Part shown: positions 1 through 54,341 of the stretch, in pieces | Layout of the letters: the number at the start of each line of letters is the position of its first letter | How positions within the stretch are numbered: position 1 is the stretch's first letter | Source: an uncultured Alphaproteobacteria bacterium | GTDB lineage: Bacteria > Pseudomonadota > Alphaproteobacteria > Rhodobacterales > Rhodobacteraceae | Direction: 5' to 3' | Length of the DNA stretch: 54,341 bases | NCBI GenBank assembly: GCA_902562285.1 | Contig: CACESU010000011.1 | Coordinates: 1-54,341, forward strand | Notes under the pieces: generated by a model | Database searches by the model: none | Seen by the model: the letters and a program-made list of their open reading frames with translations, nothing else | Told to the model about the DNA's origin: nothing | Made by a program: the position numbers and the translations under genes

Positions 1-1266
1 TAAAAACCTTTCTACAGAATGCTTTCTAAAGTCAGGAGATACATAGCCTATCTTAAGCTTTTTATTAGGAACTTTAGGTTGGGCGAAAGGCTTCCATTTG
101 TCTTTATGAGGAACTCCAAACCTTTGATCAAACTGTTTATAATATTCAAAGATCTCCTCTGCACTTATGTTAGGAGAATAGTTTATATAAAAAAGCAAAG
201 ATTGCAAAAAAGCAACTGAATTGATATCCAGTGCTACAGCTATTTTTTGATGGTGAATTGAATTTTTATTATCTCCGACTAAGCTCAGCACGTTACTTAG
301 ATTATTGTGAACACCTGCCAGTTTTTCATCAATTCTTAGCACCTTTCTATAATAACAAATGGCTTTATGAAAATCTTGATATTTTCTATAGACATTTCCT
401 AAATTATTGTAGGCTTCTGCAAACTTAGGGTTGATTTTAATGGCCTGTTTCAGGATTTTTTTAGCTTCACTATATTTTTTAAGTTCTGTAAGGGCTAATC
501 CCATACCATTCAAAGCATCGTAGTAATTCGGTTTTATTTGGATAGCTCTTTTATAGTGATCAACAGCTTGCTCATATTCATGGAGCTTTCTATAGATATC
601 TCCCAAATTAGATAAAGCTTCTGCATTACTAGAATGGATCTCAATTGATCTGTTCAAGATAGCTTTAACCTCTTCGTATTTTTCAATACATGTTAGTATA
701 GATCCAAGATTATCAAAAGCCTCTGCAAAGTCAGGTTGTAATTCTATAACCTTTTTGAGGACTTTTTCTGCTTCTTCATATTGTTCATTCTTCCCTAATG
801 CTACTCCTAGATTATTATACGCTTCGTAATACTCAGGATTAAGTTCAATAGCTTTTTCATATTCCGAGATTGCCTGACTATATTCCTCCATCTCTTTATA
901 GACGTTGCCTAGGTTGTTATAAGCTTCAGCATAGTCTGGTTGAAGTTCTATGGCTTTTTTAAGATTAGATTTAGCTTCTTGATATTCACCAACATCAATG
1001 AGTGCAGCTCCTAGATTGTTATACGCATGAGGATGATGGGGACGAAGTTTGATTACCTTACGAAAATGTTCGATGGCAACCTCTTTATGACCCTTTGCAA
1101 ATGAGATTGCTCCTACAATGTTATGAAGGACAAAAGTATGGGGATACTCTTTAATTAACCGAGAAGACCGAGATAAAACATCATCAAACTTACCCTGATG
1201 ATAAAGGGTGGTGAGAGCATTAACGACTTCTTTAGGGGCGATTTTTTGATTTATCTTTTCAAGCAT
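1..1266 (-). CDS. TPR protein with O-GlcNAc-transferase-like (GT41/SPINDLY) domain, partial
   Basis: Reading the minus strand from the ATG at 1266 gives 422 codons with no stop, so the gene continues past the left edge. After a short N-terminal stretch, residues about 45-350 hold roughly nine consecutive 34-residue TPR units, several with the core AEAYNNLGNVY. The last visible residues read KLKIGYVSPDFRKHSVERFL, which is the typical opening of the GT41 catalytic domain (bacterial SPINDLY/OGT-like proteins). The family transfers a sugar to proteins or is found in glycan loci; the substrate here is unknown. The sugar-nucleotide half lies outside the window, so activity cannot be judged. A TATAAT (minus strand, 1315-1310) lies about 45 bp before the start. 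It is the most accessory-looking gene of the window. Confidence 0.85.
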   Translation of the reverse strand, partial: MLEKINQKIAPKEVVNALTTLYHQGKFDDVLSRSSRLIKEYPHTFVLHNIVGAISFAKGHKEVAIEHFRKVIKLRPHHPHAYNNLGAALIDVGEYQEAKSNLKKAIELQPDYAEAYNNLGNVYKEMEEYSQAISEYEKAIELNPEYYEAYNNLGVALGKNEQYEEAEKVLKKVIELQPDFAEAFDNLGSILTCIEKYEEVKAILNRSIEIHSSNAEALSNLGDIYRKLHEYEQAVDHYKRAIQIKPNYYDALNGMGLALTELKKYSEAKKILKQAIKINPKFAEAYNNLGNVYRKYQDFHKAICYYRKVLRIDEKLAGVHNNLSNVLSLVGDNKNSIHHQKIAVALDINSVAFLQSLLFYINYSPNISAEEIFEYYKQFDQRFGVPHKDKWKPFAQPKVPNKKLKIGYVSPDFRKHSVERFL

Positions 1267-1442
1267 AGGGGTCTATATTGCAGGTTACTAATCCTATCCC
1301 TTCGCAATTATTATACCATATGTGAACCTACAAAGTAATGTATGTAGAGAAAAATCTTGATACAGTAAAGGGGATAAACTTTATTTGGTTCAATGCATTA
1401 AAATGTAATCCTTTTTGATTAGATTATGTGTTACCTTGTCAC

Positions 1443-1472
1443 TTGCGAATAGCTAATCAGTTTTGCTATACT
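1443..1472 (+). promoter_or_regulatory. Candidate extended -10 promoter
   Basis: TTGCGA (1443-1448) and TATACT (1467-1472) are 18 bp apart, and TG one base before the -10 gives the extended form TGCTATACT. The same 12-base string AGTTTTGCTATA recurs at the promoter before the metalloprotease gene (2389-2400). Predicted from sequence only. Confidence 0.4.
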
Positions 1473-1539
1473 ACCTAAATTGTTTGTATTATATCTACAT
1501 TTTCAATACTTCTTCTACTTTTTTGGGGAGGATTATTAG

Positions 1540-1641
1540 GTGCTAGATGGATATTTAAAACTGTTAGAAATAACAGAGAGAATATTAGAAACTTTATCTA
1601 CAATGCTTACAACTTACCTGAAACTACTTTTCAAAAAGTAA
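1540..1641 (+). CDS. Possible 33-residue small protein (GTG start)
   Basis: A GTG codon at 1540 is preceded at 7 bases by GGGGAGGA, one of the best Shine-Dalgarno sequences in the window. It opens a 33-codon frame ending TAA at 1641. The product begins VLDGYLKLLEITERIL and ends LLFKK. It would form one amphipathic, partly hydrophobic helix. The start codon directly abuts a TAG that closes an upstream 19-codon frame from TTG at 1480. A competing frame (1479-1673), which lacks a normal start codon, reads through a hydrophobic segment LLLLFWGGLLGARW and then a basic tail, and also looks protein-like. I recognise neither. It could be a small membrane peptide, a decayed gene or chance. Confidence 0.25.
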   Translation: MLDGYLKLLEITERILETLSTMLTTYLKLLFKK

Positions 1642-1652
1642 AAGTAAGTGTT

Positions 1653-1689
1653 AACAGGAATAAGTTTAACTAATCTTATTTAACCTGTT
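1653..1689 (+). terminator. Candidate hairpin closing the mini-unit
   Basis: AACAGGAATAAG (1653-1664) pairs with CTTATT (1675-1680) and CCTGTT (1684-1689), with a 3-base bulge (TAA) and a 10-base loop. It is followed only by TTTCTGTG, a weak U tract, so termination is uncertain. Confidence 0.3.
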
Positions 1690-1765
1690 TTCTGTGTGTA
1701 CCCTTTTGGATAGTTATTATACTAAAATCTTTTATTTTTAAGCATATAAGGAGAAATGATAAAAA

Positions 1766-1841
<76 letters not shown>

Positions 1842-1910
1842 GAACTTTGAAATAATATTAATCAAAAAAAATTAAATAAAAAGATAAAAATTCATTTTAT
1901 AGAATTTGGT

Positions 1911-2267
1911 TCAACTTTCATCTTCTTCTTTAGTTACATCTGGAATTACACCAATTGGGGTTGAATCATCATCTTCTTCTTCTAGTAAGTTATCTTCCAA
2001 ATCTACACTAGAGTTAGCCTCTTCTTCTAATTCATCATCTAAAATAATATCTTCAGGTTCAATCCCTTCAATTTCAGAAGAATTTTTTTCATTAGTTGAT
2101 TTTTTGGGCGATGTATCTTTTGTAGATTTTTTGAATACTTCCATTATAGAATCTAGGCTGAAAGTATGTCCGCAATTAGGACATAGTAAGGGATCTTTGT
2201 TTAAATCATAAAAACGCGTATCACATTTTGGACAAGTACGCTTTTTTCCCCAGGATTCTTTTGCCAT
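1911..2267 (-). CDS. TIGR02300 / FYDLN-acid family zinc-ribbon protein
   Basis: This 118-residue protein matches the TIGR02300 'FYDLN acid' family, which is typical of Alphaproteobacteria and has no established function. Residues 12-32 form a zinc ribbon with two CxxC knuckles (C12/C15 and C29/C32), and the signature FYDLN sits between them at 19-23. The second half, from about residue 62, is very acidic and of low complexity, with runs of Glu, Asp and Ser, as is usual for the family. It is probably cytosolic. The ribbon resembles nucleic-acid-associated zinc ribbons, but a role in transcription is only a guess. It is divergent from the YgjP-like metalloprotease gene. Confidence 0.9.
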   Translation of the reverse strand: MAKESWGKKRTCPKCDTRFYDLNKDPLLCPNCGHTFSLDSIMEVFKKSTKDTSPKKSTNEKNSSEIEGIEPEDIILDDELEEEANSSVDLEDNLLEEEDDDSTPIGVIPDVTKEEDES

Positions 2268-2391
2268 TTAATTTCCTTTGATTGTTGTTTGCAATGATCT
2301 GCCATAACTATGTTAAGTTGTCAAAAACTTAAATGAAATTTTCTAAAAAAAACATTTAATTTGTTTTTCTAAGTATAGTTTTGCTATAATT

Positions 2392-2400
2392 ACCAACTGA
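2392..2400 (+). promoter_or_regulatory. Extended -10 element before the metalloprotease gene
   Basis: TGCTATAAT is a perfect TATAAT with the extended TGN, 29 bp before the start codon at 2430. No good -35 is seen at the usual distance, which fits an extended -10 promoter. Confidence 0.5.
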
Positions 2401-2429
2401 TTATATTTATTTTTTAGTAAGGTTAAATA

Positions 2430-3116
2430 ATGACTTTTTACAGTCCGGAGTTTGATAGATATATACACGTAAATAGAAAAAATAAGATTCGTAGACTTTC
2501 TTTAAAGGTTTGTAGAGTTACTGGTAAAATTTCCATTAATGCATCATTGTATTTACCTAATTTAGATATTATTAATTTTTTTAATAAAAATCGTAGCTGG
2601 ATATCTAAGCAACTTAGTAAATGTGTAGTACCAAAAATTGTAGATAAAGGCTTAATGCTACCTGTTGAGGGAAATTGTTATGAGATAGTTTCAAATAAAA
2701 ATGTTTCAACAATAAGATTTCTTGAATCAAATAAAATTTGCTTGCCTAAAAATATTATAAATGTAGGCCATGCAGTACAAAAATTTCTTATTGAATATTG
2801 TCAGTCAATAATGACCCCATTTATTATTAAAAAATCGAATTTATTCAAAAAAAAAATTCAAAAAATAAGTTTTAAAGATACTAAATCGAGATGGGGGTCT
2901 TGTTCTTCTAAGGGATCAATAATGCTCAATTGGCGTCTTATAATGGCTCCTCCATCTGTTTATAAATATGTGATAATTCATGAATTGTCACATTTAGTCC
3001 ATATGAATCATGGATATCTTTTTTGGAAACTTGTAGGTGAATTACACCCTAGTTATATGAATGACAGAGAGTGGCTAAACAAAAATGGTCACGAAATCAG
3101 AAAATATGTATTCTAA
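2430..3116 (+). CDS. YgjP-type (DUF45 / M48-like) zinc metalloprotease
   Basis: A 228-residue protein with the full signature of the YgjP family. TKSRWGSCSS (151-160) precedes the zinc site HELSHLVHMNH (184-194), where H184, H188 and the later H194 would bind zinc and E185 would be catalytic. The segment after it (GYLFWKLV) matches the HxxxFW pattern of SprT/YgjP-like proteins. No signal peptide is visible, so it should be cytosolic. Family members are predicted peptidases with poorly known substrates. The N-terminal half (residues 1-110) is more divergent and lysine-rich. The gene lies 49 bp before the GntR gene on the same strand. Confidence 0.9.
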   Translation: MTFYSPEFDRYIHVNRKNKIRRLSLKVCRVTGKISINASLYLPNLDIINFFNKNRSWISKQLSKCVVPKIVDKGLMLPVEGNCYEIVSNKNVSTIRFLESNKICLPKNIINVGHAVQKFLIEYCQSIMTPFIIKKSNLFKKKIQKISFKDTKSRWGSCSSKGSIMLNWRLIMAPPSVYKYVIIHELSHLVHMNHGYLFWKLVGELHPSYMNDREWLNKNGHEIRKYVF

Positions 3117-3146
3117 AATAATATGTTCATTTGACATTTAAAAATT

Positions 3147-3160
3147 TTTGTGATCACAAA
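3147..3160. promoter_or_regulatory. Palindromic operator TTTGTGATCACAAA before the GntR gene
   Basis: A perfect 14-bp palindrome ends 5 bases before the ATG at 3166. A TTGACA at 3131-3136 could be the -35 of the same promoter. The core fits the FadR-subfamily GntR pattern (GT...AC with flanking T/A). The same core occurs twice upstream of sucC, so this is probably the autoregulatory site of the GntR protein. Confidence 0.7.
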
Positions 3161-3165
3161 GAGAT

Positions 3166-3819
3166 ATGAATAGAGAAATTAATACTAGGGATGTAATATT
3201 ACCTACGCATGAAGTAGTATACAGAAGTCTAAGATCAGAAATTCTTGGTGGTTGTTTAAATCCTGGACAAGTTTTAACTCTAAGATCTTTAGCTAAAAAA
3301 TTTAGGGTCTCGGTAATGCCTGTTCGCGAAGCAGTTAGAAGATTAGTAGCAGAAGGAGCGCTACAAATTTCTTCTTCAGGTCGAATTTCTACTCCCATTC
3401 TAACAAATGAAAGAATTGAAGAACTTGCCAGTTTGAGAGCAATTTTAGAACCTGAGTTAGCCTCAAAGTCGCTACCAAGGGTTCATGATGCTCTTATCGA
3501 TAGATTAGTTTTGATAAATGGTAAAATAGAGGAAATGATAGTTAAAAAAGACGCTGTTGGATATGTTAAAAGCAACCTCGAATTTCATCGTACATTATAT
3601 TTAAGAGCTCAAGCACCCAGCACTTTAGCATTAGTTGAAACAGTATGGTTACAATATATTCCAACTATGAGGGCACTTTATGATGATACATCTAAGAGTC
3701 AGGCACCTAATCATCACAGAAAAATATTATCAACACTTAGAGTAGGTGATGAACCAGGCTTAAAGCTAGCTGTGAGGGCCGATGTTACTAATGGTTTAAG
3801 AATGCTACTAGAGGTTTAA
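3166..3819 (+). CDS. GntR-family (FadR/FCD) transcriptional regulator
   Basis: A 217-residue regulator. A winged helix-turn-helix spans residues 12-78 (YRSLRSEILGGCLNPGQVL, then VMPVREAVRRLVAEGAL), followed by an all-helical FCD ligand-binding domain from about 85 to 210. H141 (NLEFHRTLY) and H184 (NHHRKIL) match two of the usual metal-binding histidines of FCD domains; where a third is common I see RADVTNG, so metal binding is doubtful. FCD regulators normally sense small carboxylic acids. The gene ends 6 bp from the end of lpd, and its apparent operator recurs before sucC, so I infer control of the neighbouring TCA genes by a TCA-related acid. The ligand is not known. Confidence 0.9.
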   Translation: MNREINTRDVILPTHEVVYRSLRSEILGGCLNPGQVLTLRSLAKKFRVSVMPVREAVRRLVAEGALQISSSGRISTPILTNERIEELASLRAILEPELASKSLPRVHDALIDRLVLINGKIEEMIVKKDAVGYVKSNLEFHRTLYLRAQAPSTLALVETVWLQYIPTMRALYDDTSKSQAPNHHRKILSTLRVGDEPGLKLAVRADVTNGLRMLLEV

Positions 3820-3825
3820 ATAAAC

Positions 3826-5214
3826 TTATGAATGTATAGCTCCGTCTCCACAAGCAAAAGCTGCTTCTCTTACTGCTTCTGAAAAAGTAGGATGTGCATG
3901 ACAAGTTCTAGCCAAGTCTTCAGCACTTGCCCCAAATTCCATTGCTACACAAATCTCATGTATTAAATCCCCAGCAGATGGACCTATTATATGACCTCCT
4001 AAAATTCTATCTGTAGTTTTGTCCGATAAAATTTTTGCATAACCGTCTGCTGAAAGACAAGCTTTTGCACGTCCATTTCCCATAAATGAAAATTTTCCAA
4101 CTTTATAACTCTTATTTTCTTTTTTTAGTTCTTCTTCTGTTTTACCTACACTTGCTACTTCTGGAGATGTATATATAACGGAAGGAATAATATCATAATT
4201 TACATGCCCCGATTGACCAGCAAGCATTTCTGCAAGCGCTATTCCTTCATCTTCTGCTTTATGAGCAAGCATTGGTCCACTTGTTACATCACCTATTGCG
4301 TATATTCCATCGATATTCGTTTTTAAATTTTCATCAGTTATAATTTGACCAAATTGATTTAATTCAATTCCTACTTTTTTAAGATTAAGTCCATCAGTAA
4401 AAGGTTTTCTTCCTGTTGCAACCAAAATGATATCAGTATCAAGTTCTTCTATTTTTTTACCATTTCTTAATGAATATTCGACAATGAGACGATCTCCTAA
4501 CTTTTTTGTAGCTTGAACACCTGCTCCTAAGATAAATTTTATTCCCTGCTTACTTAAAATTCTTCTAAACATTTTTGATGTTTCTTTATCGAGACCAGGG
4601 GTAATTTCTTCTAAGTACTCTAATACTGTCACATCTGTACCTAATCTTGAATATACTGAACCAAGTTCTAACCCTATAACCCCAGCTCCAACTATTATTA
4701 ATTTTTTTGGTATTTTTGTTAGAGACAAAGCTCCTGTTGAAGAGACGATAGTTTTCTCATCAACTTGTATTCCTTTTAATTGAGAGGGTTCTGATCCTGT
4801 TGCAATTATTATAGATTTAGATTTAAATTTTTGATTATTTACTATTAATAAACCAGGTTCTTTTATGGATGCCCATCCGTTGATTAAATCTATCTTATTT
4901 TTTTTAAAAAGAAACTCTATTCCTTTTGTATTCTGACTTACAATATCATTTTTGTATTCAAGCATTTTACCCCAGTTAACAGTCATTTTTCCTGTTTCTA
5001 TTCCAAGTTTGGAAAAGTTATGATTACTTTCTTCAAAAAGCTCTGAGGCATGTAATAATGCTTTAGATGGAATGCATCCTATGTTTAAACAGGTCCCACC
5101 CAGAGTATTTTTCCCCTCAATGCATGCTGTTTTTAAACCAAGTTGAGCACACCTAATAGCACATACATATCCGCCTGGGCCCGACCCGACAACTATAACA
5201 TCATAATCTGACAT
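3826..5214 (-). CDS. lpdA: Dihydrolipoyl dehydrogenase (E3)
   Basis: This 462-residue flavoprotein reoxidises dihydrolipoyl groups with NAD+ in 2-oxoacid dehydrogenase complexes. The FAD-binding GSGPGG is at 10-15, the redox disulfide C42/C47 is in [14 protein letters not shown], a second GxGxxG ([10 protein letters not shown]) binds NAD, and the C-terminal HAHPTFSE gives the His441-Glu446 pair. The length is normal. It is the last gene of the mdh-sucCDAB-lpd set, 14 bp after sucB, so it is presumably the E3 of the 2-oxoglutarate complex. It may also serve pyruvate dehydrogenase if no second copy exists elsewhere. Confidence 0.97.
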
Positions 5215-5228
5215 TTTCTTATCCTCTC

Positions 5229-6440
5229 CTAAACATCCATAAGTAAACGATGTGGGTCTTCGAGCATTTCTTTAACTCTTACTAAAAAAGTAACCGCTCC
5301 CTTCCCATCAACTATTCTATGATCATAACTAAGTGCTAAATACATCATGGGTTTAATAAAAATATTACCATCTATTGCAATTGGTCTTTCTTGAATTTTA
5401 TGCATGCCAAGAATTCCAGATTGTGGATAGTTTAAAATTGGTGAAGACATTAGGGATCCATAGACACCTCCATTAGATATAGTAAAAGTACCGCCTTTCA
5501 TATCATCCATTGAAAGTTTTCCATCTCTTGCTTTTTTTCCTAAATTACTAATTGATTTCTCTACCTCTGCAAAACTCATTTTATCAGCATTCTTTATAAC
5601 TGGGACTACTAGACCAGTAGGTGTTCCAACTGCAACGCCCATATTTACAAATTGATTAAAAACTAAGTGATCCTCATCTATTTGAGCGTTAACTTCTGGA
5701 ACTTCATTTAGTGCATGGCAACATGCTTTAACAAAGAAAGACATAAAACCTAACTTTACATTATGTTTTTTTTCAAAAACTTCTTTAAATTTACTTCTAA
5801 TTTTCATTACACTTGACATATCAACTTCATTATAGGTCGTTAGCATTGCGGCAGTATTTTGAGCTTCTTTCAAACGTTTAGCTATTGTCATACGTAATCT
5901 AGACATTTTAATTCGTTCTTGGTGCTTAGACGTATCAACCTCATTTTCTTGTATTTGATCATTTAATTGGTTTTCTGACCTATTTGTACTACTTTCAGAG
6001 TTTAAAACAGCTAGTACGTCTTCTTTCATAACTCTTCCATCTCTTCCTGTACCCACAACATTCTTCTCATTAATTTTATTTTCATTCATAAGTTTTTTTG
6101 CGGAAGGAGCATTCTCAAAATCCTTAGTATCATTACTTATTTGTATTTTGTCATTCGATATAGAAGATATTTTTTGACCATTATTATTTTCAGTTGGTTG
6201 AATTTCACCTTCCGAAATTATTCCTAGTATTGCATCAAGTCCAACAGTTTCACCTTCATGGGCAACTATTTCTGAAAGTATTCCCGAGACAGTTGAGGGT
6301 ACTTCAACTGTGACTTTATCAGTTTCTAATTCGCATAACATTTCATCGATAGCTACTGAATCACCAGGCTTTTTAAACCATGTTGCAACAGTTGCTTCAG
6401 TTACACTTTCTCCTAGGGTAGGTACACGTATTTCAGTCAT
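5229..6440 (-). CDS. sucB: 2-oxoglutarate dehydrogenase E2, dihydrolipoyl succinyltransferase
   Basis: 403 residues in the standard order. An N-terminal lipoyl domain carries the lipoylated lysine K42 in [11 protein letters not shown], followed by a linker rich in Asn/Ser/Gln. A peripheral-subunit-binding domain lies at about 112-148 ([12 protein letters not shown] ... [14 protein letters not shown]). The C-terminal catalytic domain has the active-site SYDHRIVDG with H374 and D378. It transfers succinyl from lipoamide to CoA and forms the core of the complex. A single lipoyl domain is usual for SucB. The gene is 8 bp downstream of sucA. Confidence 0.97.
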
Positions 6441-6448
6441 TTTTTACC

Positions 6449-9412
6449 TCAATCAATAGTAAGTGCTTCATTAATTATCATTTCTTGCTGTTTTTTATGC
6501 TGAGTAGCTAAACCAGTTGCAGGTGAAGCAGCTGCAGCTCTTCCAATATATCTCGCTCTTTTATATTTGGCCTTCACTCTATTTAAGGACCATTCCAAAT
6601 TAGGTTCAACAAATGACCAGCCCCCCTGATTTTTGGGTTCTTCTTGGCACCACACAAATTCTGCATCTTTAAATCTACTTAATTCTTTGATAAATGATAA
6701 TGCTGGGAACGGATAGAATTGTTCAAGTCTTAATAAGTATATATCAGAAATTTCCCTTTGTTCTCTTTCATTTAAGAGATCAAAATAGATTTTACCCGAG
6801 CAAATAATCACTCTTTTAATTTTTGAGTCTTTTTGTAACTTTGTTATTGAATTCCCTTTTTCAGCATCATCCCAAAGAACTCTATGAAAAGTAGAACCGT
6901 TTACAAAATCCACTTTACTAGAAACAGCACGTTTATTTCTAAGCAAAGATTTTGGACTCATTATAACTAAGGGCTTTCTAAAGCTCCTATACAGTTGCCT
7001 TCTTAAAATATGGAAATAATTTGATGGTGTTGTGCAATTAGCTATTATCCAGTTATCTTCAGCACATGCTTGTAAAAATCTTTCTAACCGTGCTGAAGAG
7101 TGTTCAGGACCCTGCCCCTCATAACCATGAGGGAGAAGCATTACCAATCCTGACATTCTCAACCATTTTTTTTCACCAGATGATATGAATTGATCAATCA
7201 TAATTTGTGCTCCATTGGAAAAATCACCAAATTGGGCTTCCCAAATTGTTAATGAATTTGGTTCTGCTAGGGAATAACCATACTCATAGCCTAAAACAGC
7301 ATATTCAGATAGCATAGAGTCTATAACTTCATAGTGTTTTTGATTTTTTGAGATGTTATTTAAAGGATAGTACCGCTCTTCTGTTAATTGATCAATAACA
7401 GCACTATGTCTATGGCTAAAAGTACCCCTTGTACAGTCTTGACCAGATAATCGAACAGGATAACCTTCCACTAATAGTGAACCGAAGGCAAGAGCTTCAG
7501 CTGTAGCCCAGTCAATATTTTTACCTGAGGTTAGTTGCTTTTGCTTATTATCAAGCATTCTTTTCACTGTTTTGTGAGCATTAATTTCATTTGGAATTTT
7601 AGTTAACGCTTTCCCAATTTCATTAAATTTTTGAATTGAAATAGAAGTTTTGCCCCTTTGATATTGGCCATCTTTTATTACAGCCTCTTTTGTATATTTT
7701 CCTAGCCCAGACCATTTACCATCTAACCAATCAGCTTTATTAGGTTTATAACTTTTTGAATTTTCAAATTCTTCAGAAAGAAATTTTTGAAAATTTATTT
7801 TTAAGTCTTCTATTTCACCTTCTGGTACTAAGCCTGCTATAATAAGTTTCTCTGAATACTGCTGTAAAGTAGTTTTATGCTTTTTTATTTTTGAATACAT
7901 CTTTGGTTGCGTGAACATCGGTTCATCACCTTCATTATGTCCAAATCTTCTGTAGCAAAATACGTCGATAACAACATCTTTATGAAACTTTTGTCGAAAT
8001 TCCGTCGCTACTTTTGCTGCATGAACTACAGCTTCTGGATCATCACCATTTACATGAAAAATTGGAGCCTCTACCATTAATGCTATGTCAGTTGGATATG
8101 GAGAAGATCTTGAATTATGTGGTGCTGTTGTAAACCCAATTTGATTATTAACAATTATGTGTATAGTGCCACCAGTTTTATGTCCTTTTAATCCTGATAG
8201 TCCAAAGCATTCTGAAATGATACCTTGTCCAGCAAATGCAGCATCACCATGCAGTAAAACAGGCAAAACTTGTACTCTATTGCTATCGTTAAGCTGATTT
8301 TGTTTTGCTCTTACTTTTCCTAAAACTACAGGGTTTACAGCCTCTAAGTGACTAGGATTAGCTGTTAAAGACAAGTGAATTTTGTTTCCATCAAATTCTC
8401 TGTCAGATGATGCTCCAAGGTGATATTTTACATCACCAGATCCTTCAACTTCCTCTGGTTTGTAACTACCACCTTGAAATTCATTAAAAATTGCTCTGTA
8501 TGGTTTCCCCATTACATTTGCTAAAATTGATAAACGTCCTCTGTGAGGCATGCCAATAATTATTTCTTTTACGCCAAGATTACCGCCTCTTTTAATGATT
8601 TGCTCCATTGCCGGTATTACTGCTTCGCCACCGTCTAATCCAAATCTTTTGGTTCCCATATATTTTATATGCAAAAACTTTTCAAATCCTTCTGCTTCTA
8701 TAAGCTTATTAAGAATTGCTTTTCTACCTTTTTGAGTAAATTCTATTTCTTTACCCAATCCTTCAATTCTTTCCTTTAACCAAGCAGATTCTTCAGCATT
8801 AGAAATATGCATATATTGAAGTGCAAAAGTACCGCAGTAAGTTTTCTTTACAATTTGTGATATTTGATTCATCGATGCTTCTTCAAGACCTAAAACTTTA
8901 TCTAAGTAAATCTGTCTATTCATATCTTCTGAATTAAATCCATATGTTTTAGGATCTAATGCTGGGTCTAAGGTTTTTGTTTCAGTTGAATTAAGTGGGT
9001 CTAGATTTGCAGCCAAATGTCCTCTGACCCTGTAAGCACGAATAAACATTAATGCCCTTATACTATCAAGTACTGACGTTTTGATATCAAATTTTTGTGA
9101 CTTAATAACTTTATTATTAATTTTTTTATTCTCATCAAGATTACTGCACTCGCCCCACTGTCCATCAAATGCTGCTATTTCTTCAGTAACATTAGTTGGA
9201 GGCCAATCTCGTCTAAACCATGAAGGTTTTATTTTTATTTCATCTTTAGAACTTGGAATTTCGTGAGAAAGGTTTTTGAAAATGGTAATCCATTTTTCAT
9301 TTAATATTTGGGGGTTAGATATATATGTATCATACATCTGTTCTAAATTTTGTAGACTATTTATATCTAAGCTATTTACTATTTCTGTCAAATTGTCGGT
9401 AGCTTTACTCAT
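6449..9412 (-). CDS. sucA: 2-oxoglutarate dehydrogenase E1 component
   Basis: A 987-residue thiamine-diphosphate enzyme that decarboxylates 2-oxoglutarate. The N-terminal segment (about 1-40, with LEQMYDTYISNP) is the E2-binding region. The catalytic part shows GMPHRGRLS, the ThDP-binding stretch from HGDAAFAGQG to NNQIGFTT, and RRFGHNEGDEPMFTQP. The transketolase-like pyrimidine domain holds GTFSHRHSAV, and the C-terminal part ends in the AAAASPATGLATQH motif that is conserved in SucA. The length is normal. It lies between sucD and sucB with short gaps (25 and 8 bp). Confidence 0.97.
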   Translation of the reverse strand: MSKATDNLTEIVNSLDINSLQNLEQMYDTYISNPQILNEKWITIFKNLSHEIPSSKDEIKIKPSWFRRDWPPTNVTEEIAAFDGQWGECSNLDENKKINNKVIKSQKFDIKTSVLDSIRALMFIRAYRVRGHLAANLDPLNSTETKTLDPALDPKTYGFNSEDMNRQIYLDKVLGLEEASMNQISQIVKKTYCGTFALQYMHISNAEESAWLKERIEGLGKEIEFTQKGRKAILNKLIEAEGFEKFLHIKYMGTKRFGLDGGEAVIPAMEQIIKRGGNLGVKEIIIGMPHRGRLSILANVMGKPYRAIFNEFQGGSYKPEEVEGSGDVKYHLGASSDREFDGNKIHLSLTANPSHLEAVNPVVLGKVRAKQNQLNDSNRVQVLPVLLHGDAAFAGQGIISECFGLSGLKGHKTGGTIHIIVNNQIGFTTAPHNSRSSPYPTDIALMVEAPIFHVNGDDPEAVVHAAKVATEFRQKFHKDVVIDVFCYRRFGHNEGDEPMFTQPKMYSKIKKHKTTLQQYSEKLIIAGLVPEGEIEDLKINFQKFLSEEFENSKSYKPNKADWLDGKWSGLGKYTKEAVIKDGQYQRGKTSISIQKFNEIGKALTKIPNEINAHKTVKRMLDNKQKQLTSGKNIDWATAEALAFGSLLVEGYPVRLSGQDCTRGTFSHRHSAVIDQLTEERYYPLNNISKNQKHYEVIDSMLSEYAVLGYEYGYSLAEPNSLTIWEAQFGDFSNGAQIMIDQFISSGEKKWLRMSGLVMLLPHGYEGQGPEHSSARLERFLQACAEDNWIIANCTTPSNYFHILRRQLYRSFRKPLVIMSPKSLLRNKRAVSSKVDFVNGSTFHRVLWDDAEKGNSITKLQKDSKIKRVIICSGKIYFDLLNEREQREISDIYLLRLEQFYPFPALSFIKELSRFKDAEFVWCQEEPKNQGGWSFVEPNLEWSLNRVKAKYKRARYIGRAAAASPATGLATQHKKQQEMIINEALTID

Positions 9413-9437
9413 CTTTTACCTATTTTTATCGTCTCGA

Positions 9438-10328
9438 TTATTTAAAATTTTTAATTGCAGTACTTACTGCTGTTCCAAGTTCTCCAGGACTTTCTGTAAC
9501 AATAATTCCAGCAGATCGCATAGCTTCAATTTTATCTGAAGCTCCGCCCTTACCACCAGCAACTATTGCACCCGCATGACCCATTCTTCTGCCAGGGGGG
9601 GCAGTAATTCCTGCAATAAATCCTGCGATAGGTTTTGATCTACCTTTTTTTCTTTCATCTTTAATAAATTGAGCTGCTTCCTCTTCTGCAGTTCCTCCAA
9701 TTTCTCCAATTAATACAATGCTTTTAGTTTCATTATCAGATAAAAATAATTCAAGAACATCAATATGCTCTGTTCCTTTAACAGGATCTCCTCCTATTCC
9801 AACGCATGTTGATTGACCCAATCCTATTTCTGTAGTTTGAGCAACTGCTTCATAAGTAAGTGTTCCAGATCTTGAAACTACCCCTACACTTCCTTTTTTG
9901 TGAATGTGTCCTGGCATAATCCCTATTTTGCACTCTTCAGGAGTAATTACACCTGGACAGTTTGGCCCTATTAAACGTGATTTTGAACCATGTAAAGCTC
10001 TCTTTACTCTTACCATATCTATAACTGGTATACCTTCAGTAATACACACAATTGTTTCTATTTCAGAGTCTATAGCTTCAAGTATTGCATCTGCGGCAAA
10101 TGGTGGAGGTACATAAATCACTGTGGCATTGGCTTTGGTTTTTAATTTTGCATCATAAACTGTATCAAAAACAGGTAATCCTAAATGTTTTTCTCCACCT
10201 TTACCAGGTGTAACTCCCCCCACCATATTAGTACCATAGTCAATAGCTTGCTGAGAGTGAAAAGTTCCCTGTGAACCTGTGAAACCTTGGCAAATTACTT
10301 TTGTATTTTTATTTATAAATATTGACAT
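9438..10328 (-). CDS. sucD: Succinyl-CoA synthetase alpha subunit (ADP/GDP-forming)
   Basis: A 296-residue subunit that carries the phospho-histidine of succinyl-CoA synthetase. [11 protein letters not shown] (15-25) is the CoA-binding Rossmann motif, and H251 in [14 protein letters not shown] is the phosphorylated histidine. The enzyme makes ATP or GTP while converting succinyl-CoA to succinate. It starts one base after the sucC stop, so the two subunits are probably translationally coupled. The length is as expected. Confidence 0.98.
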
Positions 10329-10329
10329 T

Positions 10330-11526
10330 TTAATTACCTTTCACTGCTGAAACAATTTTCTTTGCAGCATCAGAAAGATTATCTGCAGCAATTACATTTA
10401 ATCCACTTTTATTTATTATATCTTTACCTTTTTCTACATTTGTACCTTCGAGTCTGACGACTAAAGGAACTGAAAGACCAACATTTTTGACAGCCTCAAC
10501 TACCCCTTCTGCAATAACATCGCATCTCATTATTCCTCCAAAAATATTTACTAAAATTCCTTTAACATTTTTATCTGAGGTTATAATTTTAAAAGCTTCA
10601 GTTACTTTCTCTTTAGTAGCACCTCCGCCTACATCCAAAAAATTTGCTGGTTCAGAACCGAATAATTTAATTATATCCATTGTGGCCATTGCTAGTCCTG
10701 CTCCATTAACCATACAGCCAATTTCACCGTCTAGGGCAATATAATTTAGGTCAAATTTAGAAGCAGCCAGTTCTTTTGGATCTTCTTCAGTTTCATCATG
10801 AAATGCAAGTACAGAAGGTTGTCGATACATTGCATTACTATCAAAACCCATTTTGCAATCTAAACAGAGTAATTTTTCGTCTTGAGTGAGAATTAGTGGA
10901 TTTATTTCTAACATCTCACAATCTTTTTCATTAAATAATTTGAATAAAGTTTGAACTAAATGTACACATTGCTTAATTTGTTTTCCCTTTAAACCTAGTG
11001 CAAATGCAACTCTTCTACCATGAAAACTAGATAGTCCTGAAGCTGGATCAACCGTAAATTTGATTATTCTTTCTGGAGTTTTGTCGGCAACTTCCTCAAT
11101 ATCCATCCCACCTTCTTTAGAAGCTACAAAAGCTATTCTAGAAGTTGTCCTATCGATCAATACAGCTAAATAAAACTCTTTAGCTATTTGGCAACCATCT
11201 TCAATATATATTCTTCTGACTTCTTTCCCAGATCGCCCAGTTTGTTTGGTTACTAAAGTTCTACCAAGCATTTTTTGTGCTTGTTCTGCAGCTTCTGATG
11301 CTGATTTTGCAAGTCTAACTCCACCTTCAACTCCAGCACTTTCTTCAATAAACTTACCTTTTCCTCTTCCGCCTGCATGTATTTGAGCCTTAATAACCCA
11401 TAATGGTCCATCCAATTCTCCCGCTGCCGTCTTGGCCTCTTCTGCCTTATAAATAATTCTTCCATCTAAAACTGGAATTCCATATTCTCTCAAAAATTGT
11501 TTTGCTTGATATTCATGGATATTCAT
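10330..11526 (-). CDS. sucC: Succinyl-CoA synthetase beta subunit
   Basis: A 398-residue ATP-grasp subunit that binds nucleotide and succinate. The N-terminus [19 protein letters not shown] is diagnostic, the ATP-grasp part contains [12 protein letters not shown], and the C-terminal ligase domain holds GGGATKEKV and [10 protein letters not shown]. It is the first gene after a 173-bp spacer that contains a double palindromic operator 123-153 bp upstream, so a regulated promoter probably lies in that spacer even though mdh is upstream on the same strand. Confidence 0.98.
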
Positions 11527-11581
11527 TTTCTCACCTAAAGATTAGTAAATTTATTGGTACATCTAAATAACCCAATATTTG

Positions 11582-11594
11582 CAGTCATTGACTG
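11582..11594. repeat. 13-bp inverted repeat in the sucC leader
   Basis: CAGTCATTGACTG: 6-bp arms around one base, 56 bp before the sucC start. It could be a minor operator or chance; no match to the GntR site. Confidence 0.3.
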
Positions 11595-11640
11595 TATTTT
11601 GAAGTAGTTTTTTTAAAAAAAGAGATAAAAGCATAAAAAG

Positions 11641-11688
11641 TTTTAATTTTGTGATCACAATAAATTAAACGTGATCACAAAATTAAAA
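11641..11688. promoter_or_regulatory. Double GTGATCAC operator in an 18-bp inverted repeat upstream of sucC
   Basis: TTTTAATTTTGTGATCAC (11641-11658) is repeated as a perfect reverse complement at 11671-11688, separated by 12 bases. Each arm contains the palindrome GTGATCAC, with centres exactly 20 bp apart, close to two helical turns. The core equals the palindrome in front of the GntR gene. As RNA the element could also fold into an 18-bp hairpin followed by U-rich sequence downstream of mdh, so it may be operator, terminator or both. Confidence 0.7.
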
Positions 11689-11699
11689 ACATTTTTTCC

Positions 11700-12680
<981 letters not shown>

Positions 12681-12880
12681 TTAAATTAAAATTATTTAAG
12701 TAGAGCCCAATCAATATGAATTAATGAATTTTGGTATAGAATCAAAAAGCTAACTAGTTTTAGTTATACTAATAAACAAGAGATGATTGTAGTAAAGATA
12801 AAAAAATTTTGATCTAAAAATAATAATTTAATTGTAATATTATTTAAAAAATTAGTCTTCAAGATTTTTAAAGTTCTTTG

Positions 12881-12909
12881 GTGACAATTAATCACATTGC
12901 ATTTATTCT
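12881..12909 (+). promoter_or_regulatory. Candidate sdh promoter
   Basis: GTGACA (12881-12886), a 17-bp spacer and TATTCT (12904-12909) lie 34 bp before the sdhC start. They are in the 283-bp gap shared with mdh, where I see nothing else clear. Confidence 0.45.
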
Positions 12910-12942
12910 ATTCAACAATTAAATCAAGGGAAATAATATTGA

Positions 12943-13320
12943 ATGTTTAAACATATGCATAATCGTCCTTTATCACCTCACATAACTATATATAGGCCCC
13001 AATTAAACTCTGTACTTTCTATATTGCATAGAATTACTGGGATAGCCTTATCTATAACACTTTTAATATTAATAGGATTTTTTATATCACTAATTTTTGG
13101 TGAAGAAATATTTACAATTTTTTCAACTTACTTTAATTCTGTTGTTGGCAAATTAATTATGTTTTTTTCACTTTGTGGTATTTGGTACCATTTTTTTGCT
13201 GGGATTAGACACCTATTTTGGGATATGGGTTATGGATTTAACCTTAAATGGGTGGAATTAAGTTCTTATTCAATTTTAGCTTTGACATTTATTTTTGTTT
13301 TAACAAGCCTTTTAATTTAA
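12943..13320 (+). CDS. sdhC: Succinate dehydrogenase cytochrome b556 subunit
   Basis: A 125-residue membrane anchor with three predicted transmembrane helices. The N-terminal NRPLSPHITIYRPQ and SILHRITGIAL are the family signature; S and R of this region line the quinone site, and a later His (WYHFFAGIRHLFWD) would help bind heme b. An AAGGGA ribosome binding site precedes the ATG. It is the first gene of sdhCDA-x-B. With SdhD it anchors complex II and passes electrons to ubiquinone. Confidence 0.95.
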   Translation: MFKHMHNRPLSPHITIYRPQLNSVLSILHRITGIALSITLLILIGFFISLIFGEEIFTIFSTYFNSVVGKLIMFFSLCGIWYHFFAGIRHLFWDMGYGFNLKWVELSSYSILALTFIFVLTSLLI

Positions 13321-13340
13321 ATTTATTTTGGAGTACGAAA

Positions 13341-13682
13341 ATGGGTCAGAATATAGCTAGCACTAGGCATTGGATAAAGCAAAGAGTATCTTCAATCTTA
13401 CTCATACCTTTGACATTATTATTTTTTTATAATTTCTTAAATGTTTCTACTCTTTCATATGACGATGTTATATCAAATTATAAAAATCCATTTCATTTAT
13501 GTGTTGCTTTTTTATTTATTACTATTAGCATTTGGCATTTTTATCAAGGTATTGAAGTTGTCTTAGAAGATTATATACATGAGACACATCTTAGGAATTC
13601 TACATTAAAAACATTAAAAATTTTATGTTGGTTTCTAACTTTAATAATAACATTAGCTTTTATTTTTTTGTATTGGTTTTGA
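13341..13682 (+). CDS. sdhD: Succinate dehydrogenase membrane anchor subunit
   Basis: A 113-residue protein with three hydrophobic helices. The opening STRHWIKQRVSSILLIPL matches the SdhD pattern (W..QR..A..L.PL), and the His in SIWHFYQGIEVVLEDY is in the expected place for heme/quinone contacts. An open frame extends upstream into sdhC, but the ATG at 13341, preceded by TTGGAG, is the sensible start and leaves a 20-bp gap. It partners SdhC in complex II. Confidence 0.93.
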   Translation: MGQNIASTRHWIKQRVSSILLIPLTLLFFYNFLNVSTLSYDDVISNYKNPFHLCVAFLFITISIWHFYQGIEVVLEDYIHETHLRNSTLKTLKILCWFLTLIITLAFIFLYWF

Positions 13683-13697
13683 ATTTAGGAGTAACTA

Positions 13698-15506
13698 ATG
13701 AATTCATATGAATATGTTGATCATACTTACGATGTAGTAGTAGTTGGGGCAGGAGGCTCTGGATTAAGAGCTACTTTAGGAATGGCAGAACAAGGTTTCA
13801 AAACTGCTTGTATAAGCAAGGTTTTTCCAACTAGAAGTCATACCGTTGCTGCACAGGGAGGTATTGCTGCATCTCTATCAAATATGGGACCCGATCACTG
13901 GCATTGGCACATGTACGATACTGTAAAAGGTTCAGATTGGTTAGGTGACGTTGATGCAATGGAATATTTAGCTCGAGAAGCCCCAAAAGCAGTTTATGAA
14001 TTAGAGCATTATGGAGTCCCTTTTTCTAGAACAGAAGAAGGTAAAATTTATCAAAGACCTTTTGGGGGACACACAACTGAATTTGGTGAAGGCCCACCTG
14101 TTCAAAGAACATGTGCTGCAGCTGATAGAACAGGTCATGCTATTTTACATACTTTATATGGTCAATCATTAAAAAATAACGCAGAGTTTTTTATTGAGTA
14201 TTTTGCCATTGATTTAATTATGACTGAAGATGGAGAATGTCAGGGTATAATAGCCTGGAAATTGGATGATGGTACCATTCATAGGTTTAATGCTAAAATG
14301 GTAGTTCTTGCTACTGGTGGCTACGGTAGAGCATATTTTTCTGCAACTTCAGCTCATACTTGTACTGGAGATGGTAATGGTATGATTGCGAGACAAAACT
14401 TACCCTTGCAAGATATGGAATTCGTACAATTCCATCCAACAGGTATTTATGGTGCTGGATGTTTGATTACAGAAGGAGCAAGAGGTGAAGGGGGCTACCT
14501 CACAAACTCGGATGGAGAAAGATTTATGGAAAGATATGCTCCAACTTACAAAGATTTGGCTAGCAGAGATGTTGTATCCAGATGCATGACTATTGAAATT
14601 AGGGAAGGTCGAGGTGTAGGTGAAAGAGGAGATCACATACATTTACACTTGGATCATTTGCCAGAAAAAACTTTAGCAGAGCGATTACCTGGAATTTCTG
14701 AAAGTGCCAAAATTTTTGCAGGAGTTGATCTAACTAAAGAGCCTATTCCTGTATTACCTACAGTTCATTATAATATGGGAGGAATCCCGACCAATTACTG
14801 GGGTGAAGTTTTAAATCCTAGTAAAGAAGATGAAGATTTAGTTCAGCCTGGATTAATGGCAGTTGGTGAGGCAGGATGTGCATCAGTGCATGGTGCAAAT
14901 AGGTTAGGATCTAATAGTCTGATAGATTTAGTGGTTTTTGGCAGAGCTGCAGCTATAAGAGCAAAAGAAGTTGTGAATAAAGAAAGTTCTAATCGACCTT
15001 TAAATTTTAATTCTTGCGATCAGGCAATGGAAAGATTTGATAAGTTACGTCATGCTAAGGGAAATACATCAACTGCAGAATTAAGAAAAAATATGCAAAG
15101 AGTTATGCAGGAAGATGCAGCAGTTTTTCGATCTAAAGAAACTTTGGCTGAAGGGTGCAAAAAAATGGAGGCTGTTTCTTCTGGTTTGGAAGATTTATCA
15201 GTGAAAGATAGGTCATTGATTTGGAATTCCGATTTAATGGAAACTTTAGAATTAACAAACCTTATGCCCAATGCTCTAACAACTATTTTTTCAGCTGAAG
15301 CTAGGCAAGAAAGTCGTGGGGCACATGCCCATGAGGATTATCCTGATAGAGATGATATGAAATGGAGAAAACATACCTTGGCATCTGTTGATCAAAAAAA
15401 TAAGGTTTTACTAAAATATAGAAAAGTTCATACCAAACCGTTAACAATGGAAGCTAAAGGCGGTATAAATACCAATAAAATTGCCCCAAAGGCAAGGGTT
15501 TATTAG
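13698..15506 (+). CDS. sdhA: Succinate dehydrogenase flavoprotein subunit
   Basis: A 602-residue FAD protein that oxidises succinate to fumarate. GAGGSGLRA binds FAD, and H48 in [11 protein letters not shown] is the covalent flavin attachment site. [22 protein letters not shown] and [20 protein letters not shown] are the expected capping and FAD-contact motifs. The C-terminal [18 protein letters not shown] is conserved. The length is normal. It is separated from sdhB by a small lipoprotein gene. Confidence 0.98.
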
Positions 15507-15511
15507 TATAG

Positions 15512-15784
15512 ATGGCCAATTTAGTTAAAATATTAACCACTATAAGTTTTTGTTTTTTGTTTGGTTGTGCTGCAAATCAACCTAAACCTCTAACACAAAA
15601 ACAAATTGAAAGTATTTGCCAAAAGAAGAAAATTGAAGCTACAAAACCTACAACAAATTTATCTTTGGCTACGGGTAGTGAAGGTCCTAAGTACCAAATT
15701 GGTATAACTATGAGTAGTGACTATTTAGCGGGTAGAGATCCTAATGAAGTATATAAGCAATGCATAATGTCTTTTAGTTTATAA
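15512..15784 (+). CDS. Small predicted lipoprotein between sdhA and sdhB
   Basis: A 90-residue protein with a short basic start, a hydrophobic core and a lipobox-like LFGC, so C19 should be lipid-modified after signal peptidase II cleavage. The mature part has two further cysteines (C36 and C84), which could form a disulfide in the periplasm, and a conserved-looking middle (TGSEGPKYQIGITMSSDYL). I do not recognise the family. It starts 5 bp after sdhA and ends 25 bp before sdhB, so it must be co-transcribed with complex II. A role in assembly or stability of the complex is possible but is only inference from position. Confidence 0.8.
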   Translation: MANLVKILTTISFCFLFGCAANQPKPLTQKQIESICQKKKIEATKPTTNLSLATGSEGPKYQIGITMSSDYLAGRDPNEVYKQCIMSFSL

Positions 15785-15809
15785 CATAATTGTATGATAA
15801 GGAAAAAAA

Positions 15810-16610
15810 ATGGTTGAATTAAGACTCCCAAAAAATTCAAGGATATCTTCAGATGGAGTAGTTTGGGATAAAAAAAAGAATTCTGCAAAAACCTTGAGAA
15901 AATTTAAGATATACAGATATAATCCTGATGATCAAAGTAATCCAAGAGTTGATACTTATTACATAGATTCAAATGATAGTGGTCCTATGGTTTTGGATTC
16001 TCTCATTTATATAAAAGAAGAAATTGATCCAACACTTACATTTCGTAGGTCGTGTAGGGAAGGTATTTGTGGTTCCTGTGCTATGAATATTGATGGTGTA
16101 AACACACTGGCTTGCACACGTGGTTTGAATGAAGTTAAAGGTGATGTCAGAATTTATCCATTACCTCATATGCCAGTTATTAAAGATTTAGTTCCTGATT
16201 TAACTAATTTTTATAAACAGCACGCAAGTATAATGCCTTGGTTAGAAACAAAGACAGAAACCCCAGAAGACGAGTGGAAGCAATCTGTAGATCAACGAAA
16301 AAAATTAGACGACTTATACGAGTGTGTAATGTGTGCTTGCTGTTCTACTTCTTGTCCAAGCTATTGGTGGAATAGTGATAAGTATCTTGGACCTGCCGCT
16401 CTTTTACATGCTTACAGGTGGCTAGTAGATAGTCGTGACGAAACAAGAGATGAAAGATTAAATGAGTTAGAGGACTCTTTTAAGTTATATAGATGCCATA
16501 CAATAATGAATTGCGCTAGAACTTGCCCAAAAAACTTAAATCCTGCAAAAGCCATAGCAGAAATAAAAAAAATGATGGTTGAAAAGAATAGTAGAAGTAA
16601 GCAGAAATAA
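15810..16610 (+). CDS. sdhB: Succinate dehydrogenase iron-sulfur subunit
   Basis: A 266-residue electron-transfer subunit. The [2Fe-2S] ligands are C82, C87, C90 and C102 (CREGICGSC ... C). The C-terminal ferredoxin-like part has [12 protein letters not shown] and [17 protein letters not shown], which hold the [4Fe-4S] and [3Fe-4S] clusters. It links SdhA to the membrane anchor. The length is normal. A 12-bp palindrome TTAACTAGTTAA (16613-16624) lies between its stop and the convergent gene. Confidence 0.98.
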
Positions 16611-16636
16611 TTTTAACTAGTTAATTTAATTATATT

Positions 16637-17416
16637 TTACACTTTTTTTCTGAAAACTAGGGAAGCTCCAAAACCAAAAGTTATTGCTATTATTATACAA
16701 GCTACTCCATACAATTCAGGTTTTTGATAGGCCAAATAGTTAATCCAATTTTGAACACCAATTTTTTTTACATAAATAATATCTTGCTTTGTAGCCAAAA
16801 CTTCTTCAAAGCGAATTAAATGTATTTTTACTTTATAATTTCCTTCATAAAGGTTGGTTGGAAAATCAATTTCATTTGAAAAAAGGGTATTTTCTAATAA
16901 TGTAATGGGTGTATTATTTAGATTATATTGTTTTTTGGCTTTTCCATTTGATATAATGTGATCAATGAATTCCTTTTTTAATTTACTGTCTGATAAATTT
17001 ATATGTTCAGAAATACCTATTTCGTAAGATCTTTGGGTTTTTATCGGTAATAAATCCTTAAGAGACTTAGTTCCTGAGATAGAATAAAAACTTGGCATAC
17101 TGTTTAAAGTTTGAATTTTTTTATTTATCCAAAAACCATATTTTTTTTCTTTTTTGAATATATTCATTTTTACTGGTGGACCAATTACTTCAATTACAAT
17201 ATCAAAAGGAGGTTGATCAATTGGCGAAATCTGAGAAACATATTTCTTAATTGCACCGAAAATATGAAACTTACTGCCTGAAAAACTGACATTAATAGAA
17301 ATTACCTTTTTACTTAAATCTGTAACAAGACTTGGCGGAACTTCTGCACTTCTAGCAGAAATAGAAGATAAATTATAAATAAATATCATTATTATTAATT
17401 TATAAAATAGCTTCAT
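16637..17416 (-). CDS. TIGR02186 family membrane-anchored protein
   Basis: This 259-residue protein has an N-terminal signal-like segment, a beta-rich extracytoplasmic body and one C-terminal transmembrane helix (VACIIIAITFGFGASLVF) ending in a short basic tail. This layout, and its position one base after a TSUP exporter gene, match the alphaproteobacterial family TIGR02186, which has no known function. The body has features such as VIEVIGPP and YKVKIHLIR that look like an immunoglobulin-type fold. I infer a periplasmic partner of the exporter. No catalytic motif is visible. Confidence 0.75.
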   Translation of the reverse strand: MKLFYKLIIMIFIYNLSSISARSAEVPPSLVTDLSKKVISINVSFSGSKFHIFGAIKKYVSQISPIDQPPFDIVIEVIGPPVKMNIFKKEKKYGFWINKKIQTLNSMPSFYSISGTKSLKDLLPIKTQRSYEIGISEHINLSDSKLKKEFIDHIISNGKAKKQYNLNNTPITLLENTLFSNEIDFPTNLYEGNYKVKIHLIRFEEVLATKQDIIYVKKIGVQNWINYLAYQKPELYGVACIIIAITFGFGASLVFRKKV

Positions 17417-17417
17417 T

Positions 17418-18329
17418 TTATATATCCCTCACAAGACTATAAAATTCTAAAGGAGTTATAAAAAATTCTAACGTTATTTTTAAACACATAGATAACACCA
17501 GTATAGCTAACAATATTCTTAGTTGCTCTGCTTTTAATCTTATGCCTATTCTAACTCCTAATTGAGCTCCAATTACTCCACCAAATAAAAGTAAAGAGGA
17601 CAATACAATATCAACACTGAAATTTTTTACTGCATGCAAATATGTTGTTACACCTGTCACAAAAATTATTTGAAATAATGAAGTTCCGACTACAACTTTG
17701 GTTGGCATTCCTAAAATATAAATCATAGCAGGTACAATTATGAATCCTCCACCTATACCCATTATTGACGCTAAAATACCTACAAAAAAACCTATGAGCA
17801 CTGCTGGTATGGAACTAATATATAAATTAGACGCCCGAAAACGCATTTTGAGAGGGAGGCCTTGTACCCAGGAGTGATGACGCGTTTTTCTTATTTTTAT
17901 ATTTCTTGATTTATAGCTAAGAGTTTTTAAACTTTCAAAAAACATTATTATTCCTATTACTCCAAGAAAAATAACATAACAAAGTTTTATAATCAGTTCT
18001 AACTGTCCCATACCTTTGAAAATTCTAAATATTTCAACTCCGAAAATAGAGCCTAATACTCCCCCTAAAATCAAAAGAAAGCCCATTTTTAAATCAACAT
18101 TTTTCCTTCTAAAATGCGCTATAGCTCCAGAGAAAGATGCACCAAGTATTTGGTTAGCTTCGCTTGCAACAGCGATAGCCGGGGGGATCCCAATGAAGAA
18201 TAAAAGAGGTGTCATCAAGAAGCCACCACCTACTCCAAACATGCCTGAGAGTATTCCAACAATACCACCTAATCCTATTAATAAGAAAATGTTTACTGAA
18301 ATTTCTGCAATGGGTAGGTAAATTTGCAT
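17418..18329 (-). CDS. TSUP (TauE/SafE) family sulfite/organosulfur exporter
   Basis: A 303-residue inner-membrane protein with about eight hydrophobic helices in two similar halves. Each half begins with the family repeat: GGIVGILSGMFGVGGGFLMTP near the N-terminus and GILASIMGIGGGFIIVPAM in the second half. TSUP proteins move sulfite, sulfoacetate or other small anions. The substrate cannot be read from sequence. The stop is one base before the TIGR02186 start region, so the two form a pair. A 7-2-7 inverted repeat lies just upstream. Confidence 0.9.
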   Translation of the reverse strand: MQIYLPIAEISVNIFLLIGLGGIVGILSGMFGVGGGFLMTPLLFFIGIPPAIAVASEANQILGASFSGAIAHFRRKNVDLKMGFLLILGGVLGSIFGVEIFRIFKGMGQLELIIKLCYVIFLGVIGIIMFFESLKTLSYKSRNIKIRKTRHHSWVQGLPLKMRFRASNLYISSIPAVLIGFFVGILASIMGIGGGFIIVPAMIYILGMPTKVVVGTSLFQIIFVTGVTTYLHAVKNFSVDIVLSSLLLFGGVIGAQLGVRIGIRLKAEQLRILLAILVLSMCLKITLEFFITPLEFYSLVRDI

Positions 18330-18341
18330 TATTTAAACCTG

Positions 18342-18357
18342 GATAAATAGATTTATC
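18342..18357. promoter_or_regulatory. 16-bp inverted repeat upstream of the TSUP gene
   Basis: GATAAATAGATTTATC: perfect 7-bp arms around AG, 13 bp before the TSUP start and 30 bp after the end of the phosphorylase gene. It could be an operator or a small hairpin. Confidence 0.35.
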
Positions 18358-18387
18358 AAAATATATCCAAAATCAATTACGCCTTTA

Positions 18388-19185
18388 TTATATTTTTCGC
18401 AACAAAGATATTATAATATTTGAAAGTTTTTTTTCGCTTAATTTGGCTATTTCCTTGGTTTGTTCATGACTTATGTTTTCCTTACTAAGCCCTGCAGCCA
18501 TATTGGTAATTACTGATATGCCTGCAACTTTTATTTTAAAGTATCTAGCTAATATTACTTCAGGAACAGTTGACATGCCAACTACATCAGCTCCTAAATA
18601 TTGTATAGCTTTAATTTCTGCGGGTGTTTCAAAAGATGGTCCTGAAAACCAGGCATAAACTCCTTCCTTTATTTTTATATTATTTTCATTTCCTGATTCT
18701 AAAATCATGTCATTAATATCTTTATCATAAGCTGAAGTTAAATTCACAAAACGTTCTTCTGAATTTTCTCCTATAAGTGGGTTTAACCCTGAAAAATTTA
18801 TATGATCTTTTATGATCATTATTGAACCAGTAGGTATATTACTTCTTAGTGATCCTGCTGCATTTGTGAGAACAAGTTTTTCAACTCCTAAATCTTTAAG
18901 AATCTTTATAGGGGTTCTCATTGTATCAGCATTTCCATTTTCATAGAAATGTGTTCTACCACTTAAGATAGCGAAAGATTTATTCTTTATGGTACCTATA
19001 ACTAGTTTTCCAGAATGACCTGTCACGGATGGAAGGTTAAAACCATCTATATCATTGTAATCAATAATAATTTTATCTTTTAAAGGTATTACATTACTCA
19101 AGCCAGATCCAAGAATGAATCCGGTTTTTACTACATTAATACCAGCAATTTTTTTAATATCTTTTACTTTTAATTTTGCAGACAT
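18388..19185 (-). CDS. Purine-nucleoside phosphorylase
   Basis: A 265-residue enzyme of the trimeric PNP (PunA/XapA, NP-II) type. GSGLSNVI is the phosphate loop, SGRTHFYENG and TNAAGSLR contact phosphate and ribose, and FSGPSFETPAEIKA and VVGMSTVPEVILARY form the purine pocket. The Asn in ISVITNMAAGLS is the base-recognising residue. It splits purine nucleosides with phosphate into base and ribose-1-phosphate. Its ATG overlaps the stop of the upstream permease by one base, so it is translationally coupled to the importer and its substrate is most likely the imported nucleoside. Confidence 0.93.
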   Translation of the reverse strand: MSAKLKVKDIKKIAGINVVKTGFILGSGLSNVIPLKDKIIIDYNDIDGFNLPSVTGHSGKLVIGTIKNKSFAILSGRTHFYENGNADTMRTPIKILKDLGVEKLVLTNAAGSLRSNIPTGSIMIIKDHINFSGLNPLIGENSEERFVNLTSAYDKDINDMILESGNENNIKIKEGVYAWFSGPSFETPAEIKAIQYLGADVVGMSTVPEVILARYFKIKVAGISVITNMAAGLSKENISHEQTKEIAKLSEKKLSNIIISLLRKI

Positions 19186-20441
19186 TAATTTTCCTTAACA
19201 TAAGCTTTACCTATTGCCTGAGGTGGTTTCGCATTTCCAACTATTCCAGCTACCACAATAATTGTTACCAAATACGGTGCCATGGCTAAAAACTCACTTG
19301 GTATAGGAGTTCTTAATATAGCTAATTTTTGCTGTAGTGAATCTGCAAAGCCAAATAGAAGAGCAGCGAATAGTGCCCCAATAGGATGCCAACGTCCAAA
19401 AATCATAGCAGCTAGTCCAATAAATCCTCTACCACCAGTCATCCCTTCATCAAATCTTCCAACGCTACCAAGGGTAAACCATGCACCCCCAAACCCAGCA
19501 ATCATTCCGCCCATGATTACATGAATAAATCTAGTTTTAATAACGCTTATGCCAAGAGTTTCAGCAGCTTTTGGATGTTCTCCTACTGCTCTTGCTCTTA
19601 AACCATAAGCAGTTTTAAATAAATAATATGTACTTATAATCACAATAAAAATACAAAAGTATACAAATATATTCTGCTTAAAAAACACCGAGCCTAAAAC
19701 AGGAATTTCGCTAAGAAAAGGTATATGTATTGATTTAAAAATTGGTGCATCATTTAGCTCAGGATTACTTTTTAATAAGTGGTTTGTTAAAAAGCTTGTA
19801 ATTCCAAGGACAAAAATGTTAATTGCAACTCCAGCAATTATTTGGTCTACACGAAAAGTTACAACCAGTGCTGCTAATATGAACCCGAACCCTCCCCCTA
19901 CTAAAATAGCTAAAATTAATCCAATTAAATTACCAAAAATAGAGCCAAAAAGAGCTCCAGCAAATGCACCTGCTAACAGCATTCCTTCTATACCAATGTT
20001 TATTACAGCTACTCTTTCACACATTATTCCTGCCATTGCAGCTAAAGCAATTGGAACTGCTCTTACTACAGTGGCTTGTAACATTCCAGTTAGGGAAAAT
20101 GATTTACCTGCTGTTGCCCAAACTAAAAAAGCTGCTATTGCCAAAAAAAAGCTTAAGGCCATAAAGATTGTAAAATTTTTGGGGGCTTTAATAATTATTC
20201 TGCCACCAAAAAAAGCAATTAATAATGCTGATACACCAATAAAACTATGGGCTGGTAAAATTAAATTTGGAAGAGCAAATGGATCAGTTGGTCTTGATAG
20301 TCTAAATGTTGCCTGTCCTTCAACACCATGGCCAAAAAATAAATAAATAAGACTTCCAAAAAAAATTAGAGATAATCCAATTATCATGGACTTTTTGGTT
20401 TTAATATTATCAATTTTATTGTTATTTAAATTGTTCATCAT
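19185..20441 (-). CDS. Nucleoside ABC transporter permease 2 (BMP type)
   Basis: A 418-residue inner-membrane permease with about ten hydrophobic helices. NIGIEGMLLAGAF and the segment RAVGEHPKAAETLGISVIKTRFIHVIMGG are the permease coupling features of the BPD_transp_2 / NupQ family. The first ~50 residues form an extra Asn/Lys-rich head with its own helix. It pairs with the permease encoded 9 bp upstream. Two adjacent Met codons at the start leave a 3-bp ambiguity. It most resembles the nucleoside (guanosine) importers of other bacteria. Confidence 0.9.
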   Translation of the reverse strand: MMNNLNNNKIDNIKTKKSMIIGLSLIFFGSLIYLFFGHGVEGQATFRLSRPTDPFALPNLILPAHSFIGVSALLIAFFGGRIIIKAPKNFTIFMALSFFLAIAAFLVWATAGKSFSLTGMLQATVVRAVPIALAAMAGIMCERVAVINIGIEGMLLAGAFAGALFGSIFGNLIGLILAILVGGGFGFILAALVVTFRVDQIIAGVAINIFVLGITSFLTNHLLKSNPELNDAPIFKSIHIPFLSEIPVLGSVFFKQNIFVYFCIFIVIISTYYLFKTAYGLRARAVGEHPKAAETLGISVIKTRFIHVIMGGMIAGFGGAWFTLGSVGRFDEGMTGGRGFIGLAAMIFGRWHPIGALFAALLFGFADSLQQKLAILRTPIPSEFLAMAPYLVTIIVVAGIVGNAKPPQAIGKAYVKEN

Positions 20442-20450
20442 TTAGTAATC

Positions 20451-21539
20451 TTATTTAAAAACCCAAGGAAACAATTTTCTTATCAAAATTGGAGCTGCAA
20501 TAAATATTATAATCAAAGCTTGAATAACTGTAATTAGGTCTAGACTTACATCTGCGGAAACTTGCATTGCTCTTCCTCCAGCTATTAGAGCTCCAAAAAG
20601 TATACTAGAAAATAGTACTCCAATTGGGTGTGCTCGACCTAACAAAGCTACTGCAATTGCGTCAAATCCAATACCGGCGGAAAAACCAGGTGTGGCTCTC
20701 CCTAAGATTCCAGATATTTGAGTAGCTCCAGCAAGCCCTGCCAAGAGACCCGCCAAACTCATTGCAATTATTATAGTCATTGAAGAATTTATCCCACCAT
20801 ATTTTGATGCATCTAAGTTCTTACCTACGGCTCTAAATTCATATCCAATAGTTGTATGAAAAATTAACCAATATACAAAAATTACAGCTACTATAGCTAT
20901 AATAAATCCCATATGCACTCTCAGATTTGGATCTAAATAATTTAAAATTCTTGGTAATTCTGCTGTTTCAAAAATTGATTTTGATATAGGATCATTTCTT
21001 CCTTCTTTTTGTATAGCAGGCATTCTGAGAAAAAAATCAAGTAATCTGTAGGCAATTAAATTTAGCATAATAGTAGTAATAACTTCATGAGCTCCGGTTG
21101 TGGCTTTAAGCCATCCTGAAATAAAAGCATAACAAGCGCCTAAAAACGCACCAGCTAAAAGAAGAAATAGTAAGTGAAGAAAAAAAGGTAATTGAAAACT
21201 AAAACCTATTACAACAGCTGCTATACCACCAAGTATAATTTGTCCTTCTGCTCCTATATTAAATAATCCTGCTCTAAAACCTACAGCTATTCCTAAAGCG
21301 GCAAAAATTAATGGTGTTGCAGCAGTAAATGTTTCCGATATAGCTGATAACGAACCAAAAGAGCCAGTAAACAATGCTACTAATGCTGTTAGTGCTATTT
21401 GAGTACTTGACCCAGAGACAATTAATAATAGTAAACCTAGGAATATAGCCAATAAAGTTGCAATAACTGGTATAAGAATAATTTCTTGAATAGTTTCACG
21501 TTTAGAAAAATAATTACTTAAATAAATAAAAAATTTCAC
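20451..21539 (-). CDS. Nucleoside ABC transporter permease 1 (BMP type)
   Basis: A 362-residue hydrophobic permease of the same BPD_transp_2 family (NupP type). FNIGAEGQIILGGIAAVVIG and RAVGKNLDASKYGGINSSMTI match the family loops that contact the ATPase. A long hydrophilic loop at about 160-200 (RMPAIQKEGRNDPISKS) faces the periplasm, as in NupP. It lies 2 bp after the ATPase gene and 9 bp before the second permease. Confidence 0.9.
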   Translation of the reverse strand: MKFFIYLSNYFSKRETIQEIILIPVIATLLAIFLGLLLLIVSGSSTQIALTALVALFTGSFGSLSAISETFTAATPLIFAALGIAVGFRAGLFNIGAEGQIILGGIAAVVIGFSFQLPFFLHLLFLLLAGAFLGACYAFISGWLKATTGAHEVITTIMLNLIAYRLLDFFLRMPAIQKEGRNDPISKSIFETAELPRILNYLDPNLRVHMGFIIAIVAVIFVYWLIFHTTIGYEFRAVGKNLDASKYGGINSSMTIIIAMSLAGLLAGLAGATQISGILGRATPGFSAGIGFDAIAVALLGRAHPIGVLFSSILFGALIAGGRAMQVSADVSLDLITVIQALIIIFIAAPILIRKLFPWVFK

Positions 21540-21541
21540 TA

Positions 21542-23041
21542 TTAATTTACCCCAGCCATCGCAAGTCCAATTGTATTTGGGTCTGCATTAGATGGAAATT
21601 CTGCAATTACTCTACCTTCATAGAATACGATTATTCTATCTGATAAAGCAATAATTTCGTCTAATTCAGTGGAATTCAATAATACTCCAATTCCTTTGTT
21701 TCTAGCCATAACAATTTGATTATGGATATATTCTATTGATCCAACATCAACACCACGTGTCGGTTGAGATGCTATAAGAAGATTAATTGATCTTGACATC
21801 TCTCTACCAATTAAAAGTTTTTGTTGGTTTCCTCCTGATAATTTATCTGCACTTATTTCTTCTGAGTTTGTTCTTACATCAAATTTTTCAATAATCCTTT
21901 TTGCTTCTTCTTTTGCATTAGACCAATTTAAAGCGATATTATTTGAAAATGTTTTTTCGTAATAGGTATTAAGGATAATATTCTCAGTTAAAGAAAAATC
22001 ACCAATTAGCCCTTGTTTCTGTCTATCTTCTGGTATGTGTCTAACTCCTAGTTGATGAATTTTTCTTGGTGAAAAATTTTTGCATTCTTTACCAAAATAA
22101 GAAATTTTTCCACTTGATATTTTTCTTAGTCCAGTAACTGCTTCAATGAATTCCGTTTGACCATTTCCTTGAACACCAGCAATACCTAGAATTTCATTTT
22201 GATGCAGTCTTAAGTCAACATTTGATAATAAAGGTTCTTTATTATCTGATAAAATACTTAAATTATTTACTTCTAATAACACCTCTCCTTTTTCTATATT
22301 TTGTCTTGTGGTCTTAAGATTTACTTTTCTACCAACCATTAGTTCTGCTAATTTCTTCTTATTAGTTTTTTTTGGAAGTTCTTCTCCCACAATTTTCCCA
22401 CTTCTCAAAACATTTATACGGTCACATATCTCTAATACTTCATGTAATTTATGAGTTATAAAGATGATAGCCTTCCCAGCCTTTTTTAAGTTTTTAATTA
22501 TTTCAAAAAATTCTACTACCTCTTGTGGTGTAAGGACTGCAGTAGGTTCATCAAAAATCAAGATCTCGGCATCTCGAAATAATATTTTTATTATTTCAAC
22601 TCTTTGTTGTATTCCAACGGGTAATTTTTCAATTAGTTGGTCAGGATCAACATCCAAATTATATTCTGAACTTATTTTTAATATTTTTTCTTTAGCATTA
22701 GTTAGATCTATTTTATTAAATATAGTTGTAGGCTCAGTACCCAAGATTATGTTTTCTGTAACTGAAAAAACTGGCACCAACATGAAATGTTGATGAACCA
22801 TTCCTACACCATTTTGATTAGCTTCTCTAGGATTATCAAATTCCTTTAATTTATCATTAATTAATATTTTGCCACTATCAGGTTTATATAAACCAGTCAA
22901 TATATTCATTAACGTAGTTTTGCCAGCACCGTTTTCACCAAGCAAACCTAAGATTTCACCTCGGTCAACGATTAAATTTATTTTTGAATTAGCTTTAACT
23001 GGGCCGAAACTTTTACTGATTTCATTTAACTTTAATTTCAC
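21542..23041 (-). CDS. Nucleoside ABC transporter ATP-binding protein (two ABC domains)
   Basis: A 499-residue fused dimer of ABC domains, as in NupO/RbsA-type proteins. In domain one, GENGAGKT (35-42) is Walker A, LPVGIQQRVEI the signature and ILIFDEPTAVLT Walker B. In domain two, GVQGNGQTEF replaces a normal Walker A and LLIASQPTRGVD lacks the usual Glu, while LSGGNQQKLLIGREM is a full signature. This asymmetry is normal for the family, so one composite site is catalytic. It drives the two neighbouring permeases. Confidence 0.94.
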   Translation of the reverse strand: MKLKLNEISKSFGPVKANSKINLIVDRGEILGLLGENGAGKTTLMNILTGLYKPDSGKILINDKLKEFDNPREANQNGVGMVHQHFMLVPVFSVTENIILGTEPTTIFNKIDLTNAKEKILKISSEYNLDVDPDQLIEKLPVGIQQRVEIIKILFRDAEILIFDEPTAVLTPQEVVEFFEIIKNLKKAGKAIIFITHKLHEVLEICDRINVLRSGKIVGEELPKKTNKKKLAELMVGRKVNLKTTRQNIEKGEVLLEVNNLSILSDNKEPLLSNVDLRLHQNEILGIAGVQGNGQTEFIEAVTGLRKISSGKISYFGKECKNFSPRKIHQLGVRHIPEDRQKQGLIGDFSLTENIILNTYYEKTFSNNIALNWSNAKEEAKRIIEKFDVRTNSEEISADKLSGGNQQKLLIGREMSRSINLLIASQPTRGVDVGSIEYIHNQIVMARNKGIGVLLNSTELDEIIALSDRIIVFYEGRVIAEFPSNADPNTIGLAMAGVN

Positions 23042-23072
23042 AGGTTTGTTTCGTCCCAGTTTTTTATAAAAT

Positions 23073-24101
23073 TTATTTATTCATTACGATAGAACCGGAT
23101 ATAATTGCTTTACGTATTTCTTCTATTTCTGCAGAAAGATCACTTGACACTACATTGGCTAGTGAATGGTATGGAGCAAGTCCAACTCCATTGTTTTCAA
23201 GAGTTCCAACTATCACGCCACCAGAAAAGTTGCCTGATTTAACTTCTTCAATAACACTTAAGGTTGTTACGTCCATATGCTTCAAAATTGATGTAAGGTA
23301 TACTTCTTTTCTAGTTGGATCAGTCATAGTCATATCTGCGTCAACACCAATTATCTTTAGTTTATCACTCCCTAATTCGGCTGCTAATGAAGCTGAACCT
23401 AATCCAACAGGTCCTGCAACTGGTAAAACAATATCTGCTCCCTCGTCATAAAGGTTTTGAGCAAAGGCTCTACCGTCATCTAGAGAATCGAAATTATTTG
23501 TAAATAATCCATCTCTAGCATCTGGATCCCACCCTAGCACTTGAACATTTGTGCCTTTCACCTTGTTGTAGTGTTTAACTCCCCAAGCAAAGCCATCCAT
23601 AAAAGCAGTTACTGGAGGTATATTTATTCCTCCAAATGTTCCAACCATACCAGTTTTACTTACACCAGCTGATAAATATCCAGCTAAAAAGGCTGCTTGA
23701 TCTGTTGCAGAAACTTGACCTTTTACGTTTGCAAGAGTTGGATCATATGCAAAGTCAATAATTGTAAATTTTGTGTCAGGATATGCTTCAGCAGCATTTT
23801 TTGTAGCTTCGCCCATCATAAAACCAACTGCAACAATAATATCGCAACCAGCACTAACCATAGAATTTAAATGTGGTTCATAATCAGTTTCTGCTTTTGA
23901 TTCTAGTAATTTTGAGTCTATACCGTGTTTAGCTACGGCATCTTGAACCCCTTTCCAAGCTGTTTGGTTAAAACTCTTATCATCAACTCCACCTACATCA
24001 GTTACTTGACAAGCTGTAAATGCGTTAGCCGAGTTTATTGCCATAAGTAGCAAACCAGCGAATGCTCCACTTGATATTTTTAATAGTTTCTTAAGTTTCA
24101 T
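23073..24101 (-). CDS. BMP-family nucleoside substrate-binding protein
   Basis: A 342-residue periplasmic protein. Its signal peptide (KKLLKISSGAFAGLLLMAI, cleavage near ANA/FT) has no lipobox at the cleavage point, so it is probably soluble in the periplasm. TDVGGVDDKSFNQTAWKGV and AVGFMMGEATKNAAEAYP are standard for BmpA/PnrA/Med proteins, in which the Asp and Asn of DDKSFN bind the nucleoside. It is the first gene of the importer operon, with a good promoter just upstream. I infer purine nucleosides as substrate because PNP is in the same operon. Confidence 0.92.
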   Translation of the reverse strand: MKLKKLLKISSGAFAGLLLMAINSANAFTACQVTDVGGVDDKSFNQTAWKGVQDAVAKHGIDSKLLESKAETDYEPHLNSMVSAGCDIIVAVGFMMGEATKNAAEAYPDTKFTIIDFAYDPTLANVKGQVSATDQAAFLAGYLSAGVSKTGMVGTFGGINIPPVTAFMDGFAWGVKHYNKVKGTNVQVLGWDPDARDGLFTNNFDSLDDGRAFAQNLYDEGADIVLPVAGPVGLGSASLAAELGSDKLKIIGVDADMTMTDPTRKEVYLTSILKHMDVTTLSVIEEVKSGNFSGGVIVGTLENNGVGLAPYHSLANVVSSDLSAEIEEIRKAIISGSIVMNK

Positions 24102-24125
24102 TTCTAGTCCTCATAAATCTTTTTA

Positions 24126-24154
24126 ATAATATCTAATTATTAAACTTTTGTTAA
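24126..24154 (-). promoter_or_regulatory. Candidate promoter of the nucleoside import operon
   Basis: On the minus strand TTAACA (24154-24149), a 17-bp spacer and TATTAT (24131-24126) lie 24 bp before the BMP start. The 106-bp gap holds no operator I can recognise. Confidence 0.5.
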
Positions 24155-24207
24155 TTGGGTGCAATAAAAAGAATTTAGTTTGCCAATATATTTAAAATAT
24201 TTATTTT

Positions 24208-24648
24208 TTAGCTCAAAAATTTTTCCATTAAAATAGCATTTACTTTTTTATTTTTTAAGATTTTATAATAATTTTTTCTTACACCAAACTTTTTGAAACC
24301 TACTTTTTTATATAAATGCAAAGCAATCAGGTTATTTGAAGCAACTTCCAAAAAAATTTTTTTGCAATTAGATTTCATCAACAACTCTTCAAGCTCATTT
24401 AGAATTAAAAATCCAATACCATGATTTTGGTATTCTGGTATTATTGCCATAGTAATTATTTCCGCATCTTCTTTATTAATACTAAAAATACAAAATCCTT
24501 TATTTTTTTTATAAATATATGATATAAAGGGATTTATTAATAAAGAGAAAATAAATCTTGAAGAAAACCTTAAGTTCTGTTGATTAAAACTTTTTAAATG
24601 TATATTTGAAAATTCATCTGCTAGAGATTTTAGAACTTTATTTTCCAT
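24208..24648 (-). CDS. rimI: GNAT N-acetyltransferase, RimI-like
   Basis: A 146-residue GNAT protein. IITMAIIPEYQNHGIGFLIL contains the acetyl-CoA loop (Q/RxxGxG/A), and FLEVASNNLIALHLYKKVGFKKFGVRKNYY is the C-terminal part typical of RimI, which acetylates the N-terminus of ribosomal protein S18 or related targets. It lies 4 bp after tsaB, the usual alphaproteobacterial partner. It is the last gene of the glnD-to-rimI run. The N-terminal part is divergent, so a different acetyltransferase target is possible. Confidence 0.85.
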   Translation of the reverse strand: MENKVLKSLADEFSNIHLKSFNQQNLRFSSRFIFSLLINPFISYIYKKNKGFCIFSINKEDAEIITMAIIPEYQNHGIGFLILNELEELLMKSNCKKIFLEVASNNLIALHLYKKVGFKKFGVRKNYYKILKNKKVNAILMEKFLS

Positions 24649-24652
24649 TAAT

Positions 24653-25306
24653 TTATAAAAATTTGGGAGCTGGTTCTAGAGGTAATTTTGCGTCAGGTTC
24701 TTTTACATAAATAGGTGAAGGCATAAGTCCATTAGTATCTAAATCCTTAAGACAAAAACCTAATTCTGATGCTTTAGAAATGCTTGTTTCTTTTCCATAG
24801 TTCAACCCCAATTTTTGTGAAATTGTTAAAGCATGATCACCAGAAATAATTGTGTCTTTAGCATATTTGGTATTAAGTATTTTAATTAAATTTTCTTCAA
24901 TAGGATCTGAAATGGGTTTTTTTTTAATAAACATCTGGGTGTAGAACAAATTTTCTCTTGTACTAATAATTCCTAATGTTGGAAGGTCAGAATCAATTAA
25001 AGTTTGAAATCTATTAATTCCAAAGCACTTTATATTCAAAGCAAAAGCGATACCTTTTGCAAAAGATATTCCTACTCTAATACCAGTAAAATTACCTGGC
25101 CCAACACCCACAGTAATACAATCTAAGTCATGCATTCCAAGATTTGCTTGTAAAAGTGAATTATCTAATAATTCTATTATTTGTTCAGAAGGTTTCTCAT
25201 CCTTTTTGGTAGAAATTTCTGACACAACATCGTTAGAATTAATAATAGCTATGGAGTATAATGGGTGTACTGTATCTATTGCCAATATAGTCTTAAAATT
25301 AGGCAT
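24653..25306 (-). CDS. tsaB: tRNA threonylcarbamoyladenosine biosynthesis protein TsaB
   Basis: 217 residues of the ASKHA-fold TsaB family, which scaffolds TsaD in making t6A37 in ANN-decoding tRNAs. LAIDTVHPLYSIAII is the opening strand motif, and ITVGVGPGNFTGIRVGISFAKGIAFAL is the family hallmark. The C-terminal half is shorter and divergent, as expected for TsaB, which has no metal site. It sits between the Nfu-type gene (11 bp) and rimI (4 bp). Confidence 0.93.
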   Translation of the reverse strand: MPNFKTILAIDTVHPLYSIAIINSNDVVSEISTKKDEKPSEQIIELLDNSLLQANLGMHDLDCITVGVGPGNFTGIRVGISFAKGIAFALNIKCFGINRFQTLIDSDLPTLGIISTRENLFYTQMFIKKKPISDPIEENLIKILNTKYAKDTIISGDHALTISQKLGLNYGKETSISKASELGFCLKDLDTNGLMPSPIYVKEPDAKLPLEPAPKFL

Positions 25307-25317
25307 TATTATTAAGT

Positions 25318-25878
25318 CTAAGCTGCGATTGGTCTAACTTCCTGCACTTCTGGTATAAAATGTTTTAAGAGATTCTCTATACCCATTTTTAATGTCATTG
25401 TTGAAGATGGACAACCTGCACATGCACCCTGCATGTGAAGATAAACAATTCCTGCTTCATACCCATGGAAAGTGATATCACCACCATCTTGAGCAACTGC
25501 TGGTCTAACACGAGTATCAAGTAATTCTTTAATTTTATTTACTATTTCTGCATCAGGTCCATCATGTTCAATATGATTATTTTGCGTGGCCTCCTCGAGA
25601 AGTGTAGGTTCACCTGATTGAAAATGCTCAAGAATAACACCTAATATTGCTGGTTTAATATGTTCCCACTCAGTATCGCTGTCCTTCGTCACAGTAATAA
25701 AGTCAGATCCAAAAAATACACCACATACTCCTTCAACACTAAAAATTCTTTGTGCTAATGGGGATATATCTGAATTTTCTCTAGAAGGAAAATCAGCAGT
25801 TCCATTCTGCATAACTGTATGCCCAGGAAGGAATTTAAGAGTTGCAGGATTTGGTGTGGACTCTGTTTGTATAAACAT
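25318..25878 (-). CDS. Nfu-type Fe-S cluster carrier protein (NifU C-terminal domain)
   Basis: A 186-residue protein with an N-terminal Nfu_N domain (FIQTESTPNPATLKFLPG) and a C-terminal NifU domain from about 112. C153 and C156 in GACAGCPSSTMTLK would bind a [4Fe-4S] cluster at a dimer interface. It is the mitochondrial NFU1-like architecture rather than the E. coli NfuA one. It delivers clusters to enzymes such as lipoyl synthase or respiratory proteins; clients include the SdhB and aconitase types of enzymes. Its promoter carries a perfect iron control element, so iron regulation by Irr is likely. Confidence 0.94.
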   Translation of the reverse strand: MFIQTESTPNPATLKFLPGHTVMQNGTADFPSRENSDISPLAQRIFSVEGVCGVFFGSDFITVTKDSDTEWEHIKPAILGVILEHFQSGEPTLLEEATQNNHIEHDGPDAEIVNKIKELLDTRVRPAVAQDGGDITFHGYEAGIVYLHMQGACAGCPSSTMTLKMGIENLLKHFIPEVQEVRPIAA

Positions 25879-25903
25879 TTATTTTTACTCCAATTTAGTT
25901 AAA

Positions 25904-25932
25904 AGTATGCAACATTAATAAAAAAATATCAA
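25904..25932 (-). promoter_or_regulatory. Candidate promoter of the Nfu-type gene
   Basis: On the minus strand TTGATA (25932-25927), a 17-bp spacer and CATACT (25909-25904) are placed 25 bp before the start codon. The iron control element lies directly upstream of the -35. Confidence 0.5.
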
Positions 25933-25938
25933 TCAAAA

Positions 25939-25955
25939 TTTAGAATCTTTCTAAA
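25939..25955. promoter_or_regulatory. Iron control element (Irr box)
   Basis: TTTAGAATCTTTCTAAA is a perfect inverted repeat, TTTAGAA-N3-TTCTAAA, identical to the consensus described for Irr binding in Alphaproteobacteria. It is centred near -50 relative to the likely start of the Nfu-type transcript. An irr gene is present at 48340-48756. Confidence 0.85.
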
Positions 25956-25964
25956 CTAGATTTT

Positions 25965-26423
25965 TTATGAAACAGAAATAATGGCTTCTTTCGTCATAGA
26001 TCCAGGTACTATTGTGACTGGTACAGGTAAACTACCACCTTGTCTTGCAACTAGCTGTGTAACAAGGGGGCCAGGTCCTTCAGAAGATATACCGGCACCA
26101 AGTACTATTATTCCAACCTCAGGATCTTCTTTAACTTGTTCCAAAACTTGTGTTACTTTTTCCCCTTCTCTTATAACAAGTTCAGGTACAATGCCTTCCT
26201 CTTTTTCTATGATTTCAGCAAAAATATTAAAATTTTCCTTAATTCTCTCTTCTGCTTCAAATCGCATCTGTTCGGCTACTCCTATCCAATGTTGAAATTC
26301 TTCGGGAGTAATTATTCCTAAAATTTCGACTTGACCACCTGTCTTAGAAGCTCTTATTGCTGCAAAACGCAATGCATTTACAAATTCAGGGCTATCATCC
26401 ATTACAACTAAAAATTTTCTCAT
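25965..26423 (-). CDS. Universal stress protein (UspA family)
   Basis: A 152-residue single-domain Usp. MRKFLVVMDDSPEFVNALRFAA is the opening strand-helix and LVIREGEKVTQVLEQV is a central helix. The ATP-binding loop common in UspFG-type proteins (GxxGxGG...S) is not clear: the region reads GAGISSEGPGPLVTQLV. The upstream in-frame TTG at 26438 is less likely than the ATG at 26423. It lies between trpS and the Nfu-type gene, the usual alphaproteobacterial position. The function is a general stress role known only for the family. Confidence 0.88.
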   Translation of the reverse strand: MRKFLVVMDDSPEFVNALRFAAIRASKTGGQVEILGIITPEEFQHWIGVAEQMRFEAEERIKENFNIFAEIIEKEEGIVPELVIREGEKVTQVLEQVKEDPEVGIIVLGAGISSEGPGPLVTQLVARQGGSLPVPVTIVPGSMTKEAIISVS

Positions 26424-26540
26424 TATTGTGACTTTCAAAATTTAAAAAAATCTTAAACACAGTAAAATAAAATAGAATTAAGTCATCAGTATAATAACAA
26501 AATATCAATATGGAAGAAGATAAAGATAATTAAAATTTAT

Positions 26541-27563
26541 TTAATTATTTTTTAAACCTAAAATTTTAAAAGTAGAGTCTATAATTGGACTTGAAATTTC
26601 GCTAGCTTTTTCGGCACCATTATTCATTAAATTATCTATCTGGTCAGGATTTTTTAAAAGATCATTTATTTTTTTTGAAATAGGTTTTATTTCATTTATA
26701 ATTAGCTCAGTGAGTTTAGGTTTAAAAAAACTAAAAGGCTTTCCGCTAAAATCATTCAAAACCTCTTGAACATTACATTCTTTAAAGGAAGAATATATAT
26801 TTATTAAGTTGCTAGCTTCTGGTCTAGACGCAAGTCCAGAAATATCTTCTGGTATAGGATCTTGGTCTGTCTTAGCTTTTCTTATTTTTAAAGCTATTTG
26901 ATCTGAAACGTCTGTCAGGTTTATTCTACTCATATCTGAGGTTTCAGACTTAGACATTTTTTTTGAACCATCTCTTAAACTCATAATTCTTGGAGAGGTT
27001 TTTTCTATAATTGGTTCTGGGCAAGGAAAAAAATTGGGTACTTTATAGTCATTATTAAATTTAGTAGCTATATCCCTAGTTAATTCTAAATGTTGCTTTT
27101 GATCTTCCCCTACTGGCACATGGGTCGCATGATACGCCAATATATCAGCAGCCATTAAAGAGGGATAGATATAAAGTCCAACAGATGCATTTTCTTTATT
27201 TTTGCCTGCTTTATCCTTAAATTGTGTCATTCTGTTCAACCACCCAACTCTTGTAACACAATTAAATACCCAAGCTAATTCAGAGTGAGAACTAACCTGA
27301 CTCTGGTTAAATAAAATTGATTTGTTTGATTCTAAACCACAAGCAATGAAAGTTGCTGCTAACTCTCTGATTGAATTTCTAAGTTTTTCTGGATCCTGCC
27401 ATACAGTTATCGCATGCAAGTCAACAATACAGTATAATGTTTCGTTACCAGCACTTTGAAACTTAACAAAATTTTTGACTGCTCCTAAATAATTACCTAT
27501 GTGAAGGTTTCCAGTAGGTTGCACACCTGAGAAAATTCTTTTTTTGTGTTTAATTTCATTCAT
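26541..27563 (-). CDS. trpS: Tryptophan--tRNA ligase
   Basis: A 340-residue class I aminoacyl-tRNA synthetase. The HIGH motif appears as PTGNLHIGNYLGA (HIGN at 21-24) and the KMSKS motif as KKMSKSETSD, close to residue 204. RVGWLNRMTQFKDKAGKN and PVGEDQKQHLELTRDIA are typical TrpRS segments. The length is normal for bacterial TrpRS. It lies 73 bp downstream of murJ. Confidence 0.97.
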   Translation of the reverse strand: MNEIKHKKRIFSGVQPTGNLHIGNYLGAVKNFVKFQSAGNETLYCIVDLHAITVWQDPEKLRNSIRELAATFIACGLESNKSILFNQSQVSSHSELAWVFNCVTRVGWLNRMTQFKDKAGKNKENASVGLYIYPSLMAADILAYHATHVPVGEDQKQHLELTRDIATKFNNDYKVPNFFPCPEPIIEKTSPRIMSLRDGSKKMSKSETSDMSRINLTDVSDQIALKIRKAKTDQDPIPEDISGLASRPEASNLINIYSSFKECNVQEVLNDFSGKPFSFFKPKLTELIINEIKPISKKINDLLKNPDQIDNLMNNGAEKASEISSPIIDSTFKILGLKNN

Positions 27564-27636
27564 ATTTTACACTTTCGTATACTTTATAAGTTTTTTATAA
27601 ATATATTTTTAATAATAAAAGGCAATATTTAGGTTA

Positions 27637-29151
27637 TTATTTATTTTTATTTAAAATACCAAAAAACCATAAAGTTAAAAAGTAAATGCTACTACTAACA
27701 GAGATTAGTATAATCAAATAAAATAAACTAAAATTATTAGTAGTTAATAAATAAAACCACTCTTTTTGAGCCAAAATAAGAACTAAGGAAAGAATAATTG
27801 TAGATATCAAAATCATAATTATCTCCTTTATTAATTTCCAATCAAAATAAAATCCTAGCTTTTTTGATTTATGATATAGTGCGAAAGCCATTATCCAGCT
27901 AGATATGCTTGTACTTAAAACTGGAGCCAAAAATTCAAAATGACCTATTAGGCTTATAGCTAATATTATATTAGCCAACATAGAAAAAACTGCAATTCTA
28001 AATGGAGTTTTAGTATCACCCTTTGAAAAAAATATAGGTGTAAATATTTTATGTAAAACAAATGCAGGCAAACCAGTAGCATAAATTGATAATGCTGAAG
28101 CAGTATTTTTACTATCTATGATAGAAAATTCTCCTCTTTCAAAGAGTACAGTAATAATTGGTACTGGTAAAATAATTAAAGCTGCTGTGGCAGGAAAAAT
28201 TAAAATAGCAGCTATTTTAAGTGCATGGCTTACGACATTATGCAACTCAGATGAATTATCTAACTGAATTTTTTCAGATAATTTTGGTAAAAGTACACTT
28301 CCTAAAGCCACACCTACTACACCTAGAGGAAGTTGATATAATCTATCTGCATAATTAAGCCACGCAATTGCACCCTCGTAATAAGATGCGATTTGTCTAC
28401 CTACCAGCAAATTTATATGTATTACTCCACCAGTAAGAACTGCTGGTAAAGCAATAATAAGGAGTTTTCTAATCTTTCCATTAAATTTTGGTATTTTTAA
28501 TTTTGGAAAGTATCCTAGCTTTCTAGTTGTATATATTAACACTATCAGTTGTAAAATCCCAGAAAGAGGAATTGAAATAGAAAGCATTATTCCTACTTCC
28601 CAATCTAGAATGTAGGATAGGATCATTGCAAAAATTAAAAAAAGGTTTAAAAAAATTGGTGTTGCAGAAACTACTCCAAATTTTCCATAAGAGTTTAATA
28701 TTCCTGCAAATAAAGATGATAATGAAACAAAAAAAATGTATGGAAATGTAATCCGTCCATAAATAACAGAAGTTTCAAACCTTATATCATTTTCAAAACC
28801 ACTTGCCATGGCAAAAACTAGAAGAGGCATAATTATTATCGATATAATTGTGAAGATAAATAATATCAAAATCATCATGGACAATGTATTATTGGTAAAT
28901 TCAATGGATTGTTTTTTATTATGCATATTTTTTTTAAACATTGGAATAAATGCTGCATTAAAAGCTCCTTCGGCAAAGAATCTTCGAAAAATATTAGGTA
29001 GGGAGAATGCTATAATAAAGGCCTCTCCTATAGGACCTGAACCTAAAAATGCAGCTAACATTATATCTCTACAAAAACCAAATATACGACTAACAAAAGT
29101 CCATAAACCTACAGTTAGAAAATTTTTTAAAAAAGTGGATTTAAAGTGCAT
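27637..29151 (-). CDS. murJ: Lipid II flippase MurJ
   Basis: A 504-residue MOP-superfamily membrane protein with about 14 hydrophobic helices that flips lipid II across the inner membrane. The N-terminal TFVSRIFGFCRDIMLAAFLG, the motif FRRFFAEGAFNAAFIPMF and RLYQLPLGVVGVALGSVLLP are diagnostic for MurJ. It lies 13 bp after glnD. The C-terminal helices (about 430-504) are present, so the protein looks complete. Confidence 0.96.
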   Translation of the reverse strand: MHFKSTFLKNFLTVGLWTFVSRIFGFCRDIMLAAFLGSGPIGEAFIIAFSLPNIFRRFFAEGAFNAAFIPMFKKNMHNKKQSIEFTNNTLSMMILILFIFTIISIIIMPLLVFAMASGFENDIRFETSVIYGRITFPYIFFVSLSSLFAGILNSYGKFGVVSATPIFLNLFLIFAMILSYILDWEVGIMLSISIPLSGILQLIVLIYTTRKLGYFPKLKIPKFNGKIRKLLIIALPAVLTGGVIHINLLVGRQIASYYEGAIAWLNYADRLYQLPLGVVGVALGSVLLPKLSEKIQLDNSSELHNVVSHALKIAAILIFPATAALIILPVPIITVLFERGEFSIIDSKNTASALSIYATGLPAFVLHKIFTPIFFSKGDTKTPFRIAVFSMLANIILAISLIGHFEFLAPVLSTSISSWIMAFALYHKSKKLGFYFDWKLIKEIIMILISTIILSLVLILAQKEWFYLLTTNNFSLFYLIILISVSSSIYFLTLWFFGILNKNK

Positions 29152-29164
29152 AGTGTTATCAAAA

Positions 29165-31936
29165 TTAATAAGGGTCTATTAAAGTCCCAGCTTGAATAGC
29201 TTCTTTAAGTTTATGTTCTAATTTTTCTCTTTTGCTAAGGGAATGTAATTTCAGTCCGAATAGATCCTTTACGTAAAAGGTATCTACTGCTTGTTCTCCA
29301 AACGTAGCTATAATGGCAGAAGAGATAGATATATAATTATTGTTTAGCGTCTTAGCTAAATCATATAGTAAACCTAGTCGATCTCTTGTTTCAATTTCAA
29401 TGATAGTATGTATTTCTGAACCTTCATTATCAAAAGTTATGTTAGTAGGCACTATAAAATCTTTTTCTTTCTTTTTGATTTTTCCTTTTTCTTTCAAAAT
29501 ATCGCGTGCAATTATTTGGCCTTTTAATGCTGCATTAATTGTTTGATTTAATTTATTTAACCTATTTTCCTCAAATGGTTTACCTTCTTTATTTTGTAAC
29601 CAAAAAACAGAAGTAGCAAAGCCATCTGAGGTTGTATAGGTTCGAGCATCTATTACATTTGCACCTGATAATGCAATTGCACCAGTAAGTCTTGAAAAAA
29701 TTCCTGGGTGATCTTCAATCAAGAAACAAATTTTGGTAGCGTCTCTTGCAAGATCAGTTTCAACTTTTGAATTGAAGGATAATGTATCAATATTTTTCGA
29801 AAGATTAGAAAAAATTGCTTGTGTTTGGGTGGTTAAACCCAAATAAAAACCAGCATAATGCCTATTAATTTCAGTATCAATTTGTTTTTTCCCCCAGTGT
29901 TTTAATTCATCCTTTAAAGCAGATTTTGCCTTTTGAATTTGTTCTGGTCTAGAAGTAATTTCATAGTTTTCTTTTAAGATATTTATTGTTTTATAATAAA
30001 GAGTTCTTATCATCACAGCCTTCCAGTTATTCCATACTTCAGGTCCAACTCCCCTTATATCACATACGGTTAAAACTGTAAGAAGCCTAAGTCTTGTTGT
30101 AGATTTTACAATATTAGCAAAATCACGAATAGTTTTTTCTTCTGATAGATCTCTCTTTTGAGTGATATCAGACATAAGCAAGTGGTTCACTATTAACCAT
30201 GATGTTAATTTGATCTCATGATCTTCAAAGCCAAGTCTTTTTGTAACCTTAGTTGAAATTTTTGATCCCAAAACACTATGATCTTCTGGCCTTCCTTTAC
30301 CTACATCATGAAGAAGTAAAGCCATATATAAAACTTTTCGATTAACTCCCTCTTTTAAAATTTTTGATGCTAATGGTAAATCTTCTGTGAGAAAACCTTG
30401 TTCAATTTGAGATAATATTTTTATACACTGAATAGTATGCTCATCTACAGTATATTTATGGTACATATTAAATTGCATCATACCTATGATTTTCTGAAAT
30501 TCAGGTATATATCTCCCAAGAAATCCTACTTCATTCATTCTTCTAAGAGCGCGTTCTGGATCTCCATAATTCAGAAGGACATCAATGAAAATTTTTGCTG
30601 CTTCAGGATCTTTTATAAAGTTTTTGTTAATATTATTTATATTTTTTGAAATTAAATGAAGTGAATTTGGATGAATTAATCTTCTACTTTTTAGTCCATT
30701 TTGAAATAGTTTTATTTGATTGAGTGGATTTTTAAGAAAATTAATTGAATCATTTACATCTACCCGACCGTTTGAGATAAAAAAACCCTTATCCAACTTT
30801 AAATTATTTTCAGTTATAACATTTTTTAATTTTGATACAAAACTTGGATTTTTTTTTACATGTAAAGATTCCATTTTAGCGAGCAAAATTCTTGTCAACT
30901 CACCCACATTTTTAGCATGTAAAAAATATGTTTGCATAAAGTTTTCTACAGCTAGTAAACCAGATCCTTTTTTAAAACCTAAAGATTTTGCTAATGGTAC
31001 TTGTAAATCAAAACTTAGTATTTCATTAGCTCTTTTGGTTAAAATATGAAGAGCGCATCTTATAGTCCACAAAAAATCTTCAGCCTTGAAGAAAATATCC
31101 ATATCATTTTTTGTAAATATTTTATAGTTAATTAAATCATTTTTATCTGAAATCTTATAAACATATTTTGAAATCCAATAAAGTGTTTGTAGATCTCTTA
31201 ATCCTCCTTTGCCTTCCTTAATGTTTGGTTCTAATAAATTTCTCTCAGATCCTTGTTTTTTATGTCTTAAATTTCTTTCTTCTAATTTTTTTTCAATAAA
31301 CTCAGAGGCAGATTTTTCAAAAATATCTTTCCAAAGTCTTTTGTTTAATTCATTAGCTAATTCAATGTTTCCAAATAGGAATCTATTTTCTAAAAGTGAT
31401 GTCCTAACAGTAATATCTTTTTTGGCAATTCTTAAACATTCCTCAATATTTCTAACTGCGTGACCAACTTTAAGGCCTAAATCCCATAATAAATACAAAA
31501 TTGTTTCAATAACATTTTCACCCCAAGCTGTTTGCTTGTAGGGTGTTAAAAATAAGAGATCTATATCCGAATATGGTGCCATCTCTGCTCTTGCATACCC
31601 ACCTAATGCGACGACAGATATATATTCTCCTTTAGTTGGGCTTACTAAGGGGAACATATATTCTGTAACAATTTTAGAAACTGACTGAATCATGATGTCA
31701 TTCATAAGTGTATATGCAGAAAGAGACTCAGATGCTAAGTAAGGATTTTTTTTTAGTATTACTTCTATCTTTCCAGAAATATTTTTTTTAAATCTCTTCA
31801 ATTGAGCAAGTGTATTACTTCTAATGTCATTATTGTTATTTAAATCAATACACCCAATTATATTTTCTTCTTTTAAATAAGAGTTAATCATTTGAAATGA
31901 TTTGCTCAAAGATATTTTTTTTAATTCAATATTCAA
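29165..31936 (-). CDS. glnD: Bifunctional PII uridylyl-transferase / uridylyl-removing enzyme
   Basis: A 923-residue nitrogen sensor. The nucleotidyltransferase motif GGYARAEMAPYSDIDLLFL is near residues 110-130. An HD domain (LLHDVGKGRPEDHSVLG, near 540) removes UMP. Two C-terminal ACT domains begin near 740 (FLIEDHPGIFSRLTGAIAL) and 850 (ETRDRLGLLYDLAKTL) and would bind glutamine. It uridylylates PII proteins when glutamine is low. The start is a TTG at 31936, ten bases after the upstream stop; the next Met (residue 16) is an alternative. No PII gene is in the window. Confidence 0.95.
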   Translation of the reverse strand: MNIELKKISLSKSFQMINSYLKEENIIGCIDLNNNNDIRSNTLAQLKRFKKNISGKIEVILKKNPYLASESLSAYTLMNDIMIQSVSKIVTEYMFPLVSPTKGEYISVVALGGYARAEMAPYSDIDLLFLTPYKQTAWGENVIETILYLLWDLGLKVGHAVRNIEECLRIAKKDITVRTSLLENRFLFGNIELANELNKRLWKDIFEKSASEFIEKKLEERNLRHKKQGSERNLLEPNIKEGKGGLRDLQTLYWISKYVYKISDKNDLINYKIFTKNDMDIFFKAEDFLWTIRCALHILTKRANEILSFDLQVPLAKSLGFKKGSGLLAVENFMQTYFLHAKNVGELTRILLAKMESLHVKKNPSFVSKLKNVITENNLKLDKGFFISNGRVDVNDSINFLKNPLNQIKLFQNGLKSRRLIHPNSLHLISKNINNINKNFIKDPEAAKIFIDVLLNYGDPERALRRMNEVGFLGRYIPEFQKIIGMMQFNMYHKYTVDEHTIQCIKILSQIEQGFLTEDLPLASKILKEGVNRKVLYMALLLHDVGKGRPEDHSVLGSKISTKVTKRLGFEDHEIKLTSWLIVNHLLMSDITQKRDLSEEKTIRDFANIVKSTTRLRLLTVLTVCDIRGVGPEVWNNWKAVMIRTLYYKTINILKENYEITSRPEQIQKAKSALKDELKHWGKKQIDTEINRHYAGFYLGLTTQTQAIFSNLSKNIDTLSFNSKVETDLARDATKICFLIEDHPGIFSRLTGAIALSGANVIDARTYTTSDGFATSVFWLQNKEGKPFEENRLNKLNQTINAALKGQIIARDILKEKGKIKKKEKDFIVPTNITFDNEGSEIHTIIEIETRDRLGLLYDLAKTLNNNYISISSAIIATFGEQAVDTFYVKDLFGLKLHSLSKREKLEHKLKEAIQAGTLIDPY

Positions 31937-31946
31937 TTTTAATCAC

Positions 31947-33125
31947 TTATGGAAAACTATTTCTTGCTTGTTTTAGTACTTTTGGTTGACCATTAGTTAT
32001 CTGAATGACAGATAATTCTTTTTCTGCAATTCTATCATAATTAAATCTAAAAATTCCATCAATTCCTATAAATCCACTAGAATTAAATAGACCATCGAAT
32101 TTGTTTGAATGACTGATATTCTTATTTTTTAAATTTTTTTCTAAAACTCCCAAAGCAGCAATAGCATCATACGTAAGATTAGATATTGGATGCGGTCTAT
32201 ATCCAAATTTTTTTATAAATTTGTTTTCATAAAATTTTCGAAATCTATAATCTGGCATGGTAAACCATGAATGTTGGAATGCAGGTTCAGAAAGTATAGA
32301 AGTAGAATTATTCCAACTTGATAAACCCATGATTTGAATACCTGATTCTTTTTTGCTTTTTGTAATATCAGCAAGTTCAGCTGCTAAATGTTTCATTCGT
32401 TGATCAGGTGTTCCTGTAAAAATAATAACGTCAGTATTGCTGCTTTCTAATTTTTGTTTAATAGTTTGAGCTTTATAAGATATTTCACTTATATCTTCAG
32501 AATAATCTTCAGAAAAAGTCACTACACCTCTATTCATATTGATCTTATTAAAAAGTATTTTCATTACTTCATTATTATGTTTTTTAGTTGGATTGATTAA
32601 TGCAAATCGAAACTTATTATCATTGATAGCAAACTTAATAAGATTATTTGCTCTATTTGTAATAGTATCTCCTAATACTAAAAAATTTGTACCACTAATC
32701 GATGGATCATTGGACAAAGTTATAACTTTCAAATTATTAAAAGGAAAATTGTTTGAAATTGCTTTCGCAATAATAGGAACAAATGGTCCTATTACGATAT
32801 CATTTTTTTCTTCTAAGGCTTGGTTAAAGGCAATTAAACCTTCTTTACTTTTACCTAAAGTATCATAAGTTTTAATTTCAAATGAACTATCAACTAAATC
32901 TTCTTTAGCTAATAATGCAGCATCTCTAAAACTTTTACCTAAATATGATAAGTCTCTATTTTTAGATCCAACAGGTAGTAGTAGTCCAATTTTACTTTTT
33001 GTGCCAGTCACGCCATTATAATTATAATTTTCTTCAATATTCGAAACGCACCCGACTAAAATAGTAACAAATATTAAATAAATAATATAAAAGTAATACT
33101 TTCTTTGGCCTCTAATCTTTGTCAT
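31947..33125 (-). CDS. LpoA/LppC-like lipoprotein, penicillin-binding-protein activator family
   Basis: A 392-residue secreted protein. The N-terminal helix leads to VTILVGC, so C26 should be lipidated. The rest is a type 1 periplasmic-binding fold (KIGLLLPVGSKNRDLSYLGKSFRDAA, then TPDQRMKHLAAEL, LTYDAIAALG), matching the C-terminal half of LpoA and related alphaproteobacterial 'penicillin-binding protein activator' lipoproteins. It could regulate peptidoglycan synthesis from the outer membrane. It is divergent from rsmI, as in many proteobacteria, and leads the run with glnD 10 bp downstream. It could also be an ordinary amino-acid-binding protein, but no transporter genes are next to it. 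Confidence 0.85.
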   Translation of the reverse strand: MTKIRGQRKYYFYIIYLIFVTILVGCVSNIEENYNYNGVTGTKSKIGLLLPVGSKNRDLSYLGKSFRDAALLAKEDLVDSSFEIKTYDTLGKSKEGLIAFNQALEEKNDIVIGPFVPIIAKAISNNFPFNNLKVITLSNDPSISGTNFLVLGDTITNRANNLIKFAINDNKFRFALINPTKKHNNEVMKILFNKINMNRGVVTFSEDYSEDISEISYKAQTIKQKLESSNTDVIIFTGTPDQRMKHLAAELADITKSKKESGIQIMGLSSWNNSTSILSEPAFQHSWFTMPDYRFRKFYENKFIKKFGYRPHPISNLTYDAIAALGVLEKNLKNKNISHSNKFDGLFNSSGFIGIDGIFRFNYDRIAEKELSVIQITNGQPKVLKQARNSFP

Positions 33126-33228
33126 AGTTTATAGTCAGTTTATAAATAAATAAATTCTTAGTTCTCATAATTTTTGTACTATAGAATAAAATAAATAAAA
33201 ATATTTAAATTCTTCAGGATTATAAAAA

Positions 33229-34089
33229 TTGAAAATAAATTTCCCTAAATTAGAACCTGCTTTATACCTGATCTCTACTCCAATCGGAACACTTTCTGAT
33301 TTTACCTTTAGAGCAATTAACGTATTGCAAAACGTAAATGTTTTATTAGCTGAAGATACTAGGGTCTTAAGAAAATTAATGAACTTAATGGATATTGATT
33401 TAAATGGAAGAAATATAAGTCCATATAATGATAACTCAGGTGATGAGCTAAGATCAAAATACATTCTTGAACTAGAACAAAATAAATCGATTGCCTTATG
33501 TTGTGATTCTGGAACACCATTGATTTCTGATCCTGGATACAAACTAGTGAGACAAGTTATAAGAGATGGTTACAAAGTGATATGTATACCAGGAGCTTGT
33601 TCTGTTATAGTAGCTCTTTGTCAGTCAGGGTTACCATCTGACAAGTTCTTTTTTGGAGGTTTTCCACCAGCGAAAAAAAATCAAAGGATTAATTTTTTCA
33701 ATGATTTGTTATCAGTTCCTTCTACTTTAATTTTTTTTGAAAGTCCAAAAAGGATATTAAATACCTTAGTAGATTTGGGAAATACTTTTGGTAATTCTCA
33801 GCAAATTGTTGTTTGCAGAGAACTAACTAAAAATTTTGAAGAAAACAAACGTGGAACAATTGATTCAATTATTAAAATTTTAAGGAAAGAAAATAATTTT
33901 AGAGGTGAATTTACTGTAGTTGTTAACAGAAAAGAAAATATTAAGCCTGATTTAAATTTAATAAAATCTGATCTAATTTATTTATTAAAGAAAAATACTT
34001 TTAGGGATTCTGTTGCTATTGTCTCTAAAAAATACTCATTATCTAAAAAAGAGGTTTATAATCTTGGTTTGAAGATATTAAATAATTGA
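33229..34089 (+). CDS. rsmI: 16S rRNA (cytidine-1402 2'-O) methyltransferase RsmI
   Basis: A 286-residue tetrapyrrole-methylase-fold enzyme acting at C1402 of 16S rRNA. LYLISTPIGTLSDFTFRAINVL, LAEDTRVLRKLM, CDSGTPLISDPGYKLV and KFFFGGFPPAKK are the family motifs in order. It starts with TTG at 33229, with an AGGA in front; no better start exists before the first conserved motif. It is divergent from the LpoA-like gene and 22 bp before gshB. The yraN gene often found between them is absent. Confidence 0.95.
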   Translation: MKINFPKLEPALYLISTPIGTLSDFTFRAINVLQNVNVLLAEDTRVLRKLMNLMDIDLNGRNISPYNDNSGDELRSKYILELEQNKSIALCCDSGTPLISDPGYKLVRQVIRDGYKVICIPGACSVIVALCQSGLPSDKFFFGGFPPAKKNQRINFFNDLLSVPSTLIFFESPKRILNTLVDLGNTFGNSQQIVVCRELTKNFEENKRGTIDSIIKILRKENNFRGEFTVVVNRKENIKPDLNLIKSDLIYLLKKNTFRDSVAIVSKKYSLSKKEVYNLGLKILNN

Positions 34090-34111
34090 ATAACGTTTTT
34101 TGGAGTTTTTA

Positions 34112-35056
34112 ATGCTAAGAGTTGGTTTTCAAATGGATCCTTTGGAAAATATAGATCCTTTATCAGATACATCTTTTCGTCTTGCTGAAGAAGCACAGAA
34201 TAGAGGATATTCAGTTTTTCACTATCTTCCCTATGAATTGACCTATAGTAAAAACAAAATATTTGCAAAAGGTAATTTTGTTAAATTGAATAGGAATGAC
34301 AAACCACACTTTTCTATCATGGAGAATAAAACCATTGATATTATAAATGACTTAGACGTCCTATGGTTAAGACAAGATCCTCCATTTAATATGAATTATT
34401 TAACATCTACATATCTCTTAGATTTTGTAGGTAATAAAACGCTTATAGTTAATAATCCTTTTTGGGTTAGGAATTTTCCAGAAAAATTATTAGTACTCAA
34501 CTATTCGCATTTAATGCCTGCAACTATAATTAGCAGTAAAATAGATGTAATACAGAAATTTAGGGAACAATATGGTGAAATTATTTTGAAACCACTATAC
34601 GGAAACGGTGGTGCTGGTGTTTTTAAATTAGACAATGATGACAAAAATTTTGTTTCTTTAATGGAACTTTTTCTAATGAATTCCTCCGAACCCTTAATAG
34701 CCCAAGAGTTTATACCTGAAGTAAGTAAAGGTGACAAAAGAATCATTCTTTTAGATGGTGAAATTTTAGGAGCTATTAATAGAATACCCAAAAAAGGTGA
34801 GATTAGATCCAATATGCATGTTGGAGGGAAAGCTGTTGCGACAGAATTATCTGTTGACGAAATAAATATTTGCAATGAAATTGGAGACAATTTAAGAAAA
34901 AATGGACAAATTTTTGTTGGTATAGATGTCATTGGAGGAAAATTGACTGAAATCAATGTTACATCACCTACTGGTTTGCAGGAGTTAGAGAGGTTTGAAA
35001 ATAATAATTTTGCTTCGAAAGTTTGGGATAAAGTGATTTCAAAAATTAAATTATAA
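34112..35056 (+). CDS. gshB: Glutathione synthetase
   Basis: A 314-residue ATP-grasp enzyme that joins gamma-glutamylcysteine and glycine. RVGFQMDPLENIDPLSDTSF is the family opening. LWLRQDPPFNMNY, IILKPLYGNGGAGVFKL, RIILLDGEILGAINRIPKKGE and GIDVIGGKLTEINVTSPTG follow in the correct order and supply ATP and substrate contacts. The ATG at 34112 with TTGGAG before it is preferred to an in-frame TTG at 34100 that lies inside that ribosome binding site. No gshA is visible in the window. Confidence 0.95.
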   Translation: MLRVGFQMDPLENIDPLSDTSFRLAEEAQNRGYSVFHYLPYELTYSKNKIFAKGNFVKLNRNDKPHFSIMENKTIDIINDLDVLWLRQDPPFNMNYLTSTYLLDFVGNKTLIVNNPFWVRNFPEKLLVLNYSHLMPATIISSKIDVIQKFREQYGEIILKPLYGNGGAGVFKLDNDDKNFVSLMELFLMNSSEPLIAQEFIPEVSKGDKRIILLDGEILGAINRIPKKGEIRSNMHVGGKAVATELSVDEINICNEIGDNLRKNGQIFVGIDVIGGKLTEINVTSPTGLQELERFENNNFASKVWDKVISKIKL

Positions 35057-35078
35057 ATTCAATTTTTTAAAAATAGTC

Positions 35079-35711
35079 ATGATAAATTTAAAATCTTTAG
35101 TTGTGCCTATAATGACAATGTCAATTATAGTTTTAGTATCAAATATACTAGTCCAGTTTTTATTGGGTAACTGGTTAACATGGGGAGCATTGACCTATCC
35201 ATTTGCTTTTCTTGTAACTGATATTACAAATCGATTCTACGGTCTATCCGCAGCAAGAAAGGTTGTTTTATTTGGCTTTATTATAGGTATATTTTGCTCA
35301 CTAGTTGGGACTCAACTGCAAGGTGAATTTGGACCATTAGTAACTTTTAGAATAGCAGTAGGATCTGCAACAGCTTTTATAATTTCTCATTTATTAGATA
35401 TTTCAATTTTTAATTATTTAAGACAGGAAAGATGGTGGAAAGCACCATTAATATCTTCAATAGTAGGTTCTTCATTAGATACTCTTATTTTCTTTTTTGT
35501 TGCGTTTTCTGGTTTTTTTATTTTTTTGGAACCTTCGAATGATGTTTCGTGGGCTGTAGAGAAAGTTCCTATACTGGGTATGTTTGGAATATCCCCATTG
35601 TGGGTGTCACTTGCTTTTGCAGATTTCTTAGTAAAGCTTTCTTTAATCACTATTTCGTTAATACCATTTAGATTTTTAATTGTTTTACTCCAAAAGAAAG
35701 AAAACATATAA
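35079..35711 (+). CDS. yhhQ: Queuosine precursor transporter (VUT/YhhQ family)
   Basis: A 210-residue inner-membrane protein with five to six hydrophobic helices. YPFAFLVTDITNRFYGLSAARKVV is the hallmark of the VUT family (YhhQ/QueT-type). E. coli YhhQ takes up 7-cyano-7-deazaguanine (preQ0) for queuosine synthesis. VGSATAFIISHLLDISIFNYL is another conserved stretch. It follows gshB by 22 bp and converges on smpB. Whether the organism makes preQ0 itself cannot be seen here. Confidence 0.9.
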   Translation: MINLKSLVVPIMTMSIIVLVSNILVQFLLGNWLTWGALTYPFAFLVTDITNRFYGLSAARKVVLFGFIIGIFCSLVGTQLQGEFGPLVTFRIAVGSATAFIISHLLDISIFNYLRQERWWKAPLISSIVGSSLDTLIFFFVAFSGFFIFLEPSNDVSWAVEKVPILGMFGISPLWVSLAFADFLVKLSLITISLIPFRFLIVLLQKKENI

Positions 35712-35770
35712 TTTTATTTAAATTCAAGTAATTAATTTATTTGTATTTTCTAAATATAATTTCAGATGAG

Positions 35771-36247
35771 CTAATGTTTATTTCTTAAAAGACGACCTTT
35801 TTGAATATTCCAATCCCTTTTCTTTTCTGTTTCTCTTTTATCTACATTTTTTTTACCTTTCCCAATTCCAATTAGTATTTTGGCAATTCCTGCTTCATTA
35901 AAATATAGTTTTAAAGGTACTAGAGTCATACCTTCACGTCCTTTATTTTTTATTAACTTTAATAATTCTCTTTTTTTAACAAGTAATTTCCTTCTTCTTC
36001 TTTCTACATGGTTAAATGTTTTAGCATTTTCATAATTTGGAACATGACAATTTATTAGCCAGAGCTGCTGTTGCTCAATATTTGCGTAACTTTCTAGAAT
36101 ACTTACTCTACCATTACGCATACTTTTTACTTCAGAGCCCTCTAGAACGATGCCACATTCAATTTCTTCTTCTATAAAATAATTATAACGTGCTTTTTTG
36201 TTATCAGCGATTAATTTCTGATTTTTTAGGTTCACTAATTTCTGCAT
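35771..36247 (-). CDS. smpB: SsrA-binding protein SmpB
   Basis: A 158-residue tmRNA-binding protein for ribosome rescue. NKKARYNYFIEEEIECGIVLEGSEVKSMRNGRVSI is the OB-fold part. The last ~25 residues (GKGKKNVDKRETEKKRDWNI) form the basic tail that enters the decoding site. It lies 3 bp after dapA, an alphaproteobacterial neighbour pair. The tmRNA gene itself is not in the window. The length is normal. Confidence 0.96.
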   Translation of the reverse strand: MQKLVNLKNQKLIADNKKARYNYFIEEEIECGIVLEGSEVKSMRNGRVSILESYANIEQQQLWLINCHVPNYENAKTFNHVERRRRKLLVKKRELLKLIKNKGREGMTLVPLKLYFNEAGIAKILIGIGKGKKNVDKRETEKKRDWNIQKGRLLRNKH

Positions 36248-36250
36248 ATA

Positions 36251-37126
36251 TTAATTTAATAATTCTGCATGTCTTAATGCATTATCCATAATTTTTTGAG
36301 TGTTTTCATTTACTGTTACCAAAGGTGCTCGCAGTTCATTAACACATTTTCCTAATTTATTTAGCGCATATTTTATTGGTGCGGGGCTTGGTTCTAGAAA
36401 AGTAGCTCTGTGAAGTGGTAGTAATTTATCTTGTAATATAAGAGCTTTTTTATAGTCACCCTGAAGCATAGCTTTTTGGAATTCAGCTGATAATTTTGGT
36501 GCAGCATTTGCTATTACAGATATACATCCAACTCCACCATGTGCGTTAAAACCGAGCGCAGATGCATCTTCACCAGATAATTGAATAAAATTTTCACCAC
36601 AGTATTTTCTGGTATCTGATACTCTACTTACATCACCAGTTGCATCTTTAATTCCAATTATATTTTTTAATTTTGAAAGTGATGATAAGGTTAATAAATC
36701 CATATCCACAATTGATCTTCCAGGAATATTATAAATAATAATTGGTAAATCACAACAATCATTAAGACTCCTAAAGTGTAAATGTAGTCCTTTTTGATTG
36801 GGTTTATTATAATAAGGTGTAACAATTAAGGCTGCATCTGCCCCTACCTTTTTTGCAAACTTCATAAGGTTTACAGATTCTCTAGTGTTATTAGAACCTG
36901 CCCCTGCAATAACAGGTACTCTTCCTTTTGATTTTTTTACTATTATTTCTATGACTTCTTGGTGTTCTTCATGACTTAAGGTTGGACTTTCTCCAGTAGT
37001 TCCAACTGCAACTAATCCGTTGCTTCCCTCTTCAATTTGCCAATCAACAAGATCTTCAAGAGCATTTTTATCGATTTCCCCATTTTTAAAAGGAGTTATA
37101 AGTGCAGGAATCGATCCTTTTATCAT
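36251..37126 (-). CDS. dapA: 4-hydroxy-tetrahydrodipicolinate synthase
   Basis: A 291-residue aldolase of lysine/diaminopimelate synthesis that condenses pyruvate with aspartate semialdehyde. K160 in [10 protein letters not shown] forms the Schiff base. T44 ([10 protein letters not shown]), Y106 and Y132 (IIYNIPGRS) make the proton-relay triad, and R137 binds the aldehyde. The length is normal. It is divergent from the lytic transglycosylase gene and coupled to smpB. Confidence 0.97.
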
Positions 37127-37251
37127 AATAAAATCCTTAGATTAATAATTTTTATTCACAATATTAGCACATCATTTTATTATGTTAAATCGTATATTTT
37201 GAATTAAATAAATATATAAAAAAACGATCTTTTAATTAAAGGTAAAAATTA

Positions 37252-39264
37252 GTGAAAATCAAAGTTAGATATTTATTTTTTATTATTATATCTTCTGTAT
37301 TTTTCTTTATACAAGAAGTAATATTTATAAATAAGAAAATAAATGCTGAACAATTTGAGATAGAAAATTTTAAAGAAGCTTTAAAATACTCTGATGCAAA
37401 AATTTGGGATAAGGCTTACATTTATGCGAAAAATAGTAACAGTGATTTAGCAATTGATCTAACAAATTGGTTAAGATTAAGAGCCGGGGATGCAATTTTC
37501 TCAGATTATATTAATTTTATAGAAACTAAATCAAAATGGCCTGGCATGCCTTATCTTATGAAGCAAGCCGAAACAAAAATCACTTTAGATGAAGATCCAA
37601 AACTTATAATTGATTTATTTAAAAATAATTTTCCTGTAACAGGCCATGGTTCAACGATGCTATCTTTAGCTCATCTAAAGGTTGGAGATACAAAGCAAGC
37701 AGAGAAAATAGCTGCAATTAGCTGGTTGGACCAAAAATTTGACGAAAAAAATTTTCAACTAATGATAAAAAATTTTAAAAATGTAATTTCAATTAATAAT
37801 AATAAAAGATTAAACAATTTACTTTGGAAGCGGGATTTGTCTTCGGTTAATCAACTTAAAAAAATAATGACTGCTGCTGATTTTTTTATTGCAGAACAAA
37901 GAGTAAGACTTCAAAAACTTACAAAAAGTAAAGATAAAATTGATAAACTCAAAAAATACAACATCAAGGATCCAGGAGTTCTTTTTGATTATGCAAATTA
38001 TCTTCAATCAAAAGGAAAATATAAGAAAGTTTCTAATATAATTTTTAATTTATCCAAAAATCCCATGAAATTGGGATTATCTTATAAGTGGTCAGAATTG
38101 AGAATTTATCATGCTAGAAGAGAGCTTCGTCTCGGTAACATGATGAAAGCTTATAAAATTAGCAGTAATCATTTAATAATTAACGAGTTTTTTGTAAATG
38201 ATGACTTTAAAGAGTCTAATCAGGGCTATGTGGAACTTGAATGGCTTTCTGGTTTCATTGCTCTCAATTTTTTAAAAAAGCCAGAAGTTGCTATAAAACA
38301 TTTTTCAAATATCTTAGATATAGTTACAAATAAAAATTTCTTAAGCAAAAATTATTATTGGTATGCTAGATCACTTGAAGAGCTAAAAAGAATTAATGAG
38401 GCACAAGATTATTATAAGAAAGGATCCATATATATAAGTACATTCTATGGACAACTTTCGGCTGAAAGAATTAATAAAAATTCTCTAGATTTATCAGAAA
38501 TTGAAGATAGGAAGTATGATTGCAAAAAAGTAAATCTATTGGAAAATTCAATAATTAATTTGGGTGAGAAATTATTAGATGCTGATAGATTAGTTTTGGG
38601 AGTACGGTTTTTCAAACATGCCGCTGAAACTTTATTAGATGAAGAAAGAAAATGTTTACTAGTTTTCTTAGATAGAATTGGTAATCTTTCAGGGATCATT
38701 GCTATATCAAACAAATTCAAAATCAAAAGTGATTTAATTCTTAAATATTCTTTCCCTTTAATAAATAATTTAGATATGAACAAAATTGATAATTTACAGC
38801 TTGTTTACTCGATTATTAGGCAGGAAAGTGGATTTTATAGTAGTGCAATCTCTAGAACAGGTGCTTTAGGATTGATGCAAGTTATGCCGGCCACCGCCAA
38901 ACAAGTAACCAGTGATTTAGGAATTAAATACAGTAAAAATAGACTTTCTTCAGATGAAATTTATAACATCAAAATTGGATCTTTTTATTTTAAAAAACTT
39001 TTAAAAAAATTCAAAGGTTCAATAGTATTGAGTACTGCAGCATATAATGCTGGACCAGGTACAATAAATAGATGGCTGAAAAATTATGGTGATCCCAGAA
39101 AATTTGGAGTTGATCCTTTGATTTGGATTGAGATGATACCTTATTATGAGACGAGAAACTATGTTAAAAGAGTACTATCAAATGATTTAATTTATAGACA
39201 TAAACTTAGTGATAGTATTATAACCTTTGATCGTGCAAGAAAAAATTTTGGACACAAGTTTTAA
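37252..39264 (+). CDS. Soluble-type lytic murein transglycosylase (Slt70 family)
   Basis: 670 residues. An N-terminal signal-like hydrophobic segment is followed by a long helical superhelix (U- and L-domain region, about 40-500), as in Slt70. The C-terminal catalytic domain has E525 in RQESGFYSSAISRTGALGLMQVMPATA, then AAYNAGPGTINRWL and ETRNYVKRVL. It cleaves peptidoglycan with formation of 1,6-anhydro ends. The start is a GTG at 37252 with AAAGG in front. It is divergent from dapA. Confidence 0.93.
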   Translation: MKIKVRYLFFIIISSVFFFIQEVIFINKKINAEQFEIENFKEALKYSDAKIWDKAYIYAKNSNSDLAIDLTNWLRLRAGDAIFSDYINFIETKSKWPGMPYLMKQAETKITLDEDPKLIIDLFKNNFPVTGHGSTMLSLAHLKVGDTKQAEKIAAISWLDQKFDEKNFQLMIKNFKNVISINNNKRLNNLLWKRDLSSVNQLKKIMTAADFFIAEQRVRLQKLTKSKDKIDKLKKYNIKDPGVLFDYANYLQSKGKYKKVSNIIFNLSKNPMKLGLSYKWSELRIYHARRELRLGNMMKAYKISSNHLIINEFFVNDDFKESNQGYVELEWLSGFIALNFLKKPEVAIKHFSNILDIVTNKNFLSKNYYWYARSLEELKRINEAQDYYKKGSIYISTFYGQLSAERINKNSLDLSEIEDRKYDCKKVNLLENSIINLGEKLLDADRLVLGVRFFKHAAETLLDEERKCLLVFLDRIGNLSGIIAISNKFKIKSDLILKYSFPLINNLDMNKIDNLQLVYSIIRQESGFYSSAISRTGALGLMQVMPATAKQVTSDLGIKYSKNRLSSDEIYNIKIGSFYFKKLLKKFKGSIVLSTAAYNAGPGTINRWLKNYGDPRKFGVDPLIWIEMIPYYETRNYVKRVLSNDLIYRHKLSDSIITFDRARKNFGHKF

Positions 39265-39348
39265 TGATTATTTACTACATCTTTGATTGAAATTTATTAT
39301 TTATCAATATATTGTGTGTACATCTGTTTTTCATTAAGGTTAATTAGT

Positions 39349-42300
39349 TTGAATATCACTAAGTTACGACTGAATGGTTTTAAAAGTTTTGTAGATCCAA
39401 CTGAATTTGAGATACTGCCAGGACTTACAGGAGTAGTAGGTCCTAATGGATGTGGTAAATCAAATTTATTAGATGCTTTAAGATGGGTTATGGGAGAAAA
39501 CAGACCAACCTCCATGCGAGGCGATGGAATGGATGACGTTATATTTGGTGGGACTAGTTTAAGACCTGCAAGATCTTATGCTGAAGTAAATTTACAAATT
39601 GAAAATTTTGATTCAGATATCTTACCTATCAATACAAGTGAAAGTACTGTTGAAATTGTTAGAAGAATAAATTTTGAATCTGGGTCTACTTATAGAGTAG
39701 AAGGAAAAGAGATACTTGCTAGGGAGGTAAGATTGCTTTTTGCAGATTATTCTTCGGGTTCTAATTCTCCTTCTCTAGTAAGACAGGGTCAAATTTCAAA
39801 TCTAATAAATGAAAACCCTAAATCTCGTAAAAGAATATTAGAAGAGGCAGCAGGAATATCTGGTCTCTATCACAGAAGACATGAATCAGAATTAAAGCTT
39901 AATGCTTCTGAAAATAATTTGGAAAGGATTAATGATATTCTTTCAAAATTAGAAGAACAACTGAAAGCATTAAAAAAACAAGCCAAGCAAGCAGAAGATT
40001 ACCGTTTATTGGGTGAAAAAATTAGAAAACAAGAATCACTACTTTTATTTGTTCGTTGGGAAAATAAACATTCAGAGTTTAATAACTCTAAACACGAGTT
40101 AGATAATATACTCAAAAAAAGAACTGATCATGAAAAAATTCTAAGAAAATTAATAGCAGTAAAAGAACAAAAAGAAAACTTACTACCAAAAATAAGGGAG
40201 CAGCAAGCTGCAGACCAAATAGCTACAAATCAATTACAGTCTAAAAAAACAAATATCGATGAAAAGCATAAAAATGCCTTATCAAGAGTTAATGAGTTAA
40301 ATCAAAGAATTTCGGAATTAGAAAATGATTATATAAGAGAAAATGAATTAATTCTTGATGCAGAAAGTGTTCTCAAAAAATCAGCAAATGAAAAAAACAG
40401 CATTCTGAATAATCAAAGTGATTTAACCAACAAAATTAAAAGTACAAAAGAAGATTTAGATTTATCAATTATAGATTTTAACAAAATTGAGAAAGAATAT
40501 GAAGTTGAGGCTAATAATTTCGCAACTTCTTTAGCAAAAAAAAATAATCTTGAAACAAATTTTGAAGTAAATAATAAAAGTTTAAAACAAGTTGAAGAGA
40601 AAATTACCAAAGTTAAAGATGATAAATCTAAAGTAAATCTTCGAAAGGAAGAAATTGACAATGAGTTAATTAATATTAGGAATGAATTAGAATTATCTGA
40701 AAAGGCAATAGATAAAAAATCTTCAATGCTTGATAAAACAGAAGATGAAGTTCAGACTTTGAGAGCAGATTTACTTAATTCTGAAGAAAAACTATCTGAA
40801 GAAAGAAGTAAATTATTAGCTATTAAATCTGAAATAAAAACTTTAGAAAAATTTTTGAGTGAGCAAGAAATTTTTGAAGATGCCATTATAAATCAAATTG
40901 AAATATCAAAAGATTTTGAAATTGTATTTAGTGTTATTTTGAATGACGATTTAAACTATCCGCCACAGTCCTCTGACAGAAAAAGTGGATGGCATTATAG
41001 TGAAAATGAAAAACAATCTTATTCATTTCCTGAAGGTGTAAAAGTTTTAGCTGATCTAGTTAAACATCCTGTAGAGTTAAATAAAAGGTTAAAAAATGTT
41101 GGTATCGTAAATTCAAAAGATGGTTATTTACTTCACTCGAAGTTAAAAAATGGTCAGTCTTTAGTATCAATGGATGGAGATTTTTGGAGATGGGACGGTT
41201 TTTCAACAACATCCGCTGACGTAAATACAAGCAATACACAAAAAGTCAAAAATTTAAATAGATTACAAAATTTAAAAGTTTTACAAAAAGAAATTGAAAA
41301 AAAAGTATTTATCCAGTCTTATCATAAAACTAATCAAGAACTGGTTATTAAACAAAAAATTGAGGAACGAGATAATTTAAAAAAAGAGTATATTTCTAAG
41401 GAAAAAAGATTAAATGAACTAAAAACAAATCTAAGCAAATTGGAAGCAGAATTTGAAATTAATAGTGCTCAAATTGAGAGTTTGGATAATAACTACCTTA
41501 ATCTTAATGAGGATTACAATAAACTAATTAAAAATATTGAAGAAATTAAAAATTTAGACAATCAAGAGATTGATTATCAAGTAGAAGAAAAAAATATTAA
41601 TTTAAAGAAAAAAATATTAGAGGATTTCAGGAATAAAAATCTTGATAGAAGGTTGGTTCTTGAAGATTTAACTTCTCAATTTAACTTTTATAAAAATAGA
41701 TTAGTTCAGCTTGATAAAGAATTAGAAGATTGGTCAATCAGAAAAAAAAGATCAGTTGATCGACAGGATAATATTTTGTCAAGAAAAAATGAACTTGAAT
41801 TATTTTTAGAAACTGCACAATTAGAGCCAGAAAAAATAGAAAATGACATTTTAAATCTTAATAAAAAAATTACTGAAGCTGAAAAGAAATGTAGCATTTC
41901 AACTGATGCGTTGGTAAATGCAGAGAAGGAACAAAGAGATGCATTATTTAATGAAAAAGAAGCTTTCAAGATTGCCGAGGATTTAAAAGAAAAGTATGTT
42001 AGAGCTGAAGTTTCTATTGAGACTACAAAAGATAATCTAAATGAACTTGCGAGTCTTTTAGAGGCAGAAACTGGACACAGTCCTAAGGATTTTCAAGATA
42101 AATATATCGACCAGCTGACTAACAAGCTTTCAATTGATATAATTGAAAAAAATTTGGATCAGCTAACAAGAAAAAGAAATTTTATAGGACCCGTTAATTT
42201 AAGAGCTGAAGAAGATGAAAAAGAGATTAATGCTGAATATTCAGAACTACTTAACCAAAAAGAAGATCTTGAGGTCGCCGTAAAAAAACTTAGAAATGCG

Positions 42301-42807
42301 ATCACCAATTTAAATAAAGAAGGAAGAGAAAAGCTCTTAAAAGCATTTGATGAAGTGAATAAAAATTTTAAAACTTTGTTTAATAATTTATTTGGTGGTG
42401 GACAAAGTAATTTATTACTTGTTGAAAGTGATGATCCCTTAGAGGCTGGACTTGAAATCATGTGTCAACCTCCGGGGAAAAAATTATCCAACTTAGCATT
42501 ACTTTCGGGAGGAGAACAAACTCTTGCTGCTATTTCATTAATTTTTGCAGTATTTATGGTAAAACCAAGTCCAATTTGCGTCTTGGATGAAGTAGACGCA
42601 CCACTGGATGATGCAAATATTGTTAGATTTTGTAATCTACTAGACAATATGAATTCTAGAACTGACACCAGATTTATAATCATTACTCATAATCCCATTA
42701 CAATGTCTAAAATGAATCGACTTTATGGTGTAACTATGGCAGAAAAAGGAGTTAGCCAGCTCGTAAGCGTTGATTTAGATAAAGCTGAGAAATTAGTTGT
42801 TGCTTAA
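39349..42807 (+). CDS. smc: Chromosome segregation protein SMC
   Basis: About 1152 residues from a TTG at 39349, chosen because the protein then opens directly with ITKLRLNGFKSFVDPTEFEI; an open frame reaches 22 codons further up but that part is hydrophobic and unrelated. Walker A is GPNGCGKS (31-38). Two long coiled-coil arms flank a short hinge region around residues 510-620, with GQSLVSMDGDFWRWDGF, a form common in alphaproteobacterial SMC. The signature LALLSGGEQTLAAISLIFAV and Walker B PICVLDEVDAPLDDANIVRF close the head. It compacts and separates the chromosome. No scpA or scpB is in the window. Confidence 0.95.
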   Translation: MNITKLRLNGFKSFVDPTEFEILPGLTGVVGPNGCGKSNLLDALRWVMGENRPTSMRGDGMDDVIFGGTSLRPARSYAEVNLQIENFDSDILPINTSESTVEIVRRINFESGSTYRVEGKEILAREVRLLFADYSSGSNSPSLVRQGQISNLINENPKSRKRILEEAAGISGLYHRRHESELKLNASENNLERINDILSKLEEQLKALKKQAKQAEDYRLLGEKIRKQESLLLFVRWENKHSEFNNSKHELDNILKKRTDHEKILRKLIAVKEQKENLLPKIREQQAADQIATNQLQSKKTNIDEKHKNALSRVNELNQRISELENDYIRENELILDAESVLKKSANEKNSILNNQSDLTNKIKSTKEDLDLSIIDFNKIEKEYEVEANNFATSLAKKNNLETNFEVNNKSLKQVEEKITKVKDDKSKVNLRKEEIDNELINIRNELELSEKAIDKKSSMLDKTEDEVQTLRADLLNSEEKLSEERSKLLAIKSEIKTLEKFLSEQEIFEDAIINQIEISKDFEIVFSVILNDDLNYPPQSSDRKSGWHYSENEKQSYSFPEGVKVLADLVKHPVELNKRLKNVGIVNSKDGYLLHSKLKNGQSLVSMDGDFWRWDGFSTTSADVNTSNTQKVKNLNRLQNLKVLQKEIEKKVFIQSYHKTNQELVIKQKIEERDNLKKEYISKEKRLNELKTNLSKLEAEFEINSAQIESLDNNYLNLNEDYNKLIKNIEEIKNLDNQEIDYQVEEKNINLKKKILEDFRNKNLDRRLVLEDLTSQFNFYKNRLVQLDKELEDWSIRKKRSVDRQDNILSRKNELELFLETAQLEPEKIENDILNLNKKITEAEKKCSISTDALVNAEKEQRDALFNEKEAFKIAEDLKEKYVRAEVSIETTKDNLNELASLLEAETGHSPKDFQDKYIDQLTNKLSIDIIEKNLDQLTRKRNFIGPVNLRAEEDEKEINAEYSELLNQKEDLEVAVKKLRNAITNLNKEGREKLLKAFDEVNKNFKTLFNNLFGGGQSNLLLVESDDPLEAGLEIMCQPPGKKLSNLALLSGGEQTLAAISLIFAVFMVKPSPICVLDEVDAPLDDANIVRFCNLLDNMNSRTDTRFIIITHNPITMSKMNRLYGVTMAEKGVSQLVSVDLDKAEKLVVA

Positions 42808-42827
42808 GATTTGTTAAGATTAATCTG

Positions 42828-43667
42828 ATGAAAAAATATGATTTATGTGATAATAAGTATTTTGTTTCTACAAATTGGCTGGAGCAAAGATTAAGCGATC
42901 CCAGTGTTAGAATTATAGATGCAAGCTGGTATTTACCAAATGTAGATAGGTCAGGGTTGAAGGAGTTTGAAAGCAAACATATTCCTGGCGCGAGTTTTTT
43001 TGATTTAGACAATTTTTCTGATGCAAACTCAGATTTACCACATATGGCATTAAACGAAAAAGATTTTTCTAATAAATTTGAAATTTTTGGAATTAAACAA
43101 AATCAAAATATTGTTGTTTATGATGGTTTAGGGTTATTTTCTGCTCCAAGATTATTGTGGTTACTACATTTATATGGATTTCATAATGTATTTATATTAG
43201 ATGGAGGTTTTCCGAAATGGATTAGTGAAAACAAGCCAACTAACAGAGAGTTTTTAAATTTAAAACCCTGTAAGCTTAATTTTTCTTATGAAAAAAATTT
43301 AATAGTATCTATGGAATTTGTGATGAAATATTTGAATTCACAAGATATTCAAATAATAGATGCAAGATCTTCGAGTCGATTTCTAGGAATTGAAAAAGAG
43401 CCTAGAAAGGGTCTTAGAAGTGGTCACATACCAAATTCAATAAATCTTTACTATGGTGACGTATTAAACTCTGATTATACTTTAAAATCAAACGATATAC
43501 TTAAGAATAAAATAGACGAACTTGGAATTGACTTAACCAAACATTTAATTACATCCTGTGGATCTGGAGTGACTGCATCAATTCTGTATGTTATTTTTAA
43601 AGGGCTTGGTGCAAAAAGGGTTTCTGTTTATGATGGGTCGTGGTGTGAATGGGGCAAATTTAATTAA
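42828..43667 (+). CDS. sseA: Thiosulfate / 3-mercaptopyruvate sulfurtransferase
   Basis: A 279-residue protein of two rhodanese domains. The second carries the active-site C244 in SCGSGVTAS, the CGSGVTA loop typical of mercaptopyruvate-type enzymes. The first domain (HIPGASFFDLDNFSD, VVYDGLGLFSAPRLLW) lacks a catalytic Cys, as is usual. It moves sulfur from 3-mercaptopyruvate or thiosulfate to an acceptor. It follows smc by 20 bp and precedes a transaminase gene, which could supply mercaptopyruvate from cysteine, but that link is inference. Confidence 0.92.
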   Translation: MKKYDLCDNKYFVSTNWLEQRLSDPSVRIIDASWYLPNVDRSGLKEFESKHIPGASFFDLDNFSDANSDLPHMALNEKDFSNKFEIFGIKQNQNIVVYDGLGLFSAPRLLWLLHLYGFHNVFILDGGFPKWISENKPTNREFLNLKPCKLNFSYEKNLIVSMEFVMKYLNSQDIQIIDARSSSRFLGIEKEPRKGLRSGHIPNSINLYYGDVLNSDYTLKSNDILKNKIDELGIDLTKHLITSCGSGVTASILYVIFKGLGAKRVSVYDGSWCEWGKFN

Positions 43668-43733
43668 AAAATCTTTAATTTGTAAATTTTAATATAAGAT
43701 GTACTTTAAAATAAAATATTAAGTTGGTTCAAT

Positions 43734-44930
43734 ATGTTTGAAAATTTAAAATTACAATCAGAAGACAAAATTATGGCTTTAATGTCTTTATATAAAGCCG
43801 ATAAAAGAAAAGAAAAGATAGACTTAGGTGTTGGAGTTTATAAAAATAATAAAGGCCAAACACCTATCATGGATGCAGTACAAAAAGCTTCAAGAATACT
43901 CAACAATACACAAAAAACTAAAAGTTATGTAGGCCTTTCTGGAAATTTAGGATTTATAGATAATATTAGTCAATTAGTTTTAGCAGATGTTGTTCCAAAA
44001 AATCAGATTATAGGCGCTCAAGCTCCGGGTGGAACGGGAGCTTTTCATCAGTTATTACTTTTAATAAGGTCTATGGAAAAGGATAAGCGGGTCTGGATTT
44101 CATCACCGTCTTGGCCAAATCATGCTGCAATATTAAATCATTTAGGTATTCAATTTAATAATTATAATTACTTCGATTATGATACTTGTGAAGTAAATTT
44201 TTCTAGAATGATGTCTGATCTTCAGAAAATCAGTCCTGGAGATGTTTTACTTTTACATGGTTGTTGTCACAATCCAACTGGGGCTAATTTATCCCTAGAA
44301 AATTGGACTGAACTTACTCAATTTTGTGAAAAAAAAAATATTCTTCCTTTGATTGATTTGGCCTATCAAGGTTTTGGGGACGGAATAAATGATGATGTTA
44401 AAGGTGTCCAATATATGGCTTCTAATTTGCCAGAAGTATGTATTGGGATTTCTTGTTCAAAAAACTTTGGTTTATATAGGGAAAGGGTAGGAGCTGCTTT
44501 GATGGTAGTTTCTGATAAAAAGATTCACAAGTTAGTGGAAGAAAATTTAAAATCATTTAATAGAGTAACTTTTTCTTTTCCTCCAGATTATGGAGCATCT
44601 CTTGTCGAAATTATATTGGGAGGGAATAACTCTCAAGATAAAGAATTAATACACATATGGGAAAAAGAATTAAATAGTATGAGAAATGGAATGCTCGAAC
44701 TTAGAAAGTTATTGTCAGATTCTTTAAGAAGGAGCACTAACTCAACTAGATTTGATTTTATCGAAAGGCATAGAGGCATGTTTTCCCTTATGGGTTTATC
44801 GGTTGATCAAGTTGCAAGATTAAGAACAGAATTTGGTATCTATATGGTAGGAGATTCAAGAATTAACATTGCGGGATTAAATAAAGATCAAATTGATTAT
44901 TTCTCTTCATCTATAGCTACAGTTATTTGA
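43734..44930 (+). CDS. Aromatic-amino-acid / aspartate aminotransferase (class I, TyrB/AspC type)
   Basis: A 398-residue PLP enzyme. K243 in SCSKNFGLYRERVGA forms the Schiff base. SPSWPNHAAILNHLGI, HGCCHNPTGANLS and DLAYQGFG are the Trp, Asn/Pro and Asp/Tyr segments of the class Ia aminotransferases. The C-terminal SRINIAGLNKDQIDYF provides the carboxylate-binding Arg. It interconverts aspartate or aromatic amino acids with 2-oxoacids. Its specificity cannot be fixed from sequence. It lies downstream of sseA by 66 bp. Confidence 0.93.
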   Translation: MFENLKLQSEDKIMALMSLYKADKRKEKIDLGVGVYKNNKGQTPIMDAVQKASRILNNTQKTKSYVGLSGNLGFIDNISQLVLADVVPKNQIIGAQAPGGTGAFHQLLLLIRSMEKDKRVWISSPSWPNHAAILNHLGIQFNNYNYFDYDTCEVNFSRMMSDLQKISPGDVLLLHGCCHNPTGANLSLENWTELTQFCEKKNILPLIDLAYQGFGDGINDDVKGVQYMASNLPEVCIGISCSKNFGLYRERVGAALMVVSDKKIHKLVEENLKSFNRVTFSFPPDYGASLVEIILGGNNSQDKELIHIWEKELNSMRNGMLELRKLLSDSLRRSTNSTRFDFIERHRGMFSLMGLSVDQVARLRTEFGIYMVGDSRINIAGLNKDQIDYFSSSIATVI

Positions 44931-44993
44931 AAGGCTGTGTTTATGAATTATAGTAATACTAAGGTCGAAAAAAAATAAAGAAAGAAAAATATC

Positions 44994-46934
44994 ATGGATG
45001 AAAAAATCTATTATCCCGATTCACAAAATTCCAAATCATTTAAAATTGATAAAAAAAAATATAATGAGATGTATAAAGAATCTATCTCTAACCCAGAAAA
45101 GTTTTGGGGAAAGATGGGAAATAGAATTGATTGGATAAATTCTTTTACAAAAGTAAAGAACACCTCTTTTTCTCATGATGATGTATCTATAAAGTGGTAT
45201 GAAGATGGAACATTGAATATAAGTTATAACTGTATTGACCGGCATCTTAAAAAAAATAGGGATAAAGTTGCTATAATCTGGGAGTCAGATGAGCCAAGCT
45301 TATCAAAAAACATAACCTATGGAGAATTACACGAGCAAGTTTGTCGTCTATCAAATATTTATAAAGAATTAGGTGTGAATAAGGGAGATCGAGTTATTCT
45401 TTATATGCCCATGATACCTGAGGCTGCATATGCTATGTTAGCATGTGCTAGAATAGGTGCTATACATTCAGTTGTTTTTGGAGGTTTTTCCCCAGAAGCA
45501 CTTGCAAGCAGGATAACTGATTGCGGGGCTTGTTTAGTAGTTACAGCAGATGAAGGGCCTAGAGGCGGAAAACCAGTGCCTTTAAAAGAGAATGTAAATA
45601 AAGCACTACAAATTTCTGGTGATATAAAAACATTAGTTGTTAAGAGAACAGGGGCTAATGTCTATATGAAAGAAAATAGGGATTTTTCATATAATGAAAT
45701 GAATGACCTCGTAAGTGATAAGAATGTTCCAGAAGAGATGTCTGCCGAAGACCCTCTTTTTATTTTGTATACTTCTGGATCTACTGGAAAACCTAAGGGC
45801 GTACAGCATTCTAGTGGTGGTTATATTGTTTATGCTTCTCTAACGCATGAGTATATTTTTGATTATCATGATGATGATATTTACTGGTGTACAGCTGATG
45901 TTGGTTGGATCACAGGGCATAGTTATATTGTCTATGGACCATTATCGAATGGCGCAACCACTTTAATGTTTGAAGGGGTACCAACATACCCGGATTGTTC
46001 AAGATTTTGGCAAGTATGTGAAAAACATAATGTAAATCAATTTTATACAGCTCCCACAGCTATAAGGGCATTAATGGGACAAGGTGATGATTTTGTAAAT
46101 AATTGTAATTTATCAAGTCTTAGAATTTTGGGTACAGTTGGTGAACCTATTAACCCTGAAGCATGGGAGTGGTATAACAGGGTAGTAGGCAAAGGTAAGT
46201 GCCCAATAGTAGATACTTGGTGGCAAACCGAAACTGGAGGAATACTAATTACTCCTTTGCCTGGAGCGACACCTACCAAACCAGGATCAGCAACCAATCC
46301 TTTTTTTGGCATTAAGCCTGTGATTATGGACCCTAAAACAGGTCAAAAATTGTTTGGTAATAATGTTGAAGGTGTATTAGCTTTTGAGGATAGTTGGCCT
46401 AGCCAAATGAGGACAGTTTTTGGTGATCATGAAAGATTTGTAAAAACTTATTTTAGTGATTTTAAAGGATATTACTTTTCTGGTGATGGTTGTAAAAGAG
46501 ATAAAGACGGATATTATTGGATAACTGGAAGAGTGGATGATGTTCTAAATGTTTCTGGTCATAGGATGGGCACTGCTGAAATTGAAAGTGCACTAGTATC
46601 CCATCCTTTAGTATCAGAAAGTGCTGTAGTGGGTTATCCACACAAGATCAAAGGACAAGGAATTTATGCTTTTGTAACTCTTATGGTTGGAGAAAATCCA
46701 ACTGAAGAATTAACCAAAGATCTAGAGGCATGGGTTAGAAAAGAAATTGGTCCTATCGCGAAACCAGACTTAATCCAATGGTCCCCCAATCTTCCAAAAA
46801 CAAGATCAGGAAAAATTATGAGAAGAATATTAAGAAAAATTGCAGAAAATAAATATGAAGACTTAGGTGATACTTCAACTCTAGCTGATCCAACTGTTGT
46901 TAATAACTTAATCGAAAATCGTTTAAATAAATAA
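44994..46934 (+). CDS. acs: Acetyl-CoA synthetase
   Basis: A 646-residue AMP-forming acyl-CoA ligase. The P-loop-like [18 protein letters not shown], the acetate pocket [16 protein letters not shown], the TWWQTETGG motif and the hinge [15 protein letters not shown] are all present. The C-terminal [14 protein letters not shown] carries the Lys that is reversibly acetylated in this family. The length is typical of Acs. It activates acetate to acetyl-CoA, feeding the TCA genes of the window. The 63-bp upstream gap holds only weak promoter-like sequence. Confidence 0.97.
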
Positions 46935-46974
46935 GTATTGAATTTAGAATTAAATTATAGGAATTATATTTGTT

Positions 46975-47310
46975 ATGAAAAAGTATTTTTATGTTTGTTT
47001 TTGTTTAATTTCTGCCTGTAATACTACAACACAAGGTGCCTATAATAATTATGAATTTATTCAAGGTGGTCCTGTGCCTTTGAAAGTTGAAACAGAGGAA
47101 AGTAAATCAACTTCAACTGGTGAGTGTCTAGCAGACACTCTAAGTTTTCTTATAGGACAACCTGAAACAGCTTTAGCTGCGATGGAATATCCTGCTGACA
47201 CAAGAGTTCTTAACGAATATCAAGATCAAAGCATTGATGAAAATTATAGTTCTCGATTAAATTTAGTAATTGGGTCAGACAGAAGAATAACTAATGTTTT
47301 TTGTGGTTGA
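46975..47310 (+). CDS. Predicted lipoprotein with I78-type peptidase inhibitor domain
   Basis: A 111-residue protein. A short signal peptide ends in LISAC, so C15 is the likely lipid-anchored residue. The body from C51 to the end (ECLADTLSFLIGQ ... NLVIGSDRRITNVFCG) fits the I78 peptidase inhibitor family, with C51 and C110 as a probable disulfide and the conserved RLN/I..V.CG ending. Members inhibit serine peptidases, but the target here is unknown. It lies 40 bp after acs and converges on a methyltransferase gene. Confidence 0.75.
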   Translation: MKKYFYVCFCLISACNTTTQGAYNNYEFIQGGPVPLKVETEESKSTSTGECLADTLSFLIGQPETALAAMEYPADTRVLNEYQDQSIDENYSSRLNLVIGSDRRITNVFCG

Positions 47311-47342
47311 TGCAGTAATTAAATACAACTTCTCAGTTTTTA

Positions 47343-47357
47343 TTGATAAATTATCAA
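47343..47357. repeat. 15-bp inverted repeat between convergent genes
   Basis: TTGATAAATTATCAA: perfect 7-bp arms around one base, located between the convergent inhibitor and methyltransferase genes. It may serve as a weak two-way terminator. Confidence 0.3.
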
Positions 47358-47365
47358 ATAATTAC

Positions 47366-48268
47366 TCAAGAATTAATTTCTTTTTGAGGCTTTAACTTGT
47401 ATATCATATAATTATTATATTCTAGAAATGAAGTTATTGTTCTCGTGTTTTTAAATAGTCTATTCTCTAAACGTAATCGTTTTCTTTTACTAATTAAAAT
47501 TTTGTAGAAAATATTAAAAAATTTTAAAGTAAATGGTCTATTTATTTTTAGACTAGCTATAATTCTATTAATTGAAAAACCCAAAGTATTGTAAAACTTT
47601 TGCTCTAATTGTATAGATGGAGCCACTAATTTAGTAATTTCTTTTTTTACAATTACATTAATTTTTTGTATTCTCAATTCCTTTTCCATACTTATTAAAG
47701 ATGCTCCACCACCAGGCTGACGAAATATTCCTTCTTGTTTTTTTTCAGATCTAAAACAATCTGCGATTAAGATTTCACCATCATCATTTAAAAGACTACT
47801 AGCTTTTTGAAGAGCTATTTTTATAGGAATGTATTGAAAGCTTTCGGCAAAAAGGCACAAATCAAATAGATTATTTTTTGGTAAATAATCTTCAAATGTT
47901 GTAATTAATATCTTTGCTTTATTGTTTGTATTTTTTTTTGCGTGCTCAGCCAAGACTTTACTAGGAACTATTATTGTCACTTTATGTCCCAAAGCAATTA
48001 ATTTTTTTGCATTCTCACCAGCACCACCGCCAATATCTAAAATTTCTAATTTATTATTTTTTTTTTTCTCAGGTAAATATTTAAATAAAAGATCTGTATA
48101 AGCTTCCTGTGCTTTCCCTAGGTTATCAAGATTAACGTCTAATTTATCCCACAAACCATAATGTAAATGCTCCTTCCCTGTTACAAAACCACTTACTTTC
48201 AGAGCTATATCAAGTCCAACTAATCTAGAGGACTCTTTTTTTTTCTTTTTGAATAAATTAAACATCAT
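47366..48268 (-). CDS. Class I SAM-dependent methyltransferase
   Basis: A 300-residue protein. LEILDIGGGAGENAKKLIALG is the SAM-binding motif I, and FDLCLFAESFQYIP and LLNDDGEILIADCF are the later Rossmann motifs. The N-terminal KEHLHYGLW, with AQEAYTDLL, resembles small-molecule methyltransferases of the CFA-synthase/tocopherol type. The lysine-rich, hydrophobic C-terminal part could touch membrane. I do not know the substrate. It starts 71 bp after irr on the same strand and might be co-transcribed with it. Confidence 0.8.
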   Translation of the reverse strand: MMFNLFKKKKKESSRLVGLDIALKVSGFVTGKEHLHYGLWDKLDVNLDNLGKAQEAYTDLLFKYLPEKKKNNKLEILDIGGGAGENAKKLIALGHKVTIIVPSKVLAEHAKKNTNNKAKILITTFEDYLPKNNLFDLCLFAESFQYIPIKIALQKASSLLNDDGEILIADCFRSEKKQEGIFRQPGGGASLISMEKELRIQKINVIVKKEITKLVAPSIQLEQKFYNTLGFSINRIIASLKINRPFTLKFFNIFYKILISKRKRLRLENRLFKNTRTITSFLEYNNYMIYKLKPQKEINS

Positions 48269-48339
48269 TAAAACAAAATTAATTATTAATAATAGGTTAG
48301 TTTATAATAAGTAAATATCAAGAAAAGCTGAAGAAAAAT

Positions 48340-48756
48340 TTAATTTTCTTTAAGACGAATTATTATATCTACATTTGTTATTTTTGAATTTTTTGGCGGT
48401 TTTGGCAAATTTTTGATTTCTAAAAAATTACCTGGTGCATCAGTTAATTTACCTGTTTCTTCCCAAAAGAAATGAGAATGATTATCGAGTCTCGTATCAA
48501 AATAACAGCGGGAACCATCAACAATAACTTTATTTAAAAGGCCGGATTCTGAAAAAGAATGTAAGGTATTATAAACTGTTGCTAGTGAAACTTTTAATTT
48601 GCATATTTTTGCTTTTTCAAAAAGGTCTTCAGCTGTAAAGTGTTGATGTTTGCCATCTCCCATTAAAAGGTTTGCCAACAATATTCTTTGTTTTGTGGGG
48701 CGTAAGCCAACTTTATAAAGCCAATTCGTTGCACAAAATTTATTCGGATTCATCAT
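48340..48756 (-). CDS. irr: Iron response regulator Irr (Fur family)
   Basis: A 138-residue Fur-family protein. The winged-helix part is LRPTKQRILLANLLMGDG ... FTAEDLFEKAKICKLKVSLATVYNTLHSFSESGLL. The dimerisation part holds CYFDTRLDNHSHFFWEETGKLTDAP, the Irr form with HSH in place of HHH. The GCPWH-type heme motif of Bradyrhizobium Irr is absent. Irr senses heme and iron and binds iron control elements. The gene is divergent from fabA-fabB-fabI, the conserved alphaproteobacterial context, and a perfect element exists at 25939-25955. Confidence 0.92.
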   Translation of the reverse strand: MMNPNKFCATNWLYKVGLRPTKQRILLANLLMGDGKHQHFTAEDLFEKAKICKLKVSLATVYNTLHSFSESGLLNKVIVDGSRCYFDTRLDNHSHFFWEETGKLTDAPGNFLEIKNLPKPPKNSKITNVDIIIRLKEN

Positions 48757-48891
48757 GTATATACTAAATTACTTTACTGTATGATAATATTTAAAATTTT
48801 TTTCATCAATATGTTATTAAATTTTTTTTAGTATTAATAAACTATAATTAAATTAAACCTCTATTTGTTTTGATATATTTCTAGGTATTTC

Positions 48892-48921
48892 TTGCGCCTC
48901 TATTAATAACAGTGATATGAA
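48892..48921 (+). promoter_or_regulatory. Candidate fabA promoter
   Basis: TTGCGC (48892-48897), an 18-bp spacer and TATGAA (48916-48921), 32 bp before the fabA start, within the 197-bp gap shared with irr. No iron control element is seen in this gap. Confidence 0.3.
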
Positions 48922-48953
48922 TAGTTAAATATAAAAATAAATTGGTACAAAAT

Positions 48954-49445
48954 ATGAAAATTAGCAAAGAGGAATTATTAAAATGTTCTAGTGGCGAAAT
49001 GTTTGGTATTGGAAACCCCCAATTGCCAATGCCTCCAATGCTTATGTTCGATAGTATTTGTGATATTTCTAAAGATGGTGGAATAAATAAAGAGGGGCAT
49101 GTGATTGCAGAATTGATAATTAGTCCAGATTTGTGGTTTTTTGATTGTCATTTTGTTGGTGACCCAGTAATGCCAGGCTGTCTTGGCCTAGATGCTCTGT
49201 GGCAATTAACGGGATTTAATCTAGGTTGGAGAGGACTTAAAGGACGTGGTAGGGCACTTGGAGTTAGAGAGGTAAAATTTAAGGGAATGGTAACTCCAAG
49301 TACAAAACTAGTTAGATATGAGATTAATTTTTCAAGAGTTTTAGATAGAAGGCTTAAGTTAGGAATATCTGACGGTAAAGTATTCGCTGATGGTGAAGAA
49401 ATTTTTGTTGCTAAAGGACTAAAAGTTGGATTATTTGAAAATTAA
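48954..49445 (+). CDS. fabA: 3-hydroxydecanoyl-ACP dehydratase/isomerase FabA
   Basis: 163 residues from the ATG at 48954; a TTG 12 bp upstream is a poorer start. H66 in [17 protein letters not shown] and D80 in GLDALWQL form the active site of the hotdog-fold FabA. It dehydrates 3-hydroxydecanoyl-ACP and isomerises the double bond, opening anaerobic-type unsaturated fatty acid synthesis. It is followed by fabB after 48 bp. The length matches the family. Confidence 0.96.
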
Positions 49446-49493
49446 TATTTTTAAAAGAATATAATTTTTAGTTAATTTCTAGGGGAAAATTTT

Positions 49494-50720
49494 ATGAAAA
49501 GAGTAGTTGTAACAGGTTTAGGTATTATTTCATCGATTGGGGTAGATGCAACAGAAGTAACAGAATCTTTAAAAAATGGAAAATCTGGTATAACATTTTC
49601 TGAAGAATACGCATTTCATGGTTTTAGGTCTCAAGTGCATGGTATGCCAAAAATTAATCTATCTGATCGAATAGATAAAAGACAATTAAGATTTATGGGG
49701 GATGGAGCTGCTTTCAACTACATTGCAATGGAACAGGCTATAAAAGATAGTGGTTTAACTGAGAGGGAAGTATCTAATGAAAGAACTGGTCTTATAGTTG
49801 GGTCTGGTGGGCCATCTACAAAAAATTTATTTGCCGCTCATCAAATAGTACTAGAAAAAAAGAGTCCTAAAAGGATGGGTCCTTTTATGGTTACAAGAGG
49901 AATGTCTTCTACTAATTCGGCATGTTTAGCTACTCCATTTAAAATAAAAGGAGTTAACTATTCAATCTCATCAGCTTGCTCCACATCAGCTCACTGTATT
50001 GGAAATGGATTAGAGCAGATACAATTAGGGAAACAAGACGTTATATTTGCAGGGGGTGGTGAAGAATTAGATTGGACATTGTCTTGTCTTTTTGATGCAA
50101 TGGGTGCCATGTCTAGTAAGTATAATGATGAACCAGAAATTGCATCTAGAGCTTATGATAAGGATAGAGATGGCTTTGTAATTTCAGGAGGTGCTGGAGT
50201 TTTGGTGCTAGAATGTTATGAACATGCCAAGGCTAGGGGTGCAAATATTTATGCAGAAATAACAGGCTATGGTGCAACTTCAGATGGTCATGATATGGTA
50301 GCTCCTTCAGGTGAAGGTGGTGAAAGATCAATGCAACTTGCATTGTCTAATATTAAAGATAGAAAAATTACCTATATTAATGCTCACGGTACTTCAACAC
50401 CTGCTGGAGATGTAGTTGAGGTTGAAGCAATTAGAAGAATTTTTGGAATTCAAAATATGCCACCTATTTCATCCACAAAGTCTCTATCTGGTCATAGTTT
50501 AGGAGCAGCTGGTGTTCATGAAGCTATATATTCAATTTTAATGATGAAATCAGGCTTTTTATCGGCAAGTAAAAATGTTTTTAACTTAGATGAATCTGTT
50601 AAATCCAATGAAATATTGATCAAATCTAGACAGAATGTTGAGTTTGATACAGTATTATCTAATAGTTTTGGTTTTGGTGGTACTAATGCAACTCTAGCTT
50701 TTAGCAAAGTGATAGACTAA
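49494..50720 (+). CDS. fabB: Beta-ketoacyl-ACP synthase I FabB
   Basis: A 408-residue thiolase-fold condensing enzyme. The nucleophile C162 is in [14 protein letters not shown], and the two catalytic His residues are in [11 protein letters not shown] (near 297) and [12 protein letters not shown] (near 332). With FabA it elongates unsaturated acyl-ACP. Its stop overlaps the fabI start by one base (TAATG), so the pair is translationally coupled. Confidence 0.97.
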
Positions 50721-51508
50721 TGCCAATTACAATTGAAAATAAGTGTGGATTAATTCTAGGTGTTGCTAATGAAAGGTCTATTGCTTGGGGTATTTCTAAA
50801 GTATTATCTAATTCTGGTGCAGAAATAGCTTTATCTTATCAAAATGACAATTTATTAAAGAGAGTAGGTCCACTTGCAGAGAGTATAAATGCTAAAATTT
50901 GTATGTTAGCAGATGTACAAAATGAAAATTCTTTGGATAATCTTTTTAAAGAGATTAGGGAAAAGTGGGGGAAGTTAGATTTTTTAGTTCATGCATTGGC
51001 TTATTCAGATAAAGAAGAGTTAAATGGTAGATTTGTTAATTCTTCAAGAGAGAATTTTTTAAAATCTTTAGACATATCTTGCTATAGTTTTGTAAATTTA
51101 GCAAAAAGATGTATTCCATTAATGCCTCATGGAGGTTCTTTACTGACAGTTTCTTACATGGGAAGTCAACGGGTTACTCCAAATTATAATGTTATGGGGC
51201 CCGTAAAAGCAGCTTTGGAGTCTTCTGTAAGGTATCTTGCAAATGATTTAGGTCCTGATAAAATTAGAGTTAATGCAATTAGTCCAGGCCCTATGAAAAC
51301 TTTAGCAGGAGCTGCAATTGGAGGAGCAAGGCAAGTATTTCGGGCTACTGAAAAAAATTCTCCACTGAGACAAAATGCAAATCTTGAAGCTGTTGGAAAT
51401 GCAGCTCTTTATTTATTAAGTGATAGTAGTTCTTCCACTACTGGTGAAATAATATATGTTGATGGTGGATACCATGTAATGGGTCTTCCACAAATTGAAA
51501 ATATCTAA
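50720..51508 (+). CDS. fabI: Enoyl-ACP reductase FabI
   Basis: A 262-residue short-chain dehydrogenase-type enoyl reductase. GVANERSIAWGISK binds NADH, and Y146, Y156 and K163 (SYMGSQ, NYNVMGPVK) match the FabI catalytic spacing. ISPGPMKTLAGAAIGG is the flexible substrate loop. It completes each elongation cycle. It is the third gene of fabA-fabB-fabI. The length is normal. Confidence 0.97.
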   Translation: MPITIENKCGLILGVANERSIAWGISKVLSNSGAEIALSYQNDNLLKRVGPLAESINAKICMLADVQNENSLDNLFKEIREKWGKLDFLVHALAYSDKEELNGRFVNSSRENFLKSLDISCYSFVNLAKRCIPLMPHGGSLLTVSYMGSQRVTPNYNVMGPVKAALESSVRYLANDLGPDKIRVNAISPGPMKTLAGAAIGGARQVFRATEKNSPLRQNANLEAVGNAALYLLSDSSSSTTGEIIYVDGGYHVMGLPQIENI

Positions 51509-51538
51509 CTAATATTTCCTTTTTTTTGGAGTTTTTAA

Positions 51539-52216
51539 ATGAAAAAGGTAGTGATTTTTGATGCTTATGGGACCTTATTTGATGTTAATGCTGCTGCAAG
51601 GAATTACTCCAAAGAGACAGCTGATATAAATTTTATAAATACTTGGGAAAAGGTTTCTAAATTATGGCGTGACAAACAGATTGCATACACATGGTATTAT
51701 ACTTCAATTGGTTATAAAACTAATTTTTGGAAAGTAACAGAAGATGCCCTGGATTATGCATTGGAATTTTATAATTTAAAAGACAACAAAAATATAAGAC
51801 ATAACTTACTAAAACTTTATAGAAAACTTGATACATTCCCAGAAGTTATGGAAGTTTTAAAGTATCTAAAATCAAGGGGTTTTTCTTCAGCTATTTTATC
51901 AAATGGAACTATTGAAATGCTTAATGATGCAGTTAAGAGCTCAAAAATAGGTGATTATTTAGAAGTCATTTTATCTGCTGAGAAATTGGGTATATTTAAA
52001 CCTAATAAAAAAGTCTATGAGATAGTAAATGAATATTTTTCTTGTGATAAGAAAGATGTAATTTTTATCTCATCCAATGGTTGGGACGCAGCTGGAGGGT
52101 CAGCTTTTGGATTTTCAAGTTTATGGGTAAATAGAAATGATTTACCAGAGGAAAAAGTTCAGTGGAAACCAAATTGGACTAGTTGTGACCTTAAAGCAGT
52201 TTTGAATCTGATATAA
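51539..52216 (+). CDS. HAD hydrolase, haloacid dehalogenase type II family
   Basis: A 225-residue Rossmann-like HAD protein. D8 in VIFDAYGTLFDV is the nucleophile, SNGTIEML the second motif, K in SAEKLGIFKPNKKVY the third, and SSNGWDAAGG the acidic fourth motif. All four fit L-2-haloacid dehalogenases. The real substrate could be a 2-haloacid or another small acid, since annotations in this family are unreliable. It is 30 bp after fabI, with a strong TTTGGAG ribosome binding site. Confidence 0.88.
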   Translation: MKKVVIFDAYGTLFDVNAAARNYSKETADINFINTWEKVSKLWRDKQIAYTWYYTSIGYKTNFWKVTEDALDYALEFYNLKDNKNIRHNLLKLYRKLDTFPEVMEVLKYLKSRGFSSAILSNGTIEMLNDAVKSSKIGDYLEVILSAEKLGIFKPNKKVYEIVNEYFSCDKKDVIFISSNGWDAAGGSAFGFSSLWVNRNDLPEEKVQWKPNWTSCDLKAVLNLI

Positions 52217-52232
52217 GAGAGGGACTAACAAA

Positions 52233-53207
52233 TTGTCTAATATAAATCTTATTCTAAAAGCTCGAGAACATGGTAAAAATTTTATTTATGAAACACCTAT
52301 TTTATTTAATAAAAAATTTAATGAAATCGTAGGGAAAAATATTTTTATAAAACCTGAATGTCTTCAAGTAACTGGTAGTTTTAAATTTAGGGGGGCTTGG
52401 TGTGCAATCTCACATTTAAAAAAAGAAAATAAAATTTCAAATGGTGTTGTTGCATATTCATCTGGAAATCATGCTCAAGCTGTAGCTTCAGCTTCTCAGA
52501 CTCACGGTATATCTTCTGTTATTGTAATGCCTAAAGATGCACCTAAACAAAAAATCTCTAATACTTTAGGTTATAATGCTGAAGTAGTATTTTATGATAG
52601 ATATAATGAAATAAGAGAACAAATTGGAGAAAATATAGCTATTGAAAAAAATTTAACACTTATAAAACCATATGACGAGCATTTAGTTATCGCGGGACAG
52701 GGTACATGTGGTTTAGAAATTATAGAACAATCTAAAAAATTAGGACTAGAAAAGGCAGAGGTATTAGTATGTTGCGGTGGTGGAGGATTATCCGCAGGAA
52801 TCTCTTTAGCGTTAGAAAAATATGCCCCATATTATAAATTAAGAACTTGTGAACCAGAATTTTACGATGATACTGCTAGGTCTTTGAAATCAGGGAAAAG
52901 AGAAATTAATGAAACTACTTATCCGTCAATATGTGATGCAATTCTTACGCCTACACCAGGAGAAATAACTTTTCCCATATTAAAAAGAAATGCTAGAGAA
53001 GGTCTTGTTGCTAGTGAAACTGAAGTTTTACAAGCTATGAAACTTTTGTATGAGCATTTTAAGATTGTTTCAGAGCCAGGAGGAGCAGTAGCGGCTGCAG
53101 CTGCAATTTTTTCAAAAAACAAACTTAAAGAAAAAGATATCATTGTTGTTGTGAGTGGAGGAAACGTTGATAGTGAAGTTTTTTCTAAAGCAATATCAGA
53201 AAATTAA
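52233..53207 (+). CDS. Threonine/serine dehydratase-like PLP enzyme (fold type II)
   Basis: A 324-residue enzyme. K51 in TGSFKFRGA forms the PLP Schiff base, SSGNHAQAVA binds the substrate carboxylate, and CCGGGGLSAGISLAL is the Gly-rich phosphate loop. It lacks the C-terminal ACT-like domain of IlvA. This is the size of catabolic threonine dehydratase, serine racemase or threo-3-hydroxyaspartate ammonia-lyase; sequence alone does not separate them. It starts with TTG at 52233 with GAGAGGGA in front, and lies 16 bp after the HAD gene. Confidence 0.87.
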   Translation: MSNINLILKAREHGKNFIYETPILFNKKFNEIVGKNIFIKPECLQVTGSFKFRGAWCAISHLKKENKISNGVVAYSSGNHAQAVASASQTHGISSVIVMPKDAPKQKISNTLGYNAEVVFYDRYNEIREQIGENIAIEKNLTLIKPYDEHLVIAGQGTCGLEIIEQSKKLGLEKAEVLVCCGGGGLSAGISLALEKYAPYYKLRTCEPEFYDDTARSLKSGKREINETTYPSICDAILTPTPGEITFPILKRNAREGLVASETEVLQAMKLLYEHFKIVSEPGGAVAAAAAIFSKNKLKEKDIIVVVSGGNVDSEVFSKAISEN

Positions 53208-53224
53208 ATTTATTAAATAATCCT

Positions 53225-54341
53225 TTATCTATTCTTAAGTTTCAAATTATCTGTATCATAAGGACTATCTTCTACTATTTTAGCAGGCCAGAGTTGATTT
53301 AATATTTTTACTTCTAATTTTTCACCAAGATTTGCTAATTCGTATTTTATATAACCCATCCCAATTGATTTTTTGAAAACAACAGAATATCCACCTGACG
53401 TGAGTCTTCCAACAGTCTTACCTTCTTTATAAATAGCTTCTCTTCCCCAAGGGTCACAATCTTTTGGACCATCAATTAGTAGTGTTACACATTTTGATTT
53501 TATACTACGGTTTTGAAGCCCACTTTTTCCTAAGAACTCTTTGTTTAAATTTACAAATTTATCTAATCCTGCTTCAACTAAACCTGCATCTCTACCAAGT
53601 TCGTTTCCAAAGGCTCTGTAACTTTTTTCTTGCCTCAGCCAATTTTGTGCTCTTGATCCTACTAATTTAAGGTCAAATTTTTTACCGGCCTTCAAAAGTA
53701 TATCTAGAAGTTTATTTTGAAATTCTACAGGGTAGTGTAATTCCCAACCCAATTCGCCGGTATATGCAACTCTAATGGCAAGTATTGGTATCATATCTAA
53801 TTCAATATTCTTAGATGATAACCAGGGGAAATTTTTATTAGAAAATAATTCACTTGGTTCTTTATCATTAATCATACTAATTAAAAATTCTTTGGATTTA
53901 GGTCCTGCTATCGCAAAAGCTCCAAATTGACTGGTAACATCTTGAATTTCAATATATCCAAATTCCTTTTCTTTATCTTCAGCATTTTTAATCAAATAAT
54001 CTTTATCATAATCAGTAAGGGCTCCTGCTGAAATAAGGTAAAATTCATTTTGACTCTTTCTTACTATTGTATATTCAGATCTAACTGTACCTGTAGAAGT
54101 TAAGGAATATGTTAAACTAATCCTGTTTATTTTTGGTAAATTATTACAAGTAAACCAATCCAAAAATAGAGTAGCACCAGGTCCTTTAACTAAATGTTTA
54201 GTGAATGCAGAAATATCGATTAATCCTACTTTTTCTCTTATTGCTTTGGCCTCATTTTTAGTATATTCCCACCATTTACCTCTTCTAAAACTTCTTGAAT
54301 CAAGATCGTTAAAATCTTTTGTAGCAAAGTAATTAGGTCTT
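53225..54341 (-). CDS. Dimethylglycine/sarcosine dehydrogenase-like protein, C-terminal (GcvT) part
   Basis: The frame stays open to the right edge, so the true start is outside the window; a TTG near 54163 is not the start. The 371 visible residues open with RPNYFATKDF and VGLIDISAFTKHLVKGPGA, the junction from the oxidoreductase part to the folate-binding GcvT fold. RVAYTGELGWELHYPVEFQ, SYRAFGNELGRDAGLVEAGL and GRLTSGGYSVVFKKSIGMGYI follow. Family members demethylate N-methylglycines with FAD and tetrahydrofolate. A missing N-terminal FAD domain is expected just right of the window. A stand-alone GcvT protein is the alternative, but the opening residues favour the fusion. Confidence 0.85.
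   Translation of the reverse strand, partial: RPNYFATKDFNDLDSRSFRRGKWWEYTKNEAKAIREKVGLIDISAFTKHLVKGPGATLFLDWFTCNNLPKINRISLTYSLTSTGTVRSEYTIVRKSQNEFYLISAGALTDYDKDYLIKNAEDKEKEFGYIEIQDVTSQFGAFAIAGPKSKEFLISMINDKEPSELFSNKNFPWLSSKNIELDMIPILAIRVAYTGELGWELHYPVEFQNKLLDILLKAGKKFDLKLVGSRAQNWLRQEKSYRAFGNELGRDAGLVEAGLDKFVNLNKEFLGKSGLQNRSIKSKCVTLLIDGPKDCDPWGREAIYKEGKTVGRLTSGGYSVVFKKSIGMGYIKYELANLGEKLEVKILNQLWPAKIVEDSPYDTDNLKLKNR

Follow-up and report, generated by a model that had tools for sequence, protein, structure and literature searches.

The window, the whole stretch of 54,341 nucleotides that was analysed, carries a set of TCA-cycle genes from a member of the Rhodobacteraceae. The genes sucC, sucD, sucA, sucB, and lpd form a proposed operon, and a gene for a regulator with a winged-helix GntR domain and an FCD domain, called akgR here, lies next to it (Table 1). 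The mdh gene has the minus-strand orientation too; beyond it come the sdh genes, on the plus strand. The names sucC, sucD, sucA, sucB, lpd, and mdh are a reading of Pfam domain content. The regulator gene runs toward lpd from the opposite strand and is preceded by an upstream region of its own, which places it beside the operon and outside it. The earlier sequence-only reading of this stretch had put the regulator at the far end of the sucCDAB-lpd set. The adjacency stands, and the regulator is more exactly a convergent neighbor than a member of the operon. Directly 5′ of akgR there is a gene for a YgjP-like metallopeptidase (window 2430-3116), which is found near akgR in most named loci of the family even though the identity is low, at about 28-34% beyond the genus.

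Table 1. Genes, operators, and promoter elements of the locus, in window coordinates
Feature	Position	Strand	Evidence or remark
Putative -35 of akgR (TTGACA)	3131..3136	+	13 bp 5′ of the GTGATCAC core
Single operator TTGTGATCACAA before akgR, at the place of a -10 element	3148..3159		Exact match; GTGATCAC there in 11/11 genus loci and 56/80 named loci
akgR-like regulator, 217 aa, GntR (winged helix) + FCD	3166..3819	+	Pfam GntR 9.7e-16, FCD 2.7e-15
Proposed target operon sucC, sucD, sucA, sucB, lpd	3826..11526	-	ORFs and Pfam
sucC core promoter, tentative	11577..11606	-	By-eye alignment with genus relatives L071, L095, L096; weak
Operator TTGTGATCACAA, nearer sucC	11649..11660		Exact match; kept as pair member in 11/11 genus loci
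Second operator, with core GTGATCAC; 20 bp centre to centre from the other	11669..11680		Pair in 132/149 family genomes
TTTTGATCTAAA, possible degenerate sdhC operator relic	12807..12818		3 mismatches; 13/100 mononucleotide shuffles equal; not significant
sdhC core promoter remnant (GTGACA, 16 bp, TTATTC), no upstream operator pair	12881..12908	+	Family layout; by eye

The core GTGATCAC occurs three times in the window (3150-3157, 11651-11658, and 11671-11678), once at the GntR-type gene and twice in the gap between mdh and sucC, exactly where the sequence-only reading had placed these cores. The 12-mer TTGTGATCACAA is exact at the first two positions, and the third copy matches it with two mismatches. 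On the sucC side the centres of the two cores are 20 bp apart, and the pair lies 123-154 bp 5′ of the sucC start (11526, minus strand). On the akgR side, the lone site ends 6 bp 5′ of the regulator's ATG (3166, plus strand).

In the genome of the window (1,734,997 bases in an assembly 67.79% complete), the exact 12-mer is present at two places only, before akgR and before sucC. The shorter core occurs 12 times, three in the window and nine elsewhere. Among these nine, seven are within ORFs of 318-546 amino acids, one is within an ORF of 97 amino acids, and the ninth lies outside every ORF of at least 70 amino acids. There are ten 12-mers with one mismatch, nine of them within ORFs and one (G000:C2:24736) about 20 bp 5′ of an ORF read as a short-chain dehydrogenase. 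The GTGATCAC core outside the ORFs (L005 1501-1508; G000:C7:34229-34236) overlaps the start region of a gene read as rpmI, which is followed by a putative rplT. The core at the putative rpmI start and the one-mismatch site before the putative short-chain dehydrogenase are the nearest off-target candidates; the labels rpmI, rplT, and short-chain dehydrogenase are a reading of the letters alone. A regulator with many targets is rejected for the available part of the genome, as the full site is absent at unrelated genes.

Both the regulator and its sites are conserved among relatives. The akgR gene is present in 11 of the 12 genomes of the genus, its own included, the exception (G008) being 67% complete. 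In all 11 genus loci (the window and the region from the other 10 genomes), GTGATCAC precedes akgR and the pair precedes sucC (TTGTGATCACAA with at most 2 mismatches), with a spacing of 20 bp in seven loci and 21 bp in four. In a survey of 149 genomes of the family, taking as a pair two cores with a gap of 11-13 and as akgR a match with E of 1e-50 or better, the pair is found in 132 genomes and akgR in 133. Both are present in 129 genomes, akgR alone in four (G435, G455, G514, and G539), the pair alone in three (G414, G488, and G506), and neither in 13 (Fisher p = 7e-13, the 149 genomes being treated as independent and shared ancestry left uncorrected). G455, one of the genomes with akgR and no standard pair, has two pairs at other gaps. 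The gap is 11-13 in 241 of the 268 family core pairs with gaps of 0-30, and a reversed-pattern control gives 0 in each family genome row. A draw across the class has the pair in all five genomes of the family and in 2 of 380 other alphaproteobacterial genomes, and the reversed control in 1 of 385 (G085). One of the two pairs outside the family (L251, in G214) is in a locus with no match to any of the twelve query proteins. The other (L250 992-1020; G158:C189) is the only one with a plausible setting, before an FCD gene 27% identical, and is a hint that related FCD proteins keep the recognition core. The best 80 named relatives of the regulator, from a longer list, belong mostly to Rhodobacteraceae, Paracoccaceae, or genera of that group. 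They include Cereibacter ovatus, of the same genus as Rhodobacter sphaeroides, and a 96% identical copy titled Flavobacteriales (L139), which we take as a mislabel. The phased spacing noticed in the sequence-only reading is thus a conserved feature of the relatives. The tie it had proposed between the regulator and sucCDAB-lpd is supported by the co-occurrence in the family, by the conserved sites, and by the outcome of the genome-wide search it had suggested, with the exact 12-mer at two places only.

In a 2015 mBio paper, Imam, Noguera, and Donohue reportedly described AkgR of Rhodobacter (Cereibacter) sphaeroides as a direct activator of several TCA-cycle genes that belongs to the GntR family. 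Its locus tag is RSP_0981. The regulator of the window is 64% identical to the copy in a genome of the genus Cereibacter (G446 in the family draw, with the same coordinates as G554 in the draw of that genus). An akgR ortholog is found in five of five Cereibacter genomes, with E of 4e-82 or better, and three of these have one weaker match each. In the locus of G446 (L132), a stretch of 17 kb holds akgR together with sucC, mdh, and sdhCDAB; one pair precedes sucC and another sdhC, and Cereibacter ovatus (L249) has pairs at both genes too. The traits of the regulon present in the window are the GntR and FCD domains, above the Pfam cut-offs, and a GTGATCAC pair before the TCA-cycle gene sucC. No NCBIfam model scored against the regulator fits AkgR, all scores being far under the cut-offs. 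The regulator of the window is likely an AkgR ortholog. The sequence-only reading had taken the circuit for an unknown one, which is not supported: GTGATCAC is the motif reported for AkgR, the GntR-type activator of R. sphaeroides, in the accessible part of a paper (PMC6365646) that cites Imam 2015 (mBio 6:e02461-14).

One may ask if the sites are chance palindromes, as the core has just 8 bp and recurs nine times elsewhere in the genome. Yet shuffled windows have on average 0.16 cores, none of 100 reaches three, and none contains a core pair with a gap of 8-16, which the window has once. The sites are also kept in position across the genus and the family. Chance has therefore a negligible probability, and shuffles and conservation together rule it out. 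It is also very improbable, if slightly less so, that the sites are bound by an FCD regulator other than the neighbor. Such a protein is conceivable, as the core is shared by the G158 protein, with a pair before its own gene, and by a Pseudomonas FCD regulator, which also uses GTGATCAC according to the accessible part of PMC6365646; hence the motif alone cannot name the regulator. However, the neighbor is the sole match at E 1e-5 in the genome of the window (68% complete), and the family-wide co-occurrence of akgR with the pair also speaks for it.

In the loci viewed, almost all pairs lie before two genes. Among 30 of the 241 family pair places, viewed as loci, 16 are before sucC (the window included), 13 before sdhC, and one before a gene called fumC here, whose score against the class II fumarase model exceeds the cut-off. 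This last case is a third operator pair with the same spacing (L099 1794-1822; G437:C16:228293-228321), and it implies that AkgR may reach one further step of the TCA cycle in some genomes. In a wider locus set, which includes loci fetched for known pairs and counts spacings of 10-32 bp, 58 of 61 pair instances are before sucC or sdhC, and deduplication leaves 50 (35 at sucC and 15 at sdhC). The other three are the fumarase pair, counted twice, and one pair with a spacing of 31 bp. In this last pair the cores are some three helical turns apart, between amidase and TauE-like genes (L137 1843-1881; G528:C8:47342-47380). A further 17 loci (L231-L240 and L242-L248) have pairs at sucC or sdhC. In ten named genomes, 11 of the 21 pair places were viewed. 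Paracoccus yeei has two AkgR-type pairs, one of them before sdhC. The target count leaves aside one pair in G527 and, in Leisingera (G543), a third pair. In a larger member of the genus, a TGTGATCACA site lies between M24 peptidase and TIM-barrel epimerase-like genes (L128 2909-2916; G003:C8), about 2.6 kb from the gene of a second FCD regulator.

The position of the pairs relative to the promoters was analyzed by a search for two-block motifs in 15 sdhC and 28 sucC promoters, leaving out the near-duplicate sucC promoters of the genus (L089, L090, L092, L093, L094, L098, and L139). The sdhC motif has 13.1 bits per sequence, versus 8.4-9.6 in shuffled sequences, and its GTGAC block, read as a -35 element, starts 56-58 bp past the pair in 11 of the 15 family promoters. 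The sucC motif is weaker (10.2 bits versus 8.2-8.5), with a block 42-46 bp past the pair in 12 of the 28 promoters. With either block position, the dimers would lie upstream of RNA polymerase, which fits activation. At sucC the core promoter is poorly defined: the motif search put the window's own block at 9 bp, counter to the by-eye reading, and a scan for the sigma-70 consensus upstream of sucC in the window found nothing. Hence, the upstream placement is less sure at sucC than at sdhC.

A second pair, before sdhC, is a trait of most family genomes with two pairs and is not found in the window. It is a family layout seen in this survey, not known as part of the published definition of AkgR. 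The mdh-sdhC gap can be read in 10 of the 11 genus loci, the window included (L093 ends too early), and none of the 10 contains an upstream sdhC pair with fewer than 4 mismatches in 16 positions. The GGTGACA core promoter at sdhC is seen by eye in all 10 upstream regions, and in the window TTTTGATCTAAA, a poor and non-significant match, stands near the expected place of the sdhC operator. Two genus loci (L092 and L094) have a near-match pair, with 4/16 mismatches, inside the sdhC core promoter, and none of 100 mononucleotide shuffles equals it. At the same spot the window has 6/16 mismatches, which 26 of 100 shuffles equal. Given the near-matches in these two loci, weak or altered control of sdhC may persist, which counts against a clean loss. 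Since 25 of the 132 pair-bearing family genomes have a single pair, that state is not peculiar to this genus. The second target, sdhC, has apparently been lost here.

The site before akgR has a different setting. The exact site is found at most 250 bp before akgR in 56 of the 80 named loci and is absent in 24. Of these 56 loci, 48 have a TTGA[CT]n hexamer at a distance of 12 or 13 bp 5′ of the core, a match seen at 65 of 16000 random positions, and 52 have their first in-frame start codon 7-12 bp past the core. In the window the ATG is 8 bp after the core, and a sigma-70 scan at akgR gives one weak minus-strand site only. The akgR message may be leaderless, and this, with an operator at the -10 position, makes repression the natural reading of the site. 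Upstream of akgR in C. ovatus (L162) and in L132, TTGACC and the nearby start codon are retained and GTGATCAC is missing, so autoregulation may be absent in Cereibacter.

FCD proteins with a metal in the effector pocket hold it by one Asp and three His. Among 23 aligned sequences, two histidines of the FCD domain, H141 and H184, never vary, and position 206 is always Asp. Both His align with His of 3fms, in an alignment that stops before the last ligand. These residues are compatible with an acid- or metal-binding pocket and do not name the ligand.

The sequences show where the sites lie, how they are phased, which target genes they precede, that they are conserved, and that they occur together with akgR. 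The model that we favor, with a probability of about 0.85, is that of an AkgR regulon, for which we infer binding, cooperativity, activation of sucC, repression of akgR, and an effector. AkgR would recognize the palindrome TTGTGATCACAA, presumably in dimeric form. Activation of sucCDAB-lpd would come from two such dimers that occupy the same helix face at a distance of 20 bp, upstream of the sucC core promoter. A single dimer covering the -10 region of akgR would repress this gene and so cap the level of the regulator. The activity of AkgR would depend on an effector held by the FCD domain, perhaps an acid of the TCA cycle. Weighing against the model are the three family genomes with the pair alone and the four with akgR alone, the 24 named loci with no exact site before akgR, and the ill-defined core promoter of sucC. 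The same sites could also serve a repressor at sucC that leaves when an effector binds. Many FCD proteins repress until their effector releases them, and the akgR site is itself in a repressor-like position. Against this, most sdhC pairs keep a set distance upstream of the core promoter (56-58 bp in 11 of 15), and AkgR is termed an activator in the accessible part of PMC6365646. Repression of sucC is therefore unlikely, although clearly less so than the alternatives weighed above, and activation from the pair is preferred.

A more specific form of the activation model stands, in our view, at even odds. It combines an upstream activation module of two dimers, whose phasing is fixed at 20-21 bp in most of the family, with autorepression of akgR through a -10 operator on a leaderless or nearly leaderless message in many members, and with an sdh arm shed in this genus. 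If it is true, 2-oxoglutarate dehydrogenase and succinyl-CoA synthetase would be controlled apart from succinate dehydrogenase in this genus, which makes it a natural case of seemingly uncoupled suc and sdh arms. A literature search that did not cover the AkgR paper of 2015 itself found no tandem-site geometry and no earlier description of the family-wide spacing rule, the akgR -10 operator, or the missing sdhC pair; searching with the motif strings gave nothing recognized as relevant among the results listed. The conserved geometry leads to precise predictions on binding, start sites, and the sign of regulation. According to the accessible part of PMC11323563, the CceR regulon of R. sphaeroides includes succinate dehydrogenase, 2-oxoglutarate dehydrogenase, and fumarase; that of Paracoccus denitrificans does not, and other mechanisms must act there. 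The AkgR-type pairs of P. yeei make AkgR a candidate to fill this gap.

Several known systems resemble the one proposed here. AkgR of R. sphaeroides, in the study of Imam 2015, is said to control TCA-cycle genes, as we propose for the window. Like the regulator of the window, it is a GntR-family protein with the GTGATCAC core, according to the accessible part of PMC6365646. The same part of that source describes PS417_07240 of Pseudomonas simiae, from a deoxyribonate cluster, which is also gntR-like and has a conserved GTGATCAC before its own gene, but belongs to a different pathway and has a stated identity of 32% to AkgR. An identity with PdhR is rejected, as the protein of the window scores 26.8 bits, versus a cut-off of 330 for the NCBIfam PdhR equivalog model. 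PdhR is likewise a GntR-family protein. In Shewanellaceae its regulon includes TCA-cycle genes such as sdhCDAB, as in the proposed system, but it responds to pyruvate, unlike the system of the window as described here (PMC5343134, accessible part). In Cereibacter, the orthologous gene is present in all five genomes of the genus and lies beside mdh, sdh, and suc in L132. The window differs in that no sdhC pair is found there and that akgR lies beside lpd with its own operator, which is absent in L132 and L162. In conclusion, the locus most probably extends the AkgR regulon to another genus of Rhodobacteraceae, and the kind of link between regulator and TCA cycle is one already described.
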